NCBI RefSeq assembly: GCF_002897035.1
Contig: NZ_BAUX01000004.1
Coordinates: forward strand, 186,001-250,000
Direction of reading: 5' to 3'
DNA from: Methylopila sp. Yamaguchi
GTDB taxonomy: Bacteria; Pseudomonadota; Alphaproteobacteria; Rhizobiales; Methylopilaceae
DNA length: 64,000 bases
The position numbers were made by a program, and so were the translations under genes. The notes below the pieces were generated by a model. It was given only the letters and a program-made list of their open reading frames with translations. It did not search any database and had not been told where the DNA came from. This document shows, in pieces, positions 1-64,000 of the stretch. Each line of letters starts with the position of its first letter. The stretch's first letter is position 1.

Positions 1-1445
1 CCGGCGTGCTTCAGGTGGACTACTCCGGCCGACCGCCAGCGGGGCGCGCCAACAAGTTCTGGCTCGACGTGAAGGATTACGCCGAGAGCCAGGGCGCCGT
101 CTGGGACGGGACGAACGCGCCCGCGGGCCTGCACCCCGCGAACGGCCTGCCGCGGAACGTCTCTCCGCTCTGGGTGCTCCACGTCATCAACACGACGCTG
201 ATCAACCATCCGAACATCACGGTCGTGAAGTCGGTTGACATCACGGGCGTCGACAAGGACCCGGTGACGAAGCGGGTCAAGAGCGTCAGCCTGAGCAACG
301 GCGACACCGTCCTCTGCAAGCAGTGGACGGACTACTCCTACGAGAGCTGGCTTGCATCGCATGACGACGTCGGCATTCCCCATGAGTACGGCCGCATCGA
401 CCGTCTGCAGTGGGACGAGGAGAACTCGGGCAACGCCGTCTTCGCGGTCACGGACAACCTGAAGGTGGACTTCCCGATTCGCCTCCCGAACGGCAACCTC
501 AACCGCTCGCGCACCCATCGCCCGAGCCTGCCGGACGGCTACGGCTCGCTCACGACCATGGGCTTCAACTGGCGCTTCATGATGTCGACCAAGGCGAACC
601 GCCGCCCTTGGTCGACGCTTGAGGCGCCGCTCCTCGCCCTGGGCTGGCGGATGGAGAACTACACCGACTTCATCAGCGAGCTGTTGCAGCGGAACGCGAC
701 GAACATCGGGCACATCGCGTCGAGCCATCCGTGCGACACGCGCCCCGAAGACGACTCTCTCCACACGACCAACCCGACGAACATGAACGAGATCCTGCTG
801 GCGCGGAAATACCCGCTGCTGCGGACGCCGAACCAAGCCCGCTGGTTCAAGGATCAGATGTTCCTCGCGACCGCGGGCAAGATCTTCGCGGCCTACTCAA
901 GCCCGCTGACCAGCGCCCAGCTCAAAACGAACCTCAACAAGTACGCGCTGCCGGGGGAGGTCTATCAGACGAACTACTGGCGCGTCCCCGGCTGGCCGCC
1001 GCAGCCCTACATCCGGTCCTGCCGTCGTGCCCGCGGCATCTACACCGCGACGTGGAACAATTTTCAGAGGATCCCGCCGGACCCGACTTGCCACGCCGGC
1101 TACAACGCCGACAGCCACCAGCACTTCTGGTACTGGGACCCGGAGACGGCGATCTCTTGGAAGGAAGGCGGCCCGGAGCCCCACCAGACCAGCACGTGGC
1201 TCGTTCCGTGGCGGTTCTTCAAGCCGCACAAGCAGCACTGCGTGAACGGTCTGCTCGGCTGGAACGGCGCCGAGAGCTACATCATGTCGACGGATCTCCG
1301 GATCGAGACGATCAAGATGATGCAGGGCGAGGTCGCCGGTATCGCCATCGCACTCGCCCTCGATCTCGGCATCGACGTGGTCGACGTCTCCCACGCCGCT
1401 CTCAAGCCGCGCCTTCAGGCCGCCGGCTTCAACATGTCGCTCTGA
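1..1445 (+). CDS. FAD-dependent oxidoreductase-like protein, 5' end outside window
   Basis: The reading frame is open from the first bases, so the start lies upstream of the window. The visible 480 residues end with a segment around ESYIMSTDLR and GEVAGIAIALALDLG that matches the C-terminal FAD-contacting helix of the FAD-dependent oxidoreductase family (PF12831, xanthan-lyase-like), where a small-residue-rich helix follows an R-x-MG-like motif. The N-terminal Rossmann GxGxxG, which would be decisive, is outside the window. The gene ends 10 bases before a tail-like gene with a strong GAGGAGG ribosome site, and lysis genes follow, so it sits at the end of a phage late operon. A redox enzyme there is unusual; it may act on a surface polysaccharide or be a fold reused as a tail part. 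Function is inferred. Confidence 0.6.
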   Translation, partial: GVLQVDYSGRPPAGRANKFWLDVKDYAESQGAVWDGTNAPAGLHPANGLPRNVSPLWVLHVINTTLINHPNITVVKSVDITGVDKDPVTKRVKSVSLSNGDTVLCKQWTDYSYESWLASHDDVGIPHEYGRIDRLQWDEENSGNAVFAVTDNLKVDFPIRLPNGNLNRSRTHRPSLPDGYGSLTTMGFNWRFMMSTKANRRPWSTLEAPLLALGWRMENYTDFISELLQRNATNIGHIASSHPCDTRPEDDSLHTTNPTNMNEILLARKYPLLRTPNQARWFKDQMFLATAGKIFAAYSSPLTSAQLKTNLNKYALPGEVYQTNYWRVPGWPPQPYIRSCRRARGIYTATWNNFQRIPPDPTCHAGYNADSHQHFWYWDPETAISWKEGGPEPHQTSTWLVPWRFFKPHKQHCVNGLLGWNGAESYIMSTDLRIETIKMMQGEVAGIAIALALDLGIDVVDVSHAALKPRLQAAGFNMSL

Positions 1446-1455
1446 GGAGGCCCGG

Positions 1456-2070
1456 ATGAAAGTCTTCAACCCCGGCCTCGGCGGCTCTGGCGGCGGCTCT
1501 TCCTCGGACATCTCGCGCGAGGAACTGGAGGCGGCGGCGAACGGCCAGGCCTTCCTCCATGACGGCGTCTTCGTCAGCCACATCCCGCGCGGCGTCTATC
1601 CGATCTTTATCACGAACCCGTCCGGCAAGCAGGGCGCGCCACGCTACGTGTCGGCGCCCGCGACGCAAATGGGGCCGATCTGGTTCCCAGACGCGGACTA
1701 CGCGCCCCAGCGGGTCAACGGCAACGCGGCCGGGGATCAGTGGATCCGCATGTCGCCGTATCGACGCTACGTCGTGACCGACATCGACATCGTGAACGTG
1801 GTCGGCACGCCTGGGGCGCTGACGTTTGGCGTCTACTCGAACACCGGCGGCGCAGGCGGTGGCGGCATTGAGGTGCTGCCGACGACGACGACGCTTTCCG
1901 GCATGACATCGGACCTACGCAGCCGGAAGACGTTCGCCAACCTCAATGGCGGTTTGGGCATCGATCTTGAGGCGGACCACCTCTACCTCAACGTGGTCAC
2001 GCCCAACGCCTCGCCGATCTCGTTCGTGATGATGTTCCACGGCCGGGCGCTCATGCCCTGCGACGAGTGA
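1456..2070 (+). CDS. putative phage tail/virion-associated protein
   Basis: This 204-residue protein starts at ATG behind a strong GAGGAGG site, 10 bases after the upstream stop. The N-terminus is a flexible Gly/Ser stretch (GLGGSGGGSSS), typical of linkers in phage tail and fibre proteins. The rest is rich in beta-forming residues with no transmembrane helix or signal peptide. I recognise no enzymatic motif. Its place between a late-operon gene and the endolysin suggests a tail or fibre accessory protein. Hypothetical family; role from context only. Confidence 0.6.
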   Translation: MKVFNPGLGGSGGGSSSDISREELEAAANGQAFLHDGVFVSHIPRGVYPIFITNPSGKQGAPRYVSAPATQMGPIWFPDADYAPQRVNGNAAGDQWIRMSPYRRYVVTDIDIVNVVGTPGALTFGVYSNTGGAGGGGIEVLPTTTTLSGMTSDLRSRKTFANLNGGLGIDLEADHLYLNVVTPNASPISFVMMFHGRALMPCDE

Positions 2071-2126
2071 TGGCCGTGGAGCCCTACGACGAGTCTCTGC
2101 CTGACAACGGCTTCGTCAACGACTGA
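2070..2126 (+). CDS. possible 18-residue peptide coupled by TGATG
   Basis: The stop of the preceding gene overlaps an ATG (TGATG), which opens an 18-codon frame ending in TGA. It encodes an acidic peptide (starts MAVEPYDES). The stop-start overlap is typical of translational coupling in phage late operons, but the length gives no statistical support and the opposite strand holds a competing 70-codon frame. Confidence 0.22.
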   Translation: MAVEPYDESLPDNGFVND

Positions 2127-2296
2127 GGGGCAGCACCCTGAGGGGAATGCTCCCAGCACTTCTGGCCAGCCGGCACGATCCGCATGCACCGGGCGCCGAA
2201 TGACCGGCGGCGCTCCGCATCTTCGCCCTTGCTCAGGACCTCGAACTCAAGCGGCTCGTCGCAGCGGAACCAGTCGGCAGATTGAATGTCCGTCAC
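2084..2296 (-). CDS. small hypothetical protein downstream of HTH regulator
   Basis: A 70-residue protein beginning at GTG that overlaps the stop codon of the upstream HTH gene by GTGA, the usual arrangement of a translationally coupled operon pair. The sequence has a compact Cys/Trp-containing core (WFRCDEPLEFEV ... RIVPAGQKCWEH) and no membrane segment. I do not recognise the family. With the HTH gene it forms a leftward two-gene unit inside the rightward late operon, as expected of a moron. It could be the effector partner of an antitoxin-like regulator, but nothing in the sequence shows toxicity. Confidence 0.42.
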   Translation of the reverse strand: MTDIQSADWFRCDEPLEFEVLSKGEDAERRRSFGARCMRIVPAGQKCWEHSPQGAAPQSLTKPLSGRDSS

Positions 2297-2694
2297 CGGC
2301 CGGCGCCCGGCGATGTCTCGTCCAGGGCTGCTGGATCAAAAAACAGCGCCGCAGCCAGCTTCGCCAGCACCTCTGCTGACGGCCGGCGCCTACCGGATTC
2401 GATGTCGGACACGAAGCCTTGTCCGACCCCCGATGCTGCGGCCAGTTCCGTTTGGGTCAGCCCGTACTGCTTGCGCCGAGCGCGGATGAAAATCGCGAGT
2501 GCGGCATCTCGCTCGACCTCGATGACCTTAGCAGTTGGCTGAGAGACCGCAGCGTCAAACGCCGCGATATCTCGAATGTGTTCTTGGGCCTCAAAAACCG
2601 CGGCGATGAGCCTGTCATAGTCGGCTTTCGTTAGGACAACGAGCTTCTCGCCGGAGGCCGTAGCGATTATTTGCGTATGGGGTTCATGTCTCAT
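2293..2694 (-). CDS. XRE-family helix-turn-helix regulator, antitoxin-like
   Basis: The 133-residue protein has an N-terminal half (about residues 1-55, VVLTKADYDRLIAAV ...) like the short strand-helix of antitoxins, followed by an XRE helix-turn-helix at about residues 70-125 (YGLTQTELAAASGVGQGFVSDIESGRRRPS is the helix 2-3 region with the typical DIESG). It is transcribed opposite to the flanking tail and lysis genes, and its stop overlaps the start of a 70-residue partner. It probably binds its own promoter in the roughly 100 bases before the endolysin. A moron-type regulator or the antitoxin half of an unknown toxin-antitoxin pair fits equally well. Confidence 0.75.
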   Translation of the reverse strand: MRHEPHTQIIATASGEKLVVLTKADYDRLIAAVFEAQEHIRDIAAFDAAVSQPTAKVIEVERDAALAIFIRARRKQYGLTQTELAAASGVGQGFVSDIESGRRRPSAEVLAKLAAALFFDPAALDETSPGAGR

Positions 2695-2751
2695 AACGCA
2701 TTAATCGCATTCAGCGCAGTGCTGCGCAAGCGATATCGCATCAACCCCATC

Positions 2752-2776
2752 GCCCCGTCCTCGCGCGGGGCTTTTT
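2752..2776 (+). terminator. rho-independent terminator upstream of endolysin
   Basis: GCCCCG pairs perfectly with CGGGGC across an 8-base loop and is followed by five T. It lies between the HTH gene start and the endolysin ATG, so rightward late transcription would meet it before the lysis genes. Confidence 0.65.
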
Positions 2777-2793
2777 CATGTCCGGAGACTGCC

Positions 2794-3528
2794 ATGAGCG
2801 TTGAAGACGTCCAGCGTCGGTTGAAGGCGCTCGGCTACACCATCGGCACGGCCGGCCCGAACCGCGACGGAGTGGACGGCGACTTCGGTCGCCTGTCGCA
2901 GCTGGCGACCTTGGCTGCTCTAGTGAAAGGCGCACCGGCGCCCGCCGACGCGCCAAGTCCCCCTCCTGGCACGTCGGCGACAAAGCCCTCTTCTGTGCCG
3001 GCATCCTGGATGCCGGCGGCCTTGATCAAGGGGATCGTAGTCCACTGGACAGCCGGCGCTCACAGGGCATCTGCATTAGACCGTTCGCATTATCACCTGC
3101 TGATCGAGGCCGACGGGAAGCTGGTGCGCGGGACGCCGTCGATCGACCTTAACGACGCCCGCGGGCTCAAGAGCGGCTACGCGGCCCACACGCTGAAGTG
3201 CAACAGCGGGTTCATCGGCGTCTCGCTGTGCTGCATGGCCGGAGCGGTTGAGAGCCCGTTCAAGGCTGGCCCGCACCCCATGACGCGGGCGCAGTGGGAC
3301 GAACTACCGGCCGTCCTCGCCGACCTCTGCCGACGCTACGACGTCCCCATTACGCCGCGGACCGTGCTCAGCCACGCCGAAGTGCAGGGGACGCTCGGCA
3401 TCACCCAGCGCGGCAAGTGGGACATCTCCCGCCTTGCCTTCGATCCCTCCGTCGTCGGCGCGAAGGCCGTCGGCGACCTGTTCCGCAAGCGCGCCGCGGC
3501 GCTGCTCGCCAACCCTTCCGAGGCCTGA
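2794..3528 (+). CDS. phage endolysin, N-acetylmuramoyl-L-alanine amidase
   Basis: I start it at the ATG with GGAG about seven bases upstream; the longer frame to 2671 crosses a terminator. The 244-residue protein opens with a peptidoglycan-binding-like helical module (residues 1-50, VQRRLKALGY ... GVDGDFG), then a Pro/Ala linker, then an amidase_2 (T7 lysozyme/PGRP type) domain. Candidate zinc ligands are the His of VVHWTAG, the His of VLSHAEVQ and the Asp of GKWDI. It cleaves the amide between MurNAc and L-Ala to release virions. There is no signal peptide, so export would need the holin-like genes that follow immediately. Confidence 0.9.
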   Translation: MSVEDVQRRLKALGYTIGTAGPNRDGVDGDFGRLSQLATLAALVKGAPAPADAPSPPPGTSATKPSSVPASWMPAALIKGIVVHWTAGAHRASALDRSHYHLLIEADGKLVRGTPSIDLNDARGLKSGYAAHTLKCNSGFIGVSLCCMAGAVESPFKAGPHPMTRAQWDELPAVLADLCRRYDVPITPRTVLSHAEVQGTLGITQRGKWDISRLAFDPSVVGAKAVGDLFRKRAAALLANPSEA

Positions 3529-3531
3529 GCC

Positions 3532-3936
3532 ATGGAATTTCTGAACGACGTCTGGGCCGGACTGCGGCCCTACGCGGTCGAGGCCGCCGTCACGATCGGC
3601 GCCGCGCTGCTCGCCTACGCCGGCGCGAAGGCGCTCGAAACCCTTAAGGCGATCAAGGACGAGAAGCTCGCGCTCTCGCTCTATCGGACGATCGAGAATC
3701 TGCTGAAGGCGGCTCTGGCCCGCCGTGCTCTCGCCGGCTCAGCGATCGGACCCGAGGTCACGGGGCAGATCCTCAAGGAGGTCCTGGAAGGCACCAAGGC
3801 GGTCAACCCGAAGTCGGTCACCGGCCTGAAGCAGTCGGACGCTGCGCTAGTCGACAAGATCACCGCGCGCCTGCCGGAGGCGAAGGCGGCGGTCGTGACG
3901 GCCGCTGCGGTCGCCGAAGCGGCCAAGGTGGCCTGA
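3532..3936 (+). CDS. putative holin / lysis membrane protein
   Basis: This 134-residue protein starts three bases after the endolysin stop. One predicted transmembrane helix lies at about residues 13-33 (YAVEAAVTIGAALLAYAGAKALE), followed by a long charged amphipathic helix and an Ala-rich C-terminus. The layout (one N-terminal helix, helical tail, next to an amidase) resembles LL-H-type holins. Holins oligomerise in the inner membrane to time lysis. The call rests on topology and position, not on a recognised motif. Confidence 0.55.
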   Translation: MEFLNDVWAGLRPYAVEAAVTIGAALLAYAGAKALETLKAIKDEKLALSLYRTIENLLKAALARRALAGSAIGPEVTGQILKEVLEGTKAVNPKSVTGLKQSDAALVDKITARLPEAKAAVVTAAAVAEAAKVA

Positions 3937-3942
3937 CCGCTC

Positions 3943-4275
3943 GTGGACCCAGCAGTCTTCCCCTGGCTTCTCCAGCAGGGCCCATGGGGCGTAGTCGTCC
4001 TGATCCTCCTCACGGTGATCGGCATCCTCTGGCGGGGGCGCGAGGCGCTGCTCACGCGGCGCGAAGAAGAGGTGAGGGCGCTCGTCGAGGCGCTTAACGC
4101 GAGCACCCGCGCGATGGAGGCGAACGCCGAAGCGCTCGACGAGAACACCAAGGCGACGGCCGCCCTGTCGCATCTCGCCGCTCTCCGCGCGGCGGCCTTC
4201 GACGAGCACAGTCGGCGCTTCGAAGAGCACTCCCGCCGCGTGGAGGCGATCCTTCAGCAGCGAGTTCCCTCATGA
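3943..4275 (+). CDS. small phage membrane protein, lysis accessory
   Basis: It starts at GTG seven bases after the preceding stop. The 110 residues contain one transmembrane helix (about residues 13-31, PWGVVVLILLTVIGILW) and then a long coiled-coil tail rich in Glu, Arg and Ala with a repeated EHSRR element near the end. An N-terminal membrane anchor with a cytoplasmic or periplasmic coiled coil suits a holin partner, antiholin or inner-membrane spanin, but no lipobox or spanin partner is obvious. It overlaps the next gene by four bases. Confidence 0.55.
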   Translation: MDPAVFPWLLQQGPWGVVVLILLTVIGILWRGREALLTRREEEVRALVEALNASTRAMEANAEALDENTKATAALSHLAALRAAAFDEHSRRFEEHSRRVEAILQQRVPS

Positions 4276-4484
4276 AGGGGGTCATCCGCATGCTCCTCTC
4301 GGCCTTCAGCGCCCGCGGCCGCAGCTTCGAAGAAGCGAGCGAAGCCATGGCGACCGCACGCGAGCGACAGGCGCTCTCGAGCCTCTACGTCACCGCCACC
4401 TCGCGCCAGGCCGTCATCGGCTCCGCGCGAACCATCGAGGCCGCTAAGGCGGCCGCACGCATCGTCGCCGGAGACAAGCGGTGA
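4272..4484 (+). CDS. small hypothetical phage protein
   Basis: The 70-residue frame begins at an ATG overlapping the upstream stop and ends overlapping the next start, so it belongs to the lysis operon. The product is basic and helical, rich in Ala and Arg, with no membrane segment. I do not recognise a family. The tight overlaps on both sides are the main evidence that it is real. Confidence 0.5.
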   Translation: MKGVIRMLLSAFSARGRSFEEASEAMATARERQALSSLYVTATSRQAVIGSARTIEAAKAAARIVAGDKR

Positions 4485-5029
4485 GCATGATCACAAGACT
4501 GCGGTTCTCGGCGGCCGGCGCCGCGCGCTACGTCGGGCGCCTCGCCCGCAGCCCGACGTTCTGGCAGGGCGCGGGCGTCATCGCCGGCTTCTGGGCGCTC
4601 GCCGCGATCGTCGACTTCCTCCCCCTCTACGCGATGACGCGCGTCATCCTGCTCGTCGTCTCGGTCGGCGTGTTGCTCGCCTACCTTCCCGGCTTCCTAG
4701 AGGCCATGGTGGCGCGTCCGATCCGGGACGGCGAGCAGCTGGTGCTTGGCATTTGGGTGGCGTGGGCGGGCGATATCATGCTGGGCGTCTGGGCCATCAC
4801 GCAGCGCTGGCTCGACCGCCCGGAGTGGATGCTGACGTCGGACTTCGTGACGTTCATCGTGTTCGTGAAGCTGCTAGGCGCGACGCTGCATTTGACGTCG
4901 CCCGGATCGGTGGAGGGCAGAGTCCCCCGCGGCAACTGGGTCCTACTCGCGATCGCGTTCTCGCTGGGGGCGCTCGTCGCCGGCGTTCTGCTCGCAACCT
5001 CCATGGGGGTCGGGCTCTTCGGGACCTAA
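4481..5029 (+). CDS. phage-encoded polytopic membrane protein
   Basis: It starts at GTG (GTGAGCATG; the ATG two codons later is an alternative) overlapping the upstream stop. The 182 residues carry about five hydrophobic segments, near residues 33-52, 54-74, 88-108, 122-140 and 153-176. No transport or enzyme motif is visible. It is the last gene of the lysis-linked operon, followed by a perfect 6-bp hairpin. It may modify the envelope during lysogeny or lysis; no function can be assigned. Confidence 0.6.
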   Translation: MSMITRLRFSAAGAARYVGRLARSPTFWQGAGVIAGFWALAAIVDFLPLYAMTRVILLVVSVGVLLAYLPGFLEAMVARPIRDGEQLVLGIWVAWAGDIMLGVWAITQRWLDRPEWMLTSDFVTFIVFVKLLGATLHLTSPGSVEGRVPRGNWVLLAIAFSLGALVAGVLLATSMGVGLFGT

Positions 5030-5300
5030 TGACCTTTCTTCCGGTTACGGAAGACCATACGAGAAGGTGACAGTTGTGGAAGAGGGCGCTCACTTCCCGC
5101 AAGGCCTGTCCACTTCATTCCTGCCTTGCGTACGAACAGTTAAAGAAGCATTAATATTGAAAGTGACTTGCAAGCAACACCGATAGATAGAAGCGGGAAC
5201 TACTTCCCGTAAGGACATTTGCTGATGCTAAGCCGGCAATCATGAGTCATAAAGGGATGTTACGCATCGTGGATGCTGGATCTGTGCCGGAGGATGCACA
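5030..5300. other. intergenic leader of RTX gene with hairpin and direct repeats
   Basis: 271 bases without a gene. Nine bases after the previous stop lies a perfect hairpin, CTTCCG-GTTA-CGGAAG (5038-5053), without a T-run. An ACTTCCCG-(C/T)-AAGG element occurs twice (near 5091 and 5203). The middle (about 5130-5200) is AT-rich compared with its surroundings and holds TTGAAA (5157-5162) as a possible -35, but no convincing -10 at good spacing. Confidence 0.4.
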
Positions 5301-6710
5301 TTGGCTCGCCCTTTGAACGACGATTTTGAGAATGCCGTCATTGTGACTGGCGACGGCTTCTCCTACGCGGGGAGCACCATCGAGGCGACGCCGCAGAGCG
5401 GAGAGCCAGGCGCGCCTGATGACACAGACGAATACTACGGTGGGACATTTTCCTACGATTATAACGTATGGTTTGTATACACTGCAGATGCGACGGGATC
5501 TGTTGCGTTTAATACATTTGGGTCAGACTTTGACACAACGTTGGTTGCGTACAGATCGACGGACGGTAGTAAATCTCTTTCATCGTTACAGCAAATTACT
5601 TATAATGATGATTCCGGGCAAGTTGGGCATTATAACGACTCTATAGTTTCGTTCGGGGCTACAGCGGGCGAGACGTACTGGATCAGAGTGGCTGGTTATC
5701 TGGAAGGCGCAGGAAATTACATTTTCACGTTCGGAGACCAGGTGGGTAGCGGTTCGGCGGCGATCACAGGCACTGCGTCGTCTGACGTGCTCGGCGTTCT
5801 GGGCGACGGGGCGCACGAGATGATCGGTGATTTGGGCGACGACCTCTACTACGTCGACAGCGCGGACGACGTGATCACCGAGCTCGGCGGCGAAGGTTAT
5901 GACGCGGTGTACACGACAGTCGACTACGCCCTGCCCGCGAACGTCGAGAAGATCGTGGCGGTTGGCGCGACCGGCCTCACGCTTACCGGCAACGAGCTCG
6001 ACAACAAGCTCTTCGGCGCGAGCGGCGCCGACACGCTGTTGGGCGGCGCCGGCGACGACCGCCTCGACGGCCGCGGCGGGATTGACCGCCTGGTTGGCGG
6101 CGAAGGTGACGACGTCTACGTCGTGAGCACGTACAAGGACGTCGTCGTCGAACTCGCCGACGAGGGCTACGACGTGGTCCTGTCTAAGGGCTCGTTCCAG
6201 CTGACGGACAACGTTGAGGAGCTCCGCCTCATCGGTCAGGCCGTCAAGGGCCTCGGCAACAACGGCGACAACAAGCTCGTCGGCAACGATCAGAACAACC
6301 TGCTTTCCGGCCTCGACGGGGTCGATCGGCTCTACGGCGGCGCCGGCGACGACACCCTCGCCGGCGGCGTGGGCAAGGACGTGCTGACGGGCGGGGCCGG
6401 CGCGGACGTCTTCGCCTTCACCGACGCTGGTGATGCGGGAGACGTCATCACGGACTTCGAGGCGGGCGTCGACCGCATCCAGATCGACCTCGCAGGCTTC
6501 GGCCTCGCGACCTTCGACGCGACGTCGTTTGAATCGAACGCCCGCGGGATCGCGACCACCGGGGACGCGCGCTTCATCTACGCCGAGAGCAACGGCCGCC
6601 TGTTCTTCGACGCCGACGGCTCGGGTTCGGGCCAGGCCGTCCTGCTCGCCACGCTTCGCGGCGCGCCCGAATTCACCGCGGCCGACGTCTCGGCGTTCTC
6701 CGTCGTCTGA
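5301..6710 (+). CDS. RTX calcium-binding protein with PPC-like N-terminal domain
   Basis: The TTG start is fixed by GGAGG seven bases upstream. In the 469 residues, 1-145 look like a bacterial pre-peptidase C-terminal (PPC) beta domain (FVYTADATGSVAF ... YWIRVAGYLEGAGNYIFTF). Residues about 150-400 contain RTX nonapeptides of the type GGAGDDxLxGG, which bind calcium outside the cell. The last 70 residues (ADVFAFTDAGDAGD ... LFFDADGSGSGQ) match the C-terminal cap and type I secretion signal region of RTX proteins. No peptidase or lipase domain is present. The first third is clearly AT-richer, with different codon use, than the repeat part. A strong terminator follows. No type I exporter lies in the window. 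Confidence 0.85.
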   Translation: MARPLNDDFENAVIVTGDGFSYAGSTIEATPQSGEPGAPDDTDEYYGGTFSYDYNVWFVYTADATGSVAFNTFGSDFDTTLVAYRSTDGSKSLSSLQQITYNDDSGQVGHYNDSIVSFGATAGETYWIRVAGYLEGAGNYIFTFGDQVGSGSAAITGTASSDVLGVLGDGAHEMIGDLGDDLYYVDSADDVITELGGEGYDAVYTTVDYALPANVEKIVAVGATGLTLTGNELDNKLFGASGADTLLGGAGDDRLDGRGGIDRLVGGEGDDVYVVSTYKDVVVELADEGYDVVLSKGSFQLTDNVEELRLIGQAVKGLGNNGDNKLVGNDQNNLLSGLDGVDRLYGGAGDDTLAGGVGKDVLTGGAGADVFAFTDAGDAGDVITDFEAGVDRIQIDLAGFGLATFDATSFESNARGIATTGDARFIYAESNGRLFFDADGSGSGQAVLLATLRGAPEFTAADVSAFSVV

Positions 6711-6732
6711 CTGCCAAGGCGAACGATCGCAG

Positions 6733-6769
6733 CGCCCGTCTCGGCTTCGGCCGGGGCGGGCGTTTTTTT
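6733..6769 (+). terminator. strong rho-independent terminator after RTX gene
   Basis: A 13-bp stem (with G-T wobbles) closed by a TTCG tetraloop and followed by seven T. It separates the RTX gene from a convergent small gene on the other strand. Confidence 0.85.
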
Positions 6770-6774
6770 GCGTT

Positions 6775-6894
6775 TCAGCCCCTCAGCGCCCACAGCATCA
6801 GCGCCATGAGAGATGCTGTGATGACGGCCATGCCGACGAAACCGGCAACGAGCGGCCACCACAACGCCCACTCTTGTTCTTTTTTCGTTCTCAT
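6775..6894 (-). CDS. 39-residue single-pass membrane microprotein
   Basis: Read on the minus strand, ATG to TGA gives 39 residues: a charged start (MRTKKEQEWAL), one strong transmembrane helix (about residues 12-37, rich in Val, Ala, Leu, Met) and a short RG end. The hydrophobic stretch does not arise by chance from the GC-rich background seen around it. It converges on the RTX gene with the terminator between them. Function unknown; single-pass microproteins often regulate larger membrane proteins. Confidence 0.5.
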   Translation of the reverse strand: MRTKKEQEWALWWPLVAGFVGMAVITASLMALMLWALRG

Positions 6895-6939
6895 GGGATC
6901 CATTTTTCAAACGCGGCTCGGATCGCGGCGGAGAATGAC

Positions 6940-7224
6940 ATGGGCATCGAGAAAGACGCCACGACGACAATTCACGTCGTGCTCGGTTTCAGGCGCAACG
7001 GGAAGGGAAAGAAGGAGGCGGACCAGCCGTTTCAGGCGCAGAGCGCCGAATCGACCAAGCGCAAAGCGCAGCGCTACGCTGAAGCTCCCGACGGGGGAGG
7101 GGTCGCCTTCTCGCGGACCGGCGATGCCCGCATGGGCGACTGGGAGGACGCCGTGATCCTGGGCGTCTTCGGCGACGTGCCCGAGGACGTGGTTGAAGGC
7201 GTTAAGGCCGGCGCCGCCGGGTGA
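6940..7224 (+). CDS. hypothetical protein, first of a two-gene unit
   Basis: The ATG at 6940 gives 94 residues. The protein has no membrane helix; it is a mixed, probably beta-rich small domain (TTIHVVLGFRRNGKG; GDWEDAVILGVFGDVP). Its stop overlaps the GTG of the next gene, so the two are co-translated. I recognise no family. Longer upstream frames run back through the terminator and RTX gene and are not credible. Confidence 0.55.
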   Translation: MGIEKDATTTIHVVLGFRRNGKGKKEADQPFQAQSAESTKRKAQRYAEAPDGGGVAFSRTGDARMGDWEDAVILGVFGDVPEDVVEGVKAGAAG

Positions 7225-7799
7225 GCGTCGAGACGCTCGGAGAGGCCCTGCGCGCCGGGTGGCGCCTTCAGGTCCGCTGCGCGCTCGGCAAGCGCGACGG
7301 GTTGAAGTCGATCCGCGAGTGCCAACGCGAAGCTGAACTGGACCTCGCCTCCGTCGTCTGGACCCGCGGGCCGAACTTCCCGATCGCGCGGATGAGCGAG
7401 CGCCTGATGTGCCCCGCCTGCGGCTCTCGTCGCGTCGCGGTTGTCTTCGTCCCGCCGGCGCCTGGTGGCGAGACCGCCGTTTCGAGCGGTGCGGCCGACC
7501 GTCGTTCGCAACTCGCCGCGATGCAGTACACGGTCGAGCACTGGTCCAAGGGCGCTCTTCACCGGCTGCTCGCCGCGTCTCCGAACCCCGAGATCGCTCG
7601 TGCGGCGTTCGCCTGCGCCAAGAGCGAAGTTCGCTTGGAGGAAGGTGACACGATCGAGCTGAAGCAGGTGATGCGGGTCTTGGATCAGCACCCGCCGCGC
7701 GAGCCCTATGCTCGGGACATCCCGATTGAGGAGGCGAAGGCCCAATGGGACCGGACGCGCGCCGGCTTGCCGAAGGGTCGAAAGCGGGTCTGGAAATAG
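7221..7799 (+). CDS. hypothetical protein with CPACG zinc-knuckle half
   Basis: This 192-residue protein starts at GTG within GTGA shared with the upstream stop. Around residue 60 it has a CPACGSRRVAVVF motif, half of a zinc ribbon; no second CxxC follows, so zinc may be bound by a dimer or the site may be vestigial. The C-terminal half is helical and charged. No enzyme motif. It precedes the SRAP gene by 27 bases in the same direction and may be co-transcribed with it. Confidence 0.6.
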   Translation: MSVETLGEALRAGWRLQVRCALGKRDGLKSIRECQREAELDLASVVWTRGPNFPIARMSERLMCPACGSRRVAVVFVPPAPGGETAVSSGAADRRSQLAAMQYTVEHWSKGALHRLLAASPNPEIARAAFACAKSEVRLEEGDTIELKQVMRVLDQHPPREPYARDIPIEEAKAQWDRTRAGLPKGRKRVWK

Positions 7800-7826
7800 G
7801 ACGCCGCCCGCTGCAGGCTGGATCGC

Positions 7827-8543
7827 ATGTGCAATCTCTACTCTCTCACCAAGGGCCAGGCGGCGATCCGCGAACTGACGCGCGCGATGGTCGACCGCAC
7901 CGGCAACCTGCCGCCGATGCCGGGCATCTTCCCCGACTATCCCGCGCCGATCGTCCGTGAGGGCGCCGACGGCCGCGAGCTCGCGCTGGCGCGTTGGGGC
8001 ATGCCGTCACCGGTGTTCGCACTGAAGGGACGGACGACCGATCCTGGCGTCACGAACATCCGCAACACGGCCTCGCCGCACTGGCGCCGCTGGCTGGGCC
8101 CGGCGAACCGCTGCGTCGTGCCGTTCTCGAGCTTCAGCGAATACGACACGCTGCCGGGCGGGAAGAAGGAGGTCGTCTGGTTCGCCCGCGACGAGAGCCG
8201 GCCGCTCGCCGTGTTCGCCGGGATCTGGACGACCTGGACGAGCGTGCGGAAGAAGGCCGAGGGCGAGGTCACGGTCGACGCCTACGGCTTCCTCACGACC
8301 GAGCCGAACGCCGTCGTCGCGCCGATCCATCCGAAGGCCATGCCGGTGATCCTCACGACCGCGGAGGAGATCGACGTCTGGCTGCGCGCGGATTGGGCCG
8401 AGGCGAAGGCGCTGCAGCGGCCGCTCCCGGACGACGCCCTGATCGTGGTGGCGCGCGGCTCACGCCAGGACGGAGGCTTGGACGAGATCGCGCCGGCGAC
8501 AGCGACCTACCAGATGGAACTCTTGCGAAACGACGACGCCTAG
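7827..8543 (+). CDS. SOS response-associated peptidase (SRAP, YedK/HMCES type)
   Basis: The protein starts MCNLYS, and Cys2 becomes the N-terminal catalytic residue after Met removal. It forms a thiazolidine crosslink with abasic sites in single-stranded DNA. Other family landmarks are [18 protein letters not shown], the [13 protein letters not shown] region and [10 protein letters not shown], which carries the conserved His. The 238 residues match the family length. SRAP genes are frequent in prophages and plasmids next to error-prone or SOS functions. A decayed copy of the same 3' end lies about 1.2 kb downstream. Confidence 0.92.
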
Positions 8544-8583
8544 GCCTTACGAGAAGTCGCAAGCGTCGTCGTGCCCGCCGATT

Positions 8584-8823
8584 TCAGACAGGATCTTGCG
8601 GCAAATCCTTAGAGGCAGCCGCCTTGAGGTCCGCAATTGTTAGTTCGCCCTTTTCGAGATGGCTGACGACGATGTTCGACTGGCCATCTTCCTGAAGCGT
8701 GCGCACCCGATCGAGCGCTGCCTTCGCCGAGTGCTCGATGATTGTCGCGCGGCCGACCGACGGTCCGCAGCTCACTCGATATGGCATCTCTAACCCAGTC
8801 CGATTCCTGTTCCGGCCCGCCAT
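8584..8823 (-). CDS. small hypothetical protein
   Basis: A 79-residue frame with ordinary protein composition: a short basic start, a strand-helix core (YRVSCGPSVGRATIIEHSAKAALDRVRTLQEDGQSNIVVSHLEKGELTIADLKAAA; read in two parts) and a charged tail. The pattern of a strand, a long helix with RV-x-x-L and a second strand resembles small modulator proteins, but I do not recognise the family. It runs opposite to the SRAP gene. Coding is supported by composition only. Confidence 0.5.
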   Translation of the reverse strand: MAGRNRNRTGLEMPYRVSCGPSVGRATIIEHSAKAALDRVRTLQEDGQSNIVVSHLEKGELTIADLKAAASKDLPQDPV

Positions 8824-9242
8824 CAGTGCCCGCGAGGATGGCGATTTCCTCAGACAGCTCAGAGGTTCGGGGGCCCTTCTCCGTCTGACCGGCCGAACGT
8901 TCTAGGCTCGAGAGGAGCCACGGCGCCATCCGTACAAACCCCGCCCGCGGCCCGTGGGCCGCCGTGCCGACATTGCACGTGCTGTAGCATTCTATTGGAC
9001 AAGTGCTCGCAGCTTTTGACGTACGACGGATGCGCGCCGAAGACGTCCCAAAGCGCAGGTCGGCAGCTGGGACCGGGATACGGACGCGCTGGTGATGGCG
9101 GCGACCGGCGCGACCAGCGCCAATTCCGGCGCGGGTCGCCATGCCGGCGGCTGCAGGCGTGAAGAAGCCGTGAAGAAGCCGTGGGCGACCAAGTTCGAGA
9201 TGCGCTCGCCGCGCTGCGATCGGGTCGACGAACTGCCCGTTG
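8824..9242. other. 419-bp stretch without a convincing gene
   Basis: All frames give Arg- or Ser-rich low-complexity products typical of antisense or non-coding GC-rich DNA. It contains a perfect 11-bp tandem duplication, GTGAAGAAGCC twice, at 9159-9180. Together with the SRAP remnant to its right it is probably degraded or inserted DNA. Confidence 0.4.
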
Positions 9243-9632
9243 CTAGAGCGGTGTGACCCCGGGCCTTGGGGTCTTCACGACCTTCTGCGCGAGCTCGAGC
9301 AGGCTCATTCGGTCGATCGGCTTGCCCAGAAAGACGGCTGGTGGCGGGAGCTCGCCATCCTTCGGTTGATGACGGCCCGAGCACACGACGATGTCGATGT
9401 GCGCCCAGTTCTCATGGACCTTGTGCGCGAGTGCGAGACCATTCATCGAGCCGGGCATGTCGACATCGGTGAGCATTAGTATGACCGATGCGTGATGTTC
9501 GGACAGTAGGCCCATGGCCTCGTCGGAACCGCCAGCCTCAAGCACCTGGTAGCCAGCTTGAGTGAGCACGTCTGCGACGTCCATGCGGCAGATGACTTCG
9601 TCTTCCGCTACAAGGGCATAGGGTATGGGCAT
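9243..9632 (-). CDS. single-domain response regulator
   Basis: I start it at MPIPYALVAEDEV, which gives 129 residues, the length of one receiver domain. The acidic pair is in AEDEVI, the phospho-acceptor Asp is in the strand ILMLTDVDMPG, the switch region is VVCSGRH, and the conserved Lys is in FLGKPID. No output domain follows. Such CheY-like proteins relay phosphate from a histidine kinase to partners; no kinase is nearby. Members with a PxxALVAEDE start are common in Hyphomicrobiales. Confidence 0.88.
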   Translation of the reverse strand: MPIPYALVAEDEVICRMDVADVLTQAGYQVLEAGGSDEAMGLLSEHHASVILMLTDVDMPGSMNGLALAHKVHENWAHIDIVVCSGRHQPKDGELPPPAVFLGKPIDRMSLLELAQKVVKTPRPGVTPL

Positions 9633-9695
9633 GCACCGTTCTCCGCTCAAGGTAGAGCGGTAACGCGGCTGATCCAAATCAGTTGCTGACGCAAA

Positions 9696-9787
9696 GCGCG
9701 GGGCTCACGCCAAGACATCGGCCGGTTGAGGTCGCGCCTGCGACGGAGACCTATCAGATGGAGCTGCTGCGGAACGACGACGCCTAG
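9696..9787 (+). pseudogene. decayed 3' end of a second SRAP gene
   Basis: The last 21 codons in frame read [20 protein letters not shown]-stop, almost the same as the end of the intact SRAP gene ([20 protein letters not shown]). The similarity continues about 30 bases upstream at DNA level (GGCTCACGCCA), but one base is missing there, so the frame shifts. No SRAP sequence is found further left. It is the scar of a duplication or of recombination between two SRAP genes. Confidence 0.8.
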
Positions 9788-9888
9788 GCCGTCCGGGTTT
9801 TTACCGATCTGTTGATCGCTCGTAATGCAGGTAGTTTGCACGCGCAGCGTGCATCAGAACCATGCGCGCCGACTTCGGGGGGATGCGC

Positions 9889-11880
9889 ATGACGACCTAT
9901 TCGGCGACGCTCGACGACAATCCGAATAACTGGACCCGTCCCTCAATCGCGGCGGGCGACCTGTTCATCGTGAATGGCCTGGGTGGAAACGACACGCTCT
10001 CGGCTGCGTCCGACGGCTCGTTCGAGGCGCACGCCGGTGACGGCGACGACGTGATCCGCGCCTACGGCCGGGGCGTCAACGTGGTCTTCGGCGACGCCGG
10101 GGACGACCAGATTTTCGGAGGGAACTATGACGCCGGACCGGCCGACACCTTGAACGGCGGCGACGGCGACGACGTAATCGGCGTCCTCAGCAGCAAAGCG
10201 ATCGCCATCAGGGGCGACGCCGGCAACGACTACATCTCCAACGGATCCACAGGGTCCGACAGCATCGACGGCGGCGCCGGTCGCGACTGGATCGTCTACG
10301 CGGCGAGCGGCAGCGACGGGGTCGGCGTCAGCCTCACGACCGGCGGTTTCAGCGGCGCCAACGCTGCGGGAGATTCAATCGTAGGGGTCGAGGGCGCGAG
10401 CGGGACCAATTTTGCCGACACGCTGGAAGGCGGGAGCGCCGCCAACGCGCTGATGGGATTGAACGGCGCCGACCTGCTTCGCGGGCTCGGCGGAAACGAC
10501 ATCTTGATCGGCGGATCGATCGCCAACTTCGCGGAGCTCTGGCTGGACGGGGTCAGTTGGCAGGCCGCGATCGGTCCGACCAGCGACGACGGCGCGGCGG
10601 ACACGCTGGAAGGCGGAGAAGGCGCCGACACGCTGATCGGCGGCCTCGGCGGCGACCGGCTGGACGGCGGCGGCGGCGTGGACCTCGTCAGCTACGCCGA
10701 CAGCACTTCCGGAGTGACCGTAAACCTCGCGACCGGCGCCGCGTCCGGCGGGACAGCCGAGGGCGACGTGCTGATCGGCGTGGAGAACCTGCAGGGCACG
10801 GCCAGCGCGGACGTGCTGACCGGCAACGCCGGCGCGAACAAGATCGAGGGGCTGTCGGGCGCGGACGCGCTCTCGGGCGGCGGCGGAGTCGATTCGCTCT
10901 ACGGCGGCGACGGCGCTGACACGCTCGACGGCGGAACGGGCGCAGACCGCCTCTATGGCGGCGCGGGCGCGGACACCTACTACATCGATGACGTCGGTGA
11001 CGTGATTGGCGGGGAAGCGGCGGGGGTGGAGATCGACCTTGTCTACGCCTCGGTCAGCTACACGCTCGGGACCACGCTCGAGAACCTCACGCTGACGGGC
11101 CTGGCGGCAAACGGCGTGGGCAACGCCGCGGCCAACGTCATCGTCGGCACGAAATACGCCAACACCCTGAGCGGGCTCGGGGGCGATGACACCCTATCCG
11201 GCGGAGCTGGCGCCGACACGGTGCTCGGAGGGGCCGGAGCCGACAGTCTCGACGGCGGCGCGGGCTTGGACACCGCCTCCTACGCCGGGGCCACGGGCAA
11301 CGTTGTCGCGAACCTGACGACGCCTTCGCTGAACAGCGGCGAAGCGGCGGGCGACGTCTATGTCTCGATCGAGAACCTGACCGGCGGCAAGTACCTCGAC
11401 ACGCTGACCGGCGGGAAATACGCCAACGTGCTCGACGGCGGCGCGCGCGCGGACACGCTGTACGGGATGGCGGGCGCCGACACGCTGCTCGGGGGCGACG
11501 GCGACGACACGTTAAGCGGAGGCGCGGGCGTCGACCTACTGACGGGCGGCGCCGGCCGCGACGTCTTCGTCTTCGACCAGAGCCTCGGCGCGACCAACGC
11601 CGATGTGATCAGCGACTTCTCGACGGTCTATGACCTCGTCCAGCTCGACGACGCCGTGTTCAGGGGACTGACCGCGGGAACGGCCCTCGCTGCAGGCCAA
11701 TTCCAGGCTGGCGCGGGGCTTGCCGCGGCCACCGAAGCCGACGACCGGATCATCTACGACACGACGAGCGGTTCGCTGTTCTTCGACCGGGACGGTCTCG
11801 GCGGCGTCGCGGCGGTCAAGTTCGCGACGCTCGCCTCGGCGCCGACGACGCTCTCAGCCTCAGACTTCGTGGTGGCTTGA
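9889..11880 (+). CDS. large RTX hemolysin-type calcium-binding repeat protein
   Basis: Three in-frame ATGs exist; I take the third, with GGGGGG just upstream, giving 663 residues. Nearly the whole protein is made of RTX nonapeptide blocks (GGDGDDxI, GGAGADTL, GGGGVDSLYGG) in at least five clusters, separated by linkers such as VTVNLATGAASGG and ENLTLTG. The end (DVFVFDQSLGATNADVISDF ... LFFDRDGLGG; read in two parts) is the conserved C-terminal RTX cap with the secretion signal. No catalytic domain is visible, so it is more likely an S-layer-, adhesin- or calcium-sink-type protein than a toxin. It sits beside the SRAP scar in prophage cargo. Confidence 0.85.
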   Translation: MTTYSATLDDNPNNWTRPSIAAGDLFIVNGLGGNDTLSAASDGSFEAHAGDGDDVIRAYGRGVNVVFGDAGDDQIFGGNYDAGPADTLNGGDGDDVIGVLSSKAIAIRGDAGNDYISNGSTGSDSIDGGAGRDWIVYAASGSDGVGVSLTTGGFSGANAAGDSIVGVEGASGTNFADTLEGGSAANALMGLNGADLLRGLGGNDILIGGSIANFAELWLDGVSWQAAIGPTSDDGAADTLEGGEGADTLIGGLGGDRLDGGGGVDLVSYADSTSGVTVNLATGAASGGTAEGDVLIGVENLQGTASADVLTGNAGANKIEGLSGADALSGGGGVDSLYGGDGADTLDGGTGADRLYGGAGADTYYIDDVGDVIGGEAAGVEIDLVYASVSYTLGTTLENLTLTGLAANGVGNAAANVIVGTKYANTLSGLGGDDTLSGGAGADTVLGGAGADSLDGGAGLDTASYAGATGNVVANLTTPSLNSGEAAGDVYVSIENLTGGKYLDTLTGGKYANVLDGGARADTLYGMAGADTLLGGDGDDTLSGGAGVDLLTGGAGRDVFVFDQSLGATNADVISDFSTVYDLVQLDDAVFRGLTAGTALAAGQFQAGAGLAAATEADDRIIYDTTSGSLFFDRDGLGGVAAVKFATLASAPTTLSASDFVVA

Positions 11881-12207
11881 CGAGGATCGCGCCCCCAGGC
11901 GTCGTAGGGGGCGGCTTCCTTCTCGGATCAATGCTCCGGGATGCCCGCGAGCGCCGCGTGCCGGAGTCCGCCGCCCGGCGTGGCGGCCGCGGGCGTCTCG
12001 TCATGAACGAGAGCGTGGCGGCCCGCGGTTAAGGCCGGGTGTTGAGCAGGGGAAATCGCGGCACCGGCCGTCGGAAAAGCGCTAGACTCCGCGGGCTGAC
12101 CATAGCGGCAACGCGGAGCGTCCGGCTGTAGGCCGGAAAAACTAACGTGATAAAGGGTAAGGAACGCGCATGAGCACGCCCGCCATGACACGAGTACGCG
12201 ACGAGCG
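11881..12207. other. intergenic region before the STAND NTPase gene
   Basis: 327 bases hold the terminator of the RTX gene near the left end and no convincing frame. On the right, a well-placed AAGGA precedes an ATG at 12170 that opens a 41-codon frame overlapping the first 88 bases of the STAND gene out of frame; it could be a leader that couples translation. I see no clear -35/-10 pair. Confidence 0.4.
11890..11920 (+). terminator. probable terminator after second RTX gene
   Basis: CGCCCCC pairs with GGGGGCG across a 10-base loop, 10 bases after the RTX stop, followed by GCTTCCTTCT. The T-rich tract is imperfect. Confidence 0.5.
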
Positions 12208-15200
12208 ATGTTTGACATTAGCCCTGACGAGATTGCCTTGCTCAACGATGTTGATCTACGCGAGCTCGTCGGCCGCTTGTGCGAGGCCGAGCTAGCGAGC
12301 CGGGGAATGTCGACCGCTGCGGTGACCTGGGGCGGCAATCAGACCGCCGCGGACGGTGGCCTCGACGTACGGGTCGCTTTGCCCGCGGACACCTCCACCG
12401 ACGGCTACATCTCTAGGTTCTCCACCGGGTTCCAGGTCAAGACACCAGACATGCCGCGGGCGGCCATCCTCGCGGAGATGCGGCCGGATGGTGCGATCCG
12501 GCCCGTCATCCAGGAACTCGCCAACGAGGCGGGCGCCTATGTCATCATCAGCTCGCACGGGTCAACGGCCGACATCGCCCTTCGCAACCGGCGAAACGCC
12601 ATGCGCGAGGCCCTGACCGGGGTCGCGGATGCCGCCCAGCTCCACACTGACTTCTACGATCGCACACGGCTTGCGAGTTGGGTGCGACAGCACCCCGGGC
12701 TGATTACATGGGTCAAGGAGAGGGTAGGCCGCGCCCTCGCCGGCTGGCGTCCTTACGGGCCGTGGAGCGGCGCGGCGGAGGACGTCGAGGCCGAGTACCT
12801 GCTTGACGACAAGCTGCGCCTCCACCTTGGCGCACACCGCGACGCGCCCGCGCAGCCCGTCGCCGACGCCATCGACGAGATGCGCGACGAGCTTGCCCAA
12901 CCTCGCAAGATTGTGCGCTTAGTCGGCTTGTCGGGGGTAGGGAAAACCCGCTTTGTCCAGGCTCTCTTCGACGCGGGCATCGGCTCGCGCCCCCTGCCGC
13001 CGTCGCTCGCGGTCTACACCAACCTGTCGGATAACCCCGACCCGCAGCCAACCGGCCTCGCCTCCGACCTGATCGCGAACCGCACGCGCGCCATTCTGAT
13101 AGTCGACAACTGTCCTCCAGATCTCCACCGCAGGCTCTCGGATCTGTGCGCGGCACCAGGCAGCACGGTCAGCGTCCTCACGGTCGAGTACGACGTGCGC
13201 GACGACCAGCCCGAGGGGACGCAGGTCGTCACCCTGGACACATCCTCGCCCGAGCTGATCGAGAAGCTGATCCGACGCCGCTTCCCGCACGTGTCCGAGG
13301 TTGACGCGCGCACTATCGCCGAGGCGTCCGGTGGTAACGCCCGGATCGCCGTCGCCCTTGCCGGGACGGTCGAGCAGTCCGAGACGATTGCGGGTCTCTC
13401 GGACGACGAGCTCTTCCAGCGCTTGTTTCGCCAAAGGCACGACGCCAACGACGCTCTGCTCCTGGCGGCTCAAGCCTGCTCGCTGGTCTACTCCTTTCAA
13501 GGCGAGGCGCTGGCGGGCGATGAGGCGGAGCTGCCGCGCCTCGCGGTGCTCGCGGACCAAGCGCCACGGGAGCTCTACCGACACGTGGGCGAGTTGCTAC
13601 GACGGGACCTCGTCCAGCAGCGCAGCGCTTGGCGGGCCGTGCTGCCGCACGCCATCGCGAACCGGCTCGCGGCACGCGCCCTCGAGGACACGCCGTACGA
13701 CCTTATCGATCAGCAGCTCGTGATGGGCGGAGCGGATCGGCTCGCGCGGTCTTTCTCGCGGCGGCTGGCGTTCCTACACGAGCACCCCCGCGCTATCGCC
13801 ATCGTCGAGCGATGGCTCGCGGCCGGTGGCCTGCTGGGAGACGCCACGGCTCTCAACGACCTCGGCCGAGCGATGTTCAAGAACGTCGCCCCAGTGTCGC
13901 CCGGGGCCGCGCTCTCGGCGCTGGAGCGGGTGGGCGGCGGCAATCCCGAGGTGGCCGTGACCGTCTTGAGACAATATCGGTCGTTGCTGCGCTCGCTGGC
14001 CTATGACCCGCCCCTATTCGAACGAAGCGCCTCCCTGCTGGTACTGACGGCGACGCAGAGCCCGGACGAGCGGGAGGCTAAAGACGCTTCCGACACGTTC
14101 GTCTCGCTCTTCACGATCCACTTGTCAGGGACGCATGCCACCATCGAGCAGCGCCTCGGGGTCATCGAGCGACTGATCCGATCCGGCGAGGTAAAGCAGC
14201 GTTCGCTGGGCTTGGCCGCCCTGGACGAAGTTCTGGAAGCGACGCACTTCAGCTCCGTCCATCGGTTCGAGTTCGGGGGGCGGTCACGGGATTACGGTTA
14301 CCGGCCCGGGAGTGACGAGGACGTCTCCCAGTGGTACGGCGCCGCGCTGGCGCTAATCGTACGATTGGCGTTCACCGAGGGGGTGCTCAAGCGCGAGTTG
14401 GGCGGTCTGCTGGCGCGAAACTTCCGCGGGCTGTGGACCTGGGCCCATATGTTTGACGACTTGGAGGGCGTATCCCACTGGTTTGCCGCAGATGGGTTCT
14501 GGCGAGAGGGCTGGGTCGCGTGCCGGCAGATTATGAGTTTCGATAGGGACCGGATGGGCCCGGACAGCTTGTGTCGCCTTTCCGCTCTGGAAGCTGCGCT
14601 TAAGCCATCCAACCTCGCGGAACGGGTCCGGGCGATTGTGCTAGGCGACAGGTCGGGCGGTCTTGATCTGGATGACATTGACCTCGAAGACGACAACACG
14701 GGCGAGTTCGAGCGCCCTGAAGCGATCGCCACCGAGCTTGGCGCGGCGGTCGCCGCTGACGAGACGGTGTTCGCAGGTCTATTGCCTGACCTTCTCCGTG
14801 GCGGGACCAGGGCCTGGGCGTTCGGTCGTGGGCTCGCAGGCGCAGCCGAGAACAGCCGCGCGACATGGTCAAGGCTCATAGAGGGTCTCGGGCAGATCCC
14901 GCCGGAGCACCGCAACGTTCAGGTGCTCCGAGGATTTCTTGCCGAAGTTTGGGAGCAGGACAGAGGCCTTGCGCAAGATCTCCTCGACGTCGCTTCCGAC
15001 CAGATGATCCTGATCCCGTTCGTTCCGCTACTGCACTCAGCGGTGGAAATCGACGCGCGCGGTGTCGAGCGGTTAAAGCAGGCGCTCAACTCGGATCAGG
15101 TGCCGGTCTGGATGTATGGGAACCTGGCGCTTGGTCGAACGACCGACCAAGTTGGAGGCGGCGAACTGAGAGATCTGCTCCTCCTTATCGCCGACAAGCC

Positions 15201-15990
15201 GGAAGGGTTCGAGGTAGCTCTCAATATTCTCTACATGCGCCTCTACTCGGACCGCTCGGCCCAGAGACAGCATGAGCCTGAGCTCCTAGAGGCCGGTCGA
15301 GATCTTCTGGGGCGCATCAGGTTCCGGAGGGGCAACCAGCTTGCAGCCCGCGAGCTGGCCGCGGTCGTGCGAGCCTGCCTTGCAGGTCCAGAAGCCGCGC
15401 CCCTCGCGACGGAGATCACCGGCCGGCTGAAGCGGGCCGTCGCGGCTTACGAGACCTACTCGTTCGACAACAGTGACTTGTTGAGAGCCCTACTAGCGGT
15501 CCAGCCAACGACTGTTCTAGACGCCCTGTTTGAAGGAGATGACCAGGAGCACCGGGCGGGTGCCGATGTGTTTAATCGCCGGTCGAACGCGGCTGACGAG
15601 ATCCCGTGCGATGAGCTCATTACTTGGTGCAACCAAGACCGCCAGGGACGCTATACTCTTGCGGCCTCCTTCGTCGCGTTCGCACACCGCGCCGAAGAGA
15701 GCGGGCCCACGGTCTGGTCGGAGCAGGCAAAGGCTCTGCTCGCCCATGCGCCGGACCCCGGAAGCGTACTGGCGGTGTTCGTAGAGCGGTTCCGGCCTAT
15801 GAGCTGGAGCGGCTCGCGCGCAGCCCTGATGGAGGCGAACGCTTGCTTGCTCGACAACCTGGAGACTGTTGTCTCGGCGAGCCTGATGCCGATCGTGGCC
15901 GACGCTAAGGCCCGACTCGCGCGTGAGGTTGCGAGGGCGCGGGAACGAGAGACTGCGGAGGATCGAGAGCGGGACGAAAGGTTCGAATGA
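12208..15990 (+). CDS. nuclease-STAND NTPase, Avs-like anti-phage defence candidate
   Basis: This 1260-residue protein has three parts. Residues about 20-180 resemble an Mrr/Cap4-type PD-(D/E)xK nuclease: Asp53 in GGLDVRV and Gln76-x-Lys78 in GFQVK form the active-site pattern. Residues about 225-480 are a STAND P-loop NTPase, with Walker A GLSGVGKT (240-247), Walker B ILIVD (296-300) and a winged-helix-like C-terminal part. From about 500 to the end it is helical, probably a TPR-like sensor array, ending in a charged coil. This order (effector, STAND, repeat sensor) is that of antiviral STAND (Avs) proteins, which recognise a phage protein, oligomerise and cut DNA. It is a single gene among prophage cargo. 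No close family is recalled, so the trigger is unknown. The start has no good ribosome site, and a short frame upstream overlaps it. Confidence 0.8.
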   Translation: MFDISPDEIALLNDVDLRELVGRLCEAELASRGMSTAAVTWGGNQTAADGGLDVRVALPADTSTDGYISRFSTGFQVKTPDMPRAAILAEMRPDGAIRPVIQELANEAGAYVIISSHGSTADIALRNRRNAMREALTGVADAAQLHTDFYDRTRLASWVRQHPGLITWVKERVGRALAGWRPYGPWSGAAEDVEAEYLLDDKLRLHLGAHRDAPAQPVADAIDEMRDELAQPRKIVRLVGLSGVGKTRFVQALFDAGIGSRPLPPSLAVYTNLSDNPDPQPTGLASDLIANRTRAILIVDNCPPDLHRRLSDLCAAPGSTVSVLTVEYDVRDDQPEGTQVVTLDTSSPELIEKLIRRRFPHVSEVDARTIAEASGGNARIAVALAGTVEQSETIAGLSDDELFQRLFRQRHDANDALLLAAQACSLVYSFQGEALAGDEAELPRLAVLADQAPRELYRHVGELLRRDLVQQRSAWRAVLPHAIANRLAARALEDTPYDLIDQQLVMGGADRLARSFSRRLAFLHEHPRAIAIVERWLAAGGLLGDATALNDLGRAMFKNVAPVSPGAALSALERVGGGNPEVAVTVLRQYRSLLRSLAYDPPLFERSASLLVLTATQSPDEREAKDASDTFVSLFTIHLSGTHATIEQRLGVIERLIRSGEVKQRSLGLAALDEVLEATHFSSVHRFEFGGRSRDYGYRPGSDEDVSQWYGAALALIVRLAFTEGVLKRELGGLLARNFRGLWTWAHMFDDLEGVSHWFAADGFWREGWVACRQIMSFDRDRMGPDSLCRLSALEAALKPSNLAERVRAIVLGDRSGGLDLDDIDLEDDNTGEFERPEAIATELGAAVAADETVFAGLLPDLLRGGTRAWAFGRGLAGAAENSRATWSRLIEGLGQIPPEHRNVQVLRGFLAEVWEQDRGLAQDLLDVASDQMILIPFVPLLHSAVEIDARGVERLKQALNSDQVPVWMYGNLALGRTTDQVGGGELRDLLLLIADKPEGFEVALNILYMRLYSDRSAQRQHEPELLEAGRDLLGRIRFRRGNQLAARELAAVVRACLAGPEAAPLATEITGRLKRAVAAYETYSFDNSDLLRALLAVQPTTVLDALFEGDDQEHRAGADVFNRRSNAADEIPCDELITWCNQDRQGRYTLAASFVAFAHRAEESGPTVWSEQAKALLAHAPDPGSVLAVFVERFRPMSWSGSRAALMEANACLLDNLETVVSASLMPIVADAKARLAREVARARERETAEDRERDERFE

Positions 15991-16207
15991 TCTCTCGCGA
16001 GCCGGCGGCCATTCCCTTCAAAGCGCCCCCATGCGGACCACATCTCCGACGGCGACGAGGATCTACGCCTGTCTGTAGAGCGGCGTCGCGGCCTTGCCGT
16101 AAATCGCAGGCGTTGCAAGACGCGAGTCGCCGACAGTGTACGACAGTGTTCAGTCAGATTTTGTTGGGAAGACGAGAGCGTGGCCGGCTGCAGTTTAGGC
16201 CGATTGT

Positions 16208-16633
16208 TCAGGCGGAGGCGCCCATCCGGTCCAGCGCCCTGGCGTAGCGTTCGAGGCGCGACCTGTCGCTCTCGGTGATCTCGCCGAGGCGCGTCGTGTC
16301 CATGTTGTCGAGCAGGTCGGCGCGCTTCACGATCCGGCCGATCGGATCCTTCGCGGCCCGGTCGACGAACTCCATGTAGGTTTCGCCCTCCCGCCGCGTG
16401 ACGGCGTCCACGCCGGCCAGCACCGCTTCGCTGAAGCCCTCCGCGCGCAGCCCCTCCAGCGTCCAGGGTGTGTCCTCGACGACGTCGTGAAGGACGGCGA
16501 CGATCCGGGCGTCGCCGACGGGGCAGGCGAAGGCGACCCGCATCGAATGCATGATGTACGGCGCGCCGGCCTTGTCGACCTGCCCGGCGTGCGCCTCGGT
16601 CGCGATCTGGATGGCTCGTTCGAGCGTGCTCAC
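16208..16633 (-). CDS. HD-domain hydrolase, (p)ppGpp-hydrolase-like
   Basis: 141 residues forming one HD domain of the RelA/SpoT hydrolase type. Landmarks are AxEAHxGQxDKAG with metal-binding His, PYIMHSMRV, VAVLHDVVEDT (the HD pair at 49-50 and the ED motif) and TRREGETYMEFVDR. Free-standing domains of this kind cleave the 3'-diphosphate of alarmones or related nucleotides (small alarmone hydrolases, MESH1-like). It overlaps the upstream small gene by four bases, which in turn overlaps the thermonuclease, so the three form one leftward operon. Substrate not shown by sequence. Confidence 0.85.
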   Translation of the reverse strand: MSTLERAIQIATEAHAGQVDKAGAPYIMHSMRVAFACPVGDARIVAVLHDVVEDTPWTLEGLRAEGFSEAVLAGVDAVTRREGETYMEFVDRAAKDPIGRIVKRADLLDNMDTTRLGEITESDRSRLERYARALDRMGASA

Positions 16634-16842
16634 GTCAGCCCCTTCGCAGCGTCCCCGCGGTGGCGCTCTGCGGCTGGATCAGTCTCCAGGGCTCCATACT
16701 CGGGCGCGGGCGGATAGAAGACTGCAGGTCCGCTCACGGCGCCGCCCGCCACGGCGAGGTCGAGAGCCTTGAGGGCTCGCTTTGCTCGAACCGCCGCGAT
16801 CTGCGCGTCGTCCTCCCGAGCATCCTCCTTGTCCGACATCAT
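16630..16842 (-). CDS. small hypothetical protein between nuclease and HD hydrolase
   Basis: I start it at the ATG that overlaps the stop of the thermonuclease (ATGA), giving 70 residues. The first half is a charged helix (KEDAREDDAQIAAVRAKRAL) and the rest is Pro/Gly-rich and likely disordered. Its stop overlaps the start of the HD gene, so it is coupled on both sides. No family recognised. Confidence 0.5.
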   Translation of the reverse strand: MMSDKEDAREDDAQIAAVRAKRALKALDLAVAGGAVSGPAVFYPPAPEYGALETDPAAERHRGDAAKGLT

Positions 16843-17342
16843 CGCTCTGGTCCGCACCACTCCGGCCGATCAGCCCGCCGCAGTGTGGGCCAAGGCTTGG
16901 CGTGTCCTTCGCGCACCAGGATCGCCCCAACGTCCTTCCCGTCGACGCGCACGATGGCGACGGGGCGCCCGTACTTGTCGGTCCCAGTCTGACGGATCTC
17001 TGGCTCGCGGTCCTTCAGCAGCGCCTTCAGCCGGTCGCGCGCAGCCTCCGCCCGGAACAGCTCAAGCTGGCACTTCGCCGTCCGAAGCTCCGGCGCGTCG
17101 ATCGGCCCGGCCTCGGAGCGCAGGCGAATGCGCTCGCCATCCACGCGGATCGTGTCGCCGTCGATCACAGAAGCCGGGCCGGTCCGTTCCTGGGCAGTGC
17201 CCGCCGGCTCGGACGTCGCCAGGAACGCCGCGGCGATCGCGATTGTGGTCGTGCGAATAGGTGGTTCTCCGGGCGCCACTGCTTGCGACCGTCCGATACC
17301 ATGCGCGGCGTCTCGGTTTGAAGGGACCCACTTGGCGACCAT
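16839..17342 (-). CDS. thermonuclease family (staphylococcal nuclease-like) protein
   Basis: The SNase domain is clear: VIDGDTIRV, then IDAPELR with the catalytic Glu, then DKYGRPVAIVRV with the catalytic Arg, then the GxAxxW-like end REGHAKPW. It would cut DNA and RNA, calcium-dependent, usually outside the cytoplasm. A hydrophobic segment (TTTIAIAAAFLATSEPAG) precedes the domain and looks like a signal peptide or anchor. The true start is uncertain: ATG at 17342 leaves about 27 residues before that segment, and no ATG/GTG/TTG sits right before it. Oddity: RIRL is followed by four extra residues (RSEA) before GPIDAPE. Confidence 0.82.
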   Translation of the reverse strand: MVAKWVPSNRDAAHGIGRSQAVAPGEPPIRTTTIAIAAAFLATSEPAGTAQERTGPASVIDGDTIRVDGERIRLRSEAGPIDAPELRTAKCQLELFRAEAARDRLKALLKDREPEIRQTGTDKYGRPVAIVRVDGKDVGAILVREGHAKPWPTLRRADRPEWCGPER

Positions 17343-17407
17343 CACCGCGAACTTGGGTGTATCGCATGGTAGAGGTGGTCCGCGTTGAGTGATGGTGGTG
17401 GGCACAA

Positions 17408-18061
17408 ATGGCCGATATCGCATTAGAAAAATGCCCAGCCTGCGGGCACCTCGTTAGCAACCATGCGAGCGTCTGTATCAAGTGCGGACACCCGTTCGAT
17501 CGCACAGCAAAAGTTACGGCTCCCCCGCTTGCTGAACCGGCGTCCACCGCGAACAAAAGGACGCGCGGCTTCCTCTGGGTTGCCGGCATCTTCGGGGCAA
17601 TCTTTCTGATTGGCGCCCTCGCAAAGCGCCCCGAAGGACCGGCATCAGCCCCTCAGATCGCCGCACCAGCGCCAGAGGCAAGCCCGACACCGACAAAAAG
17701 CTCTCCGGCTGCGCCTATTGCGCCAGCCCCTGTAGCTCCAGCGACGCCGAAGGGCACCAGCGTGATCGTTCCGAGCGACCCCAGGGCCAATTATTGGATC
17801 CTGGATGCTCGCAAGACCGGGAGTACTGTTCAGATAAGATCAAGGCGCGAAGGTCCATCGGGGGTGTCATTCGCAAAGCGTGAGGTCGACTGCGCGAACG
17901 GTCGGTTTCGCTATCTCTCCGAGGGCGACACACTCGCGGATCTCGACAAACCGGGAGCCCAATTCCCGATGGGTCTCTTGCTCGAAGGCTCTATCTCAAC
18001 CGTCATCTCTCGAGAGGGCTGCAAAGGTGTTGGGCTGACGCTCCGCGGAGTGCAAAGGTAA
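17408..18061 (+). CDS. zinc-ribbon membrane-anchored protein
   Basis: 217 residues: an N-terminal double-CxxC zinc ribbon (CPACGH ... CIKCGHPFD, residues 9-30), a transmembrane helix at about residues 54-72 (GFLWVAGIFGAIFLIGALA), a Pro/Ala linker and a C-terminal domain with two Cys that may sit in the periplasm. This layout is seen in many zinc_ribbon_2 proteins of unknown role. It is divergent from the thermonuclease operon with only 65 bases between, so the promoters overlap. Function unknown. Confidence 0.7.
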   Translation: MADIALEKCPACGHLVSNHASVCIKCGHPFDRTAKVTAPPLAEPASTANKRTRGFLWVAGIFGAIFLIGALAKRPEGPASAPQIAAPAPEASPTPTKSSPAAPIAPAPVAPATPKGTSVIVPSDPRANYWILDARKTGSTVQIRSRREGPSGVSFAKREVDCANGRFRYLSEGDTLADLDKPGAQFPMGLLLEGSISTVISREGCKGVGLTLRGVQR

Positions 18062-18119
18062 GGGCGACCGTGACGCTTTCGCCCTAAGTGCTCCTAGCCT
18101 CTCGTGGAATGGGCCGCCA

Positions 18120-18659
18120 TTGAAAACTACATGGCTGAAAGGCGATCAGCGAAGCTTGGAGTTCAAGCTCTGGCACCCGTGGCTGAACCGTGTCCCCCGC
18201 ATCCGAAGGCAGTTCGCAGACGCCTTAGACGGAGACGATCCGCTGCTCCACAACGAGACGGCTAGCGTGGGCGTCTTGGCCGGTGCAGCGACCCGAATAG
18301 GCTATTTGGCCCTAGCTGAGTACTCCTCCCAGAAGCGGGGAAGTGGGCGGGGCCGTCCGTACCGACGGGGCCGCTGCGATCTGTGGATTTCGACGCCGGG
18401 CGGTGATCGCTCCTGGTCATTCGAGGTCAAGCAGATCCTCTGCCGAGGCGGCATCCGGGAGGCAACCCTGGAGGACGCCCCCGCGCCGGCTTCAAAGGAC
18501 GCCAAGGCGGTGAACGCGTTCGGGGCCGACCGGCATTACGGCGCGCTGCTGTTCACCGCGGCAGAAGGGCATCGCCTCGACCCCGTAACGGTGCTCCGGA
18601 AGCTCCCAGATGGACCTTCGCCGTCTGCTTCGAAGACAAACGACAGCCGGCTTGGATGA
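18120..18659 (+). CDS. hypothetical protein with PD-(D/E)xK-like motif
   Basis: The frame opens with TTG; the ATG 11 bases later is out of frame and soon stopped. In the 179 residues, RCDLWISTPGGDRSWSFEVKQ contains Asp-x(13)-Glu-x-Lys between strands, the signature spacing of the PD-(D/E)xK nuclease fold, and an upstream Glu (NETAS or LAEYS) could complete it. No DNA-binding domain is evident. It lies between a membrane zinc-ribbon gene and a HEPN-like gene in the defence-like part of the cargo. Fold assignment is inference. Confidence 0.5.
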   Translation: MKTTWLKGDQRSLEFKLWHPWLNRVPRIRRQFADALDGDDPLLHNETASVGVLAGAATRIGYLALAEYSSQKRGSGRGRPYRRGRCDLWISTPGGDRSWSFEVKQILCRGGIREATLEDAPAPASKDAKAVNAFGADRHYGALLFTAAEGHRLDPVTVLRKLPDGPSPSASKTNDSRLG

Positions 18660-18996
18660 TGGTGCGGTGTATCGATTAAGCTTCAAAATGAGAAGGTGGC
18701 TGATGCCGGCCAGCGGCCGGCTCTCCCCCCAAAACTATTCCTCCGGTCGTCGTTATCGCGTGTCGCACGTCGCTGCGCGATCTGATGATCCTGCAGGCGC
18801 GTTATAGCCTGGCGCCCCCGGCTGCCCGGCCGCGGCGCATGGTTTTCGACCATTCCCTCCTCGGCCATTCATACTTCGGCCGAGACAAGGCGAAGGCCGG
18901 CGGCGAAAGCTCCGGCGGCTAACGCCAGACGCGCCTCGACCATCCGCCGTGGAACGGCGCGCGTTTTCGAGCCTCCAAAGCAGAAGGAGTGGTAAA
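18660..18996. other. 337-bp region without gene
   Basis: No frame with protein-like composition on either strand. The right end carries AGAAGGAG at 18982-18989, the ribosome site of the HEPN-like gene. I see no repeat or clear promoter. Confidence 0.4.
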
Positions 18997-19686
18997 ATGG
19001 CCCAAGACTCCCTTGTCGCGATGGCTCGGCTGCTTCGGCGCGAGATCAAGAAGGGAATCGAGGTCCAGGCTTCACTTGAGGCCGCTAACAAGGCGGTCGG
19101 CACCCTAGGAAAGGTCCGCACCGAAGGGTCGACGACCTTCAATGTCATCCGTCAATCCTCTCTCATTTTCTTGGCGCTCACCGTAGCCAAAATCATGGAG
19201 CGTCCGTCGGGGGCCAAATCAGACGTCGCGTCGATTCCTGTCCTGATGCGTCGGCTGAAGGAGGAGGGCACTCAGGCGCGCCTTATCGGAGCCGCGCGCA
19301 GATGGCTTCCCGATCAGCAGTTCGCTGATCACCAAGAGAAATCGTGTCGGCAGGCGCTCGACCTCGCGATTGAGAGCTATGACCGTCTGGAAGCCGGGCA
19401 AACTCTCGGCGAGGTTCGGGCGACGCTTCAGCAGCTGCGAAACCGCGAAATTGCCCACCTGCTTCTGAAGCCACCGCGCGCCGGCGGCGTACGGATCGCA
19501 GACGTTTTTGACCTGTTGGCCCTCGCGCGCGAAATCGTCACTCACGCGAACTTCGCGATAGATGGCGGCGACCCGGACTTTGAGATCCATGCCCAAGAGC
19601 ACAAGCGCGTCGCCGAGGCGTTTTGGGTGCCCGCCTTGGCGGCCGTGGCCGCTTATGAAGCTCCCGATCCGCATGCGATGCGCTGA
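18997..19686 (+). CDS. HEPN / AbiU2-like protein
   Basis: I start it at MAQDSLVAM because AGAAGGAG lies eight bases upstream; the longer frame has no such site. The 229 residues are all helical. The motif RNREIAH (148-154) fits the HEPN ribonuclease signature (R-polar-x4-H) and its surroundings (LQQLRNREIAHLLLKP) resemble AbiU2-type proteins, RNases or RNA-binding factors linked to abortive infection. It stands alone, with no nucleotidyltransferase antitoxin next to it; a convergent unknown gene lies 20 bases away. Defence role inferred. Confidence 0.6.
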   Translation: MAQDSLVAMARLLRREIKKGIEVQASLEAANKAVGTLGKVRTEGSTTFNVIRQSSLIFLALTVAKIMERPSGAKSDVASIPVLMRRLKEEGTQARLIGAARRWLPDQQFADHQEKSCRQALDLAIESYDRLEAGQTLGEVRATLQQLRNREIAHLLLKPPRAGGVRIADVFDLLALAREIVTHANFAIDGGDPDFEIHAQEHKRVAEAFWVPALAAVAAYEAPDPHAMR

Positions 19687-19706
19687 TCGCAGAGCGGTTC
19701 GTCAAA

Positions 19707-20852
19707 CTAATCGACGGCGGCGATGGATGAAAGCAGCCCTCGAAACCCCTGCGACCCAGTTTTCAAGGGATCTGTGGCTTCCACGCGGCGTCGCGCCCAG
19801 GCGCGCCAATCCGCGACAGTTCTCTCATCGACAATTTCGGTATCGTCGAGCTTCATCATATCGATTGCCGCCAGGAATTGGCGCAGTTTAGAGACCTTAA
19901 CCCAGGCATTCGCTCGTTCTTCGAACCGCCTCCAGGCCTCGTCCTCCTCTTCGCGACGGTCCTGTTCCGCCTTCAGGGCTTGCTGACGTTCAGCTACGCG
20001 CGCGGCCCGTTCGGCGTCTCGCTGCGCCTGCATAATGTCGGCATGGCGATGTACCTCGAACGAAGCCAAGATTTCGGGGAGGCGCTCGTCCAGCAGGCGC
20101 TTGGGCTCCTCCCACTTCAGGGGAGCTTGACCTCTTGGATGAGCGATCAGCTGGAGGAGTAAGTGGCCGGTCGGAACGAGTTGAAGACGCCGTTCTCGCC
20201 AGAGCATTTTGTCGAGGGCCGTTTGCGGCGGAGGGTCTGAGATCCACGTCTGACGGGACCGCTCATAAAGCGAGAAGTCGATCGAGCTTCGGCCGCCCGA
20301 GGGATAGTTGGCGCTATAGCCAAGGCGCTCGCGATCTACCCGGAAGCCCATCGCCTCTAGGCCCTTAATCAGGGCGTTCAGAATCATATATCGACGACGG
20401 TTGGAATCCGGACTCGACGTATTCGCCCCTTCGACCTGTCTAGAGGCCGGGTCGCGGCGCCGTTCCTTGGCGAACGCTTCGTCGCTTTGGATTGCTTCTC
20501 GGACGAACGGATGGGGCAGGCGCGATTCCCGCAGACTGGCGAGTTTCGGTACACGGAGAAGAGCCGCCTCAAGCGAAAGACCATCTGGATCAGCGGCCCT
20601 CGATGACTGGTGTGAGCCGCCTTGGATAACGATGATCTCGTCTTTGGAGTGCCGCTGCAGTCGTGGTCGCTTCGTTACACGCTTCCCGTGAGCGACCTTG
20701 TTCCAGTAGCCCTGGGGCGGCGTGGGAATGCCGTGCTGAGTGCAGAGGCGCTTCAGATAGCTGCTCGAGACGTCGAACTGTTCGGCGACTCGCAGCATCG
20801 GCATCGACCAAACCAGATCGCTCATTTCAGATTTCGATACCGACTTCGACAT
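19707..20852 (-). CDS. hypothetical protein with N-terminal HTH and coiled coil
   Basis: 381 residues. The N-terminus (MLRVAEQFDVSSSYLKRLC ... PPQGYWNKVAHGK; two parts) is a short helix-turn-helix followed by a conserved PPxGYW element, a combination I have seen in uncharacterised proteins of mobile regions. Residues about 150-240 form a mixed alpha/beta domain (GFRVDRERLGYSAN ... IDFSLYERSR), and residues 270-310 are a long charged coiled coil. No catalytic motif. It converges with the HEPN-like gene. Start: ATG preceded by GAGAAAGG, a fair ribosome site. Confidence 0.65.
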   Translation of the reverse strand: MSKSVSKSEMSDLVWSMPMLRVAEQFDVSSSYLKRLCTQHGIPTPPQGYWNKVAHGKRVTKRPRLQRHSKDEIIVIQGGSHQSSRAADPDGLSLEAALLRVPKLASLRESRLPHPFVREAIQSDEAFAKERRRDPASRQVEGANTSSPDSNRRRYMILNALIKGLEAMGFRVDRERLGYSANYPSGGRSSIDFSLYERSRQTWISDPPPQTALDKMLWRERRLQLVPTGHLLLQLIAHPRGQAPLKWEEPKRLLDERLPEILASFEVHRHADIMQAQRDAERAARVAERQQALKAEQDRREEEDEAWRRFEERANAWVKVSKLRQFLAAIDMMKLDDTEIVDERTVADWRAWARRRVEATDPLKTGSQGFRGLLSSIAAVD

Positions 20853-21080
20853 AGCCTTTCTCCGTGAGGGGCTACCTTACAGCACCGGGTCTAAGCCGTT
20901 CAGCCGACACCCCATCCGGCAGCAATTGGGACAACGGCGCACCTTGATCTTGCTCGTTCGCATGGGTTCTAGGTGCGTGGAGCGAGAGCAGGAGCCGGAC
21001 ATGACAGGACAGGCGGGCGCTGCACAATTTAGGTGGCGCGCGAAGAATTGGGCGATCCGCGCCGTGATGCTCGGGCCGGG

Positions 21081-21440
21081 CTAGGCTTTGCCCTTTTGCT
21101 CATTGACGCTCCGGGCTTTGACGCGCGCCTTAGCGCGCTCGGCAGTGAACGGCTCGTGCGTTTTTTTCGCGCGACTGGGGACCAGCGACAGCAAGCTTGG
21201 AAAACTAGAAGCGGCAGGCCTGCCGCGGAGAACCACTGCGTCATTCGACGCCGGACAGCGCATCGCGTCCCAGATCGCGCGAACGTCACTTTCGCTGAAA
21301 AGCATTTCCCTGCCCGATAGCGAGCAAAGACCTTGGCCTCGAGCTATCTTTGCCACTCTGCGTGGGGTCGACTTCAGATAATTGGCTGCCTCGGCCAACG
21401 TAAAAATCCGACCGAGTGGGCCATCGCCGCTATCAACCAT
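21081..21440 (-). CDS. excisionase-like helix-turn-helix protein
   Basis: 119 residues. The first 60 (FTLAEAANYLKSTPRRVAKIA ... SESDVRAIWDAM; two parts) are a MerR/excisionase-type winged helix (HTH_17) as in Xis and AlpA proteins; the rest is basic and disordered. It may control excision or nearby promoters. An iteron-like array with a DnaA box lies about 450 bases upstream, so it could act there. No integrase is adjacent; the integrase of this prophage is 9 kb away. Confidence 0.65.
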   Translation of the reverse strand: MVDSGDGPLGRIFTLAEAANYLKSTPRRVAKIARGQGLCSLSGREMLFSESDVRAIWDAMRCPASNDAVVLRGRPAASSFPSLLSLVPSRAKKTHEPFTAERAKARVKARSVNEQKGKA

Positions 21441-21502
21441 CCTGCGTCCTGTAGAAGTTGCCGACGCCGTTGATCCAAGCCCAGGTACTCGCTTCGTCCG
21501 CG

Positions 21503-21667
21503 TTACCGTCCCTCGATGACCCCCTCGACCGCCCCGATCGCAACTTCGAGATCCGCGATCTTCCGAAGCGCGTTCTCAGAAGGGAGCCCTCCGGCCTTCG
21601 CCGCGGCGGTAAGCAGTTCGCTTTGAGCCGTCTGAAGGCGCTCCAGCAGAGCTTCGAAGTCGTCCAT
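21503..21667 (-). CDS. 54-residue helical protein
   Basis: ATG to TAA on the minus strand with GAGGA six bases upstream of the start. The product, beginning MDDFEALLERLQTAQSE and ending VEGVIEGR, is acidic and forms two heptad-patterned helices, so probably a small coiled-coil dimer. The good ribosome site and non-random composition support coding. It lies 62 bases upstream of the excisionase-like gene on the same strand. Family unknown. Confidence 0.55.
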   Translation of the reverse strand: MDDFEALLERLQTAQSELLTAAAKAGGLPSENALRKIADLEVAIGAVEGVIEGR

Positions 21668-21859
21668 GATGTTCCTCGGGGATGGGGCTCGGCAGCGACC
21701 TTACCGCGCACGAGGGTGGGTCGATAGCCTATCAAGATGCGCCGGCCCCGACCCAGGCGAGCTAGAACGGCAGACCATGATCTTGCGCGACGCCGCTGCG
21801 GACGCCGACCTTGCTCGGGGCTCAGGACGTGGCCACAAGTGGTGGCGCGCCGCTTTCTC

Positions 21860-21926
21860 TGTGGATAAAGCTGGAGGTCGATCGTTCGAACCGGTTTCGA
21901 ACAAGTTTCGAACGACGACCGGTCGT
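21860..21926 (+). promoter_or_regulatory. DnaA box plus three 11-bp-spaced repeats: origin or operator
   Basis: A perfect DnaA box (TTATCCACA on the minus strand) lies at 21860-21868. Then TTCGAA(C) occurs at 21885, 21896 and 21907, exactly 11 bases apart, so on one face of the helix. A perfect 12-bp palindrome ACGACCGGTCGT follows at 21915-21926. DnaA box plus iterons is the layout of plasmid-like origins; repeats at one-turn spacing may also be an operator. The stretch lies between divergent genes. Confidence 0.5.
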
Positions 21927-22012
21927 TCCTCCGATTTGACTCATCCGGCCTCGTGGGTCCCCATACCCCTGTCGTCGGCTCGATCACCGATTTTGGTGAG
22001 GAGACCGATACG

Positions 22013-22156
22013 ATGCCCTCCAAGTTCCGGCGCGACCGCAATCACATCTTCATACGGCTGATCTTTTGTGAGATCTCCGCAGGCGGCGTTTGGGGAGTCG
22101 CAGCGGCGGCCTTGGTCGCCGCGCTGTTGATCGGGGGGCGGCTGTACTTCCCGTGA
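22013..22156 (+). CDS. 47-residue single-pass membrane protein
   Basis: ATG with GAGGAG nine bases upstream. A basic N-terminus (MPSKFRRDRNH) is followed by a hydrophobic segment to the end (about residues 24-44, GGVWGVAAAALVAALLIGG), ending RLYFP. It is divergent from the 54-residue gene, with the DnaA-box/TTCGAA array in between, so that array could regulate both. Function unknown. Confidence 0.5.
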   Translation: MPSKFRRDRNHIFIRLIFCEISAGGVWGVAAAALVAALLIGGRLYFP

Positions 22157-22211
22157 CCTTGCGGCTCCCCGAGCGTGCATGCGAGCTTCGCCGAAGGGAT
22201 GGGGGGCGACC

Positions 22212-22559
22212 ATGGGCACTGCGCAGGGCAAGAACGGCACGATCTCTTTCGACTACAGGTTGATCACAATTTCCAAGATCCAGAGCGTGGGCTCGTTCCT
22301 GCAGCAGGGGATCCAAGGCGATCGGTACATCGTTGCTCGCTGGGTCACAGCCGTCGAGTTCCGTGATGCGGTAAAGGGAAACGGGTTTATCGCGTTCGAT
22401 TTCCCCGGCAAGAATCCTCCGCGCGGCGGCGCCTTTGACGCGATGGCGGACGAAAATGCGGTGATATTCACCCCTGACCAACGCGAGGACTTCGTCGCGA
22501 TTAAGGAAGAGATCGTCCAGTTTTTGGCCGCTTTGGCCTATGCCGAGACGGAGGATTGA
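22212..22559 (+). CDS. hypothetical prophage protein
   Basis: I start it at ATG 22212 behind a G-rich ribosome site; upstream codons in frame are unlike protein. The 115 residues look like a soluble alpha/beta protein (YRLITISKIQSVGSFL; GNGFIAFDFPGKNPPRGG). Its stop is directly followed by the TTG start of the next gene, so the two form a pair. No family recognised. Confidence 0.55.
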   Translation: MGTAQGKNGTISFDYRLITISKIQSVGSFLQQGIQGDRYIVARWVTAVEFRDAVKGNGFIAFDFPGKNPPRGGAFDAMADENAVIFTPDQREDFVAIKEEIVQFLAALAYAETED

Positions 22560-22766
22560 TTGGCGAAGCCTCCTGACAATCGGCCAAAGCGCTACGTCCT
22601 TGAGGCCCCGGCAGGTTATGTCTTGGGTCCTGATGAAGTCGACGGCAGCAATATGCTGCTCGACCCCGACGATCAGGTGACCGAGGAAGACCTGAATTCG
22701 GATACCTGCAAAATGATGCAGGGAATTCGCCGGGACTTTGCGCGTCGTGAACGGTCTGCGCCATGA
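22560..22766 (+). CDS. small acidic hypothetical protein
   Basis: The frame begins with TTG immediately after the upstream stop, with the GGAGG-like GACGGAGGA of that gene's end as ribosome site. 68 residues, acidic middle (DDQVTEEDLNSD) and basic end. No motif. Evidence is the tight coupling and plausible composition. Confidence 0.45.
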   Translation: MAKPPDNRPKRYVLEAPAGYVLGPDEVDGSNMLLDPDDQVTEEDLNSDTCKMMQGIRRDFARRERSAP

Positions 22767-22858
22767 GCAAGCCGGGACGACCATGCAGGTCGGAAGCAGC
22801 GCCGAACTTGTCATCCTGCCACTGGCTGGCCACGGCTCTCTTCACGGCCCGCCGCCCG

Positions 22859-23068
22859 TCAGAGCGCGTCGAACAAGGCTTGCACGTAGCTCAGATGACC
22901 GGTCAGCGTGATCTCCCAGCCTTCAGGTGACAGGCGCACAAGCCCGCGCTCTCTCAGATGCACCAGCACCGTTCGATCGCGCAGCTCGGCGATACGGCCG
23001 GCGAGGAGAAGGCGGAGGGCGCGCGTCTCCGTCTCGTTCAAAGGGGCGGGCGGGTTGCTGCCGATCAT
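22859..23068 (-). CDS. small winged-helix-like hypothetical protein
   Basis: I prefer the internal ATG (MIGSNPPAPLNETETRAL), giving 69 residues. The pattern helix (ETRALRLLLAGRIAEL), helix (DRTVLVHLRERGLV) and hairpin (RLSPEGWEITLTG) is that of a minimal winged helix. It may be a DNA-binding regulator. Convergent with the two-gene unit on its left. No named family. Confidence 0.5.
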   Translation of the reverse strand: MIGSNPPAPLNETETRALRLLLAGRIAELRDRTVLVHLRERGLVRLSPEGWEITLTGHLSYVQALFDAL

Positions 23069-23215
23069 CGCGTCACTCTCGCCCGCGACCGCGAGAACGG
23101 TCGAGGGCGCCACGGCAACAGGTGCAGCCTCACGAACTCAGCCGCACGATCCAAACGATGTCTCGCCTGTAGCGATGCTGCTTGTGAACTCGCCGCAGGC
23201 GTATAGCCTCCGCCC

Positions 23216-23647
23216 ATGCTCGTGGGTCATCTGGCACTGGTCGTCGCCTCGCTCTTCACCGGGGCGGCGGTCTATATCAACGTCGCGGAGCAGCCGGCGC
23301 GGCTGCTTCTGCAGGACGATGCGCTGCTGGCGGAATGGAAGCCTTCCTACAAGCGGGGGCTAGCAATGCAGGCGCCGCTGGCGGTCATCGGGTTTCTGTT
23401 GGGCCTGGCCGCCTGGTGGCTGTCGGGACAATGGCTTTGGATCCTGGGGGCCATCCTGCTCGTCGCAAACTGGCCGTACACGCTGCTCGGCATCATGCCT
23501 ACCAATGCCCGGCTGATGGCCACGCAGTCGGCATCTGCCGAGCCTGACATGCGCGCGTTGATCGTCCGGTGGGGAGGGCTTCATGCGGGCCGGAGCGTTC
23601 TTGGCGCGCTCGCGACCCTTGTCTTCCTATGGGCGGCAAACGCCTGA
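23216..23647 (+). CDS. DUF1772 / anthrone-oxygenase-like membrane protein
   Basis: 143 residues with four transmembrane helices. The first carries the family pattern [15 protein letters not shown], the third ends [13 protein letters not shown], and the last contains the RW[11 protein letters not shown] element, all typical of DUF1772 proteins. The family is membrane-bound and includes fungal anthrone oxygenase; bacterial members have no established role. It stands alone in the cargo and looks more chromosomal than phage-like, perhaps picked up from a host. Confidence 0.8.
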
Positions 23648-23763
23648 GACTCTACCGATGTTGGGTGTCAGTTCTGGACCCAATACGATCTACCGCAAGG
23701 GGCAAATTGAAGCCCTCGCTCAGGCGCGGAAGCCATCTGACTGCAGTGAGCCATCCGCCGTCA

Positions 23764-24060
23764 TTACGGATGACGCAGTACCTGTTGAACGAACCATGCG
23801 GCGGGGCCCAGTCCGACAGGCGCGAGCAGCCAGATCGGCCATGCGCGCTTCCGCAGAATGATTGGGGCGACGATCAGAACGACGCCGAAGCCGACCGACG
23901 CAAACACGGCCGCTTGGATTAGAGCGCGAGGCCCGAGAGCGGCCTCGATGGCGTACAAGAAGTCTCCCGGCTTGGAGGCGACAACGATCAGCACGAACGC
24001 CGCGACAGCAGCGAGGATAACGGCCAAAGCCAGGATCGGCCCTCGTTCGATTTCATGCAT
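23764..24060 (-). CDS. small three-helix membrane protein
   Basis: 98 residues with three hydrophobic segments: about 8-28 (PILALAVILAAVAAFVLIVV), 47-68 and 74-92. No conserved motif. Convergent with the DUF1772 gene, with about 115 bases between. Hypothetical; the helices are the evidence that it is real. Confidence 0.6.
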   Translation of the reverse strand: MHEIERGPILALAVILAAVAAFVLIVVASKPGDFLYAIEAALGPRALIQAAVFASVGFGVVLIVAPIILRKRAWPIWLLAPVGLGPAAWFVQQVLRHP

Positions 24061-24816
24061 TCAATCGGCCGCTTCTTTGGCTAATGCGCTGATGGTCGAT
24101 CTAGGCGGCCCTGAGATCAAGAGAGGCGGTGCGGATAGTGGTGGCGACCCCGTATGAGAACCCGAAAAAGGTCCTCGTCGTTTGGCTGAAACATGGCTCA
24201 AGAGACCGGTGATCGACCACACGAGCTCGAGGGTGATCGAGGAAGGCCGCCGCTCTTCCTTCCCGTCGTCAGGTCGGGCAAGACGCCAGCGATTCAGCAG
24301 AGGCTGATCGGCCGCAGCGATCGGTCGAGGATAGGAAGAGCGAGCTATCGCTCGCGCCGCTCGGCTCCGCCTCGCTGTGCAAGGTGGAGCGCCACAGGCT
24401 TCGGGTGCTTGGGCAGAGGATAGAGAAGGGCAGCTAAGCTGCGGACACACTTCGCCCGTCCCCGGGAAAAGCGGTCGCAAAAGATCTGCGTCACAGTGGA
24501 TCAGCAAGCCCCTCTCGGAGGGCCGGGGTCAGGCGGTCGGCCCGCTTGCTGCTTCATCCTGGCGGCGAGGGCGTCGCAGCCGATCCACCGACCGCGCGTC
24601 CCGTGCTGGTGCTATGCGCCCAGCGTCCTGCCCGCGGCGTGCCTGCCCCATTCCAGAACAGGCTCGACGCCGCGAAGCTTCATTAAGCTGGTGCCCTCCA
24701 GCAGCGCCCACGCCGGTCATGTTCCCGGCGATCGTCCCTTTAAGCGGGCTGGCTATCTAGATCTTGCGAGCGCTACCGAACTGCACTACTATCAGTGGCA
24801 AGTCAGGTGATGCCTT
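24061..24816. other. 756-bp region without a convincing gene
   Basis: Open frames here are Ser/Arg/Pro-rich and look like chance frames in GC-rich DNA. Two small hairpins are present: GAGCGA-GCTA-TCGCTC at 24338-24353 and GCAGC-TAA-GCTGC near 24430. It marks the junction between the cargo region and the leftward replication module and may be a remnant of recombination. Confidence 0.4.
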
Positions 24817-24848
24817 AGCCCCGTCCAGATCCACCTGGGCGGGGCTTT
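24817..24848 (+). terminator. hairpin terminator at end of cargo region
   Basis: AGCCCCGTCCAG pairs with CTGGGCGGGGCT (one T-G wobble) around a 6-base loop, followed by only three T. The same GCCCCG/CGGGGC core is used in the terminator before the endolysin. It may also close the leftward operon that ends at 24881. Confidence 0.6.
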
Positions 24849-24880
24849 GTCGTGGGCGCTCGTGGCGCCGGCGGCTCGGA

Positions 24881-25498
24881 TTACTCCGCCGCTTCAGGGA
24901 GGGGGACGCGGTCCCCGCTTCGGGCGAGGTCCGCCTCGGTCTTCTCGATCAGGTCGCGAAGGCGCTCGATCCGCTCCGGCAGCTTCGAGGCCATGTAGCC
25001 CCAGGCTTCGAGCATCTTCTGCTCGACCCTGATCTGGCCCAGCACTTCCGCAATGGCGGGCATGTGGACGTGCGTGCGGCGCAGGGTGTTGCAGGCCTTC
25101 TCGAGCGCGCCGACTGGCGGCTGAGCCGCCCCGACGTCCTCTCCAAGCATCCGGCCGAAGATGCGCACGTCGCCGACGCCGCCGTTGGCCCTCGACCCGA
25201 TGAGCACCTGCATCTCGCTCTTGATGTCCTCCACCGTCGCGGGACGAGTGGCTTCCTCATACTGCGGCCGCAGGAACGAGAACGTCTCGTTGGCTTCGAC
25301 CAGGAAGGCCAACGTCTCCTTGGCCTTCGGAAGCTGGCTCTTCGAAAGGTGCGAGGAAACCAAGCACCATTCGCCCGCGGCGTTATAGGGCCCGGTCACG
25401 GTATCGAGCATGCCAGACACGCGCTCGAACAAAACGTCGATATACGGCTTCTTGGGAAGCTTGCCGTCTCCACCAGTCAGGGTAATGCTGTGAGACAT
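24881..25498 (-). CDS. hypothetical prophage protein, last of replication operon
   Basis: 205 residues, soluble, mostly helical, with one CxxS-like site and a helical C-terminus (ERIERLRDLIEKTEADLARSG). The start overlaps the stop of the ParB-like gene (TAATG), so the two are translated together. I recognise no family. Its position after a ParB/initiator-like gene suggests a role in phage DNA metabolism, but no motif shows it. Confidence 0.6.
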   Translation of the reverse strand: MSHSITLTGGDGKLPKKPYIDVLFERVSGMLDTVTGPYNAAGEWCLVSSHLSKSQLPKAKETLAFLVEANETFSFLRPQYEEATRPATVEDIKSEMQVLIGSRANGGVGDVRIFGRMLGEDVGAAQPPVGALEKACNTLRRTHVHMPAIAEVLGQIRVEQKMLEAWGYMASKLPERIERLRDLIEKTEADLARSGDRVPLPEAAE

Positions 25499-26679
25499 TA
25501 GGGTTCTCCGAAGGCTGCGAGGCCCTCAAGCGCGCTCTGCACGCGTGAGAGCGGGCGGTCGCCGCCCGGCCGAGACAGCCGTTGCGGCGCATCTGTCCAG
25601 CGCTCGTCGTTCAACCAGCCCTGGGCATGCTTGATCTTGTTGTCTGGGGTGCCATTGGCCGCGCACTCCGCGGCGTAGCGCATCGCCCCCTGCAGCATCT
25701 CCATGGGAGACGCTCCGTTCGCGATTGCCTTCGCATAGGCGGCGGCGGCCGGCTTCTTGCCCCGGTTCAGCGGGTACTGAAGCCAGAACTCCTCGAACTG
25801 CTCCGTGTAGGAGCCCTTCTGGCGCCGCGCGGGGCGATTCCCTCCGCTCAGCGGGGAGACGGGCTCGAGCGCGAACACCGGCTGAGCCCCTACCGAAAGC
25901 GAGGGGGCCTGCGTTGTCGTCACGGCGACGCAGGTTCCGGGCGCAGCGGCGCGATCCACCCCGCCTTCGGCGAGCTCGGCCCAAGCCAGAAGCTTCCCCG
26001 CGGCCGCCCGCGCCTGAGCGGCGTCGACCTCGACGGCTTCCCCAAGGGCGAGGATGTCGGCGATCAGGTCGGCCGCGGGCCGGCGGGCTTCAGGCTTGAG
26101 GGGTGCGGCTTGGCGCACATTTCCCCGGTGCGTCGGGGGCGCGTCGGGGTGTACCTCTGCCTCTTTCGCAGCCGCTGGCTCCCGTCCCTCCCGACTGCCA
26201 ATCTCAAGAGGATCAGCCGGTAACGTTTCCACCCGCGGCGCGAACTCTGCCCGTAGCTTCGAGACGAAGGGATGGGTAACGCGGCAACGGCGTGCGATCT
26301 CTCGGTCCGAGAGAAGGGACCACTCCCCATCGTCCAGCAGGCGCCGCACAGCGCGCCGCTTATCTTCGATCGATCGCTGAAGGCCGTGCTGTGCGTTGGC
26401 GCCGACGGAGAACAAGACCGCGTCGCGGAGCCCGCCCTTGCGGATGTCGACCTCCACCATCGACAGTCGCGCCTGCCCCGCCGCGGCGTGGCGATGGAAG
26501 CCGTCGGCCAGCCAATAGACAACCACGCCGTCGGCCTGCTCGCGGAACACGACCAGCGGCGGGAATACTGCCCCCTCCGCCATGTCTTGGGCGTAGGCGT
26601 TCACCACATCGTAGTTCAGCGCGGCGCGGGGCTGCGCGGAGGAGTCCGCCCGGATCGCCCCAACCGCGAGCTCGGTCAA
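25498..26679 (-). CDS. ParB-like N-terminus fused to replication-initiator-like C-terminus
   Basis: 393 residues from a TTG that overlaps the upstream stop (TTGA). Residues 1-105 are a ParB/sulfiredoxin-type domain (DMAEGAVFPPLVVF, then WLADGFHRHAAA in place of GERRxxA). Residues 105-160 hold a KorB-like HTH (LLSDREIARRCRVTHPFVSKL). After a low-complexity linker, residues about 295-370 (YTEQFEEFWLQYP-x-NRGKKPAAAAYAKAI) match a short domain found at the C-terminus of phage replication proteins. It may bind the phage origin. A ParA partner is absent. Confidence 0.75.
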   Translation of the reverse strand: MTELAVGAIRADSSAQPRAALNYDVVNAYAQDMAEGAVFPPLVVFREQADGVVVYWLADGFHRHAAAGQARLSMVEVDIRKGGLRDAVLFSVGANAQHGLQRSIEDKRRAVRRLLDDGEWSLLSDREIARRCRVTHPFVSKLRAEFAPRVETLPADPLEIGSREGREPAAAKEAEVHPDAPPTHRGNVRQAAPLKPEARRPAADLIADILALGEAVEVDAAQARAAAGKLLAWAELAEGGVDRAAAPGTCVAVTTTQAPSLSVGAQPVFALEPVSPLSGGNRPARRQKGSYTEQFEEFWLQYPLNRGKKPAAAAYAKAIANGASPMEMLQGAMRYAAECAANGTPDNKIKHAQGWLNDERWTDAPQRLSRPGGDRPLSRVQSALEGLAAFGEP

Positions 26680-26852
26680 CGACCCGTCCTCCGGTCGCGC
26701 CGCTCGATCTCGAAAGCCAGCTGCTCGTGCTTATCGGCCCGAGCGCGAAGGCGGCGCGCTTCGTCCATGGCGTCGCGGATCAGGCGCTCGGCGGTCGCCC
26801 GGCAGCGCGCTGCGCGCCAGAGCCGCCAGAGCTGAACGAGGCGCCCGATCAT
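26676..26852 (-). CDS. 58-residue basic helical protein
   Basis: ATG overlapping the previous stop by four bases (ATGA), and stop overlapping the next start, so coupled on both sides. Short hydrophobic start (MIGRLVQLWRLWRA) followed by a highly charged helix rich in Arg. Possibly membrane-associated or nucleic-acid-binding. No family recognised. Confidence 0.55.
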   Translation of the reverse strand: MIGRLVQLWRLWRAARCRATAERLIRDAMDEARRLRARADKHEQLAFEIERRDRRTGR

Positions 26853-27199
26853 GCGAGCTCCTCCCGGAGGGCTTCGATCTCGGCGATCTGAGCCTCGAGC
26901 TGCGCCCGGGCCGCGGCGCGTCCCGCTTCCGTCAGCCACGCCGGCGGCGTGTCCATGACGGCGCAGAGAAACTCGGGCCCGTAAGCGGCGACCAGGCGAA
27001 GGCCGTGCGGCCAGGACGGCGAGGACAGCCGCTCCAGCCACTTCTCGACCGTGCGGGCCGGGACGCCCGTGTCCGCGGCGACGTTCGCCGCGGTCTTCTC
27101 GGGATAGATCGCGCGAAGGAAGGCGCAGACCCGCTCCCCGTCCAGCATGCGGCGGGCTGTCGCCCCAAAGTGTCGGAAGATGACCCCGGACTGTCGCAT
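26849..27199 (-). CDS. phage helix-turn-helix protein, first gene of replication operon
   Basis: I choose MRQSGVIFRHFGATARRM as start because GGAGAG sits upstream; this gives 116 residues. Residues about 25-60 (FLRAIYPEKTAANVAADTGVPARTVEKWLER; two helices and turn) are a helix-turn-helix with the VPARTVEKW recognition helix. The rest is helical with a C-terminal coil. It probably regulates or starts replication of the phage. Leftward operon of four coupled genes. Confidence 0.65.
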   Translation of the reverse strand: MRQSGVIFRHFGATARRMLDGERVCAFLRAIYPEKTAANVAADTGVPARTVEKWLERLSSPSWPHGLRLVAAYGPEFLCAVMDTPPAWLTEAGRAAARAQLEAQIAEIEALREELA

Positions 27200-27357
27200 C
27201 GTTCTCTCCGATCCTGTGTGGACCGGAGACGGAGACGATGACGAACGGGGAGCGCCGGGCGCGGCGAGGTCGACGCAGGACATCAGAGACACCCAACGAG
27301 GAGACGACCGCGCCGGACATCTGCCAGGACGGCGGCGGCGGTCGAGAAGGACAGAAC

Positions 27358-27615
27358 ATGCACAGCGCCACGGCCAACCGGCCGGACACCGAACGGGACA
27401 TTCGGGAACTCGCTCAGGCGATCGCGACGCTCGAGGTGATCGTCACCGGGCTCGCGGTCGCAGGGTTGGAGGGCCGCCCCGTCGTCAGCAGCAGGATCGT
27501 CAGATCCCTCCGCGACATGGCCGATCGCGCCGTCTTCGAGCTCGACGGAATGTGCCCCGTCATGCTCGACCGCGTCGCAAACCGGATCGAGGCCGGTCAC
27601 GGCGCCGTCGCCTGA
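27358..27615 (+). CDS. small hypothetical phage protein
   Basis: Two starts are possible. ATG 27238 (GGAGACG upstream) would leave only 38 bases to the divergent operon and adds an Arg-rich low-complexity head; I prefer ATG 27358 with GAAGGA upstream, giving 85 residues. The product is mostly two helices (DTERDIRELAQAIATLEVIV; RIVRSLRDMADRAVFEL). It converges with and slightly overlaps the Cro-like gene at the 3' end. Unknown role. Confidence 0.5.
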   Translation: MHSATANRPDTERDIRELAQAIATLEVIVTGLAVAGLEGRPVVSSRIVRSLRDMADRAVFELDGMCPVMLDRVANRIEAGHGAVA

Positions 27616-27842
27616 TCATGGCCGTCTGCCGACGCCACTTCTTGTGAGGCGCCGGCGATGAGAGCTTCGGCCGCATCCTCAACCTTTTCCCACGTCGCCA
27701 AGGTCGGCGACGTGGTCCCAGACTTCCAACGGGTCCAGGTGGAAGGGGCGATGCCCGCTTCTCGGCAGGCCCGGCGAACAGAGATACCCGCCTGCTTGAG
27801 GCGATCCTCGAATTGCGAGATGGCACGTGCTTGGCTGAACAT
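27597..27842 (-). CDS. Cro-like helix-turn-helix regulator
   Basis: Starting at MFSQARAISQFEDRL gives 81 residues, the size of a Cro protein. The HTH is VRRACREAGIAPSTWTRWKSGTTSP split over residues 21-45, with recognition helix PSTWTRWKSG. The ATG abuts operator site 1 and has no ribosome site, so its mRNA may be leaderless. It is divergent from the CI-type repressor with 87 bases between, which hold three operators: a lambda-like switch. Antagonist role inferred. Confidence 0.75.
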   Translation of the reverse strand: MFSQARAISQFEDRLKQAGISVRRACREAGIAPSTWTRWKSGTTSPTLATWEKVEDAAEALIAGASQEVASADGHDQATAP

Positions 27843-27843
27843 G

Positions 27844-27861
27844 ATGCGCAATATTGCGCAT
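27844..27861 (+). promoter_or_regulatory. operator site 1 of phage switch
   Basis: Perfect 18-bp palindrome ATGCGCAATATTGCGCAT, two bases before the Cro-like ATG on the minus strand. Its AATATT centre is correctly placed to be the -10 of a leaderless transcript. Confidence 0.75.
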
Positions 27862-27878
27862 TTAAATCGGCGCGGCAA

Positions 27879-27892
27879 GCGCGATATTGCGC
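27879..27892 (+). promoter_or_regulatory. operator site 2 of phage switch
   Basis: GCGCGATATTGCGC: the same GCGC-N6-GCGC core, one mismatch from site 1, 33 bases from it. Confidence 0.65.
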
Positions 27893-27913
27893 CTGTCGAA
27901 ACGCTGGCGCATC

Positions 27914-27927
27914 GCGCATATTTGCGC
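27914..27927 (+). promoter_or_regulatory. operator site 3, abutting repressor start
   Basis: GCGCATATTTGCGC, two bases before the repressor ATG and 35 bases from site 2. CATATT could be the -10 element of a leaderless repressor mRNA, so binding would repress the repressor's own gene. Confidence 0.7.
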
Positions 27928-27929
27928 AC

Positions 27930-28739
27930 ATGAGCGAGAAACCGATTTCCTTACCGCGCACAGGTAGATTGAAGCCGCAATCCCTCGACCCTGAGGGCCT
28001 CCGAGCGTGGATTCGACAAGTGTCGGACCGTTTGGCAATTAAGCCCACGACATTAGCGCGCTCAGCCGACCTTGCCCCATCCACGGTCAACAGATTTCTT
28101 TCCGGAAATTCTGTGAACGAAAGCCTTTCTGCTACAACTGTCCAAAGGCTTATCGCCGCGGCCAATGAACTCTACTCAATGAAGATTCTTGCGGGCGAGA
28201 TCGCCGATATCGACACTGACGAATCGTCATTCGGGTTGGTGGCCGGAATTGAAACCGCTTATCGCATCAGGAGCGTGCCGATAATCGGAATGATCGATCC
28301 CATCAGTCCTCATCCGTCTGCTTATGAGCTTGAGGATAAGATTTTTGAAGTCACGGTTCCGGTCTTCACTGAGTATGCAGGGCAAGATGTAGTTGGCTTT
28401 CAGGTTCTATCGGACGAGCTCGGTTCGGGATTCCCAAATCTCACAATTGTTATCTGTCTTCGTACGTGGGGGATGAACTTAAAGCCTGCTATCGGGCAGA
28501 AGTTCGTAACGTTCGTTCAAGACACACAAGATCATCATTTCAGCACGATCCTCGAGTTTCGAGAGGACCCGCTTGGGAAGGCGTGGCTCGTTCCGTTGGA
28601 GGACGCCGCTCCAGCTGACGCCAACCAAAGCATCTATCTGCCAAACCGCCCGGATCGCCAGGGGCTCTTAGGCTATCTGGTGATCGGAAGGTACGTTCAT
28701 GAAGGCCTTCCCGGCGGATATGCGCAAAATAGCGCTTGA
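27930..28739 (+). CDS. CI-type phage repressor with S24-like C-terminus
   Basis: I start it at MSEKPISLPRTG (269 residues), two bases after operator 3; the longer frame crosses all operators. Residues about 25-80 form the HTH (IKPTTLARSADLAPSTVNRFLSG, in two helices). From about 110 the protein resembles a LexA/S24 domain (VPIIGMIDPIS; VGFQVLSDELGSGFP; LTIVICL). At the place of the catalytic Ser in GDSM this protein has SDEL, so self-cleavage seems lost. Base composition is AT-richer than neighbours. It would keep the prophage silent by binding the five GCGC-N6-GCGC sites. Confidence 0.78.
   Translation: MSEKPISLPRTGRLKPQSLDPEGLRAWIRQVSDRLAIKPTTLARSADLAPSTVNRFLSGNSVNESLSATTVQRLIAAANELYSMKILAGEIADIDTDESSFGLVAGIETAYRIRSVPIIGMIDPISPHPSAYELEDKIFEVTVPVFTEYAGQDVVGFQVLSDELGSGFPNLTIVICLRTWGMNLKPAIGQKFVTFVQDTQDHHFSTILEFREDPLGKAWLVPLEDAAPADANQSIYLPNRPDRQGLLGYLVIGRYVHEGLPGGYAQNSA
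28722..28735 (+). promoter_or_regulatory. operator site 4
   Basis: GCGCAAAATAGCGC at the very end of the repressor gene, same core as sites 1-3 with one asymmetric base. It overlaps the upstream edge of a TTGACG box (28736-28741). Confidence 0.6.
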
Positions 28740-28746
28740 CGGTTAA

Positions 28747-28760
28747 GCGCAATTTTGCGC
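28747..28760 (+). promoter_or_regulatory. operator site 5 inside early promoter
   Basis: GCGCAATTTTGCGC, 25 bases after site 4. It fills the spacer downstream of TTGACG (28736-28741), a likely -35, so a bound repressor would block the rightward early operon. Confidence 0.65.
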
Positions 28761-28791
28761 ATCTGACTCCATCACCGCGATGGAGCGCGCC

Positions 28792-29061
28792 ATGTCGACC
28801 GCCTTCCGCCTTCTCTCCGCCGTCGATCAGCTCGGCACGTGCGTCGCCGCCGGCGCTAAGCTGCAGAGCCGGCCGCGCGCCTCTGATCACCGCAGCAACG
28901 GTGGTCTATGGGCAACGCTCGCCGGCGCGCTAGGGGGCATCAATCGCCACCGCGACGATGCCCGTTCAAACCGCGACCTCGCCGATGCGGCGGTGTGCGG
29001 CTGCCGTGGCGTCTTCGCCCCTGCCTCCATGCTGACGGAGGCTGACGATGTCCGCAGCTGA
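28792..29061 (+). CDS. small early phage protein
   Basis: First gene after operators 4 and 5. ATG 28792 has GGAG eight bases upstream (ATG 28780 is the alternative). 89 residues, basic, with a CGCRG element near residue 70; otherwise no motif. It overlaps the next gene by 14 bases. Family unknown. Confidence 0.5.
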   Translation: MSTAFRLLSAVDQLGTCVAAGAKLQSRPRASDHRSNGGLWATLAGALGGINRHRDDARSNRDLADAAVCGCRGVFAPASMLTEADDVRS

Positions 29062-29974
29062 CGTTCTCGAACGCGCGGCGGGGAAGCTCGGCGCGGCCCA
29101 GCAGCGCGGGCGAGGGGAGGCTCCGTCGTCCCCTTCAGCCGACCATCAGGTTGCGGCGAGCTCACTCGCTGCGCCGGCGGCGCCGATCTGCGTCGTCGAG
29201 CAGATGGGCCGGACGTTCGCGAAGCTGAACGCGGCGATCACGGAGTCCGAGCTCGCGTCGGTCGGCGAGTTCGCGCCGTTCAACGACGGCACCGAGACCA
29301 TCCTTCACCACCGCGCCGAAGCCCTGCAGCACGCCGCTGCGCATCAGCTCGCGTCCAGTCTCGAAGGCGCGATGTTTCAGGTGACGATCGCCGCTGAATT
29401 TCTGTCGATGATCGAGCCTGGGTACAAGGAATTCCGGCGTGGCGAGCGCAAGAAGGCCTACGTCGCCGCGATGTCCTGCCTCTACAGCATCATCAGGGTG
29501 CTGGAGCGCGTCACCGGAGCTGACCGCGGCGATCTCGGAGGGCGGAGCTCGATGCCCGACTTCGTAGACCCGCACACCCGGGTGGAGCGGGCGTTGCGAG
29601 GCTTGCACGGGCCAGATCCGCGCCGGATGGACGACGTTCCCGGCGGAACGCCTTGCTGGATGGCGCCGTGTACCGACGCCACTCCCGATGTCGACCCGCT
29701 CGCGGACCTGCTCGATCGGCACGCTCGCACCGTCGAGGACCTGAAGGCGCGTCGCGGGGATCCGCAAGCTTTGGAGGCGCTGGAAGCGACCTTGGATGAG
29801 CTGCACGCGCGGCAGAAGGAGGCGCCTGTGCCGACGACGCTGGCGGGCGTGCTCGCCGGCCTGCGCTGGGCGGTGCCCGAAGTTGAGGGGGTCGACGACT
29901 GCGGCGATGGAGTGCTGCGGGCGGCGCTCGCCGGGCTCGAGGAGATCGTGGCGCGGGGCAGGGCGGATGGCTGA
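29048..29974 (+). CDS. hypothetical early phage protein
   Basis: 308 residues, soluble. After a disordered Ala/Ser head, residues about 50-160 are helical (ETILHHRAEALQHAAAHQLASSLEGAMFQ, several helices), then a Pro-rich linker and a C-terminal helical part with ADLLDRHARTVEDLKARRGDP. No recognised domain. Overlaps both neighbours, so part of the early operon. Confidence 0.6.
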   Translation: MSAADVLERAAGKLGAAQQRGRGEAPSSPSADHQVAASSLAAPAAPICVVEQMGRTFAKLNAAITESELASVGEFAPFNDGTETILHHRAEALQHAAAHQLASSLEGAMFQVTIAAEFLSMIEPGYKEFRRGERKKAYVAAMSCLYSIIRVLERVTGADRGDLGGRSSMPDFVDPHTRVERALRGLHGPDPRRMDDVPGGTPCWMAPCTDATPDVDPLADLLDRHARTVEDLKARRGDPQALEALEATLDELHARQKEAPVPTTLAGVLAGLRWAVPEVEGVDDCGDGVLRAALAGLEEIVARGRADG

Positions 29975-30254
29975 CGTCATCCCATTCCCCTCGCGCGCTC
30001 AGCCCCGCGCTGTCCTAGCAGACGAGACGCTGCCGCCCGGCCTCGACTTTTACGCCATGATCGAGGCGCTCGGGCCTGCGCCGGACGGGCAGCCGTCCGG
30101 CTTCGCCGTGATCGCGTTGGAACGAGGCTCCGGTAGCGTGACGCGCAGGGAGATGGCCCGCTTCGGGCGCGCCCAGATCGATGAGGCGCACGCTGTCGCT
30201 TCGGAGGCAAACACCTCGGCGCACAGCGAACTCGACCCGCGGGGCTCCGCATGA
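29967..30254 (+). CDS. small early phage protein
   Basis: ATG overlapping the upstream stop by eight bases; 95 residues starting MADVIPFPSRA, a short N-terminal motif seen in many alphaproteobacterial small phage and chromosomal proteins. The rest is a probable small alpha/beta domain. Its stop overlaps the ATG of the GcrA-like gene. No function known. Confidence 0.55.
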   Translation: MADVIPFPSRAQPRAVLADETLPPGLDFYAMIEALGPAPDGQPSGFAVIALERGSGSVTRREMARFGRAQIDEAHAVASEANTSAHSELDPRGSA

Positions 30255-30520
30255 CGGTCCTGTTCCTTGAAGCGAGGTTCGGTCAGTGCCGTACGCCGCG
30301 ATGGACCACCGCTACACCCTGGCTTGAGCGCGAAGTGTGCGGTGAGCGGGTCGTCCCTGGACGCACGTATTGCCGCGCCTGCCGTACAACGCTGATTGCC
30401 GGCCGAATGGTCCGCGGCAAGGTGGAGTGGTTCAATCGCTCCGGCGAACGGCCGCACCAGCAAGACGAACGGGACGTTGCGAAGCTCCTCGAGCTCTCCA
30501 GCGCAGACGGTGCGCCATGA
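30251..30520 (+). CDS. GcrA-like protein, C-terminal zinc-binding part only
   Basis: 89 residues. The segment GQCRTPRW ... CGERVVPGRTYCRACR closely follows the C-terminal Cys pattern of GcrA, the alphaproteobacterial sigma70 cofactor that activates promoters with CcrM-methylated GANTC. The N-terminal GcrA HTH (W-x5-LxxLW) is missing, so this cannot be a full activator. It could bind sigma70 domain 2 or compete with host GcrA. It is translationally coupled to both neighbours in the early operon. Function inferred. Confidence 0.6.
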   Translation: MTVLFLEARFGQCRTPRWTTATPWLEREVCGERVVPGRTYCRACRTTLIAGRMVRGKVEWFNRSGERPHQQDERDVAKLLELSSADGAP

Positions 30521-30807
30521 GCAACGCGGCTGAGATGCAGCGGGATCGATCGCCGGCAGATGACCCCGTCACTCGTCAGGGGCTCTTCCCCTGCGATGCG
30601 GAGATCGCGCGCCGGCTCTCGCTCGGCTCCGAGAAGTTCCGGCTGATGGCGGCCGCGCTCGAGCCGCTCGGATTCCCTCGGCGCGACGAGCTCGTGGGGC
30701 GCCGCTACTGGCCCGCGGTCCGGGCCTTTCTGGACAGGCGCTACGGCGTCGGTAGCCTCGCCTCGCCGTCACACGTCGACGGCGAGGAGAACCTGGATGC
30801 CTTCTGA
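30517..30807 (+). CDS. winged-helix (excisionase-like) phage protein
   Basis: ATG shared with the upstream stop (ATGA). 96 residues; the core FPCDAEIARRLSLGSEKFRLMAAALEPLGFP (two helices and a wing) plus RRYWPAVRAFLDRRYG is the layout of small winged-helix proteins encoded just before phage integrases. The W-P-A-V-R element is typical of them. It ends by overlapping the integrase start and probably directs excision. Confidence 0.65.
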   Translation: MSNAAEMQRDRSPADDPVTRQGLFPCDAEIARRLSLGSEKFRLMAAALEPLGFPRRDELVGRRYWPAVRAFLDRRYGVGSLASPSHVDGEENLDAF

Positions 30808-32077
30808 GATGGAACGACCGCCCCGAGCGCAAGCGCCGGGCCTCAAGGTGCGCGAGAACGCATCAGGGGCCCGGCGCTACTACTGGTTTCCAACCCGCGC
30901 CGCCTTGGCCGCCGGTTACCAGCCCGCAAGCGTCCCGATTGCTGGGGATGACGCGACCGAAACAGGCCGCGCGCTCATAGCGGGGGAGGCGCAGCGGCTG
31001 ACCGCCGACATGCTGCGCTGGCTCGACGAGCGTCAGCGGGGCACGCGCCCCGTCGTCACGCTCGCGGACCTCGTCCGGCGCTATCAGTCCGACCCCGAAA
31101 GCCCCTACAGGGCCGTGAAGTGGAACACGCGGCGGCTCTACACCGACGACTGCCGGCGCCTTGAGGCCGGCGCCGGCGATCGGCGGCTCGCGATGGTGAC
31201 CCGCGCCGACATCCACCGCTGGCACGAGGCGGCGACCAAGCCGAAGCCGATCGGCAAGGCGAAGCCGGGCGAGCCCGTGGTCTATGGACCTCCGCGCGTT
31301 CGATCAGCCCATGGGCTGATGCGCATGCTGCGGATCGTCGTCGGTTACGGGGTGTCGATCGGCGTGCCCGAGTGCGAGCGTCTGGATCTCGTGCTGTCGA
31401 AGATGAGGTTTAAGACGCCGTCCCGCCGGAAGTCGCGGCCCACCTATCACCAGGCGGTCGCGATCATCGCTAAGGCTCATGAGATGGGCGCGCGATCGGT
31501 CGCCTTCGCCCAGGCGCTGCAGTTCGACGGCATGTTCCGCCAGTCGAACGTCATCGGCCAGTGGCGGCCGCTGGAGGCAGGGGAGGAGGCCAACGGCCGA
31601 ATCGTCGCGAGCGGCCGTGTGTGGGAAGACGGACTGTGCTGGCGGCACATCGGCGAGGATCTCGTCGTACGGTTCGAGACGACGAAACGCGGCCTCGAGG
31701 TCGAGCTCGACCTGACGCTCTGCCCTCTGGTGCTCGCCGAGATCGAGCTCACGCCGATGGAGCAGCGAATCGGCCCGCTGATCATCGACGAGCGGTCCGG
31801 CAAGCCATACGTGGAGACGAGCTTCCCGAAGCGCTGGCGCGAGATCGCCACGGCGGCCGGAGTTCCGACCGACGTGTGGAATCGCGATAGCCGGTCTGGA
31901 GGGATCACCGAGGGCCGGATGGCCGGCGCCGACTTCTCCGATCTCGCCAAGCAGGCGGCGCATTCCGACCCCGCGATCACGGCGAAGATCTACGACAGGG
32001 GCGCGCTGGACGCCGCCCGTCGCGTGTCCCGGCTTCGCGCTGAGCTGCGCGCCAAGCCGGCCGGGAACGGGTCCTGA
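30797..32077 (+). CDS. tyrosine-type site-specific integrase
   Basis: 426 residues. N-terminal arm-binding and SAM-like core-binding regions come first (to about 200), then the catalytic domain with Arg248 (FDGMFRQSN), Lys297 (ETTKRGLE), Arg366 in DSRSGG, His389 (AAHSDPA) and nucleophile Tyr399 (KIYDRG). The usual His of HxxR is replaced by Asp364, a variant known in phage integrases. It joins attP with attB; 64 bases downstream lies the 3' end of tRNA-Arg, the natural target. Overlaps the winged-helix gene. Confidence 0.92.
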   Translation: MPSEMERPPRAQAPGLKVRENASGARRYYWFPTRAALAAGYQPASVPIAGDDATETGRALIAGEAQRLTADMLRWLDERQRGTRPVVTLADLVRRYQSDPESPYRAVKWNTRRLYTDDCRRLEAGAGDRRLAMVTRADIHRWHEAATKPKPIGKAKPGEPVVYGPPRVRSAHGLMRMLRIVVGYGVSIGVPECERLDLVLSKMRFKTPSRRKSRPTYHQAVAIIAKAHEMGARSVAFAQALQFDGMFRQSNVIGQWRPLEAGEEANGRIVASGRVWEDGLCWRHIGEDLVVRFETTKRGLEVELDLTLCPLVLAEIELTPMEQRIGPLIIDERSGKPYVETSFPKRWREIATAAGVPTDVWNRDSRSGGITEGRMAGADFSDLAKQAAHSDPAITAKIYDRGALDAARRVSRLRAELRAKPAGNGS

Positions 32078-32141
32078 ACAGGACCGAGGAACGCGCGAGG
32101 AACGTGGGGAACGTCCGGCGCGAAGAATCCCAAGAAGTTGT

Positions 32142-32218
32142 TGGCGACCCCGGCTGGATTCGAACCAGCGACCATCAGCTTAGAAGGCTGGTGCTCTATC
32201 CGGCTGAGCTACGGGGCC
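32142..32218 (-). tRNA. tRNA-Arg (anticodon TCT), CCA encoded
   Basis: The reverse complement folds into a full cloverleaf of 77 bases: acceptor GGCCCCG/CGGGGTC with one G-T pair, D arm GCTC/GAGC, anticodon loop CTTCTAA with TCT (32182-32184 on the plus strand as AGA), T arm GCTGG/CCAGC with TTCGAAT loop, and genomic CCA. The top pair of the anticodon stem is a C-A mismatch. Its 3' end faces the integrase, so it is the likely attB/att core. Confidence 0.93.
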
Positions 32219-32331
32219 GTGCGACGTTGCGGCGTTCGGCGGCCTGTCCGGGTCGCGCCGCGGGCCGTCCGGCATTCATAGCGGCGTGGATGGCGTCGTC
32301 AACGACGGCGACGTCCCGGTCGCGCCGTGCG

Positions 32332-32625
32332 TCAGCCGGCGCCGTCATCGTTCGCGCTCGAGAGCTGATCGACCGGGATCGAGCGCTCGTCGCCGCCGAA
32401 GCCCCCGTGGGTCTGGACATAGTCCCGCAGCGCCGCGTTGATGCGGTCCTGCCAGCCGGCGCCGTCTTCCTGGAAGTGGAGCAGCACGTCCTGGTCCAGC
32501 CTGAGCGTGACCTGTTCGCGGGCGCCGGGAATCGCGACGGCTTTGGGCGCCGGCGGGGCCGCAGGGGTCTTCGGCTTGAACGCCGCCTCGGCGGCGTCTC
32601 GGGGGTCTGTCGGGCGGCGGGCCAT
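32332..32625 (-). CDS. BrnA-like antitoxin without visible BrnT
   Basis: The start at MARRPTDPRDAAE has GAGGAG upstream and gives 97 residues. After a Pro/Ala-rich head, the segment QVTLRLDQDVLLHFQEDG-x-GWQDRINAALRDYV matches the BrnA antitoxin family, a ribbon-helix-helix DNA-binding protein that neutralises the BrnT RNase. No BrnT-like gene lies on either side, so it is an orphan or a solitary regulator. It is the first chromosomal gene after the attachment site. Confidence 0.72.
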   Translation of the reverse strand: MARRPTDPRDAAEAAFKPKTPAAPPAPKAVAIPGAREQVTLRLDQDVLLHFQEDGAGWQDRINAALRDYVQTHGGFGGDERSIPVDQLSSANDDGAG

Positions 32626-32708
32626 GGCGGTCTCCTCGGACGGCGGAATCGCGCTCGGACGGCGCATCTCTGTCCTATGTGGCCGTCTTCGGCGGCGATT
32701 GCGAGCGC

Positions 32709-34550
32709 TCAGCCTGCGCTGCACGCCCCGCCGCCCAGTACGCAAAAGGTGGCGCAGTGCGGATGGTTGAGCGCGACGGGCCGGCTGGCCTCGCTCAGAG
32801 TCGCGCCGAGCTCGAAGCGCTCGTCATAGGCGAGGAGGGTGCAGGCGAGCACGGCGGGACGGTCCGCGCCCTTGCGCTTCACCACCATGCGGGATGAGGA
32901 GCACATCAGGCTCCGCGGATCGACGCCCAGCAGGCCCCAGCAGGCGGTCGTGATCTCGGGAACGTCGGCGCCGGCGTCCATTTCCGGAAACAGCGTCAGG
33001 GCGACAGGGTCGGCGGCGTCGATGGGGACGCCGTGCTCGTCGAACAGCCGGGCGAAGCCAGCCCGCACCACGCCTTCGGCCTCGCCGGAGAACAGGCGCC
33101 CGGCGACCGAGAGCGCAAACCCGTGATCGGCCAGCCATTTCATCCCGTCGAGCGTCGGCTGGAAGCTTCGCGGCCCCCGCTCGAGCTCGTGCAGGGCGGG
33201 ATCGTAGTGGTCGAGCGAGACCCGCAGGGTCAGCCGCCGGCCGTAGCGCTCCTTCAGAGCAAGCAGGGGCCCTTTCAGCCGCTGCATCGGCCGCATGGCG
33301 TTCGTCAGCACGAGCGCGCGATGACCGCGGGCGAGCGCGTCCTCGACCATCGCCATCAGGTCGGGGTTCATAAACGGTTCGCCGCCGGTAAAGCCGACTT
33401 CGGCGAGCTCGGGGTGGTCGCGCGCCGCCTCGTCGAGAAAGGCGCTGGCCTCCGCAGCCGTGAGATAGACCAGCCGGTCGTTGCGCGGCGTCGACTCGAT
33501 GTAGCAGTTCGCGCAGGCGAGATTGCAGCGCGTGCCGGTGTTCATCCAGAGCGTACGCAAGCTGGAAAGCTCGACCGTGGCGCGGGGCTCCCCGCGCGCG
33601 GTCGAGGCGCCGTCCTGAAATTTTTCGGGCGCGAGCCGAGGAGCCGCGGTCGAGACCGGCCACGCCGGCGCGTCGTCCGCGTCGCGGCGCCACACGAAGC
33701 CGCCCGGGTCGACCCTGCGGCCCGTCCGCCTGGCCTCTGAAGGAGGCAGAGCGTCGCAGCTCGGCCAAAGGCCGCTTCCGAGCGCCGCGGCGTAGCCTTC
33801 GGGCAGCCCGGCGGCGCGCATCTTGGCCGCCGCGACGGCCCAGCCGTACTCCAGCCGCCGGTGTTCGATGACGACGCTTCGCGGTTCGGCGCCGGGCGTC
33901 AGCAGGCTGAACCAGACCTCCGCGCAGCCGTCGTTCGCCGGCATCCCGACCGCGCCGGGGTTGTGCCAGAGCCGGCCTTCGATCACTTGGCTGAAGGGCA
34001 GGCCGGAGTGGCCCGCGACGATCCCGTCGACGCCGGACGCCTCGAGATCCAGCGCTTTCACCCGGGCCGGCGTCGAGGGGAAGACGAAGCGCGCGATGTG
34101 GTCGAGCGATCCGTGGATTACGGCGAGGGTGAGCCCGCCGACCTGGACGTCGAGCCGGCGGGGCAGGGCGGCCATCCACGCGCGGTCGTCCGGCCCGAGT
34201 TCGCGCGAGGCATGGGCGAACCAGGCTGCGGAGAGCCGGTCGCAGGCGCTGCCCGGCGCGAAGCCGCAGCCGCAGTCCTCCTCGCCCGCCGCCAGCTGCT
34301 CCTCGCAGTTGCCCATGACGACGTGGATCCCTGCGCCGCGGACGAGATCCACGCAGGCCTTCGCGTCCGCGCCATAGGCCACGACGTCGCCGGTGCAGAC
34401 CACGCGATGCGGCGGCACGCCCAGGCGCGCCGCTTCGGACAGCGCGGCGGCGGTCGCCTCGAGGTTCGAATAAGGGCCGCCGAACAGAAACAGGGGCCCG
34501 TCCGACGTCGTATCGGGGGAGATCGTCATGTCCTGAGATACGAAAGCCAT
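32709..34550 (-). CDS. metallophosphoesterase-radical SAM fusion protein
   Basis: From the ATG at 34550 (ATG 34529 is also possible) the protein has 613 residues. Residues 20-235 follow a calcineurin-like phosphoesterase, with CTGDVVAYG, GNCEE, VIHG and AGHS; yet the first metal motif DxHGN is GGPYSN and GNHD/E has Cys, as in a diverged subfamily. Residues 335-560 are a radical SAM domain with CxxxCxxC at Cys342, 346 and 349 (RCNLACANCY), and GFTGGEPF as the GGE motif. The end carries Cys599, 603 and 610 around GGG, perhaps an auxiliary cluster. It is divergent from a PhnD/E/C-like operon and two rSAM-associated transferases. Substrate unknown. Confidence 0.8.
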   Translation of the reverse strand: MAFVSQDMTISPDTTSDGPLFLFGGPYSNLEATAAALSEAARLGVPPHRVVCTGDVVAYGADAKACVDLVRGAGIHVVMGNCEEQLAAGEEDCGCGFAPGSACDRLSAAWFAHASRELGPDDRAWMAALPRRLDVQVGGLTLAVIHGSLDHIARFVFPSTPARVKALDLEASGVDGIVAGHSGLPFSQVIEGRLWHNPGAVGMPANDGCAEVWFSLLTPGAEPRSVVIEHRRLEYGWAVAAAKMRAAGLPEGYAAALGSGLWPSCDALPPSEARRTGRRVDPGGFVWRRDADDAPAWPVSTAAPRLAPEKFQDGASTARGEPRATVELSSLRTLWMNTGTRCNLACANCYIESTPRNDRLVYLTAAEASAFLDEAARDHPELAEVGFTGGEPFMNPDLMAMVEDALARGHRALVLTNAMRPMQRLKGPLLALKERYGRRLTLRVSLDHYDPALHELERGPRSFQPTLDGMKWLADHGFALSVAGRLFSGEAEGVVRAGFARLFDEHGVPIDAADPVALTLFPEMDAGADVPEITTACWGLLGVDPRSLMCSSSRMVVKRKGADRPAVLACTLLAYDERFELGATLSEASRPVALNHPHCATFCVLGGGACSAG

Positions 34551-34605
34551 GGGAGGGATGCTACACGTGTCCGATCGATTTGCCCGCAACCTGAGGGAGC
34601 CGCTC

Positions 34606-35472
34606 GTGCGCGCTGCAGTTCGACGCCTCGCGGTCGCGGCGCTCCTTCTCGCCGCGAGCGCGGCTCCGGCCGGCGCGGAACCCCTGCGCTTCGCTGTCGG
34701 CCCGTTCCAGCCGACCCCCGGAGACACGCGAAAGGCTTACGAGCCGTTCTTCGCCTATCTCGCGAAGACGCTCGGGGTGGACTACGAGCTGGTCGTCACC
34801 ACGGATTGGGCTGGCATTGCGACCGCGCTCGCGACCGGGCAGGCTGACGTCGCCTGGATGGGCCCCTGGGGCTACGTCCTCGCCAACCGCGAAGGCGACG
34901 CCCAAGCGATCGCGACGGTGAAGTACGACGGCAAGCCGACCTACCACGCCATCGTCGTCGGTCGTCCGGACCTTCAGATCGAGACTTGGCCGGACGACGC
35001 GAAGGGCCTCAGCATCTCTTTCGCCGACGTCGGCTCCACCTCCGGCTGGTTGATCCCGACCTGGTGGCTCAAGACGAAGGGGATCGACCCCAAGACCTTC
35101 TTCAAATACCGCGACGGCGCCTCTCATCCGGCGAACGAAATCGCGGTCGCGAACGGACAGGTCGACCTCGCCACCGACTACGACCGAAACCTGCGCGCGA
35201 TGCAGGAGCGTGGGCTGCTCAAGCCTGATCAGGTAAAGGTGGTCTGGACCTCGGAACCGCTGCCGAACGATCCGCTGGTGGTCCGCAAGAGCTTCGACCC
35301 AGCCCGCGTCGAGACGCTGCGCAAGGCTGTCACCGCCATCGACGAGGAACAGGCGAAGGCGGTGATGCCGCCCCATTACACCGGCTGGGTCGCCGCCGGG
35401 CACGCCGATTACAAGCTGATCGAAGACGCCGGCGTCGCCGTCGGCAAGCTGAAGCCGCGAGGGCCTGAGTGA
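34606..35472 (+). CDS. phnD: PhnD-like phosphonate-family ABC substrate-binding protein
   Basis: I start at GTG 34606 because GGAG lies seven bases upstream and the signal peptide then begins properly (VRAAVRRLAVAALLLAASAAPAGAEP as two parts, cleavage after AGA). Mature part LRFAVGPFQPTPGDTRKAY ... VDYELVVTTDWAGIATALATGQADVAWMGP, split here, follows PhnD of TRAP-like phosphonate, phosphite or hypophosphite importers. Ligand residues Tyr/Ser/Thr near STSGWLIP are in place. 288 residues. It is the first gene of a rightward operon, and whether the ligand is a phosphonate, phosphite or arsenic/selenium oxyanion cannot be told. Confidence 0.85.
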   Translation: MRAAVRRLAVAALLLAASAAPAGAEPLRFAVGPFQPTPGDTRKAYEPFFAYLAKTLGVDYELVVTTDWAGIATALATGQADVAWMGPWGYVLANREGDAQAIATVKYDGKPTYHAIVVGRPDLQIETWPDDAKGLSISFADVGSTSGWLIPTWWLKTKGIDPKTFFKYRDGASHPANEIAVANGQVDLATDYDRNLRAMQERGLLKPDQVKVVWTSEPLPNDPLVVRKSFDPARVETLRKAVTAIDEEQAKAVMPPHYTGWVAAGHADYKLIEDAGVAVGKLKPRGPE

Positions 35473-35475
35473 GCC

Positions 35476-36246
35476 GTGCCGTCTGACCGGGGTCGGGCGC
35501 TGGGCCGTCTCCTCGCGGCGGCGCTTGCAATCGCGGCGCTCGCGCTGATGTGGCGGGTCGCCGAGGTCGACCTCTCGCGCCTCTGGCAGGGGCTGCCTCG
35601 GCTCGCCGCCTGGGGCGCCCGGGCCTGGCCGCCCAACTTCGAGGATGGGGCAACCCTTCTACGCCGGGCCGGCGAGACGCTCGCCATGGCGACGCTCGGC
35701 ACGCTTCTCGGCGCGCTTGTCGCCGCGCCGCTCTGCCTGCTCGCCGCCCGCACCACGGCGCCGGGCGCTATCGTCTACGCGCCGGCGCGAGCGCTGCTGA
35801 ACATGCTGCGGGGGGTCGACAGTTTCGTCTTCGCCCTCCTGTTCGTGGCGGCCGTCGGTCTGGGGCCGTTCGCGGGTCTGCTGGGCATCGCCATGCATTC
35901 CGCGGGCTCGATCGCGAAGCTTTGGTCGGAGACGATCGAGCAAGCGGCCCCCGGCCCGGTCGAGGCGGCGACGCTCACCGGGGCCTCGCGCCTTAAGGTC
36001 GCGCTGCACGCGCTCCTGCCGGACGTGGCGCCGGGGCTCACCTCCACCGCGCTCTACATCCTGGAGTTCAACGTTCGGGCCTCGACCGTGCTCGGCGTCG
36101 TCGGCGCCGGCGGTTTGGGACAGGAGTTGAAGAACGCCGTGGACCTGCTCGATTCGCCCCGCGTGTTCGCGATCATCCTTGTCATCCTCGTCATGGTGAC
36201 GGCGATCGACGCCTTCAGCGCTTTGGCCCGCCGGAGGCTGGCGTGA
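35476..36246 (+). CDS. phnE: PhnE-like ABC transporter permease
   Basis: GTG start three bases after the PhnD stop. 256 residues with about six membrane segments. The cytoplasmic loop EAATLTGASRLKVALHALLPDVAPGL, in two parts, is the EAA motif that contacts the ATPase, and the end GVVGAGGLGQEL is characteristic of PhnE. It forms the inner-membrane channel for the solute delivered by PhnD. Overlaps the ATPase gene by four bases. Confidence 0.87.
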   Translation: MPSDRGRALGRLLAAALAIAALALMWRVAEVDLSRLWQGLPRLAAWGARAWPPNFEDGATLLRRAGETLAMATLGTLLGALVAAPLCLLAARTTAPGAIVYAPARALLNMLRGVDSFVFALLFVAAVGLGPFAGLLGIAMHSAGSIAKLWSETIEQAAPGPVEAATLTGASRLKVALHALLPDVAPGLTSTALYILEFNVRASTVLGVVGAGGLGQELKNAVDLLDSPRVFAIILVILVMVTAIDAFSALARRRLA

Positions 36247-36929
36247 CCGGCGGCGTCGTCGTGCGCCGGCTCTCGAAGGTCTACGACGGCCGCGCGGCGC
36301 TGCGGAACGCCTCGCTCACCGCGCCGCGCGGAAGCTTCGTCGCGCTTCTTGGGCCGAGCGGCGCGGGCAAGACCACGCTGTTGCGCTGCCTCGCGCGTTT
36401 GGTCGCGCCCGACGCCGGCGAAGCCTACGTCGATGGCCGCCCGATGCACGCGCTGTCGGGCCGGGCCTTGAGGGAGGCGCGGGCGCGCATCGGCTTCGTA
36501 TTCCAGGATTTCAACCTCGTTCGGCGCCGCTCGGCTTTGGACAACGCGCTCGGCGGCGTGCTTGCGAGCACGCCGCTGTGGCGCGTCGCGCTTGGCCGTC
36601 CGCGGCCCGCCGACGCCCGCTCCGCTATGGCGGCGCTCGACCGGGTCGGGCTTGGCGACCGGGCCGGGGCCCGAGCGGACGAACTGTCCGGCGGACAGCG
36701 GCAGAGGGTGGCGATCGCGCGCGCGCTGGTGCAGGACACCGCCGTGCTGCTCGCGGACGAGCCGGTGGCGAGTCTCGATCCCGACTCCGCCGCGGGGGTG
36801 CTCGCGCTGCTGAAGGACCTCACGCGGGAACGCGGACTCACGGTCCTCTGCAGCCTGCATCAGCATCATCTCGCGCACGCCTACGCCGACGAGATCGTCA
36901 GGCTCGCGCCGCCCGAGGGCGAGCCGTGA
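36243..36929 (+). CDS. phnC: PhnC-like ABC transporter ATPase
   Basis: GTG start overlapping the permease stop. 228 residues with Walker A GPSGAGKTT, Q-loop VFQDFNL, signature LSGGQRQRV, Walker B VLLADEP with SLDP, and switch His in CSLHQHH. The FQDFNLVRRRSALDNAL stretch is typical of PhnC. It powers import with the preceding genes. The stop overlaps the GTG of the transferase gene, tying transporter and transferases into one transcript. Confidence 0.88.
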   Translation: MTGGVVVRRLSKVYDGRAALRNASLTAPRGSFVALLGPSGAGKTTLLRCLARLVAPDAGEAYVDGRPMHALSGRALREARARIGFVFQDFNLVRRRSALDNALGGVLASTPLWRVALGRPRPADARSAMAALDRVGLGDRAGARADELSGGQRQRVAIARALVQDTAVLLADEPVASLDPDSAAGVLALLKDLTRERGLTVLCSLHQHHLAHAYADEIVRLAPPEGEP

Positions 36930-37600
36930 GGCTTTCGGTGGTCATCCCGGCCTTGAACGCCGAGGGCGAACTGCCGGCCACGCTCGCGAGCCTGGAGGAG
37001 GGGGGGCATGCGATCGCCGAGGTCGTCGTCAGCGACGGCGGCTCGTCGGACCGCACGCGCGAGGTGGCGGAGGCGTTCGGCTGTCGGGTGAGCGTCGGGT
37101 CGCGGGGCCGCGGGGCGCAGCTTCGGCGGGGCGCCGGGCTCGCGACCGGCGACTGGCTGCTGTTCCTCCACGCCGACACACATCTGGAAGCCGGCTGGAG
37201 CGCGGCCGCCGCGCGCTTCGCGATCCACGCTGGCGACAATGGGGCCGCAGCGTTCGCCTTCGCTTTGGACGATGACGCGCCTGCCGCGAGGAGGCTGGAG
37301 AGTGCGGTGCGCTGGCGCGTTCGGCTGCTCGCCTTGCCCTACGGCGATCAGGGGCTGCTGATCTCGCGCGCCTTCTACGATCGCCTCGGCGGCTACGCCG
37401 ATTTCCCCCTGATGGAGGACGTCGACCTCGCTCGCCGCATCGGCCGGCGGCAGCTGACTATCCTGCCCGTCCGCGCGGTGACGAGCGCCGCGCGCTACCG
37501 CCGGGACGGCTATCTCCGTCGCATGGCGCGGAACGCCCTCTGTCTCGCGCTCTATCTCGGCGGGGCGTCGCCTGCGCGGATCGCGAGGCTCTATGGCTGA
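36926..37600 (+). CDS. GT2-type transferase 2, rSAM/selenodomain-associated (TIGR04283)
   Basis: GTG start in GTGA with the PhnC stop. 224 residues: LSVVIPALNAEGELPATL and VVVSDGGSSDRT form the nucleotide-sugar site of a family 2 glycosyltransferase, LFLHADTHL contains the DxD-like metal site, and FPLMEDVDLARRIG the acceptor/base motif. The sequence style is that of the TIGR04283 family, later called arsenosugar biosynthesis glycosyltransferase. Together with TIGR04282 and a radical SAM protein it forms a known co-occurring set. Confidence 0.85.
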   Translation: MRLSVVIPALNAEGELPATLASLEEGGHAIAEVVVSDGGSSDRTREVAEAFGCRVSVGSRGRGAQLRRGAGLATGDWLLFLHADTHLEAGWSAAAARFAIHAGDNGAAAFAFALDDDAPAARRLESAVRWRVRLLALPYGDQGLLISRAFYDRLGGYADFPLMEDVDLARRIGRRQLTILPVRAVTSAARYRRDGYLRRMARNALCLALYLGGASPARIARLYG

Positions 37601-38192
37601 GCCTCGGGCGCGTCCGACGCTGTTCGTGATGGTGAAGGCGCCGGTGGCGGGCCGCGTGAAGACCCGGCTTGCGCGCACCATCGGCGCGCCGGAAGCCGTA
37701 CGCTTCTACCGCACGGCGACGGCGGCGCTGCTGCGGCGGGTCGGCCGGGACCCGCGCTGGCGCACGGTTCTGGCGGTCGCGCCGGACGTGGCGGCGGCGA
37801 CCTGGTTCTGGCCCGCGGACATCGCGCGCGTCGGGCAGGGGTCGGGCGACCTCGGCGCCCGGATGCAGCGGTTGCTCGATCTCAACCGCGGCGCCCCGAC
37901 GGTCATCGTCGGATCGGACATCCCCGGCGTGCGGCGCCGCCATGTCGCGCAGGCGTTCCGCGCGCTGGGGACGCACGAGATCGTGTTCGGTCCTGCGGAC
38001 GACGGCGGCTACTGGCTGGTTGGGGCGCGCGGGCGACCGCGAGTCCCGAAGCTGTTTGGAAACGTCCGGTGGTCGACGGAGCACGCGCTCGCCGATACGC
38101 GGGCGAACGCAGGGGCTTCCGTGGGATTTCTGGGACGGCTGTCGGACGTAGACGACGAGACCAACTGGCGGGCGTGGCGCCGGGGCGAATAA
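37593..38192 (+). CDS. CofC-like transferase 1, rSAM/selenodomain-associated (TIGR04282)
   Basis: 199 residues; overlaps the TIGR04283 gene by eight bases. FVMVKAPVAGRVKTRLA is the nucleotide-binding start of this CofC/GlmU-like nucleotidyltransferase family, VIVGSDIPG the central Asp motif, and FGPADDGGYWLVG the substrate loop. It likely transfers a nucleotidyl or sugar group in the pathway of the adjacent radical SAM protein. Last gene of the operon. Confidence 0.86.
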   Translation: MAEPRARPTLFVMVKAPVAGRVKTRLARTIGAPEAVRFYRTATAALLRRVGRDPRWRTVLAVAPDVAAATWFWPADIARVGQGSGDLGARMQRLLDLNRGAPTVIVGSDIPGVRRRHVAQAFRALGTHEIVFGPADDGGYWLVGARGRPRVPKLFGNVRWSTEHALADTRANAGASVGFLGRLSDVDDETNWRAWRRGE

Positions 38193-38312
38193 CCCAGCCA
38201 GCCTTCGGGATGCGCGTCATTGCACGTTCGGAAGAAGGTGTTTGCGCCCTCGCTGGTTCGCCGGGCGGCGCGATGGCTTTATCCTCGGGCGCATCGATCA
38301 CAGGAGCTCCCG

Positions 38313-38705
38313 ATGAACGCTCTCACCGCCTGGCGCCCGCAAGTCCTCAGCGTCCTGCGCATCATGTCCGCGCTGCTGTTCCTTCAGCATGGGACGGTCA
38401 AGCTGCTGGGCTTCCCCACGCCCTATCCTAACCCACTGTCGATGGTGAGCCTGACGGCTGGCATCCTCGAACTCGTCGGCGGCGTGCTGCTGGCGATCGG
38501 ACTCTTCACGCGGCCGGTGGCGTTCATTCTCTCGGGCCAGATGGCCGTCGCCTACTTCCTCGCGCACGCGCCGCAGAGCTTCTATCCGATCGTCAACAAG
38601 GGCGAGCTGGCGATCATGTTCTGCTTCGTCTTCCTCTACATCGTCTTCGCCGGTCCCGGCCCCTGGAGCGTCGACGCCAAGCGCTCGAAGTCGTCGTTGG
38701 TCTGA
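38313..38705 (+). CDS. DoxX family membrane protein
   Basis: 130 residues starting behind CAGGAGC. Four membrane helices, with the DoxX landmarks R-x-MSALLFLQHGTVKLLGFP, GILELVGGVLLAIGLFTRP and the FLAHAPQSFYPIVNKGE loop. DoxX-like proteins are inner-membrane redox or quinone-linked proteins, mostly of unknown role. It converges with panC nine bases away. Confidence 0.88.
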   Translation: MNALTAWRPQVLSVLRIMSALLFLQHGTVKLLGFPTPYPNPLSMVSLTAGILELVGGVLLAIGLFTRPVAFILSGQMAVAYFLAHAPQSFYPIVNKGELAIMFCFVFLYIVFAGPGPWSVDAKRSKSSLV

Positions 38706-38714
38706 AACTTCGCC

Positions 38715-39569
38715 TCACTCGGCGGCGGCGACCGCGATGTTGTCGATCAGCCGGACGCCGCCGATCCGCGCCGCGGCCAGCAGCCGCCGCGGTTTGCCGG
38801 GCCGCGTCGAGGCCGAGAGCGTCTCGGCATCGCGGAGCTCGACATAGTCGATCGTGAAGCCGGCGGCTTCGATCGCCCGGCGGGCGGAGAGGAGGGCGGC
38901 GTCCGCCGGCGCGCCGTCCTCGATCGCCTCCCCCGCCGCGGCGAGGGCTGCGGACAGCGCGGTCGCCCGCCTGCGATCATCCTTGTTGAGGTAAAGGTTG
39001 CGGGAGGACATCGCGAGGCCGTCGGGCTCCCGCATGGTCGCGCCCGCCACGATTTCGGTCGGCAAAGCGAGATCGCGGGTTAACGTCCGGATGACGGCGA
39101 GTTGCTGAAAGTCCTTCTCGCCGAAGATCGCCACGTCCGGCGCGCACTGGATCAGGAGTTTCGTCACGACGGTCGCGACGCCCGCGAAGAAGTGCGGCCG
39201 CGCATCGCTCTCGAGGCCCGCGGACGGCCCGCCGACCGTCACCACTGTGGCCTCGCCTTCCGGATACATCTCGGCCGCCTCCGGCGCGAAGACGAGGTCC
39301 ACGCCCGCCTCGGCGAGCTTTTCGAGGTCGCCGTCGAAATCGCGGGGATAGGTGGCGAGGTCCTCGGTGGGGGCGAACTGCTTGGGGTTCACGAAGATCG
39401 ACGTCACCACGCGCTCGGCGCGGGCCTGGCCGATCCGCACGAGCGAGATGTGGCCGGCGTGCAGCGCGCCCATGGTCGGAACCAGCGCGATCCGTTCGCC
39501 CGCCTGCCGCCAGGGCTTCAGATGGGCGCGCAGTTCGGCGACGGTGGTGACGACGGCGGGTCTGGACAT
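38715..39569 (-). CDS. panC: pantothenate synthetase
   Basis: 284 residues from MSRPAVVTTVAELR. It joins pantoate and beta-alanine with ATP to give pantothenate, the vitamin B5 step toward coenzyme A, in the cytosol. Motifs: PTMGALHAGHISLV with the HxGH nucleotide motif, FVNPKQF, HFFAGVATVVTKLL (pantoate site), FGEKDFQQL, and MSSRN as the KMSKS-like loop. Stands as a single gene; panB is not in the window. Confidence 0.96.
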   Translation of the reverse strand: MSRPAVVTTVAELRAHLKPWRQAGERIALVPTMGALHAGHISLVRIGQARAERVVTSIFVNPKQFAPTEDLATYPRDFDGDLEKLAEAGVDLVFAPEAAEMYPEGEATVVTVGGPSAGLESDARPHFFAGVATVVTKLLIQCAPDVAIFGEKDFQQLAVIRTLTRDLALPTEIVAGATMREPDGLAMSSRNLYLNKDDRRRATALSAALAAAGEAIEDGAPADAALLSARRAIEAAGFTIDYVELRDAETLSASTRPGKPRRLLAAARIGGVRLIDNIAVAAAE

Positions 39570-39736
39570 CGGGCTCCTCACGGGCTTCTCCGGGTCTCGG
39601 GCCCGGTTCGCGGGGAGCGGGTTAGCAGGATGCGGCGCGGCGCGCCACGGCGCCTGCGCGATGGCGGGGCGCGGCCCGGTCATGCTTTGGTGGCGCCGGG
39701 CGACGCGTGCGCCGCAGCTATGGAAGTCGTGAGTCG

Positions 39737-40261
39737 ATGATCTGGGTTCTTGTGGGAGCGATGGCGCTCGCCGCGCTCGTGGCGCTCGGCCGCCTGTTCG
39801 TGGCGGCCGACGTGCAGCGCCTTCGGAAGACGCTGCGGTTTCTCGCCGGCGCCGCCTGGGCGATCGGCTTCGCCATGACGCTGTCCGGCAAGCCCGTGCT
39901 CGGCATGACGCTGCTCGGTCTCGGCGCCGTCGGGCTCGGGGCCGTCGCCTTGCCCGGAGCCCGGCGCCGCTCAGCCGCGTCCGAAGGTGATCGTCACCGC
40001 GGGGCGGCCGGCGGGAGTGAGGGCGCGGAGCGCGACGCGGACGGGCGGCGCGGCCGGGGAGGGTTCCGTCGGTCGGGCGTAATGACGGAACAGGAGGCGT
40101 ATCAGATCCTTGGCCTGCAGCCGGGGGCGCGGCCGGAAGAAATCGTCCGTGCGCATCGGACGCTGATGAAGAAAATCCATCCCGACCAGGGGGGGACGAC
40201 GGAGCTCGCCGCCCGCGTCAACGCCGCGAAGGATATGCTGATGGGGCCGCGACATCGCTGA
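39737..40261 (+). CDS. membrane-anchored DnaJ-domain protein
   Basis: 174 residues. An N-terminal membrane helix (about 2-20) and a second hydrophobic segment (about 42-75) precede a Gly/Arg-rich linker and a C-terminal J domain (MTEQEAYQILGLQPG, then RAHRTLMKKIHPDQGG with HPD). The J domain stimulates Hsp70/DnaK ATPase at the membrane, the layout of TIM14/DjlA-like proteins in alphaproteobacteria. Convergent with the carboxypeptidase gene. Confidence 0.85.
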   Translation: MIWVLVGAMALAALVALGRLFVAADVQRLRKTLRFLAGAAWAIGFAMTLSGKPVLGMTLLGLGAVGLGAVALPGARRRSAASEGDRHRGAAGGSEGAERDADGRRGRGGFRRSGVMTEQEAYQILGLQPGARPEEIVRAHRTLMKKIHPDQGGTTELAARVNAAKDMLMGPRHR

Positions 40262-40270
40262 CCTCCCCGC

Positions 40271-41932
40271 TCAGTTCTTGACGGCGAAGCAGCTGACGGA
40301 GCTGCGCTTGAGAGCCTTGCAGGCGGCGTCGGCCGAGCGCTCGTTGAAGCCGGCGAAGCGCGCCCGGTAATAGGTCGTGTCGCCCTTGGCGTAGACCTCG
40401 GTGAACGGCTCGGCCGAGGACAGCGCGCGGCCGCCCTTGGACTTGGCGTCCGACAGCAGGGCCTGCGCGGAGTCGGGCGCCGTGGTCGCGCCGATCTGGA
40501 TGAACCAGCCCTTGCGCACCGGCTGCCGCTCGGCGGTCGGGGCGACCTGCGGAGCGCCTTCGATGTCGTTCGACGCGGAGGCCACGCGCACGGGGCGCGG
40601 TGAGGGCGTCGGAAGCGCGGACGCCTGCGTCTCGGCGTAGGCGCTCGCCTCCTGGGGAAGCTCGCGGGCCCGGGCGACGCTGCCGGTGGTCGCGGGCGCG
40701 CCGACGACCCAGCGCAGGGTCTGCGGCGTGGTGGTGGCCCCGACCGAACTTGCGACGACCGGCTCTGTATCCGGAGCGACGATGCGCTCCGTCTGCACGA
40801 TGCGGGCGGCCGAAGGGGTCGTGGTGGCGGCGGCGACTGCGACGCGCGGCGCGGGCGCTGCGACCGGGACGGCGGGCGCGGCGACAGGCACGGGGACGGG
40901 GGCGGGCGCCGGGGCGGCCTCGACGACCGGAGCCGGGATCGGCATCGGGATGGCGGCGATCACCGCAGGACGCGCGCGGACCGGGGTGCGCTCGCCGGAT
41001 TCAGCCACGAGCGGCGCAGTGCGTGAGCCAGGGCTCGCCTTCGGCATGTTGAGCGCGATCAACTCGCGCATGTGGGCGTCGCGGGAGGCGCCGGAGCGCC
41101 CGCCCATCACCACCGCCACGATCGAGCGGCCGTTGCTCTTCACCGAGGACAGCAGGTTGAAGCCGGAGGCGTTGGTGTAGCCGGTCTTGATGCCGTCCAC
41201 GCCCTCGACGCGTCCGAGAAGCTGATTGTGGTTCGGCATCGAACGGCCCGCGAAGGTGAACACCCGCGTTCCGAAGTAGCCGTAGTAGCGCGGGAACCGG
41301 TCCTGGATCGCGCGTCCCAAGGTCACGAGGTCGCGCGCGGTGGTCACGTGGGTCGGGTTCGGCAGGCCGGAGGCGTTGCGGAAGGTGCTCTGGCTCATGC
41401 CGAGCGCGCGAGCCTTGCGCGTCATCCGCTCCGCGAACGCCGCCTCCGAGCCTTCGAGGTTCTCGGCGAAGGCGCAGGCGACGTCGTTCGCCGACTTGGT
41501 GACGAGGGCCTTGATGCCGTCCTCGACGCGCACCGTGCCGCCGGTGCGCACGCCGAGCTTGGTCGGAGGCATCATGGAGCAGCGCGACGACATGGTGATG
41601 CGCCCGTCGAGCTCGATCCGGCCACGCTCGAGATCCTCGAACACGAGGTAGAGCGTCATGACCTTGGTGATCGAGGCGGGGAAGCGCAACGAGTCCGAGT
41701 TTTTCTCGAACAGCGTGCGGCCGGTCTTGGCGTCCACGACCAGCGCGGCGTAGTTGGCTCGCGCGGAGATCGACTGGGCGATGGCGGGACGGGATGACGT
41801 CGCCTTCACTTTCCGCTTCGACCGCGCGTCGGCGTCCGCGACGCCGGCGAAGGTGGCTCCCGCGAAAACCGTCGCGGCCAGAAGTCCGGTGACGATGCGG
41901 CCGCCACGGCCGGTTACGCAACTCGCAATCAT
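40271..41932 (-). CDS. D-alanyl-D-alanine carboxypeptidase (S11) with SPOR domain
   Basis: 553 residues from MIASCVTGRGG. Signal peptide to about residue 36, then an S11 penicillin-binding domain: SITK (87-90) with the nucleophile Ser, SAND as SxN, and KTGYT as KTG. It trims the terminal D-Ala of peptidoglycan stem peptides in the periplasm. A long Pro/Ala/Val linker (about 300-450) leads to a C-terminal SPOR domain (GWFIQIGATTAPDSAQALL ... YYRARFAGF) that binds denuded glycan at division sites. PBP-SPOR fusions are usual in Hyphomicrobiales. Confidence 0.93.
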   Translation of the reverse strand: MIASCVTGRGGRIVTGLLAATVFAGATFAGVADADARSKRKVKATSSRPAIAQSISARANYAALVVDAKTGRTLFEKNSDSLRFPASITKVMTLYLVFEDLERGRIELDGRITMSSRCSMMPPTKLGVRTGGTVRVEDGIKALVTKSANDVACAFAENLEGSEAAFAERMTRKARALGMSQSTFRNASGLPNPTHVTTARDLVTLGRAIQDRFPRYYGYFGTRVFTFAGRSMPNHNQLLGRVEGVDGIKTGYTNASGFNLLSSVKSNGRSIVAVVMGGRSGASRDAHMRELIALNMPKASPGSRTAPLVAESGERTPVRARPAVIAAIPMPIPAPVVEAAPAPAPVPVPVAAPAVPVAAPAPRVAVAAATTTPSAARIVQTERIVAPDTEPVVASSVGATTTPQTLRWVVGAPATTGSVARARELPQEASAYAETQASALPTPSPRPVRVASASNDIEGAPQVAPTAERQPVRKGWFIQIGATTAPDSAQALLSDAKSKGGRALSSAEPFTEVYAKGDTTYYRARFAGFNERSADAACKALKRSSVSCFAVKN

Positions 41933-42305
41933 GACGCCCTGTCCTCGTCGTCTCCAGCCGATGGCCGGAGGTCGCCGCACCTACCGCACGGAGCTCGGGG
42001 CGCCTCGAGATCGGACCGCTGAGCGGCGCGTCTGCGTGATCGCTGTCCGAGAGGCGCTGGACGAATCCAGGACCTGCGCGGCGCGCCGTCCTCTGAACGG
42101 CACAGTCAACGACGCTAAGCAGACGCGGTTACGGGAGGGTTAAATCGATTGATAATTGTGCATCGCAAACATGTTCGTTGACAAAAATGTTGCAGTGCAT
42201 ATATGTCCGTCACGGCTCGCGGACGCCGTCCGCGCCGAGGGAGGCCCCAAAGGCCAATCGATTGCTGAACGGAGACGGGCGCGCTCGCCCGGAGGGAGCA
42301 ATACA
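41933..42305. other. divergent promoter region between carboxypeptidase and phasin
   Basis: 373 bases without a gene. The right part (42140-42210) is AT-rich and holds the phasin promoter; the left part is GC-rich leader of the carboxypeptidase gene with nothing recognisable. Confidence 0.5.
42178..42205 (+). promoter_or_regulatory. sigma70-type promoter of phasin gene
   Basis: TTGACA (42178-42183), 16-base spacer, TATATG (42200-42205). The spacer contains TGCAGTGCA (42191-42199), a near-palindrome like the TGC-rich sites of PhaR, the polyhydroxybutyrate-responsive repressor of phasins. Start codon follows about 100 bases later. Confidence 0.6.
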
Positions 42306-42635
42306 ATGACCGCCAATTTTGACGACGTGCAGAAGATCAGCAAAGAGAACGTTGACGTCGCGCTCAAGAGCCTGGGCGCTGTGAGCAAGGGCTTCCAGGC
42401 CATCGCGGTCGAGGTCGCCGACTACTCCAAGAAGTCGTTCGAGGACAGCACCGGTTTCGTCGAGAAGCTGTTCGGCGTGAAGACGCTGGACAAGGCGATC
42501 GAGCTGCAGACCGACTACGTCAAGTCCAGCTATGAGACCTACGTCTCGCGGATGACGAAGATCGGCGAGCTCTACGCCGACCTCGCGAAGGAAAGCTACA
42601 AGCCGATCGAGACCGCGATCTCCAAGGCCAAGTGA
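42306..42635 (+). CDS. phasin family protein
   Basis: ATG with GGAGGGAG nine bases upstream; 109 residues. Entirely helical, with the phasin_2 pattern SKENVDVALKSLGAVSKGFQAIAVEVADYSKKSFED (read in parts) and LFGVKTLDKAIELQTDYVKSSYE. Phasins coat polyhydroxyalkanoate granules and control their size. Strong promoter and strong terminator mark a highly expressed single-gene unit. Confidence 0.93.
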   Translation: MTANFDDVQKISKENVDVALKSLGAVSKGFQAIAVEVADYSKKSFEDSTGFVEKLFGVKTLDKAIELQTDYVKSSYETYVSRMTKIGELYADLAKESYKPIETAISKAK

Positions 42636-42740
42636 TAGGACCTGTGACGCGTCGGCGGCGGGCGTAACGTCGCAGCCGCCGCGTTACAAGGGGTCGACGG
42701 CCTGCGGGCTCGCGCCCCCGGCATGACCCATCTGCATGAA

Positions 42741-42767
42741 AGCCCGGCCCGCGCCGGGCTTTTTTTT
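42741..42767 (+). terminator. strong terminator after phasin
   Basis: AGCCCGGC-CCGC-GCCGGGCT perfect 8-bp stem with 4-base loop, followed by eight T. Confidence 0.92.
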
Positions 42768-42916
42768 GTCCGCGGCGATCATACCTGACGAAGCGTCGGG
42801 TCGGCGTCCGATCTGGCGCCCCCTGAAATTTGGGTTAGGATCGACGAAGCGACCCGGCGCCGCGCCGCGCGGCGCGCCGGGTCGCGAGCGACGAGCCGAA
42901 GGCGAACGGCGGTGAA

Positions 42917-43315
42917 ATGAACGACGGCGCGACGACGCTTCTGATTTCTGTCCGCGCAGATTTGGACGGACATGACGGCCCTCGGGCCGCGAACGGGCCG
43001 CGGCGGCCTGACGACGGCGGCCCCGGGGCCGCGGTCGTCACCAAGACGCGGCCGAAGACCAAGCGCCCGAGCCTTTATCGCGTGCTGATTTTGAACGACG
43101 ACTACACCCCGATGGAGTTCGTCGTTCACGTTTTAGAGCAGTTCTTTTCGAAAGACCGTGAAGCGGCGACGCGCATCATGTTGCACGTCCATAATCACGG
43201 CGCGGGGGAGTGCGGCGTCTACACCTATGAGGTGGCCGAAACCAAAGTGACGCAGGTGATGGATTTTGCGCGAAAGCATCAGCATCCTCTGCAGTGCGTC
43301 ATGGAAAAGAAGTGA
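42917..43315 (+). CDS. clpS: ATP-dependent Clp protease adaptor ClpS
   Basis: 132 residues with a disordered head of about 45 residues and the ClpS core: [25 protein letters not shown], in two parts, carries the Asn-Asp pair that holds the substrate's N-terminal amino group, then [24 protein letters not shown]. It delivers N-degron substrates to ClpA. Nine bases before clpA, one operon. Confidence 0.96.
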
Positions 43316-43324
43316 GGTGATCCG

Positions 43325-45742
43325 TTGCCGTCTTTCTCGCGCAGCCTCGAACAGTCTCTCCACCGGGCGCTCGCCTTCGCGAATGAGCGCCATCACGAAT
43401 ATGCGACGCTGGAGCATCTCCTGCTGTCGCTCGTCGACGACCAGGACGCCGCGGCGGTCATGCGGGCGTGCAACGTCGACCTCGAGATCCTGCGCCGCAA
43501 CCTCGTCGAGTACGTGGACGCCGAACTGGACAACCTCGTCGGCGACACGTCCGAGGATTCCAAGCCCACGGCCGGCTTCCAGCGCGTCATCCAGCGCGCG
43601 GTGATCCACGTCACGTCGTCGGGCCGCGAGGAGGTGACGGGCGCGAACGTGCTCGTCGCGATCTTCGCGGAGCGCGAGAGCCACGCCGCGTTCTTCCTGC
43701 AGGAGCAGGACATGACGCGCTACGACGCCGTCAACTACATCAGCCACGGCATCGCGAAGCGGCCGGGCCTCAGCGAGACGCGCCCCGTGCGCGGCTCCGA
43801 GGAGGAGGCGTCCGGGCCCGGCGAAGAGCAGGGCGGCCAGAAGAAAAAGGCCGACGCGCTCGACGCTTACTGCGTGAACCTCAACAAGAAGGCGCGCGAG
43901 GGCAAGGTCGATCCGCTGATCGGCCGCGACGCCGAGGTGACGCGGACCATCCAGATTCTCTGCCGGCGCACCAAGAACAACCCGCTGCTGGTGGGCGACC
44001 CCGGCGTCGGCAAGACCGCGATCGCGGAAGGTCTGGCGCTGCGGATCGTACGCGACGAGGTGCCCGAGGTCCTGCAGGACGCGACCGTGTTCTCGCTCGA
44101 CATGGGCGCGCTGCTCGCCGGCACCCGCTACCGCGGCGACTTCGAGGAGCGGCTGAAGCAGGTCGTGAAGGAGCTCGAGCAGACGCCGGGCGCGATCCTG
44201 TTCATCGACGAGATCCACACGGTCATCGGCGCGGGCGCGACCTCGGGCGGGGCGATGGACGCCTCCAACCTGCTGAAGCCCGCGCTCGCCTCCGGCACGC
44301 TGCGCTGCGTGGGCTCGACCACCTACAAGGAGTACCGCCAGTACTTCGAGAAGGACCGGGCGCTCGTCCGCCGCTTCCAGAAGATCGACGTGGCCGAGCC
44401 TTCGATCCCGGACACGATCGAGATCCTGAAGGGCCTCAAGCCCTATTACGAGACCTTCCATCAGGTCCGCTACACCAACGAAGCGATCAAGGCCGCGGTG
44501 GAGCTCTCGGCCCGCTACATCAACGACCGCAAGCTGCCGGACAAGGCGATCGACGTGATCGACGAGACCGGCGCGAGCCAGATGATCCTGCCGGAGGCCA
44601 AGCGCCGGAAGACGATCGGCGTGAAGGAGATCGAGACCACGATCGCCACCATGGCGCGGATCCCGCCGAAGTCGGTCTCCAAGGACGACGCCGAGGTGCT
44701 GCGCGGGCTGACCACGAGCCTCAAGCGGGTGGTCTACGGGCAGGACGCGGCGATCGAGGCGCTGTCCTCGACGATCAAGCTCGCGCGCGCCGGTCTCAGG
44801 GATCCGGAGAAGCCGATCGGCTGCTACCTGTTCTCGGGACCGACCGGCGTCGGCAAGACCGAGGTCGCGAAGCAGCTCGCCTCGCTGCTGGGCGTGCGGC
44901 TCCTGCGCTTCGACATGTCGGAGTACATGGAGCGGCACACGGTCAGCCGCCTGATCGGCGCGCCTCCCGGTTACGTGGGCTTCGACCAGGGCGGCCTGCT
45001 GACGGACGGCATCGACCAGACGCCGCACTGCGTGCTGCTGCTGGACGAGATCGAGAAGGCGCATCCCGACCTGTTCAACATCCTGCTGCAGGTGATGGAT
45101 CACGGGAAGCTGACCGACCACAACGGCAAGCAGGTCGACTTCCGCAACGTGATCCTGATCATGACCACGAACGCGGGCGCCTCCGATCTCGCCAAGGAGC
45201 CGATCGGCTTCGGCCGCGGCAAGCGGTCCGGCGAGGACACCGAGGCGATCAACCGCCTGTTCGCGCCGGAGTTCCGCAACCGGCTCGATTCGATCATCGC
45301 CTTCGGCAACCTGCCGATGGAGGTGGTGCGTCACGTCGTCGAGAAGTTTGTGCTTCAGCTCGAGGCGCAGCTCGCCGACCGCAACATCACGATCGAACTG
45401 ACGCCGGAGGCGACGGACTGGCTGGCCGAGCGCGGTTACGACCCGCAGATGGGCGCGCGTCCGCTGGCGCGGCTGATCCAGGAGACGATCAAGACGCCTC
45501 TCGCCGAGGAGGTCCTGTTCGGCAAGCTCAAGGGCGGCGGAGCGGTGCGCGTGGTGGTCGGCGCGAAGGAGGGCGGCGAGCCTGGTCTCCTCTTCGAGTT
45601 CCCCGACGGGCCGGTGACGCCGAAGCCGGAGTCGATCGCCCGCGAGGACGAACCGGGCCCGAAGGCGCCGCGCAAGCGCCGGGCCGGGGACGGCGAGGGC
45701 AAGGCTCCCGCGCCCAAGACCCCGCCGCTCGTGCGGACCTGA
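43325..45742 (+). CDS. clpA: ATP-dependent Clp protease ATP-binding subunit ClpA
   Basis: 805 residues from TTG preceded by GAGGTGA. N-domain with two Clp_N repeats (1-150), D1 AAA+ ring with GDPGVGKT and LFIDEIHT, D2 ring with GPTGVGKT and [12 protein letters not shown], then the C-terminal D2-small domain and a Lys/Pro-rich tail. It unfolds substrates, including those brought by ClpS, and feeds ClpP. The IGL/IGF-type ClpP loop is present in D2 (KEPIGFGRG). The tail of about 40 residues is longer than in E. coli. Confidence 0.97.
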
Positions 45743-45783
45743 TACCCGCCAACGGGCGCGCCAAAGCGTCGCGCAGCGTGCTA

Positions 45784-45824
45784 GAAGCGGCCGCGGATCG
45801 AAAGGTCCGCGGCCGCTTCGTTTT
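45784..45824 (+). terminator. rho-independent terminator after clpA
   Basis: 14-bp perfect stem GAAGCGGCCGCGGA / TCCGCGGCCGCTTC with an 8-base loop, then GTTTT. Confidence 0.85.
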
Positions 45825-45923
45825 GCGACGGCGCGGTCCTCACCCGTTCAGAGCCATGCCGATGCCTTTCGCGCCTGACGACCTCCTCCGCCCCGGACGC
45901 TCCGGCGACCGGGCGCGCCCGGC

Positions 45924-46676
45924 ATGAGCGCGGAAGGCGACCTCGACGTCGTCGACTCCTCCGGCCGCAGCGATCTCGACTGGGCGCTGAAGGGCGCGGT
46001 CGCCGCGGTGAACACGCCCGGCATCGTGCTGTTTCTCAGCTTTCTCGGCTTCGGCGCCATGACGCACGACTTCGGCTGGCCGCTCTGGATCGCGGTGGTG
46101 TCGACCGCGCTGATCTGGGCCGCGCCGGCGCAGGTCGTGCTCGCCGGCGCGCTCGCGAACGGGGCGGGTCTTCTGGGCGCCGCGCTCGCGGTGACCGTCT
46201 CCGGCGTCCGGCTGCTGCCGATGGTGGTCGCGCTGCTCCCCGTTCTGCGGAGCGAGCGCACCTCGCTGGGCGCTCGGCTGCTCGCGGCGCATTACGTCGC
46301 CGTCACGGCCTGGTTCGAAGGCTTGAGGCTCACGCCGACCCTGCCGCGCCCCGCGCGGATGCCGTTCTTCTTCGGGCTGGCCAACGCGCTCGTGGTCGGC
46401 TCGTCGATCTCGACCGCCATCGGCCACGCCGCCGCGGGCGTTCTGCCGAGCGCGCTCTCGATCGGCCTGCTTGGGCTGACCCCGCTCTACTTCCTGTTGT
46501 CGCTGGAGCGCGGCGCGCAGTCGCTGGGCGAGCGCGTCGCGCTCGGGCTCGGGCTGGCGCTCGCGCCGGTGATCGGCCTCGTCGCGCCCGCGTCCGACAT
46601 CCTTTGGACCGGCGTGATCGGGGGCACCGCGGGCTTTCTCGTGCAGCGCCTCGCCGACAAGAGGCGGCGGTCGTGA
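45924..46676 (+). CDS. azlC: AzlC family branched-chain amino acid exporter subunit
   Basis: 250 residues, about seven to eight membrane segments, with the AzlC landmarks GIVLFLSFLGFGAMTHDFGW, ALIWAAPAQVVLAGALANG and GVRLLPMVVALLPVLR (the R-x-LP-M element). With AzlD it forms an inner-membrane exporter for branched-chain amino acids or related compounds. The stop overlaps the GTG of azlD. Confidence 0.92.
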   Translation: MSAEGDLDVVDSSGRSDLDWALKGAVAAVNTPGIVLFLSFLGFGAMTHDFGWPLWIAVVSTALIWAAPAQVVLAGALANGAGLLGAALAVTVSGVRLLPMVVALLPVLRSERTSLGARLLAAHYVAVTAWFEGLRLTPTLPRPARMPFFFGLANALVVGSSISTAIGHAAAGVLPSALSIGLLGLTPLYFLLSLERGAQSLGERVALGLGLALAPVIGLVAPASDILWTGVIGGTAGFLVQRLADKRRRS

Positions 46677-47017
46677 GCCCGGCGCTCGATCCCGGCTATT
46701 TGCTCCTCGCCATCGTGCTCTCGTTCGTCGGGAACGATCTCTGGCGCGTCCTGGGCGTGGTGCTTTCGGCCCGGCTCGATGAGGACAGCGGCCTGTTCGC
46801 CTGGGTGCGGATGGTCGCGACCGCGCTGGTCGCGGGGCTCGTCGCGAAGCTCATTCTTGCGCCGGCGGGCGGGCTGGCGCTCGCGCCGCTGTGGCTGCGC
46901 CTCGCCGCGGTCGGCTGCGGGCTCGCGGCTTACGGCCTCTCCCGTCGATCGCTCACCCTGGGCGTCGCGGTCGGCGAAGCCGCGCTGATCGCAGGCGTCG
47001 CCGCGCTCGGCATCTGA
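46673..47017 (+). CDS. azlD: AzlD family small transporter subunit
   Basis: GTG start in GTGA with the azlC stop; 114 residues with four membrane helices. It begins SPALDPGYLLLAIVLSFVGNDLWRVLG, here in two parts, the N-terminal helix of AzlD-domain proteins, with R and W of LWR conserved. Partner of AzlC in the same operon. Confidence 0.87.
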   Translation: MSPALDPGYLLLAIVLSFVGNDLWRVLGVVLSARLDEDSGLFAWVRMVATALVAGLVAKLILAPAGGLALAPLWLRLAAVGCGLAAYGLSRRSLTLGVAVGEAALIAGVAALGI

Positions 47018-47031
47018 GCGCGCCGGAAATC

Positions 47032-47457
47032 TCAGCTCTCCAGCGCGGCGCGGATGCGCTCGGCGTGGGCCGCCAGCACCTCGGGCTTCTCCATCTGGCC
47101 GGTGTGAGGCTTCAGGGGGATGTCCGTCCAGCGCGGCAGGATGTGGACGTGGGTGTGGAAGACCACCTGTCCGCCGGCGGTCTCGTTGAACTGCTGGATG
47201 GTGACGCCTTCCGCGCCAAGGCCTGCCTTCACGCCAAGCGCGACCTTCTGAACGGCGGCGAACAGCGGCCCGAGGTCGGCCGCGTCCATCTCCAGCACGT
47301 TGCGCGAGGCGGCCTTGGGAATGACCAGCACATGGCCGTCCGCCCGCGGCATGACGTCCATGATCGCGATCGTCGCGTCGTCCTCGTAGACCTTTTGGGA
47401 CGGCATCTCGTCCCTGAGGATCTTGGCGAAGACGTTTTCCGGATCGTAGTCGGCCAT
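47032..47457 (-). CDS. HIT family nucleotide hydrolase
   Basis: 141 residues starting MADYDPENVFAKILRDEMP. HIT motif HTHVHILP at about residue 100 carries the catalytic His triad. The family (Hint/HinT) hydrolyses nucleoside phosphoramidates and similar adenylates in the cytosol. VYEDDATIAIMDVMPRADGHVLVIP, in parts, is the typical first half. Convergent with azlD; followed leftward by nothing in operon. Confidence 0.94.
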   Translation of the reverse strand: MADYDPENVFAKILRDEMPSQKVYEDDATIAIMDVMPRADGHVLVIPKAASRNVLEMDAADLGPLFAAVQKVALGVKAGLGAEGVTIQQFNETAGGQVVFHTHVHILPRWTDIPLKPHTGQMEKPEVLAAHAERIRAALES

Positions 47458-47510
47458 GCCGGTTCTCCGTGTGATCAGCGCCGGCACAGGATCGCAGCCT
47501 GCAGGCGAGG

Positions 47511-48686
47511 TCAAGCCGAGGGCGCGTCCCCGCGACGGAAGGGCGCTTGTTCCGCCAGCTCCTCCTGCATCGCCAGGATGGCCGCCCGCTCGCGCACGAG
47601 GTAGTCGGCGACCGCGCGCTGCAGTCCCGGGTCGGCGAAAGCGTGGGCGGAGTAGGTCGTCACCGGGCGGTAGCCGCGGGCGAGCTTGTGCTCCCCTTGC
47701 GCGCCGGCCTCGACGCGCGAGAGCCCCATGGCGATCGCGGCGTCGATCGCCTGATGGTAGCAGAGCTCGAAGTGCAGGAACGGCCGCTCTTCAAGCGCGC
47801 CCCAGTAGCGGCCGTAGAGCGCGTCGCCGCCGATGAAGTTCAACGCGCCGGCGATCGGCCGTCCGTCGACCTCTGCCAGCACGAGCAGGATCTTTTCCGG
47901 CATGGCCTGGCCAACCAGGCTGAAGAAGCGGCGGTTGAGGTAGGGGCGGCCCCATTTGCGCGACCCCGTGTCCATGTAGAACGCGAAAAACGCGTCCCAG
48001 CGCGCCTCCGTCAGCTCCGCGCCGGTGACGTGCCGCACCACGACGCCGTCGGCCAGCGCGTCCCGGCGCTCGCGCTTCAGCTGCTTGCGCTTGCGCGAGG
48101 CGAGGTCGCCGAGGAAGTCCTCGTAGGAGCCGTAGCCCTCGTTCCGCCAGTGAAACTGCTTGTCGACCCTTGGAAGGAAACCCTCCTTCACGAGACCGGC
48201 CTGCTCTTCCGGCGTCGTGAAGGTGACGTGGATCGACGAGGCCTCCGTCTGGCGCATCAGTCCGCGCAGCGCGGCCGCGAGTCCCGCACGCGCCATCAGG
48301 GGATCGCGCCCTGGCGCGGGCATGAGCCGCGGGCCCGTGGCGGGGGTGAAGGGGACCGAGATCTGCAGTTTCGGATAATAGCTGCCGCCGGCGCGTTCGT
48401 AGGCGTCGGCGAAGGCGTGGTCGAAGACGTACTCGCCCTGGCTGTCGCTCTTCAGGTAGCAGGGCGCGAGACCCGCCACTCCGTCGCCGTCCTCCAGCAC
48501 CACATGGGCCGGCGCCCAGCCGGATCGGCCCGCAACCGAGCCGGAGTCCTCGAGCGCCTTTAGGAAGCGATGGTCGACGAACGGATTGTAGGGACCGCAC
48601 TCCAACGCCGCGGCGTTCCAGAGCGCGGGGTCGATCTCGTCGATGCGCGCGGCGACGCGTGCGCTGAGTGTCGTGTCCATCGGCAT
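47511..48686 (-). CDS. FemAB/GNAT-like N-acyltransferase (PF04339)
   Basis: 391 residues. Matches the peptidogalycan biosynthesis/FemAB-like family formerly DUF482: NPFVDHRFLKALEDSGSV near the N-terminus, the central KQFHWRNEGYGSYEDFL, SRKRKQLKRERR basic helix, and the C-terminal GNAT core ALNFIGGDALYGRYWGA ... ELCYHQAID ... GAQGEHKLARGY. Usually encoded next to HIT and GlpQ/RidA genes in this clade, as here. Acyl donor and acceptor are not known. Confidence 0.88.
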   Translation of the reverse strand: MPMDTTLSARVAARIDEIDPALWNAAALECGPYNPFVDHRFLKALEDSGSVAGRSGWAPAHVVLEDGDGVAGLAPCYLKSDSQGEYVFDHAFADAYERAGGSYYPKLQISVPFTPATGPRLMPAPGRDPLMARAGLAAALRGLMRQTEASSIHVTFTTPEEQAGLVKEGFLPRVDKQFHWRNEGYGSYEDFLGDLASRKRKQLKRERRDALADGVVVRHVTGAELTEARWDAFFAFYMDTGSRKWGRPYLNRRFFSLVGQAMPEKILLVLAEVDGRPIAGALNFIGGDALYGRYWGALEERPFLHFELCYHQAIDAAIAMGLSRVEAGAQGEHKLARGYRPVTTYSAHAFADPGLQRAVADYLVRERAAILAMQEELAEQAPFRRGDAPSA

Positions 48687-48711
48687 CGGGGAGGCTCCGT
48701 CCTGGACGAAG

Positions 48712-49494
48712 CTAGGCCTCCGAGACGCCCGTTCCAAGAGTGGGGGCCGGCACAAAGCCTTCGAACACCATCTGGTCGGCGCCGAGCGCCGCGCGGGCTT
48801 GGTCCTCGGGCGTGCGCACAGTCCAGGCCATCACCGGCACGCCGGAGCTGCGGGAGAGCCGCACCGAGCGCCGCGTCAGGTCGCGCACGTTCCAGGAAAC
48901 GAAGTCCGGCCTCGTCGCGCGCCAGTGCAGCATGTTGCGGGCGACGAAGCGTTGCGCGCCCGACAGATGCGCCCAGCTGGCGTCCGCCGGATCGAAGGCG
49001 TCGCCTACGACGCCGCGTGGGGTGCGCGGCGCGAGGCTCCGCAGCAGAACAAGCACGCGCGGGTCGAACGACTTGGCCGCCACCGGTCCGCCGCGATCCG
49101 ACAGCAGCTCGGCCACCCGGCGCGCCAGCCGCGTGTCGCCGCCGCGGGAGGCCTTCACCTCGACCACCAGCGGGACCTTGCCGCCGACCAGATCGAGGCA
49201 TTCCCCCAAGGTCCAGATGCGGTCCGCGCCGCCGCCGACGTCTAGGGTCACGAGCTCGCGGAGCGGCCGGTCGGCGACCAGCCCGGAGGCCTCCGTCAGC
49301 CGGTCCAGCTTGGAGTCGTGGAACACGACCGCCTCGCCGTCCGCCGTCACCTGCACGTCGATCTCGACGCCGAAACCGTGGTCGATCGCGGCCTGGACCG
49401 CGCTCGACGTGTTCTCGATCACCCCCGCCGCCCTGTCGTGCAGGCCGCGATGGGCGATCGGCCGGGCGACCAGCCAGGAAAGCCGCGACGCCAC
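48712..49494 (-). CDS. glycerophosphodiester phosphodiesterase
   Basis: I start it at GTG 49494 (VASRLSWLVARPIAHRG), just downstream of the RidA stop; 260 residues. The GDPD TIM-barrel shows AHRGLHD with catalytic His-Arg, ENTSSAVQAAIDHG, GVEIDVQVTADG with Glu-x-Asp metal ligands, VFHDSKLDRLT with the second catalytic His, and VVEVKA. It hydrolyses glycerophosphodiesters to glycerol-3-phosphate and alcohols. Operon-like with ridA (11 bases). Confidence 0.92.
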   Translation of the reverse strand: MASRLSWLVARPIAHRGLHDRAAGVIENTSSAVQAAIDHGFGVEIDVQVTADGEAVVFHDSKLDRLTEASGLVADRPLRELVTLDVGGGADRIWTLGECLDLVGGKVPLVVEVKASRGGDTRLARRVAELLSDRGGPVAAKSFDPRVLVLLRSLAPRTPRGVVGDAFDPADASWAHLSGAQRFVARNMLHWRATRPDFVSWNVRDLTRRSVRLSRSSGVPVMAWTVRTPEDQARAALGADQMVFEGFVPAPTLGTGVSEA

Positions 49495-49505
49495 GGGCGG
49501 TGCGC

Positions 49506-49970
49506 TCAGGCGATTTCGATGATCGCTTCGACCTCGACGGCCGCGCCGAACGGAAGCGCGGCGACGCCGACGGCGGAGCGGGCGTGGCGGCCCTTGTCCC
49601 CCAGCGCCGCGACCATGAAGTCCGAGGCGCCGTTGACGACCTTGGGCTGGTCTCCGAAGTCCGCCGTGGAGGCGACGAAGCCAACGAGCTTCACGACCCG
49701 GACCACGCGGTCGAGATCGCCGAGCACGGCGCGGGCCTGGGCGAGGATGTTGATGGCGCAGAGCTTCGCGGCGGCCTGCGCGTCCTCGATCGAGACGCCG
49801 GCGCCGAGGGTGCCCTTCAGGGTCAGGCCGTTCGCGTCGATTGGAAGCTGTCCGGAAACGTAGAGGTAGGACCCGGACACGACCGCGGGCACGTAGTTCG
49901 CCGCCGGCGGATTGGGCGAGGGGAGCGTGACGCCGAGTTCGGCGAGCTTGGCTTCGATCTGTCCGGCCAT
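49506..49970 (-). CDS. RidA family protein (YjgF/UK114)
   Basis: 154 residues from MAGQIEAKLAELGVTLP. Landmarks: PPAANYVPAVVSGSYLYVSGQLP (two parts), AAKLCAINILAQARAVLGDL and the end RSAVGVAALPFGAAVEVEAI with the conserved Arg that binds imine/enamine intermediates in RidA. This is the RutC-like Rid subfamily; it deaminates or protects against reactive enamines. First gene of a leftward unit with GDPD. Confidence 0.92.
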   Translation of the reverse strand: MAGQIEAKLAELGVTLPSPNPPAANYVPAVVSGSYLYVSGQLPIDANGLTLKGTLGAGVSIEDAQAAAKLCAINILAQARAVLGDLDRVVRVVKLVGFVASTADFGDQPKVVNGASDFMVAALGDKGRHARSAVGVAALPFGAAVEVEAIIEIA

Positions 49971-50167
49971 GGGGCGAAATCTCCGTATCAGGCGAGGTTC
50001 GCGCCGGTGTGGCCCAAGGCGCGCTGCGCCGCAAGCGGACATAAGACCCATTTCCGCCACGCTGGACCGCGATGACGATGACGGCGGCGCATATCGCAAA
50101 CCGCCCGTTGCGTTCGCGCGGCGGCGCCGCATGATGATGACGACGTATCGAGCGAGGCTGTCCTCAC

Positions 50168-51028
50168 GTGATCCACCCCATCCGCCCCGTGTTTCTCGCC
50201 GCCGCCGCTGCTGCGACCTTCGCGACCGCCGCGCCGGCGCTCGCCGAACCGACGCTCGCGCCTCACCGGGCGGTCTACGAGCTGAAGCTGCGTGAGACCC
50301 GAGGCTCCTCCAGCGTCGACCAGATCCGCGGCCGCATCGTCTACGAGTTCACCGGCGCGCCCTGCGAGGGCTACGCTCTGTCGTTCCGGCAGGTGACGGA
50401 GATCGGCAACAGCGAGGGGGAGACCAACGTCTCCGATCTGCGCTCCGCCACCTGGGAGGACGGGGCGGCCAAGAGCTTCCGGTTCACCGCCCAGAACTAT
50501 CTCAACCAACAGCTCGAGAAGGACACCGACGGGCGCGCCGAGCGCGGCGCCGACGCGCTCAAGGTGACGATCTCGAAGCCCGAGAAGTCCGACAAGGGCT
50601 TCGGCGAGGAGACGCTGTTCCCGACCGAGCACCTGCGCAAGATCCTCGAGGCGGCCGAGCGCGGCGACAAGTTGTTGTCGGCTGCGGTCTATGACGGCTC
50701 CGAGGACGGCGACAAGGTCTACGACACGCTGACCGTGATCGGGAAGCCGGAGACCGCGGAGCCCGCGAATCTCGAAGCCGCGGCCAAGACGCCGGAGCTT
50801 GCGAAGGCGACGCGCTGGCCGGTTTCGGTAAGCTACTTCGAGCGGGGCAAGGCGCCTGACGGCGACGACAAGAAGGACAGCGGCGGCGAGCAGACGCCGA
50901 TCTACGCCATGAGCTTCGACCTCTACGACAATGGCGTCAGCCGGGCGATGAAGATCGACTATGGCGACTTCGTCCTCGACGGCGAGCTCAAGGAGCTGAA
51001 GTTCCTTAAAGCGACGACCTGCAAGTAG
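50168..51028 (+). CDS. EipB-like periplasmic protein (DUF1849)
   Basis: GTG start, signal peptide to about residue 27 (AAAAAATFATAAPALA), then the DUF1849 fold: LAPHRAVYELKLRETRGSSSVDQIRGRIVYEF, in parts, CEGYALSFRQVTEI and at the end LDGELKELKFLKATTC. Two Cys (one near 73, one next to the end) can form the disulfide known in EipB, a beta-spiral envelope-integrity protein of Brucella. 286 residues as usual. Confidence 0.9.
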   Translation: MIHPIRPVFLAAAAAATFATAAPALAEPTLAPHRAVYELKLRETRGSSSVDQIRGRIVYEFTGAPCEGYALSFRQVTEIGNSEGETNVSDLRSATWEDGAAKSFRFTAQNYLNQQLEKDTDGRAERGADALKVTISKPEKSDKGFGEETLFPTEHLRKILEAAERGDKLLSAAVYDGSEDGDKVYDTLTVIGKPETAEPANLEAAAKTPELAKATRWPVSVSYFERGKAPDGDDKKDSGGEQTPIYAMSFDLYDNGVSRAMKIDYGDFVLDGELKELKFLKATTCK

Positions 51029-51047
51029 GAAGCGGCTCGGGAGCCTG

Positions 51048-52328
51048 TCATCCCCGCGGCGGGCGCTTGGCGAAGGCGCGTTCGACCGACTCGCGGCCGA
51101 AGCGGGCGCGCAGGGTCGCGACCGCGGCCTCGACCGCCGCGAGCTTCTCCGTGCGGTCGTCGACGAGATCGCGGGGGTCGGCCAGCGCCTCCGGCGCGAG
51201 CTCCGACACCGCGACGCCGATCAGGCGGAACGGGGTGCCGTCCGCTTCACGCCTCAGAAGCGCCTCCGCGGTCTCGAAGATGCGGCCGGCGAGCCGCGTC
51301 GGGGCGGACAGGGCGTGGGCGCGCGTGCGCAGCCGGAAGTCGCCGGTCTTGAGCTTCAGCGTCACGGTCTGGCCCGCGATCCCGTCCGCCCGCAGGCGGT
51401 CGGCCACCTTCTCGCTCAGGCGGAACAGGTGAGGCGCGAGGTCGTCGAGACGCGCGACGTCGCTGTCGAAGGTCGTCTCCGCCCCGACGCTCTTGCGCTC
51501 GCGGTCCGGGGTGACCTTTCGGTCGTCCCGGCCGAACGCGAGGCGCGAGAGGCGCAGGCCGCCGTCGCCATAGCGGCGCGCGAGGTCGCGCGGCTCCGCG
51601 CGCTGCAGGTCGCCGATCGTGCGCAGGCCGTCGCGCGTCAGCGTCTCGGCGAAGGCCGGGCCGACGCCCCAGAGGAAGCTCACCGGCCGCGGCGCGAGGA
51701 AGGCCGGCGCCTCCTCGATGGAGAGCGCCGCGAAGCCGCGGGGCTTGTCGAGATCGGACGCGATCTTGGCGAGGAACTTGTTGGAGGCGAGGCCCACCGA
51801 CACCGAGATGCCGACGTCGCGCTCCACCTCCTGCGCGAAGCGCGCCAGAACCAGCGCCGCGGGAGCGCCGTGCAGCGCCTCGGTGCCGGAGAGATCGAGG
51901 AAGGCCTCGTCGATCGACAGCGGCTCGACAAGCGGGGTGAGCGCCTGCATCTTGGCCCGCACCGCACGGCTGGCCTCGACATACTTTCCGAAGTTCGGCT
52001 TGATGACCACCGCGTCCGGGCAGAGCTTGAGCGCCTTGAACATCGGCATCGCGGACTTCACGCCGTGGATGCGCGCGACGTAGCAAGCCGTTGAGACGAC
52101 GCCGCGTTTTCCTCCGCCGATGATGACCGGGAGGTCTGCGAGGCTAGGATCGTCGCGCTTTTCTACGGTCGCGAAGAAGGCGTCGCAGTCCACATGTGCG
52201 ATGGTCATCCGGCCGAGGTCGGGGTGTCGCGCGATCCGTGGGCTGCCGCAGGCGCGGCACCGCGGCGCTGATCCAGCGAGCGTCAGGCAGTCCCGGCAGA
52301 AGGCGAAGGGGGCGGGAGGCGCGCCCAT
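51048..52328 (-). CDS. dinB: DNA polymerase IV
   Basis: 426 residues from MGAPPAPFAFCRDCL. An N-terminal zinc-finger-like CRDC ... CRACG precedes the Y-family polymerase: HVDCDAFFATVEKRDDP (metal Asp), VVSTACYVARIHGVKSAMP, PLSIDEAFLDLSGTE with the catalytic Asp-Glu, the thumb SNKFLAKIASDLDKPRG and the little-finger domain. Error-prone translesion synthesis, SOS-linked in many bacteria. Leftward with the DUF3572 gene 10 bases upstream. The zinc-finger head is common in this clade. Confidence 0.95.
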   Translation of the reverse strand: MGAPPAPFAFCRDCLTLAGSAPRCRACGSPRIARHPDLGRMTIAHVDCDAFFATVEKRDDPSLADLPVIIGGGKRGVVSTACYVARIHGVKSAMPMFKALKLCPDAVVIKPNFGKYVEASRAVRAKMQALTPLVEPLSIDEAFLDLSGTEALHGAPAALVLARFAQEVERDVGISVSVGLASNKFLAKIASDLDKPRGFAALSIEEAPAFLAPRPVSFLWGVGPAFAETLTRDGLRTIGDLQRAEPRDLARRYGDGGLRLSRLAFGRDDRKVTPDRERKSVGAETTFDSDVARLDDLAPHLFRLSEKVADRLRADGIAGQTVTLKLKTGDFRLRTRAHALSAPTRLAGRIFETAEALLRREADGTPFRLIGVAVSELAPEALADPRDLVDDRTEKLAAVEAAVATLRARFGRESVERAFAKRPPRG

Positions 52329-52338
52329 GGTTGCGTCC

Positions 52339-52635
52339 TCAGGTGGATCGGTCGTAGTGGACGGCGCCGAGGGCCGCGCGGGCGCGGGACACGCGCTCGG
52401 GCGGCGTCCCCTGCGAGGCCGCAAAGGCGACAAGCAGCGTCTCGTCGGCCAAGACGTAGTCGAGCACGGCCGGCAGGAAGCCGGGATCGGCGGCGGCGGC
52501 GCGCACGTCGCCAGGCGCGAGGCCCGACAGCGCGAGGAACCGGCCGAGGCGCTCTGAGTCTGAGGCGAGAAAGCCGAGCGCCGCGGCCGCGAGGTCGAGA
52601 GCTGCGTCCGCCGTCGGATGCTGAGGTTGTTTCAT
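52339..52635 (-). CDS. DUF3572 protein
   Basis: 98 residues, all helical, starting MKQPQHPTADAALDLA and containing ALGFLASDSERLGRFLALSGLAPGDVRA (in parts), the DUF3572 signature. Typically next to dinB or divK in alphaproteobacteria. No function known. Divergent from divK with 160 bases between. Confidence 0.88.
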   Translation of the reverse strand: MKQPQHPTADAALDLAAAALGFLASDSERLGRFLALSGLAPGDVRAAAADPGFLPAVLDYVLADETLLVAFAASQGTPPERVSRARAALGAVHYDRST

Positions 52636-52795
52636 GCTGAGCGTTCGCGTTTTCTCAAGGAATCTTCTGTAGCATTTTGCGAAATATGAAGAGGCCGTCG
52701 CCGTTTCGCGAGGACATCGGTCCGTCGAGACGAGAGCCGGCCCGGACGGCGTCGAACCCGTGCAATGTCGCGCGGGCGGGGAGTACAGGGCCATC

Positions 52796-53167
52796 ATGCC
52801 GAAGACCGTCCTGATCGTGGAGGACAACGAGCTCAATATGAAGCTCTTCCACGATCTTCTCGAAGCGCATGGCTACGCCACGCTCGAGACCCGCAACGGA
52901 ATCGAGGCGCTCGAACTGGCGCGCGAGCACCACCCCGACCTGATCCTCATGGACATCCAGCTGCCGGAGGTCTCGGGCCTCGACGTGACGCGCTGGCTGA
53001 AGGAGGACGAGCGCACGCGGGCGATCCCCGTGATCGCCGTCACCGCCTTCGCCATGAAGGGCGACGAGGAGCGCATCCGCGGCGGCGGCTGCGAGGCCTA
53101 TCTGTCGAAGCCGATCTCCGTCGCGAAGTTCCTCGAGACCGTTCGCCATTACCTCGGCGATTCCTGA
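52796..53167 (+). CDS. divK: cell-cycle response regulator DivK
   Basis: 123 residues, single receiver domain: [10 protein letters not shown], phospho-acceptor Asp53 in [13 protein letters not shown], Thr in VIAVTAFAM, Lys in YLSKPIS. Nearly identical in pattern to Caulobacter DivK, which controls the DivJ/PleC kinases and through DivL-CckA the CtrA master regulator. 12 bases before pleD, same operon. Confidence 0.96.
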
Positions 53168-53179
53168 GGAGCTTGAGAC

Positions 53180-54553
53180 GTGACCGCTCGGATCCTCGTC
53201 GTCGACGACGTGCCTGCGAACCTGAAGCTGCTCGAGGCGCGCCTGGCCGCCGAGTATTTCGAGGTGATGACCGCCACGAACGGGACCGAGGCGCTGGAGA
53301 TCTGCGCCAGGGCCCAGTGCGACGTCGTCCTGCTCGACGTCGTCATGCCGGGCCTCGACGGGTTCGAGGTCTGCCGCCGGCTCAAGGCGGACCCAAAGAC
53401 GCACCACATCCCGGTGATCATGGTGACGGCGCTCGACCAGCCTGCGGACCGCGTCCGCGGCCTCGAGGCCGGCGCCGACGATTTCCTGACGAAGCCGGTG
53501 GCGGACGTCGCGCTGCTCGCCAGGATCCGTTCGCTCGCCCGGCTCAAGATGCTCGGAGACGAACTCCGTCTGCGCGCCCAGACGACGCGCGAGATCGGGA
53601 TGACCGACGCGCTGGTCGAGGCGATGGCGGACGACGGACTCCACGGCCGGGTGCTGCTCGTCGACGACCGTGACAGCTCGCACTCCCGCATTGCGATGGC
53701 GCTCGCCTCCGGGCAGTCGGTCTCGTCCGAGCCCTCGCCGCACGAGGCGCTGTTCCGGGCGGCGGAGGGCGAGTTCGACCTGATGATCGTCGCGCTCGAG
53801 CTGCGCGATTTTGACGCCCTGAGGCTCTGCGCGCAGATCCGGTCGCTGGAGCGCACCCGCATGCTGCCGATCCTGCTGGTCGCGCATCCCGACCAGACGG
53901 CCCGGGTGATCCGCGGGCTCGAGGTCGGCGTGAACGACTACCTGCTGCGCCCGCTCGACGCCAACGAGCTCGTGGCGCGCGTCCGCACTCAGATCCGCCG
54001 CAAGCGCTACACCGAGCGCCTGCGCTCGAACCTGCTGGAAAGCATGGCGCTCGCCATCACCGACGGGCTGACCGGGCTCCACAACCGCCGGTACATGGAG
54101 ATGCATCTCCAGAGCCTGCTCGACCAGGCGACCGCGCGCGACCGGCCGCTGTCGGCGCTGGTCGTGGACATCGACTTCTTCAAACGGGTGAACGACACCT
54201 ATGGCCATGACGCCGGCGACGAGGTGCTGCGCGAGTTCGCGGCGCGCCTCAAGGCGAGCGTGCGGGGGATCGATCTCGCCTGCCGCCTGGGCGGCGAAGA
54301 GTTCGTGGTGGTCATGCCGGAGACCGACGCAAAGGTCGCCCAGCTGGTCGCGGAGCGCATCCGGCGGCGGATGGCGGGCGACCCGTTCCGGATCGCGCGC
54401 GGCGCGCGGACCATCGACGTCACCGCCTCGATCGGCGTCGCGAGCTTCGACGTCGCGGTCGACGACGCGGCGTCGCTGCTGAAGCGGGCCGACGTCGCGC
54501 TCTACCGGGCGAAGAGCGAAGGCCGCAACCGGGTGGTCGCCGACGCAGCGTGA
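53180..54553 (+). CDS. pleD: diguanylate cyclase response regulator PleD
   Basis: 457 residues: receiver 1 with Asp53 (VVLLDVVMPGLDG), degenerate receiver 2 (about 155-270, where the phospho-site region IVALELRDFD lacks the Asp at its usual place), then GGDEF domain with active site GGEEF and RGID five residues before it as the product-inhibition site. It makes cyclic di-GMP for polar development. GTG start behind TGAGGAG. Standard domain order for PleD. Confidence 0.97.
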   Translation: MTARILVVDDVPANLKLLEARLAAEYFEVMTATNGTEALEICARAQCDVVLLDVVMPGLDGFEVCRRLKADPKTHHIPVIMVTALDQPADRVRGLEAGADDFLTKPVADVALLARIRSLARLKMLGDELRLRAQTTREIGMTDALVEAMADDGLHGRVLLVDDRDSSHSRIAMALASGQSVSSEPSPHEALFRAAEGEFDLMIVALELRDFDALRLCAQIRSLERTRMLPILLVAHPDQTARVIRGLEVGVNDYLLRPLDANELVARVRTQIRRKRYTERLRSNLLESMALAITDGLTGLHNRRYMEMHLQSLLDQATARDRPLSALVVDIDFFKRVNDTYGHDAGDEVLREFAARLKASVRGIDLACRLGGEEFVVVMPETDAKVAQLVAERIRRRMAGDPFRIARGARTIDVTASIGVASFDVAVDDAASLLKRADVALYRAKSEGRNRVVADAA

Positions 54554-54590
54554 GGCTGTCCGCGGGCCTTAGGTCTGCTAACGATCGCGG

Positions 54591-54773
54591 ATGGACCTCA
54601 TCCGGCTCTTCACGCGACTCGCGCTCATGGCGCGCCGCCGCCAGTCGACCCAGCGCCTGATCATGATCGGCGTCGTGCTGGCGCTCTGCCTCGCGGTCGC
54701 GGGCCTGCAGTGGCTGGGCCTCGCGCCCGACTGGATGACCGCGACGCGCCCCGGGCGCCTCCACTCGTTCTGA
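54591..54773 (+). CDS. small conserved membrane protein
   Basis: 60 residues: basic amphipathic start (MDLIRLFTRLALMARRRQ) and a single membrane helix (about 24-43, LIMIGVVLALCLAVAGLQWLG). Located 37 bases after pleD on the same strand. Small proteins of this form are often seen beside pleD in Hyphomicrobiales. Function unknown. Confidence 0.65.
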   Translation: MDLIRLFTRLALMARRRQSTQRLIMIGVVLALCLAVAGLQWLGLAPDWMTATRPGRLHSF

Positions 54774-54934
54774 CGCCGCCCGCCGATCTACCGCCCGCGA
54801 CGGAGCCGACGAGGTAGGCGATCGGACGGCCGCCTTCCCGCGAAGTAGCGCGCGCGCTTTTGGCGCGCTTGCCGCACGGAATCCTCCGCGGTCCGATCTC
54901 CCAGGCCGAAGGTGCGGCGGGAGCGGAGGCGGCG

Positions 54935-56947
54935 ATGGCGACGAGAATGGAGGGGACGGAGGGGCCGGACCGCATCCAGGGCGGGGACGGCGCGGAGGCG
55001 CTTCTCGGCCTCCGAGGCGCCGACACGCTCCTCGGCGGCGGCGGACGGGATCGCCTCTATGGCGGGGCCGGGGCGGATTCGCTGGACGGGGGCGCTGGGG
55101 ACGACAGCGTATCAGGCGGAGCCGGCGACGACGTTCTCGCGGGGGGCGCCGGCGCGGACACCGTCTTCGGCGGAAGTGGAGACGACACGATCTGGACGAG
55201 CGGCGCCGACCGGGCGGGAGCGGTTGAGATCATCGACGCCGGGTCGGGCGACGACTTCATCAATCTCACCGGCGGCGGCGGCCTGAAGCTCTCGCTCGGG
55301 GAGGGCCGCGACAGCATTCAGCTCTGGACCATCGGCGCCGGCGACGGCGAGCGCGTCATCACCGACTTCCAGGCCGGCGACGGCGGCGACTGGATCTTCC
55401 TCCTCTCGCAGATTGAAAATCAGCTTCCGAACCAGCAGGGAGACAGCCTTTTCAGGACAGGGCACCTCAGACTCGTCCAGAGCGGGGAGGACGTGCTCCT
55501 CCAGGGCGACCGGGACGGGACATCCGGCCAAGGCGCCTCCCTGACGACGATTCTTCGGCTCGAAGGCGTCGACGCCACGAGTTTGACCCGCTCGAATTTT
55601 CGCTATGACCCAATCGTCTCGGAGAACATCACTCCCACGATGACCGGATCGCTGCATGCGACCATGCGCGCTGGCTCAACCCACGTGGTCCGGCCCGACG
55701 AACTGGGCTTCACTGATCCCGAAGAGGCGGACGTCAGCTTCCGGGTCGATCCTGCCAATGGCGTTTTCGTAACGGTGGCCGGCGTGACGACCTCAAGTTT
55801 CACAAGCGCGCAGCTGGCGGCGGGTCAGGTCGCGTTTTCGCACTACTCGCCGTTCCACACCCACATACAGTTCGGCGTGACCGTCTCCGACGGCAACTCA
55901 AGCGCCAGTCCGGCGCTCTTCACCATCGATGTCGTCCCGGCGGACTTTCAGGCTATCGCGCAGGACGACTCGTTCGTCCTGACGCAAAAGGACACCAGCG
56001 GGAACGTGTTCGACGACAACGGCGCCGGGGCGGACGTCGATCCCGATCGCCCGCTTGCAGTCGTCGCCGTCAACGGCGCTGCGGCCAGCGTCGGCCAGTG
56101 GACGAAGCTTCCTTCGGGCATCAGCGTGCGACTGAATTCGGATGGGTCGCTTACCGCCGCCGCAGGGGAGAACCTCGCCGCCCCAGGATCCGGTGCCGCC
56201 AACACCTATCTCTCCGGAAGTTTCACCTACACGCTCGCCGGCGGACAGACGGCGACGGCGGACGTCGTCGTGGTCGGGATCGACGACGACGATCATGTCC
56301 GCGGCTCAGCCGGCGCGGATCGGCTCCACGCCGGGATCGGCGACGACACGATCGACGGAGGAGGCGGCGGCGATCTGCTGTACGGCGGGAAGGGCGATGA
56401 TCTCTACATCCTGCGCGACGCGGCCGACCAGCTCGTCGAGCGTGAGGCCGAAGGCCAGGACCGGGTGCTGTCTTTCGTCTCCGTCGCGCTGCCTGAGAAC
56501 GTCGAGCGCGTCGATCTGCAGGGGACCGCCGATCTGGACGCGACGGGAGGCGACGGGCGCGACTTCCTGATCGGCAACGCGGGCGCCAACGTTCTCGACG
56601 GCGGCGGAGGCCGCGATCGGCTGAAGGGGGGCGCCGGGGCCGACGTCTTCCTCTTCAGCAGCGCCCCGCTGTCGAGCGAGGCGGATCGAATTTCGGACTT
56701 CGAAGGCGCGGACAGGATCGCCCTCGATAGCCGCGTCTTTTCCGGCCTGGCGAAGGGCGAACTCGACGCGTCGGCTTTCCATCTCGGCGCGACGGCGGAC
56801 GACGGCGCCGATCGCATTCTCTACGACATCGTCAGCGGCGGGCTGTTCTTCGACCGCGACGGTTCGGGAACGACCTATCATGCGGTTAGGTTCGCCGTCC
56901 TCGCAAACCACGCCGCGCTGACCGCCGACGACGTCGTGATCGTCTAA
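54935..56947 (+). CDS. large RTX protein with cadherin-like middle
   Basis: ATG 54935 has GGAGG eight bases upstream; the longer TTG frame is less likely. 670 residues: RTX nonapeptides at about 15-100 (GGGGRDRLYGGAGADSLDGG, in parts), a linker, a beta-rich part at about 230-350 (DPEEADVSFRVDPANGVF ... VTVSDGNSSASPALFTIDV, cadherin/VCBS-like), a second RTX cluster at about 460-590 and the C-terminal RTX cap (ADVFLFSSAPLSSEADRI; LFFDRDGSG). Probably a type I-secreted surface protein. It sits between pleD and rpmG, which are otherwise close together in this order. C-terminus resembles the two prophage RTX proteins. Confidence 0.85.
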   Translation: MATRMEGTEGPDRIQGGDGAEALLGLRGADTLLGGGGRDRLYGGAGADSLDGGAGDDSVSGGAGDDVLAGGAGADTVFGGSGDDTIWTSGADRAGAVEIIDAGSGDDFINLTGGGGLKLSLGEGRDSIQLWTIGAGDGERVITDFQAGDGGDWIFLLSQIENQLPNQQGDSLFRTGHLRLVQSGEDVLLQGDRDGTSGQGASLTTILRLEGVDATSLTRSNFRYDPIVSENITPTMTGSLHATMRAGSTHVVRPDELGFTDPEEADVSFRVDPANGVFVTVAGVTTSSFTSAQLAAGQVAFSHYSPFHTHIQFGVTVSDGNSSASPALFTIDVVPADFQAIAQDDSFVLTQKDTSGNVFDDNGAGADVDPDRPLAVVAVNGAAASVGQWTKLPSGISVRLNSDGSLTAAAGENLAAPGSGAANTYLSGSFTYTLAGGQTATADVVVVGIDDDDHVRGSAGADRLHAGIGDDTIDGGGGGDLLYGGKGDDLYILRDAADQLVEREAEGQDRVLSFVSVALPENVERVDLQGTADLDATGGDGRDFLIGNAGANVLDGGGGRDRLKGGAGADVFLFSSAPLSSEADRISDFEGADRIALDSRVFSGLAKGELDASAFHLGATADDGADRILYDIVSGGLFFDRDGSGTTYHAVRFAVLANHAALTADDVVIV

Positions 56948-56964
56948 AACCCTCGCCGGAAACG

Positions 56965-56988
56965 CAAAAGGCGCCCCGAAGGGCGCCT
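56965..56988 (-). terminator. terminator of rpmG
   Basis: AGGCGCC-loop-GGCGCCT, 7-bp perfect stem with 6-base loop; read leftward it is followed by TTTTGCGTTT. It also separates rpmG from the convergent RTX gene. Confidence 0.75.
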
Positions 56989-57022
56989 CGTCGCAAAGCC
57001 TCGAAACGGCTTCAGGCCAAGA

Positions 57023-57190
57023 TCACTTGATCTTGGTCTCCTTGAACTCGACGTGCTTCTTGGCGACCGGATCGTACTTCTTGAGCACCATCTTCTCGGT
57101 CTTGGTGCGGGAGTTCTTGCTGGTCACATAGAACACGCCGGTGTCGGCGGTGCTCAGCAGCTTGATCTTGATGTTGGCGGCTTTCGCCAT
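57023..57190 (-). CDS. rpmG: 50S ribosomal protein L33
   Basis: 55 residues on the minus strand: [18 protein letters not shown], then [20 protein letters not shown] and the end [10 protein letters not shown], the complete alphaproteobacterial L33 without the zinc Cys pairs (Cys-minus type). It is part of the large ribosomal subunit near the E site. Terminator follows directly. Confidence 0.97.
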
Positions 57191-57271
57191 GGCGTTGACC
57201 TCGTGCGGGCGGGCGCGCGAAACGCCAGCGTCTGAATGTGAGGGCGCAACCTACTCAGGCGCGGCCTTGTG

Positions 57272-58447
57272 TCAAGACGGCGCGCGCACCCGCCAGGCCG
57301 CGACGAGGGCGAAAACGCCCATCAGCACGGCGATCGCGGCCGGCGCGCCGTAAGGCGGCCACAGGTCGAAGCCGACGCCCAGCACAGGGGGGCCCGCGAT
57401 CAGCCCAAGCGAGTACGTCACCACGAAGGCCGCGTTGGCGGTCGCCAGATCAGTCCCCGAGAACCGCGCGCCGAGGTGGGCGAGGGCGACGGTGTAGAGC
57501 CCGCACACGACGCCGCCCCAGAGCGCGACCACTGTGTAGAGCAGCGCCGCCGAGGCTCCGGCCAAGGGAATCGCCAAGGCGCCGAGGAAGCCGACGACGC
57601 CGATCCCGAGCAGCAGCTTGCGGCGGTCCATCCGGTCGCTCAGCAGGCCGAGCGGGATCTGCAGCAGCACGTTGCCGACCTCCATCGCGGTCACCAGCAG
57701 AGCCGCGGTGGTGGCGCCGAAGCCAAGGCTCACGCCATAGAGCGGCAGGAAGGCGAAGGCGCCGGTCTCCACCGCGCCGAAAATGAAGGCGGAGAGCGTG
57801 GCGACGGGGGCGAGCGCGAGGAAGAACAAGACGCCGCGGCCCTTTTCGGCGCGCTCCAGCGGCGGGGCGGAGCAGCCTGCGAACAGCAGCGGGCCGGCCG
57901 CGACCACGAACAGGGCGGCGCAGGTCAGGTACGGCGCGAGCGAATCCATGCCGACGCCGGCCAGGATCAATGGACCCGCGCCGAGGCCGACCGACAGCGC
58001 GGTGACGTAGACGCCCATCACCAGTCCCCGCGACTGAGCGGGGGCCAGCGCGTTGATCCAGAACTCCGACAGCACGAACATGATGGCTAGCGAGACGCCG
58101 AAGGCGAACCGCAGCGGAAACCAGGCCCAGAACGGCTGGATGAACGCGAAGCCGAGGATGGCGGCGGCGCCGATGGCGAGGGCGAGGAGCAACGTCGGCC
58201 GCACCCCGATCGCGGCGGCGAGTCGCGGGATGAACGGCGCGACCGCGACCGTGGCCAAGCCGCCCATGGCGGTGTTCAGCCCAATCATGGCGCCGCTCGC
58301 GCCGCGGCGTTCCATGGCGAAGGACAGCAGCGGAATGGACAGGCTGAGCCCGACGCCGACCAGCGACACGCAGGCGATCGCCACCGTGATGCCGATCCTG
58401 CGGTCGCGTGGCGTGAAGTCGGCGAGAGGGTCTGCGACGGCGGTCAT
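57272..58447 (-). CDS. MFS transporter
   Basis: 391 residues from MTAVADPLADFTPRDRRIG with twelve membrane segments. The loop between helices 2 and 3 is GLNTAMGGLATVAVAPFIPRL, and GLLSDRMDRRKLL between helices 8 and 9 is the second-half copy of the MFS motif A. The YcaD-like/drug-sugar type of this family exports small molecules; the substrate is not evident. Positioned upstream of rpmG in a conserved chromosomal order. Confidence 0.9.
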   Translation of the reverse strand: MTAVADPLADFTPRDRRIGITVAIACVSLVGVGLSLSIPLLSFAMERRGASGAMIGLNTAMGGLATVAVAPFIPRLAAAIGVRPTLLLALAIGAAAILGFAFIQPFWAWFPLRFAFGVSLAIMFVLSEFWINALAPAQSRGLVMGVYVTALSVGLGAGPLILAGVGMDSLAPYLTCAALFVVAAGPLLFAGCSAPPLERAEKGRGVLFFLALAPVATLSAFIFGAVETGAFAFLPLYGVSLGFGATTAALLVTAMEVGNVLLQIPLGLLSDRMDRRKLLLGIGVVGFLGALAIPLAGASAALLYTVVALWGGVVCGLYTVALAHLGARFSGTDLATANAAFVVTYSLGLIAGPPVLGVGFDLWPPYGAPAAIAVLMGVFALVAAWRVRAPS

Positions 58448-58688
58448 GGCCGGGCGCAGAAAGCACAGGCGCGCCGGAAGCGCCACTCCCCACGCTCCGG
58501 CGGCGACCCGTGCGCAGCCCGGCGGCAGAAAATAGCGATTGACCACGGGGATGCTTTTGGACCTAGATTGGACTTATCGCGCAGGGCGAACAGCGTCGGG
58601 GGGACGCTGTTTCCGAGGCTCCGCCGCATGCGCCGCCGAGGCGGGGTCCATGCGGCCGTGACCCGCGCACCACAGGGGGACTAGGACA

Positions 58689-59972
58689 ATGACATTCTTC
58701 CGCATCGCCGGGGCTGGCGCTCTGGCGCTCGCCTGCGGTCTGGGGACGGCGGCGCCAGCGAAGGCCAACATTCTCATCCAGCAGACGACGGTCAACGGCT
58801 TCAAGGTCGACCGCTACAGCTGGCTCGATTCAAAAGGCCGCAAGCGCTCCGTCTCGCTGAAACGCGAGGGCGAGGGCAACGCCGGCCACGGCGGCTACGC
58901 CGTGCAGTTCACCTACGAGTACCTGTCGAACGGGGTCTGGAAGACGATGCGGGCCAACCCGCCGTCGTCCGCGGAGGGCTTCGGCTATTTCGTGTCGCAC
59001 GAGCGCTACCGCGATTTTTCGGACAACACGCAGGACACGATCGCCGGCAAGATCTTCAGCAAGGACGACTCGCCGCTCGGCCGCGGGTTCGCGGCGACCC
59101 GGGTCCCGCTGTCGACCTCGACGCCGAAAAAGGCCGCGATCCAGTATCAGGTGAGCTATCCCCGCTACGGCACCATCAACGCGACGACGCTCGACCCGAA
59201 CACGGGCGGCGATTCGCCCAAGCTGCCGCTCACGGCGGCGTCCTATAAGCTCTACCAGCTGCCCGTGCGGATCACCTGGTACTTCGAGGAGGGCAAGGAC
59301 CATCCGCGCATCCGGACGCAGGTGATGCTCGACAACCTGCCGGGGGCGAACCGCGCGAGCTTCGACCTGCGCGGGCCGTACGGGGTGCTGAACTTCGACG
59401 GCGCGACGCCGGGCCCGATCAAGCAGGTGCTCTGGGGCGACCGCTACCAGTTCCGCACCTTGACAACCCCGCTCACTCGGAACTCGACCTGGACCTGGGA
59501 AACCACCAATAAGGGGTCGCGCTACTCCGTGCTGACCGCGGGAGGGTTCGAGATGGGGCTCGTCGAGCCGCGGCCCTACAGCAGCACGCGCACTCGTCAG
59601 GGCTACGCCGACGGCCGCGGGATCACCTCGACGACCTACAACAACGGCAACGGCTGCCCATTCCAGGACCAGAAGATCCCCTGCGACTACGAGTGGCCCT
59701 ACCAGTCGGCGCAGTATGAGCTGCCCTACGACAACCCCAACGCCACCACGACGAGCAAGAAGACGGCCTGGGGTTCGACGGCTTACTACGGCATGTCGAT
59801 CAACCAGGTTTACGACACGCCGACGACCTCGCAGCCCTTCGACGGCTTTCCCGCGGGCGGCACGCTGAGCTACGACGTCTGCGTTGTCCTGGACAAAACG
59901 GTCTCCGGCACGGTGACCAAAGCGCTCGCCAACGCCAAAGACGACTACAACTGCGCCGACGGCGTCCGCTGA
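58689..59972 (+). CDS. secreted protein of unknown function
   Basis: 427 residues. Signal peptide of about 26 residues (MTFFRIAGAGALALACGLG, cut after AKA). The mature part is beta-rich with many Tyr, Thr and Asn and few helices; Cys occur as pairs near GNGCPFQDQKIPCDY and at YDVCVVL and DYNCADG, compatible with two disulfides. No known catalytic motif; YEW and WxWE clusters recall carbohydrate-binding surfaces. Good ribosome site AGGGGGACTAGGA. Single gene. Confidence 0.7.
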   Translation: MTFFRIAGAGALALACGLGTAAPAKANILIQQTTVNGFKVDRYSWLDSKGRKRSVSLKREGEGNAGHGGYAVQFTYEYLSNGVWKTMRANPPSSAEGFGYFVSHERYRDFSDNTQDTIAGKIFSKDDSPLGRGFAATRVPLSTSTPKKAAIQYQVSYPRYGTINATTLDPNTGGDSPKLPLTAASYKLYQLPVRITWYFEEGKDHPRIRTQVMLDNLPGANRASFDLRGPYGVLNFDGATPGPIKQVLWGDRYQFRTLTTPLTRNSTWTWETTNKGSRYSVLTAGGFEMGLVEPRPYSSTRTRQGYADGRGITSTTYNNGNGCPFQDQKIPCDYEWPYQSAQYELPYDNPNATTTSKKTAWGSTAYYGMSINQVYDTPTTSQPFDGFPAGGTLSYDVCVVLDKTVSGTVTKALANAKDDYNCADGVR

Positions 59973-60017
59973 TTTGTAAGCCGGTTTCGGTCTCGCTGAT
60001 GCGGTGAATCCCTTCGT

Positions 60018-60084
60018 CATTCCGGGCGACGTCCCGGAACCCATAAGCCCGCCGACGGAGAGCGATCTCGGCCGGCGGGCTTAT
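60018..60084. repeat. palindromic (REP-like) element between convergent genes
   Basis: Two nested inverted repeats: TTCCGGG-CGACGT-CCCGGAA (60020-60039) and the perfect 12-bp ATAAGCCCGCCG / CGGCGGGCTTAT (60043-60054 with 60073-60084). The CATTCCGGG ... CCCGGAACCCATAA style is that of dispersed palindromic repeats in alphaproteobacteria. It may end transcription from both sides. Confidence 0.6.
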
Positions 60085-60121
60085 CCTCGGGACATTCGAT
60101 GGGACGCGGGCTGACGCCGAC

Positions 60122-60883
60122 CTACAGATATGCGCGTTCGGACTGGGAGCCCTGGCGGTAGAACGGCACCGGCAGGTCCCGCTCCAGGCCCTCGTCCATC
60201 CGGCGGGCGAGATCGTCGATCACGATGCGGGTGATCGCCGGCAGGTTTAGTTCGCGGGCCTCCGAGAGCGAGACCCACACCAGCTCGACCAACTCGGCGT
60301 CGGCCGTGACGATCCCGTCCACCTTCGCCGTCACCAGGCTGGCGTCGCCCGCGAAGAAGCGGGTGTCGAAGCGCTTTGGCCGGCCGGGAGGCGTGATGGC
60401 GCGGGCGACGAAGTGCAGCCCCTCGAGCGAGGGGAACACGTCGGCCTCGGCGAAAGGCTTCCAGGCCTCGCCGCGGGGTTCGAAGGCGCCGGTCTCGGTC
60501 TCGCCGATGAGCAGGCCGGTCTCCTCCGCGAGCTCGCGGATGGCGGCGAGGCCGTAGGCGCGGGCGCGGGTGATCGACGGACGTTGCACGCCCGCCTGCA
60601 GCCGGCGCTCCACGTGCGGCGCGTAGGCGCCGGCGATGTTGACGCGACCGTCCTCCGGCTCCACGCGCCCGCCGGGGAACACGTATTTGCCGGGCATGAA
60701 GCGCACGCCCTCGTGGCGCTTGCCCATCAGCAGCTTCGGCTCGGACGCCTGCCGGTCCACCAGGATGAGGGTCGCCGCGTCCTTGGGAACGAGGCGGGGG
60801 CGGAGGCCTTCGCGGGCGCGGCTTCGGCGATCTGCTCGGCGCCGCCGTCGCTCACGGGCGGCGCTCCGGCTTGAGCCCGCCAT
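60122..60883 (-). CDS. NUDIX hydrolase
   Basis: 253 residues from ATG 60883. NUDIX core: PGKYVFPGGRVEPEDG with GGxxE-like start, then an insert and AAIRELAEETGLLIG carrying RELxEExG, the magnesium-binding helix. It hydrolyses nucleoside diphosphates linked to other groups. Upstream part is unnatural: the first 25 residues are an Arg-rich stretch that overlaps the DUF983 gene by 32 bases, while a GTG that overlaps the DUF983 stop (GTGA) starts a better N-terminus in another frame, so a one-base shift near 60,800 is possible. Confidence 0.85.
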   Translation of the reverse strand: MAGSSRSAARERRRRRADRRSRAREGLRPRLVPKDAATLILVDRQASEPKLLMGKRHEGVRFMPGKYVFPGGRVEPEDGRVNIAGAYAPHVERRLQAGVQRPSITRARAYGLAAIRELAEETGLLIGETETGAFEPRGEAWKPFAEADVFPSLEGLHFVARAITPPGRPKRFDTRFFAGDASLVTAKVDGIVTADAELVELVWVSLSEARELNLPAITRIVIDDLARRMDEGLERDLPVPFYRQGSQSERAYL

Positions 60884-61300
60884 CCGCGAGATGGGCGCTG
60901 TCGTCCTCGCCGCCGAAGCCGTGCATGCGCAGGGCCCACTGCAGCCCCACGAGCGCGCCCTTCACCGGCGGCAGCAAAGCGAGCGACAGGATGATCGTCA
61001 GCGGCATCCAGAGCACGAGATGCACCCAGACCTCGGGCTTGTACGCCACCTCCACCGCGAGCAGCCCCGCCACCACGACGTGGGCGACGATGGTGATGAC
61101 GACGTAGGGCGGGGCGTCGTCGGCGCGCTGGTGATGCAGCTCCTCGCCGCAGTTTTCGCAGGCGTCGACGACCTTGAGGTACGCGCGGAAGAGGCGACCC
61201 TCTCCGCAGGCGGGACAGCGAAGCATCAGGCCGCGGCCCATCGAGCGGGCGACCGGACGGCTTTCCTCGGCGCCGCCGCCTGCGATCGTTACGTGTGCGC

Positions 61301-61304
<4 letters not shown>
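60852..61304 (-). CDS. DUF983 membrane protein
   Basis: 150 residues. Zinc-binding pair CPACGEGRLF and CENCGEELHH at about 30-60, then two membrane helices (YVVITIVAHVVVAGLLAVEV, HLVLWMPLTIILSLALLPP) and GLQWALRMHG, the DUF983 signature. Starts four bases inside the rnr stop region. Conserved neighbour of rnr in this group. Confidence 0.9.
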
Positions 61305-63661
<2,357 letters not shown>

Positions 63662-63724
63662 GGCGGTCCCTTGCTACGTGGCGGATCGGCGGACCCTATA
63701 CGATTTCAGACGTGGCGCGCAGGC

Positions 63725-64000
63725 TCAGCCCCGCGTCGCCTCAAAGGCGCGCGCCAGCGCCACGAAGCCCTCCACGGGGATCTCCTCTGCCCGACGCGTG
63801 GGCTCGACGCCGGCGGCGGCCAGCAGGGCCGCGGCGTCGCCGAGGCTCTTGAGGCTCTGGCGCAGCATCTTGCGGCGTTGGCCGAAGGCGGCCTGCGTCA
63901 CGGCTTCAAGCGCGCGGACAGGGCAGGGCAGAGGAGTCTCGCGTGGCGTGAGCCGCACCACCGAAGACGTCACCTTGGGCGGCGGCGTGAAGGCCTGCGG
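63725..64000 (-). CDS. rsmA: 16S rRNA dimethyladenosine transferase, 3' end only
   Basis: The last 91 codons are visible; the 5' part lies beyond the window. [16 protein letters not shown] is the conserved end of the catalytic domain of KsgA/RsmA, followed by the C-terminal helical domain ([21 protein letters not shown]). The enzyme dimethylates two adenines near the 3' end of 16S rRNA. Frame fits the window edge. Confidence 0.92.

Follow-up and report, generated by a model that had tools for sequence, protein, structure and literature searches.

What does a bacterium make with a phosphoesterase-radical SAM fusion enzyme that is encoded back to back with a PhnDEC-type importer and two transferases of the TIGR04283 and TIGR04282 families? 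Six genes of Methylopila sp. Yamaguchi raise this question; they lie in a window, by which we mean the whole stretch of 64,000 nucleotides analysed (contig NZ_BAUX01000004.1, positions 186,001 to 250,000). Our preferred answer, to which we give a probability of about 0.58, is that the six genes encode an alphaproteobacterial version of the arsenosugar pathway, in which the radical SAM half would take the role of ArsS and a hybrid-type importer would supply the arsenical. The six open reading frames at 32709..38192 were confirmed, with the content described before:

32709..34550, minus strand: fusion gene (613 aa), degenerate calcineurin-like phosphoesterase (residues ∼15-287) plus radical SAM enzyme (residues ∼311-613)
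33690..34508, minus strand: phosphoesterase half of the fusion, with lost metal ligands and conserved cysteines
32712..33620, minus strand: radical SAM half of the fusion, with CxxxCxxC and five C-terminal cysteines
34549..35472, plus strand: PhnD-family binding protein, putatively of the HtxB/PtxB 'hybrid' type by its pocket residues; best PDB match HtxB 5me4
35476..36246, plus strand: PhnE permease (TIGR01097, 251.3 bits, above the cut-off of 216.7)
36243..36929, plus strand: PhnC ATPase (TIGR02315, 250.1 bits, just below the cut-off of 266.1)
36926..37600, plus strand: TIGR04283 GT2-type transferase (216.0 bits, above the cut-off of 182)
37593..38192, plus strand: TIGR04282 CofC-like nucleotidyl/glycosyl transferase (DUF2064, PF09837; 140.6 bits, cut-off 134)

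The PhnDEC, TIGR04283 and TIGR04282 genes are divergent from the fusion gene and as tightly packed as the earlier note had reported, with a gap of 3 bases followed by overlaps of 4, 4 and 8. The divergent gap of ∼55 bases to the fusion also holds, provided that phnD starts at GTG 34606, the likelier start of an open reading frame running from 34549. This late start fits the alignments of the homologues in two genomes discussed below (G327 and G447), which begin at query residue 24 or 28. The C-P lyase genes phnGHIJKLM are absent from the six-gene cluster. An identical gene order is found in two further genomes of this genus (L188, and L003 with L189, which were taken as one Methylopila capsulata genome) and in Bradyrhizobium sp. 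BTAi1 (L008), and the cluster is therefore more than a chance assembly. It appears to be absent from ten genomes of the genus, judging by ArsS-profile matches that are no more than weak and, for nine of them, by the flank of tRNA-Arg. At tRNA-Arg of nine further members of this genus, inspected for an empty site, panC and doxX lay outside the flanks covered (mostly about 6-7 kb a side). The cluster as cargo of a tRNA-Arg element was ruled out, as a 45-bp repeat sets the end of this element at window position 32186.

The fusion exceeds the Pfam thresholds of both Metallophos_2 and Radical_SAM, and in its predicted structure (pLDDT 83.8, pTM 0.83) the radical SAM half is placed by fold search with BlsE, SuiB, MoaA and viperin. 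Among the fold matches listed there is no ArsS structure, which does not speak against such a match. The CxxxCxxC motif (C342/C346/C349) is kept in 55/55 aligned rows, and each of the five C-terminal cysteines (C550, C570, C599, C603, C610) is invariant among the rows counted. ArsS also has a CxxxCxxC core and five conserved C-terminal cysteines, in the same number and order, but spaces them 14/38/2/7 as against 19/28/3/6 in the fusion. An ArsS orthologue is ruled out by score, the fusion reaching 53.8 bits of the 300 required for TIGR04167, its second-best NCBIfam match. By hhalign, the fusion family and ArsS match across the radical SAM core (probability 98.8, E 9e-17); the profile alignment of the C-terminal cysteine region alone with its ArsS counterpart is insignificant (P about 0.02). 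Besides, the fusion family is fused or adjacent to a phosphoesterase, whereas near ArsS such a protein was seen in G327 and G447 only. Another likeness is offered by the ArsL/ArsM arsinothricin cluster, in which, according to the accessible part of its description, a radical SAM enzyme forming C-As bonds lies beside ArsM (PMC8552651). The same part gives ArsL as a protein of 428 aa with three conserved cysteines only, hence one cluster, which moves a 3-amino-3-carboxypropyl group.

The association of the radical SAM half with the transferases, as previously proposed, is borne out at the genome scale. In a draw of 385 alphaproteobacterial genomes, the radical SAM family (called at E<=1e-60) is present in 115 and TIGR04283 (E<=1e-25) in 149, with both in 111, the enzyme only in 4, TIGR04283 only in 38 and neither in 232 (Fisher p about 1e-57, ignoring relatedness). 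When TIGR04283 is counted over its curated cut-off only, it is found in 97/115 enzyme genomes and these figures become 97, 18, 28 and 242 (p about 4e-46, again ignoring relatedness). Genomes with both genes occur in 53 of the 55 families that have the enzyme, and TIGR04283 is found without either the radical SAM family or ArsS in 36 genomes. A genome with the enzyme nearly always contains TIGR04283 as well, though mostly not adjacent to it: both are on one contig in 30 of the 104 genomes with coordinates and within 7 kb in 16. The earlier note had staked its proposal on the fusion gene usually occurring with transporter and transferases, and half of this stands. Among 59 loci collected by peptide patterns of the window protein, and hence biased to close relatives, TIGR04283 lies within 8 kb in 20 and PhnD in 2, neighbours being tallied above bit-score thresholds that we set ourselves. 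A full 8 kb flank is lacking on one or both sides in 31 of these loci; the 28 fully flanked ones include 12 with TIGR04283 and both with PhnD.

The absence of ArsS was upheld by profile search, with 0/18 genomes of the family, including this one, over the cut-off. Canonical ArsS was found in 2/385 alphaproteobacterial genomes, G327 and G447 of one genus, both without a fusion-type enzyme. Their gene order is TIGR04282, VTT/MerA-like, ArsS (445.7 bits), MTAP-like, TIGR04283, a divergent stand-alone phosphoesterase, PhnD, PhnE and PhnC. This phosphoesterase is of the same family as the phosphoesterase half of the fusion, the PhnD is 71% identical to the one here, and ArsS occupies the slot of the radical SAM half. 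Since the two genomes are closely related, the replacement counts as one event. In 20 ArsS loci from 17 families, hand-picked from 114 matched genomes and six of them shorter than 15 kb, we found VTT (8), MerA-like (8), TIGR04283 (7), TIGR04282 (6), ArsM-like (3) and MTAP-like (2) genes. All six types are partners of the radical SAM family too, whose loci elsewhere resemble those of ArsS in adjoining ArsM-like and MTAP-like as well as VTT and MerA-like genes. For instance, locus L180 brings together radical SAM, TIGR04282, TIGR04283, MTAP-like and ArsM-like genes, and more ArsS-type partners are seen at L171, L179, L038 (Aurantiacibacter), L051 (Alteraurantiacibacter) and in Acidiphilium/Acidocella. 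Based on the co-occurrence with TIGR04283, the presence of ArsS in the same cluster slot and the common neighbour genes, the fusion is likely to stand in for ArsS in a pathway of the arsenosugar type. The suggestion that the absence of ArsS would make the product new does not follow, because the radical SAM family appears to take the place of ArsS in otherwise ArsS-type clusters.

The phosphoesterase half is predicted to fold like SapH and PH1004, the nearest folds listed being SapH Ap4A hydrolase/phosphodiesterase, PH1004 and 3rqz. It lacks the features of dinuclear calcineurin-like enzymes (motif I Asp-x-His, GHxH), with three metal ligands lost: the motif I Asp is Gly and the motif I His is no longer His in 51/51 rows, and Gly stands in place of the final GHxH His in 50/50 readable rows. 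One metal site retains its four ligands (GD, GN, His and the first GH His), so that the fusion differs from SapH/YfcE-type metallophosphoesterases (3qfm, 3rqz, 2gju) by the loss of the other site. It is also set apart from them by a conserved Cys-rich stretch (DCGCGF..GS.C), in which C93, C95 and C103 are present in 50, 51 and 51 of 51 rows. This half could still be an active single-metal phosphodiesterase, for example acting on a nucleotide by-product, as the intact site and the nearest folds would allow; we consider this rather unlikely in view of the motif I Asp and His and the last GHxH His missing in every readable row. Binding or channelling of a substrate, either thiol-bound As(III) or the nucleotide product, is the more likely function. 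The broken metal site and the HtxB-like nature of the binding protein had both escaped the earlier note.

PhnD scores 181.2 bits against the PhnD equivalog, under the cut-off of 261.1, and 173.5 bits against the general phosphate/phosphite/phosphonate family, over the cut-off of 112.05. The arsenite sensors AioX and ArxX carry arsenite-binding cysteines, and an AioX-like function is ruled out by the total absence of cysteine in this protein. Its best PDB match is HtxB 5me4 (E 6e-86), and its pocket residues (W87, D241, R213, S163-T164-S165 and H193) are identical in 7/7 rows. They combine the Trp52 cap and Asp206-Arg178 latch of HtxB with the Ser-Thr-Ser plus His (STS-H) oxygen site of PtxB. 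The protein would thereby belong to the 'hybrid' HtxB/PtxB class of Bisson et al. 2017 (PMC5700983), if the accessible text of that paper is taken to define the class by these residues, and the importer here differs from those in that text by its ArsS-type gene neighbours. Judged from its residues, this pocket, with its STS-H site for three oxygens, its Trp cap and its Asp-Arg latch, suits phosphite or, we infer, methylarsonate. The closest relatives with known ligands bind phosphorus compounds, namely hypophosphite, phosphite and some phosphonates in the accessible text on HtxB and PtxB relatives (PMC5700983). PhnDEC might accordingly import phosphite or hypophosphite, from which the radical SAM enzyme and the transferases would build a sugar or nucleoside with a C-P bond. 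The companionship of a 71% identical PhnD with canonical ArsS and that of the radical SAM family with ArsM-like genes argue against this quite unlikely reading. So does the rarity of such an importer: among 80 hand-picked genomes (50 that have the radical SAM enzyme, 20 that have TIGR04283 alone and 10 that lack both), PhnD is matched at E<=1e-30 in 5 of the 50 and above 350 bits in 2.

PhnD lies within 8 kb of the enzyme in just 2/28 full-flank loci, which would suit an importer that is unrelated and was merely co-transferred, the arsenosugar-type pathway then consisting only of the radical SAM enzyme, the transferases and the VTT and MerA-like genes. An MFS carrier gene is indeed found within 8 kb in 18/59 loci, some from acidophiles. 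This nevertheless seems improbable, given that the divergent phosphoesterase-PhnDEC layout accompanies two kinds of radical SAM enzyme, as seen in Methylopila, in Bradyrhizobium BTAi1 and in the genus of G327 and G447.

That the radical SAM half goes functionally with Rv1681 (MoeX) proteins rather than with ArsS is very improbable. NF049973 is the best NCBIfam match of the fusion, at 92.1 bits versus 53.8 for ArsS, yet far under its cut-off of 380, as is every such score. A divergent relative beside ArsM-like and transferase genes (L178) reaches 109.2 bits to Rv1681. Besides, Rv1680 and Rv1681 have consecutive locus numbers and the Rv1680 family consists of PhnD-like proteins (25.7 bits to PhnD here), so that these two might likewise form a radical SAM/PhnD-like pair. 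Against this, the neighbours here are ArsS-type, and the papers listed for Rv1681/MoeX concern tuberculosis markers and vaccines. Finally, the form with fusion and PhnDEC might be a phosphorus counterpart of the arsenosugar pathway, in which phosphite imported by the hybrid PhnDEC would receive the 5'-deoxyadenosyl radical from the ArsS-like radical SAM half. A C-P bond would then arise independently of PEP mutase and lead to a 5'-phosphonate sugar; this is hardly to be expected.

In the arsenosugar-type reading, the radical SAM half would cleave SAM and attach its 5'-deoxyadenosyl group to a trivalent methylated arsenical, yielding a 5'-arsenic-substituted adenosine. Adenine would then be removed by an MTAP-like phosphorylase, either housekeeping or clustered, and the arsenic sugar thus formed would be activated and transferred by the CofC-like TIGR04282 and GT2-like TIGR04283 proteins. 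A substrate oxyanion of phosphorus, arsenic or selenium had been proposed, and the neighbour genes suggest arsenic among these. ArsM was likewise not found in this genome (no NF008823 match at E<=1e-40, best ArsM-like match 40.6 bits), and profile and protein searches did not find it in G000, G007, G013, G327, G447 or G571. In Methylopila, the arsenical would be brought in by the ABC importer. In five other genomes (G465, G417, G143, G147 and G609), NF008823 does have an ArsM match at E<=1e-40, located about 0.05-2.4 kb away from the gene of the enzyme. ArsM is not enriched genome-wide, as it is matched in 21/115 genomes with the enzyme versus 2/10 chosen without it.

To our knowledge, the microbial makers of environmental arsenosugars are unsettled. 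In the titles and abstract openings of the open-licence literature, we found nothing on this fusion, on ArsS replacement in Alphaproteobacteria or on a PhnD-type organoarsenical importer, which is a weak negative. An alternative route of arsenic handling may exist in many alphaproteobacteria. If our reading is true, arsenosugar-type synthesis would be widespread in this class (enzyme in 115/385 sampled genomes) and surveys based on ArsS would miss this enzyme family. Some of these bacteria may even import an organoarsenical for the route instead of methylating arsenic themselves.

In the sampled Alphaproteobacteria (one draw of 385 genomes), canonical ArsS, the arsenosugar radical SAM enzyme (TIGR04167), exceeded its cut-off in two genomes of one genus (G327 and G447), and both lack the radical SAM enzyme represented by one half of the window's fusion protein. 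Their cluster encodes TIGR04282, a VTT-MerA-like fusion, ArsS, an MTAP-like phosphorylase and TIGR04283, then a phosphoesterase, PhnD, PhnE and PhnC. The phosphoesterase is stand-alone, lies on the opposite strand and belongs to the same family as the fusion's half, while PhnD is 71% identical to that of the window; the divergent phosphoesterase-PhnDEC layout is common to these two genomes, the window and Bradyrhizobium BTAi1 (locus L008). ArsS here occupies the slot of the radical SAM enzyme, a swap that counts as one evolutionary event rather than two since the two genomes are closely related.

The radical SAM family and ArsS also keep the same gene company. Among 20 ArsS loci chosen by hand across 17 families, the neighbours were VTT (8), MerA-like (8), TIGR04283 (7), TIGR04282 (6), ArsM-like (3) and MTAP-like (2) genes. 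On the radical SAM side, Acidiphilium and Acidocella combine MFS, fusion, VTT/MerA-like, TIGR04283 and TIGR04282 genes; ArsM-like genes occur at loci L038, L041, L051, L171, L178, L179 and L180, and MTAP-like genes at L041, L172, L180 and L181. The best NCBIfam match of three of the ArsM-like copies is arsenite methyltransferase, with scores (L171, 203.6; L180, 199.8; L041, 157.9 bits) all below the cut-off of 263. That of the MTAP-like copies of L159, L172 and L180 is S-methyl-5'-thioadenosine phosphorylase, L159 and L180 falling below the cut-off and L172 above it, so that the latter may be a housekeeping enzyme. ArsM is not enriched per se in genomes with the radical SAM enzyme (6/40 and 15/75, versus 2/10 without it); the telling point is its position: in 5 of the 21 genomes having both, roughly 0.05-2.4 kb separate it from the radical SAM gene. 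The ArsM-family matches of G396, G489, G491, G572, G577 and G603 each carry a single in-frame TGA and are perhaps selenoprotein methyltransferases, a type already named in NCBIfam.

Profile comparison of the radical SAM half with ArsS gave, for the radical SAM core, a probability of 98.8 with an E-value of 9e-17; other radical SAM families would match this core too, and in NCBIfam Rv1681 outscores ArsS. Both proteins have five invariant C-terminal cysteines but differ in their spacing, and the C-terminal part alone gave no significant profile match to ArsS. The radical SAM half is therefore regarded as a probable functional stand-in for ArsS, not as an ArsS. A divergent relative of the radical SAM enzyme (L178, genome G417; 37% identical, 214 bits) adjoins genes for an ArsM-like protein, TIGR04282 and TIGR04283. 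In NCBIfam it matches Rv1681 best (109.2 bits), and it is possibly a bridge to that family.

The radical SAM enzyme and the transferases go together. The enzyme was found in 115 of the 385 genomes, at 387.7 bits or more in all except G417 (214.2), and TIGR04283 (E ≤ 1e-25) in 149, the two together in 111; two of the four genomes with the enzyme only are 84% and 80% complete. At the curated TIGR04283 cut-off (125/385), 97 genomes have both, 18 the enzyme only, 28 TIGR04283 only and 242 neither. The 115 genomes span 55 families, 53 of which include a genome with both. The two genes are mostly not adjacent: they share a contig in 30 of 104 genomes with coordinates and lie within 7 kb in 16, contig breaks hiding some. 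TIGR04283-TIGR04282 pairs also occur in genomes that lack both the radical SAM enzyme and ArsS (L163-L169), where another partner may exist.

The radical SAM and phosphoesterase halves are partners. Among 59 loci retrieved using the fusion protein, some stopping at a contig edge, 30 have the fusion (counting L053, with an interrupted frame), 10 separate adjacent genes in the order radical SAM to phosphoesterase, 15 the radical SAM gene alone and 4 the phosphoesterase alone. In hand-picked genomes, the phosphoesterase occurs in 12/50 with the radical SAM enzyme, 2/20 with TIGR04283 only (both the ArsS genomes) and 0/10 with neither, which makes it an optional partner. Compared with 3rqz, its motif I Asp and His are replaced by Gly and Tyr, the GNH His by Cys and the last GHxH His by Gly. 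In a 52-row alignment, Gly stands at the motif I Asp position in 51/51 sequences and at the last GHxH His in 50/50; GD, GN, His and the first GH His are retained, and cysteines are conserved at C95 and C103 (51/51), C93 (50/51), and C82 and C52 (49/51). In this fold the retained residues make up the second metal site and the missing ones the first. Normal catalysis is less likely for this half than a Cys-rich single-metal or carrier role.

Among 13 genomes of the genus, the cluster is present in three (G000, the window's own, G007 and G013), where it always sits between tRNA-Arg(tct) and doxX-panC; ArsS-profile matches reach 54-56 bits in these and at most 28.3 in the other ten. Two features lie on its tRNA side:
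30797-32077, integrase-like ORF adjoining tRNA-Arg(tct)
32332-32745, minus strand, BrnA-type antitoxin gene (PF14384) lying between fusion gene and tRNA
The 3' 45 bases of the tRNA (32142-32186) have an exact repeat 67 kb upstream on the same contig (G000:C4:151083-151127). A Pfam search of the integrase-like ORF gave no match at 1e-5. An integrated element of ~67 kb, taking up positions 1-32186 of the window, thus seems to stop shortly ahead of the cluster. In several further genomes of the genus, BrnA-type relatives are found close to this tRNA. Elsewhere, a conserved small-gene block (clusters c8, c10, c16 and c11) precedes the fusion at L012 (where c16 was not seen), L013, L015, L022, L023, L056 and L061; it presumably resembles the bufferin-type DUF2282-DUF692-DUF2063-DoxX set.

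The window's PhnD is nearest to HtxB, the hypophosphite protein. In the residue numbering of two HtxB papers (PMC5700983, PMC6629693), it retains W52, W68, R178 and D206 of HtxB, and shares with the phosphite-binding PtxB a Ser in place of N128 and a His in place of F158, a mixture of the sort that PMC5700983 terms 'hybrid'. These pocket residues are identical in 7/7 rows, two ArsS-linked proteins included. Such a pocket, taking three oxygens and one small group beneath a Trp, would suit phosphite, and methylarsonate, of the same shape with methyl replacing hydrogen, is a candidate ligand. No ArsM-like gene was found in the six close-importer genomes tested (G000, G007, G013, G327, G447, G571), which fits uptake of an already methylated arsenical, although 0/6 is not unusual given 21/115.

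We infer the following course in its entirety, chemistry included. A methylated arsenical would be imported and reduced, perhaps through the MerA-like protein where encoded; the radical SAM half, from its place in the slot of ArsS, would adenosylate it; MTAP phosphorolysis would follow; and TIGR04282 and TIGR04283, judging by their NCBIfam names, would activate and transfer. Three genomes of 1.2-1.3 Mb from one family (G401, G587, G660) have weak TIGR04283 matches (E about 1e-31 to 1e-34), and G401 also retains the phosphoesterase (L177). All three keep the radical SAM enzyme, and retention in genomes this small suggests that the function matters.
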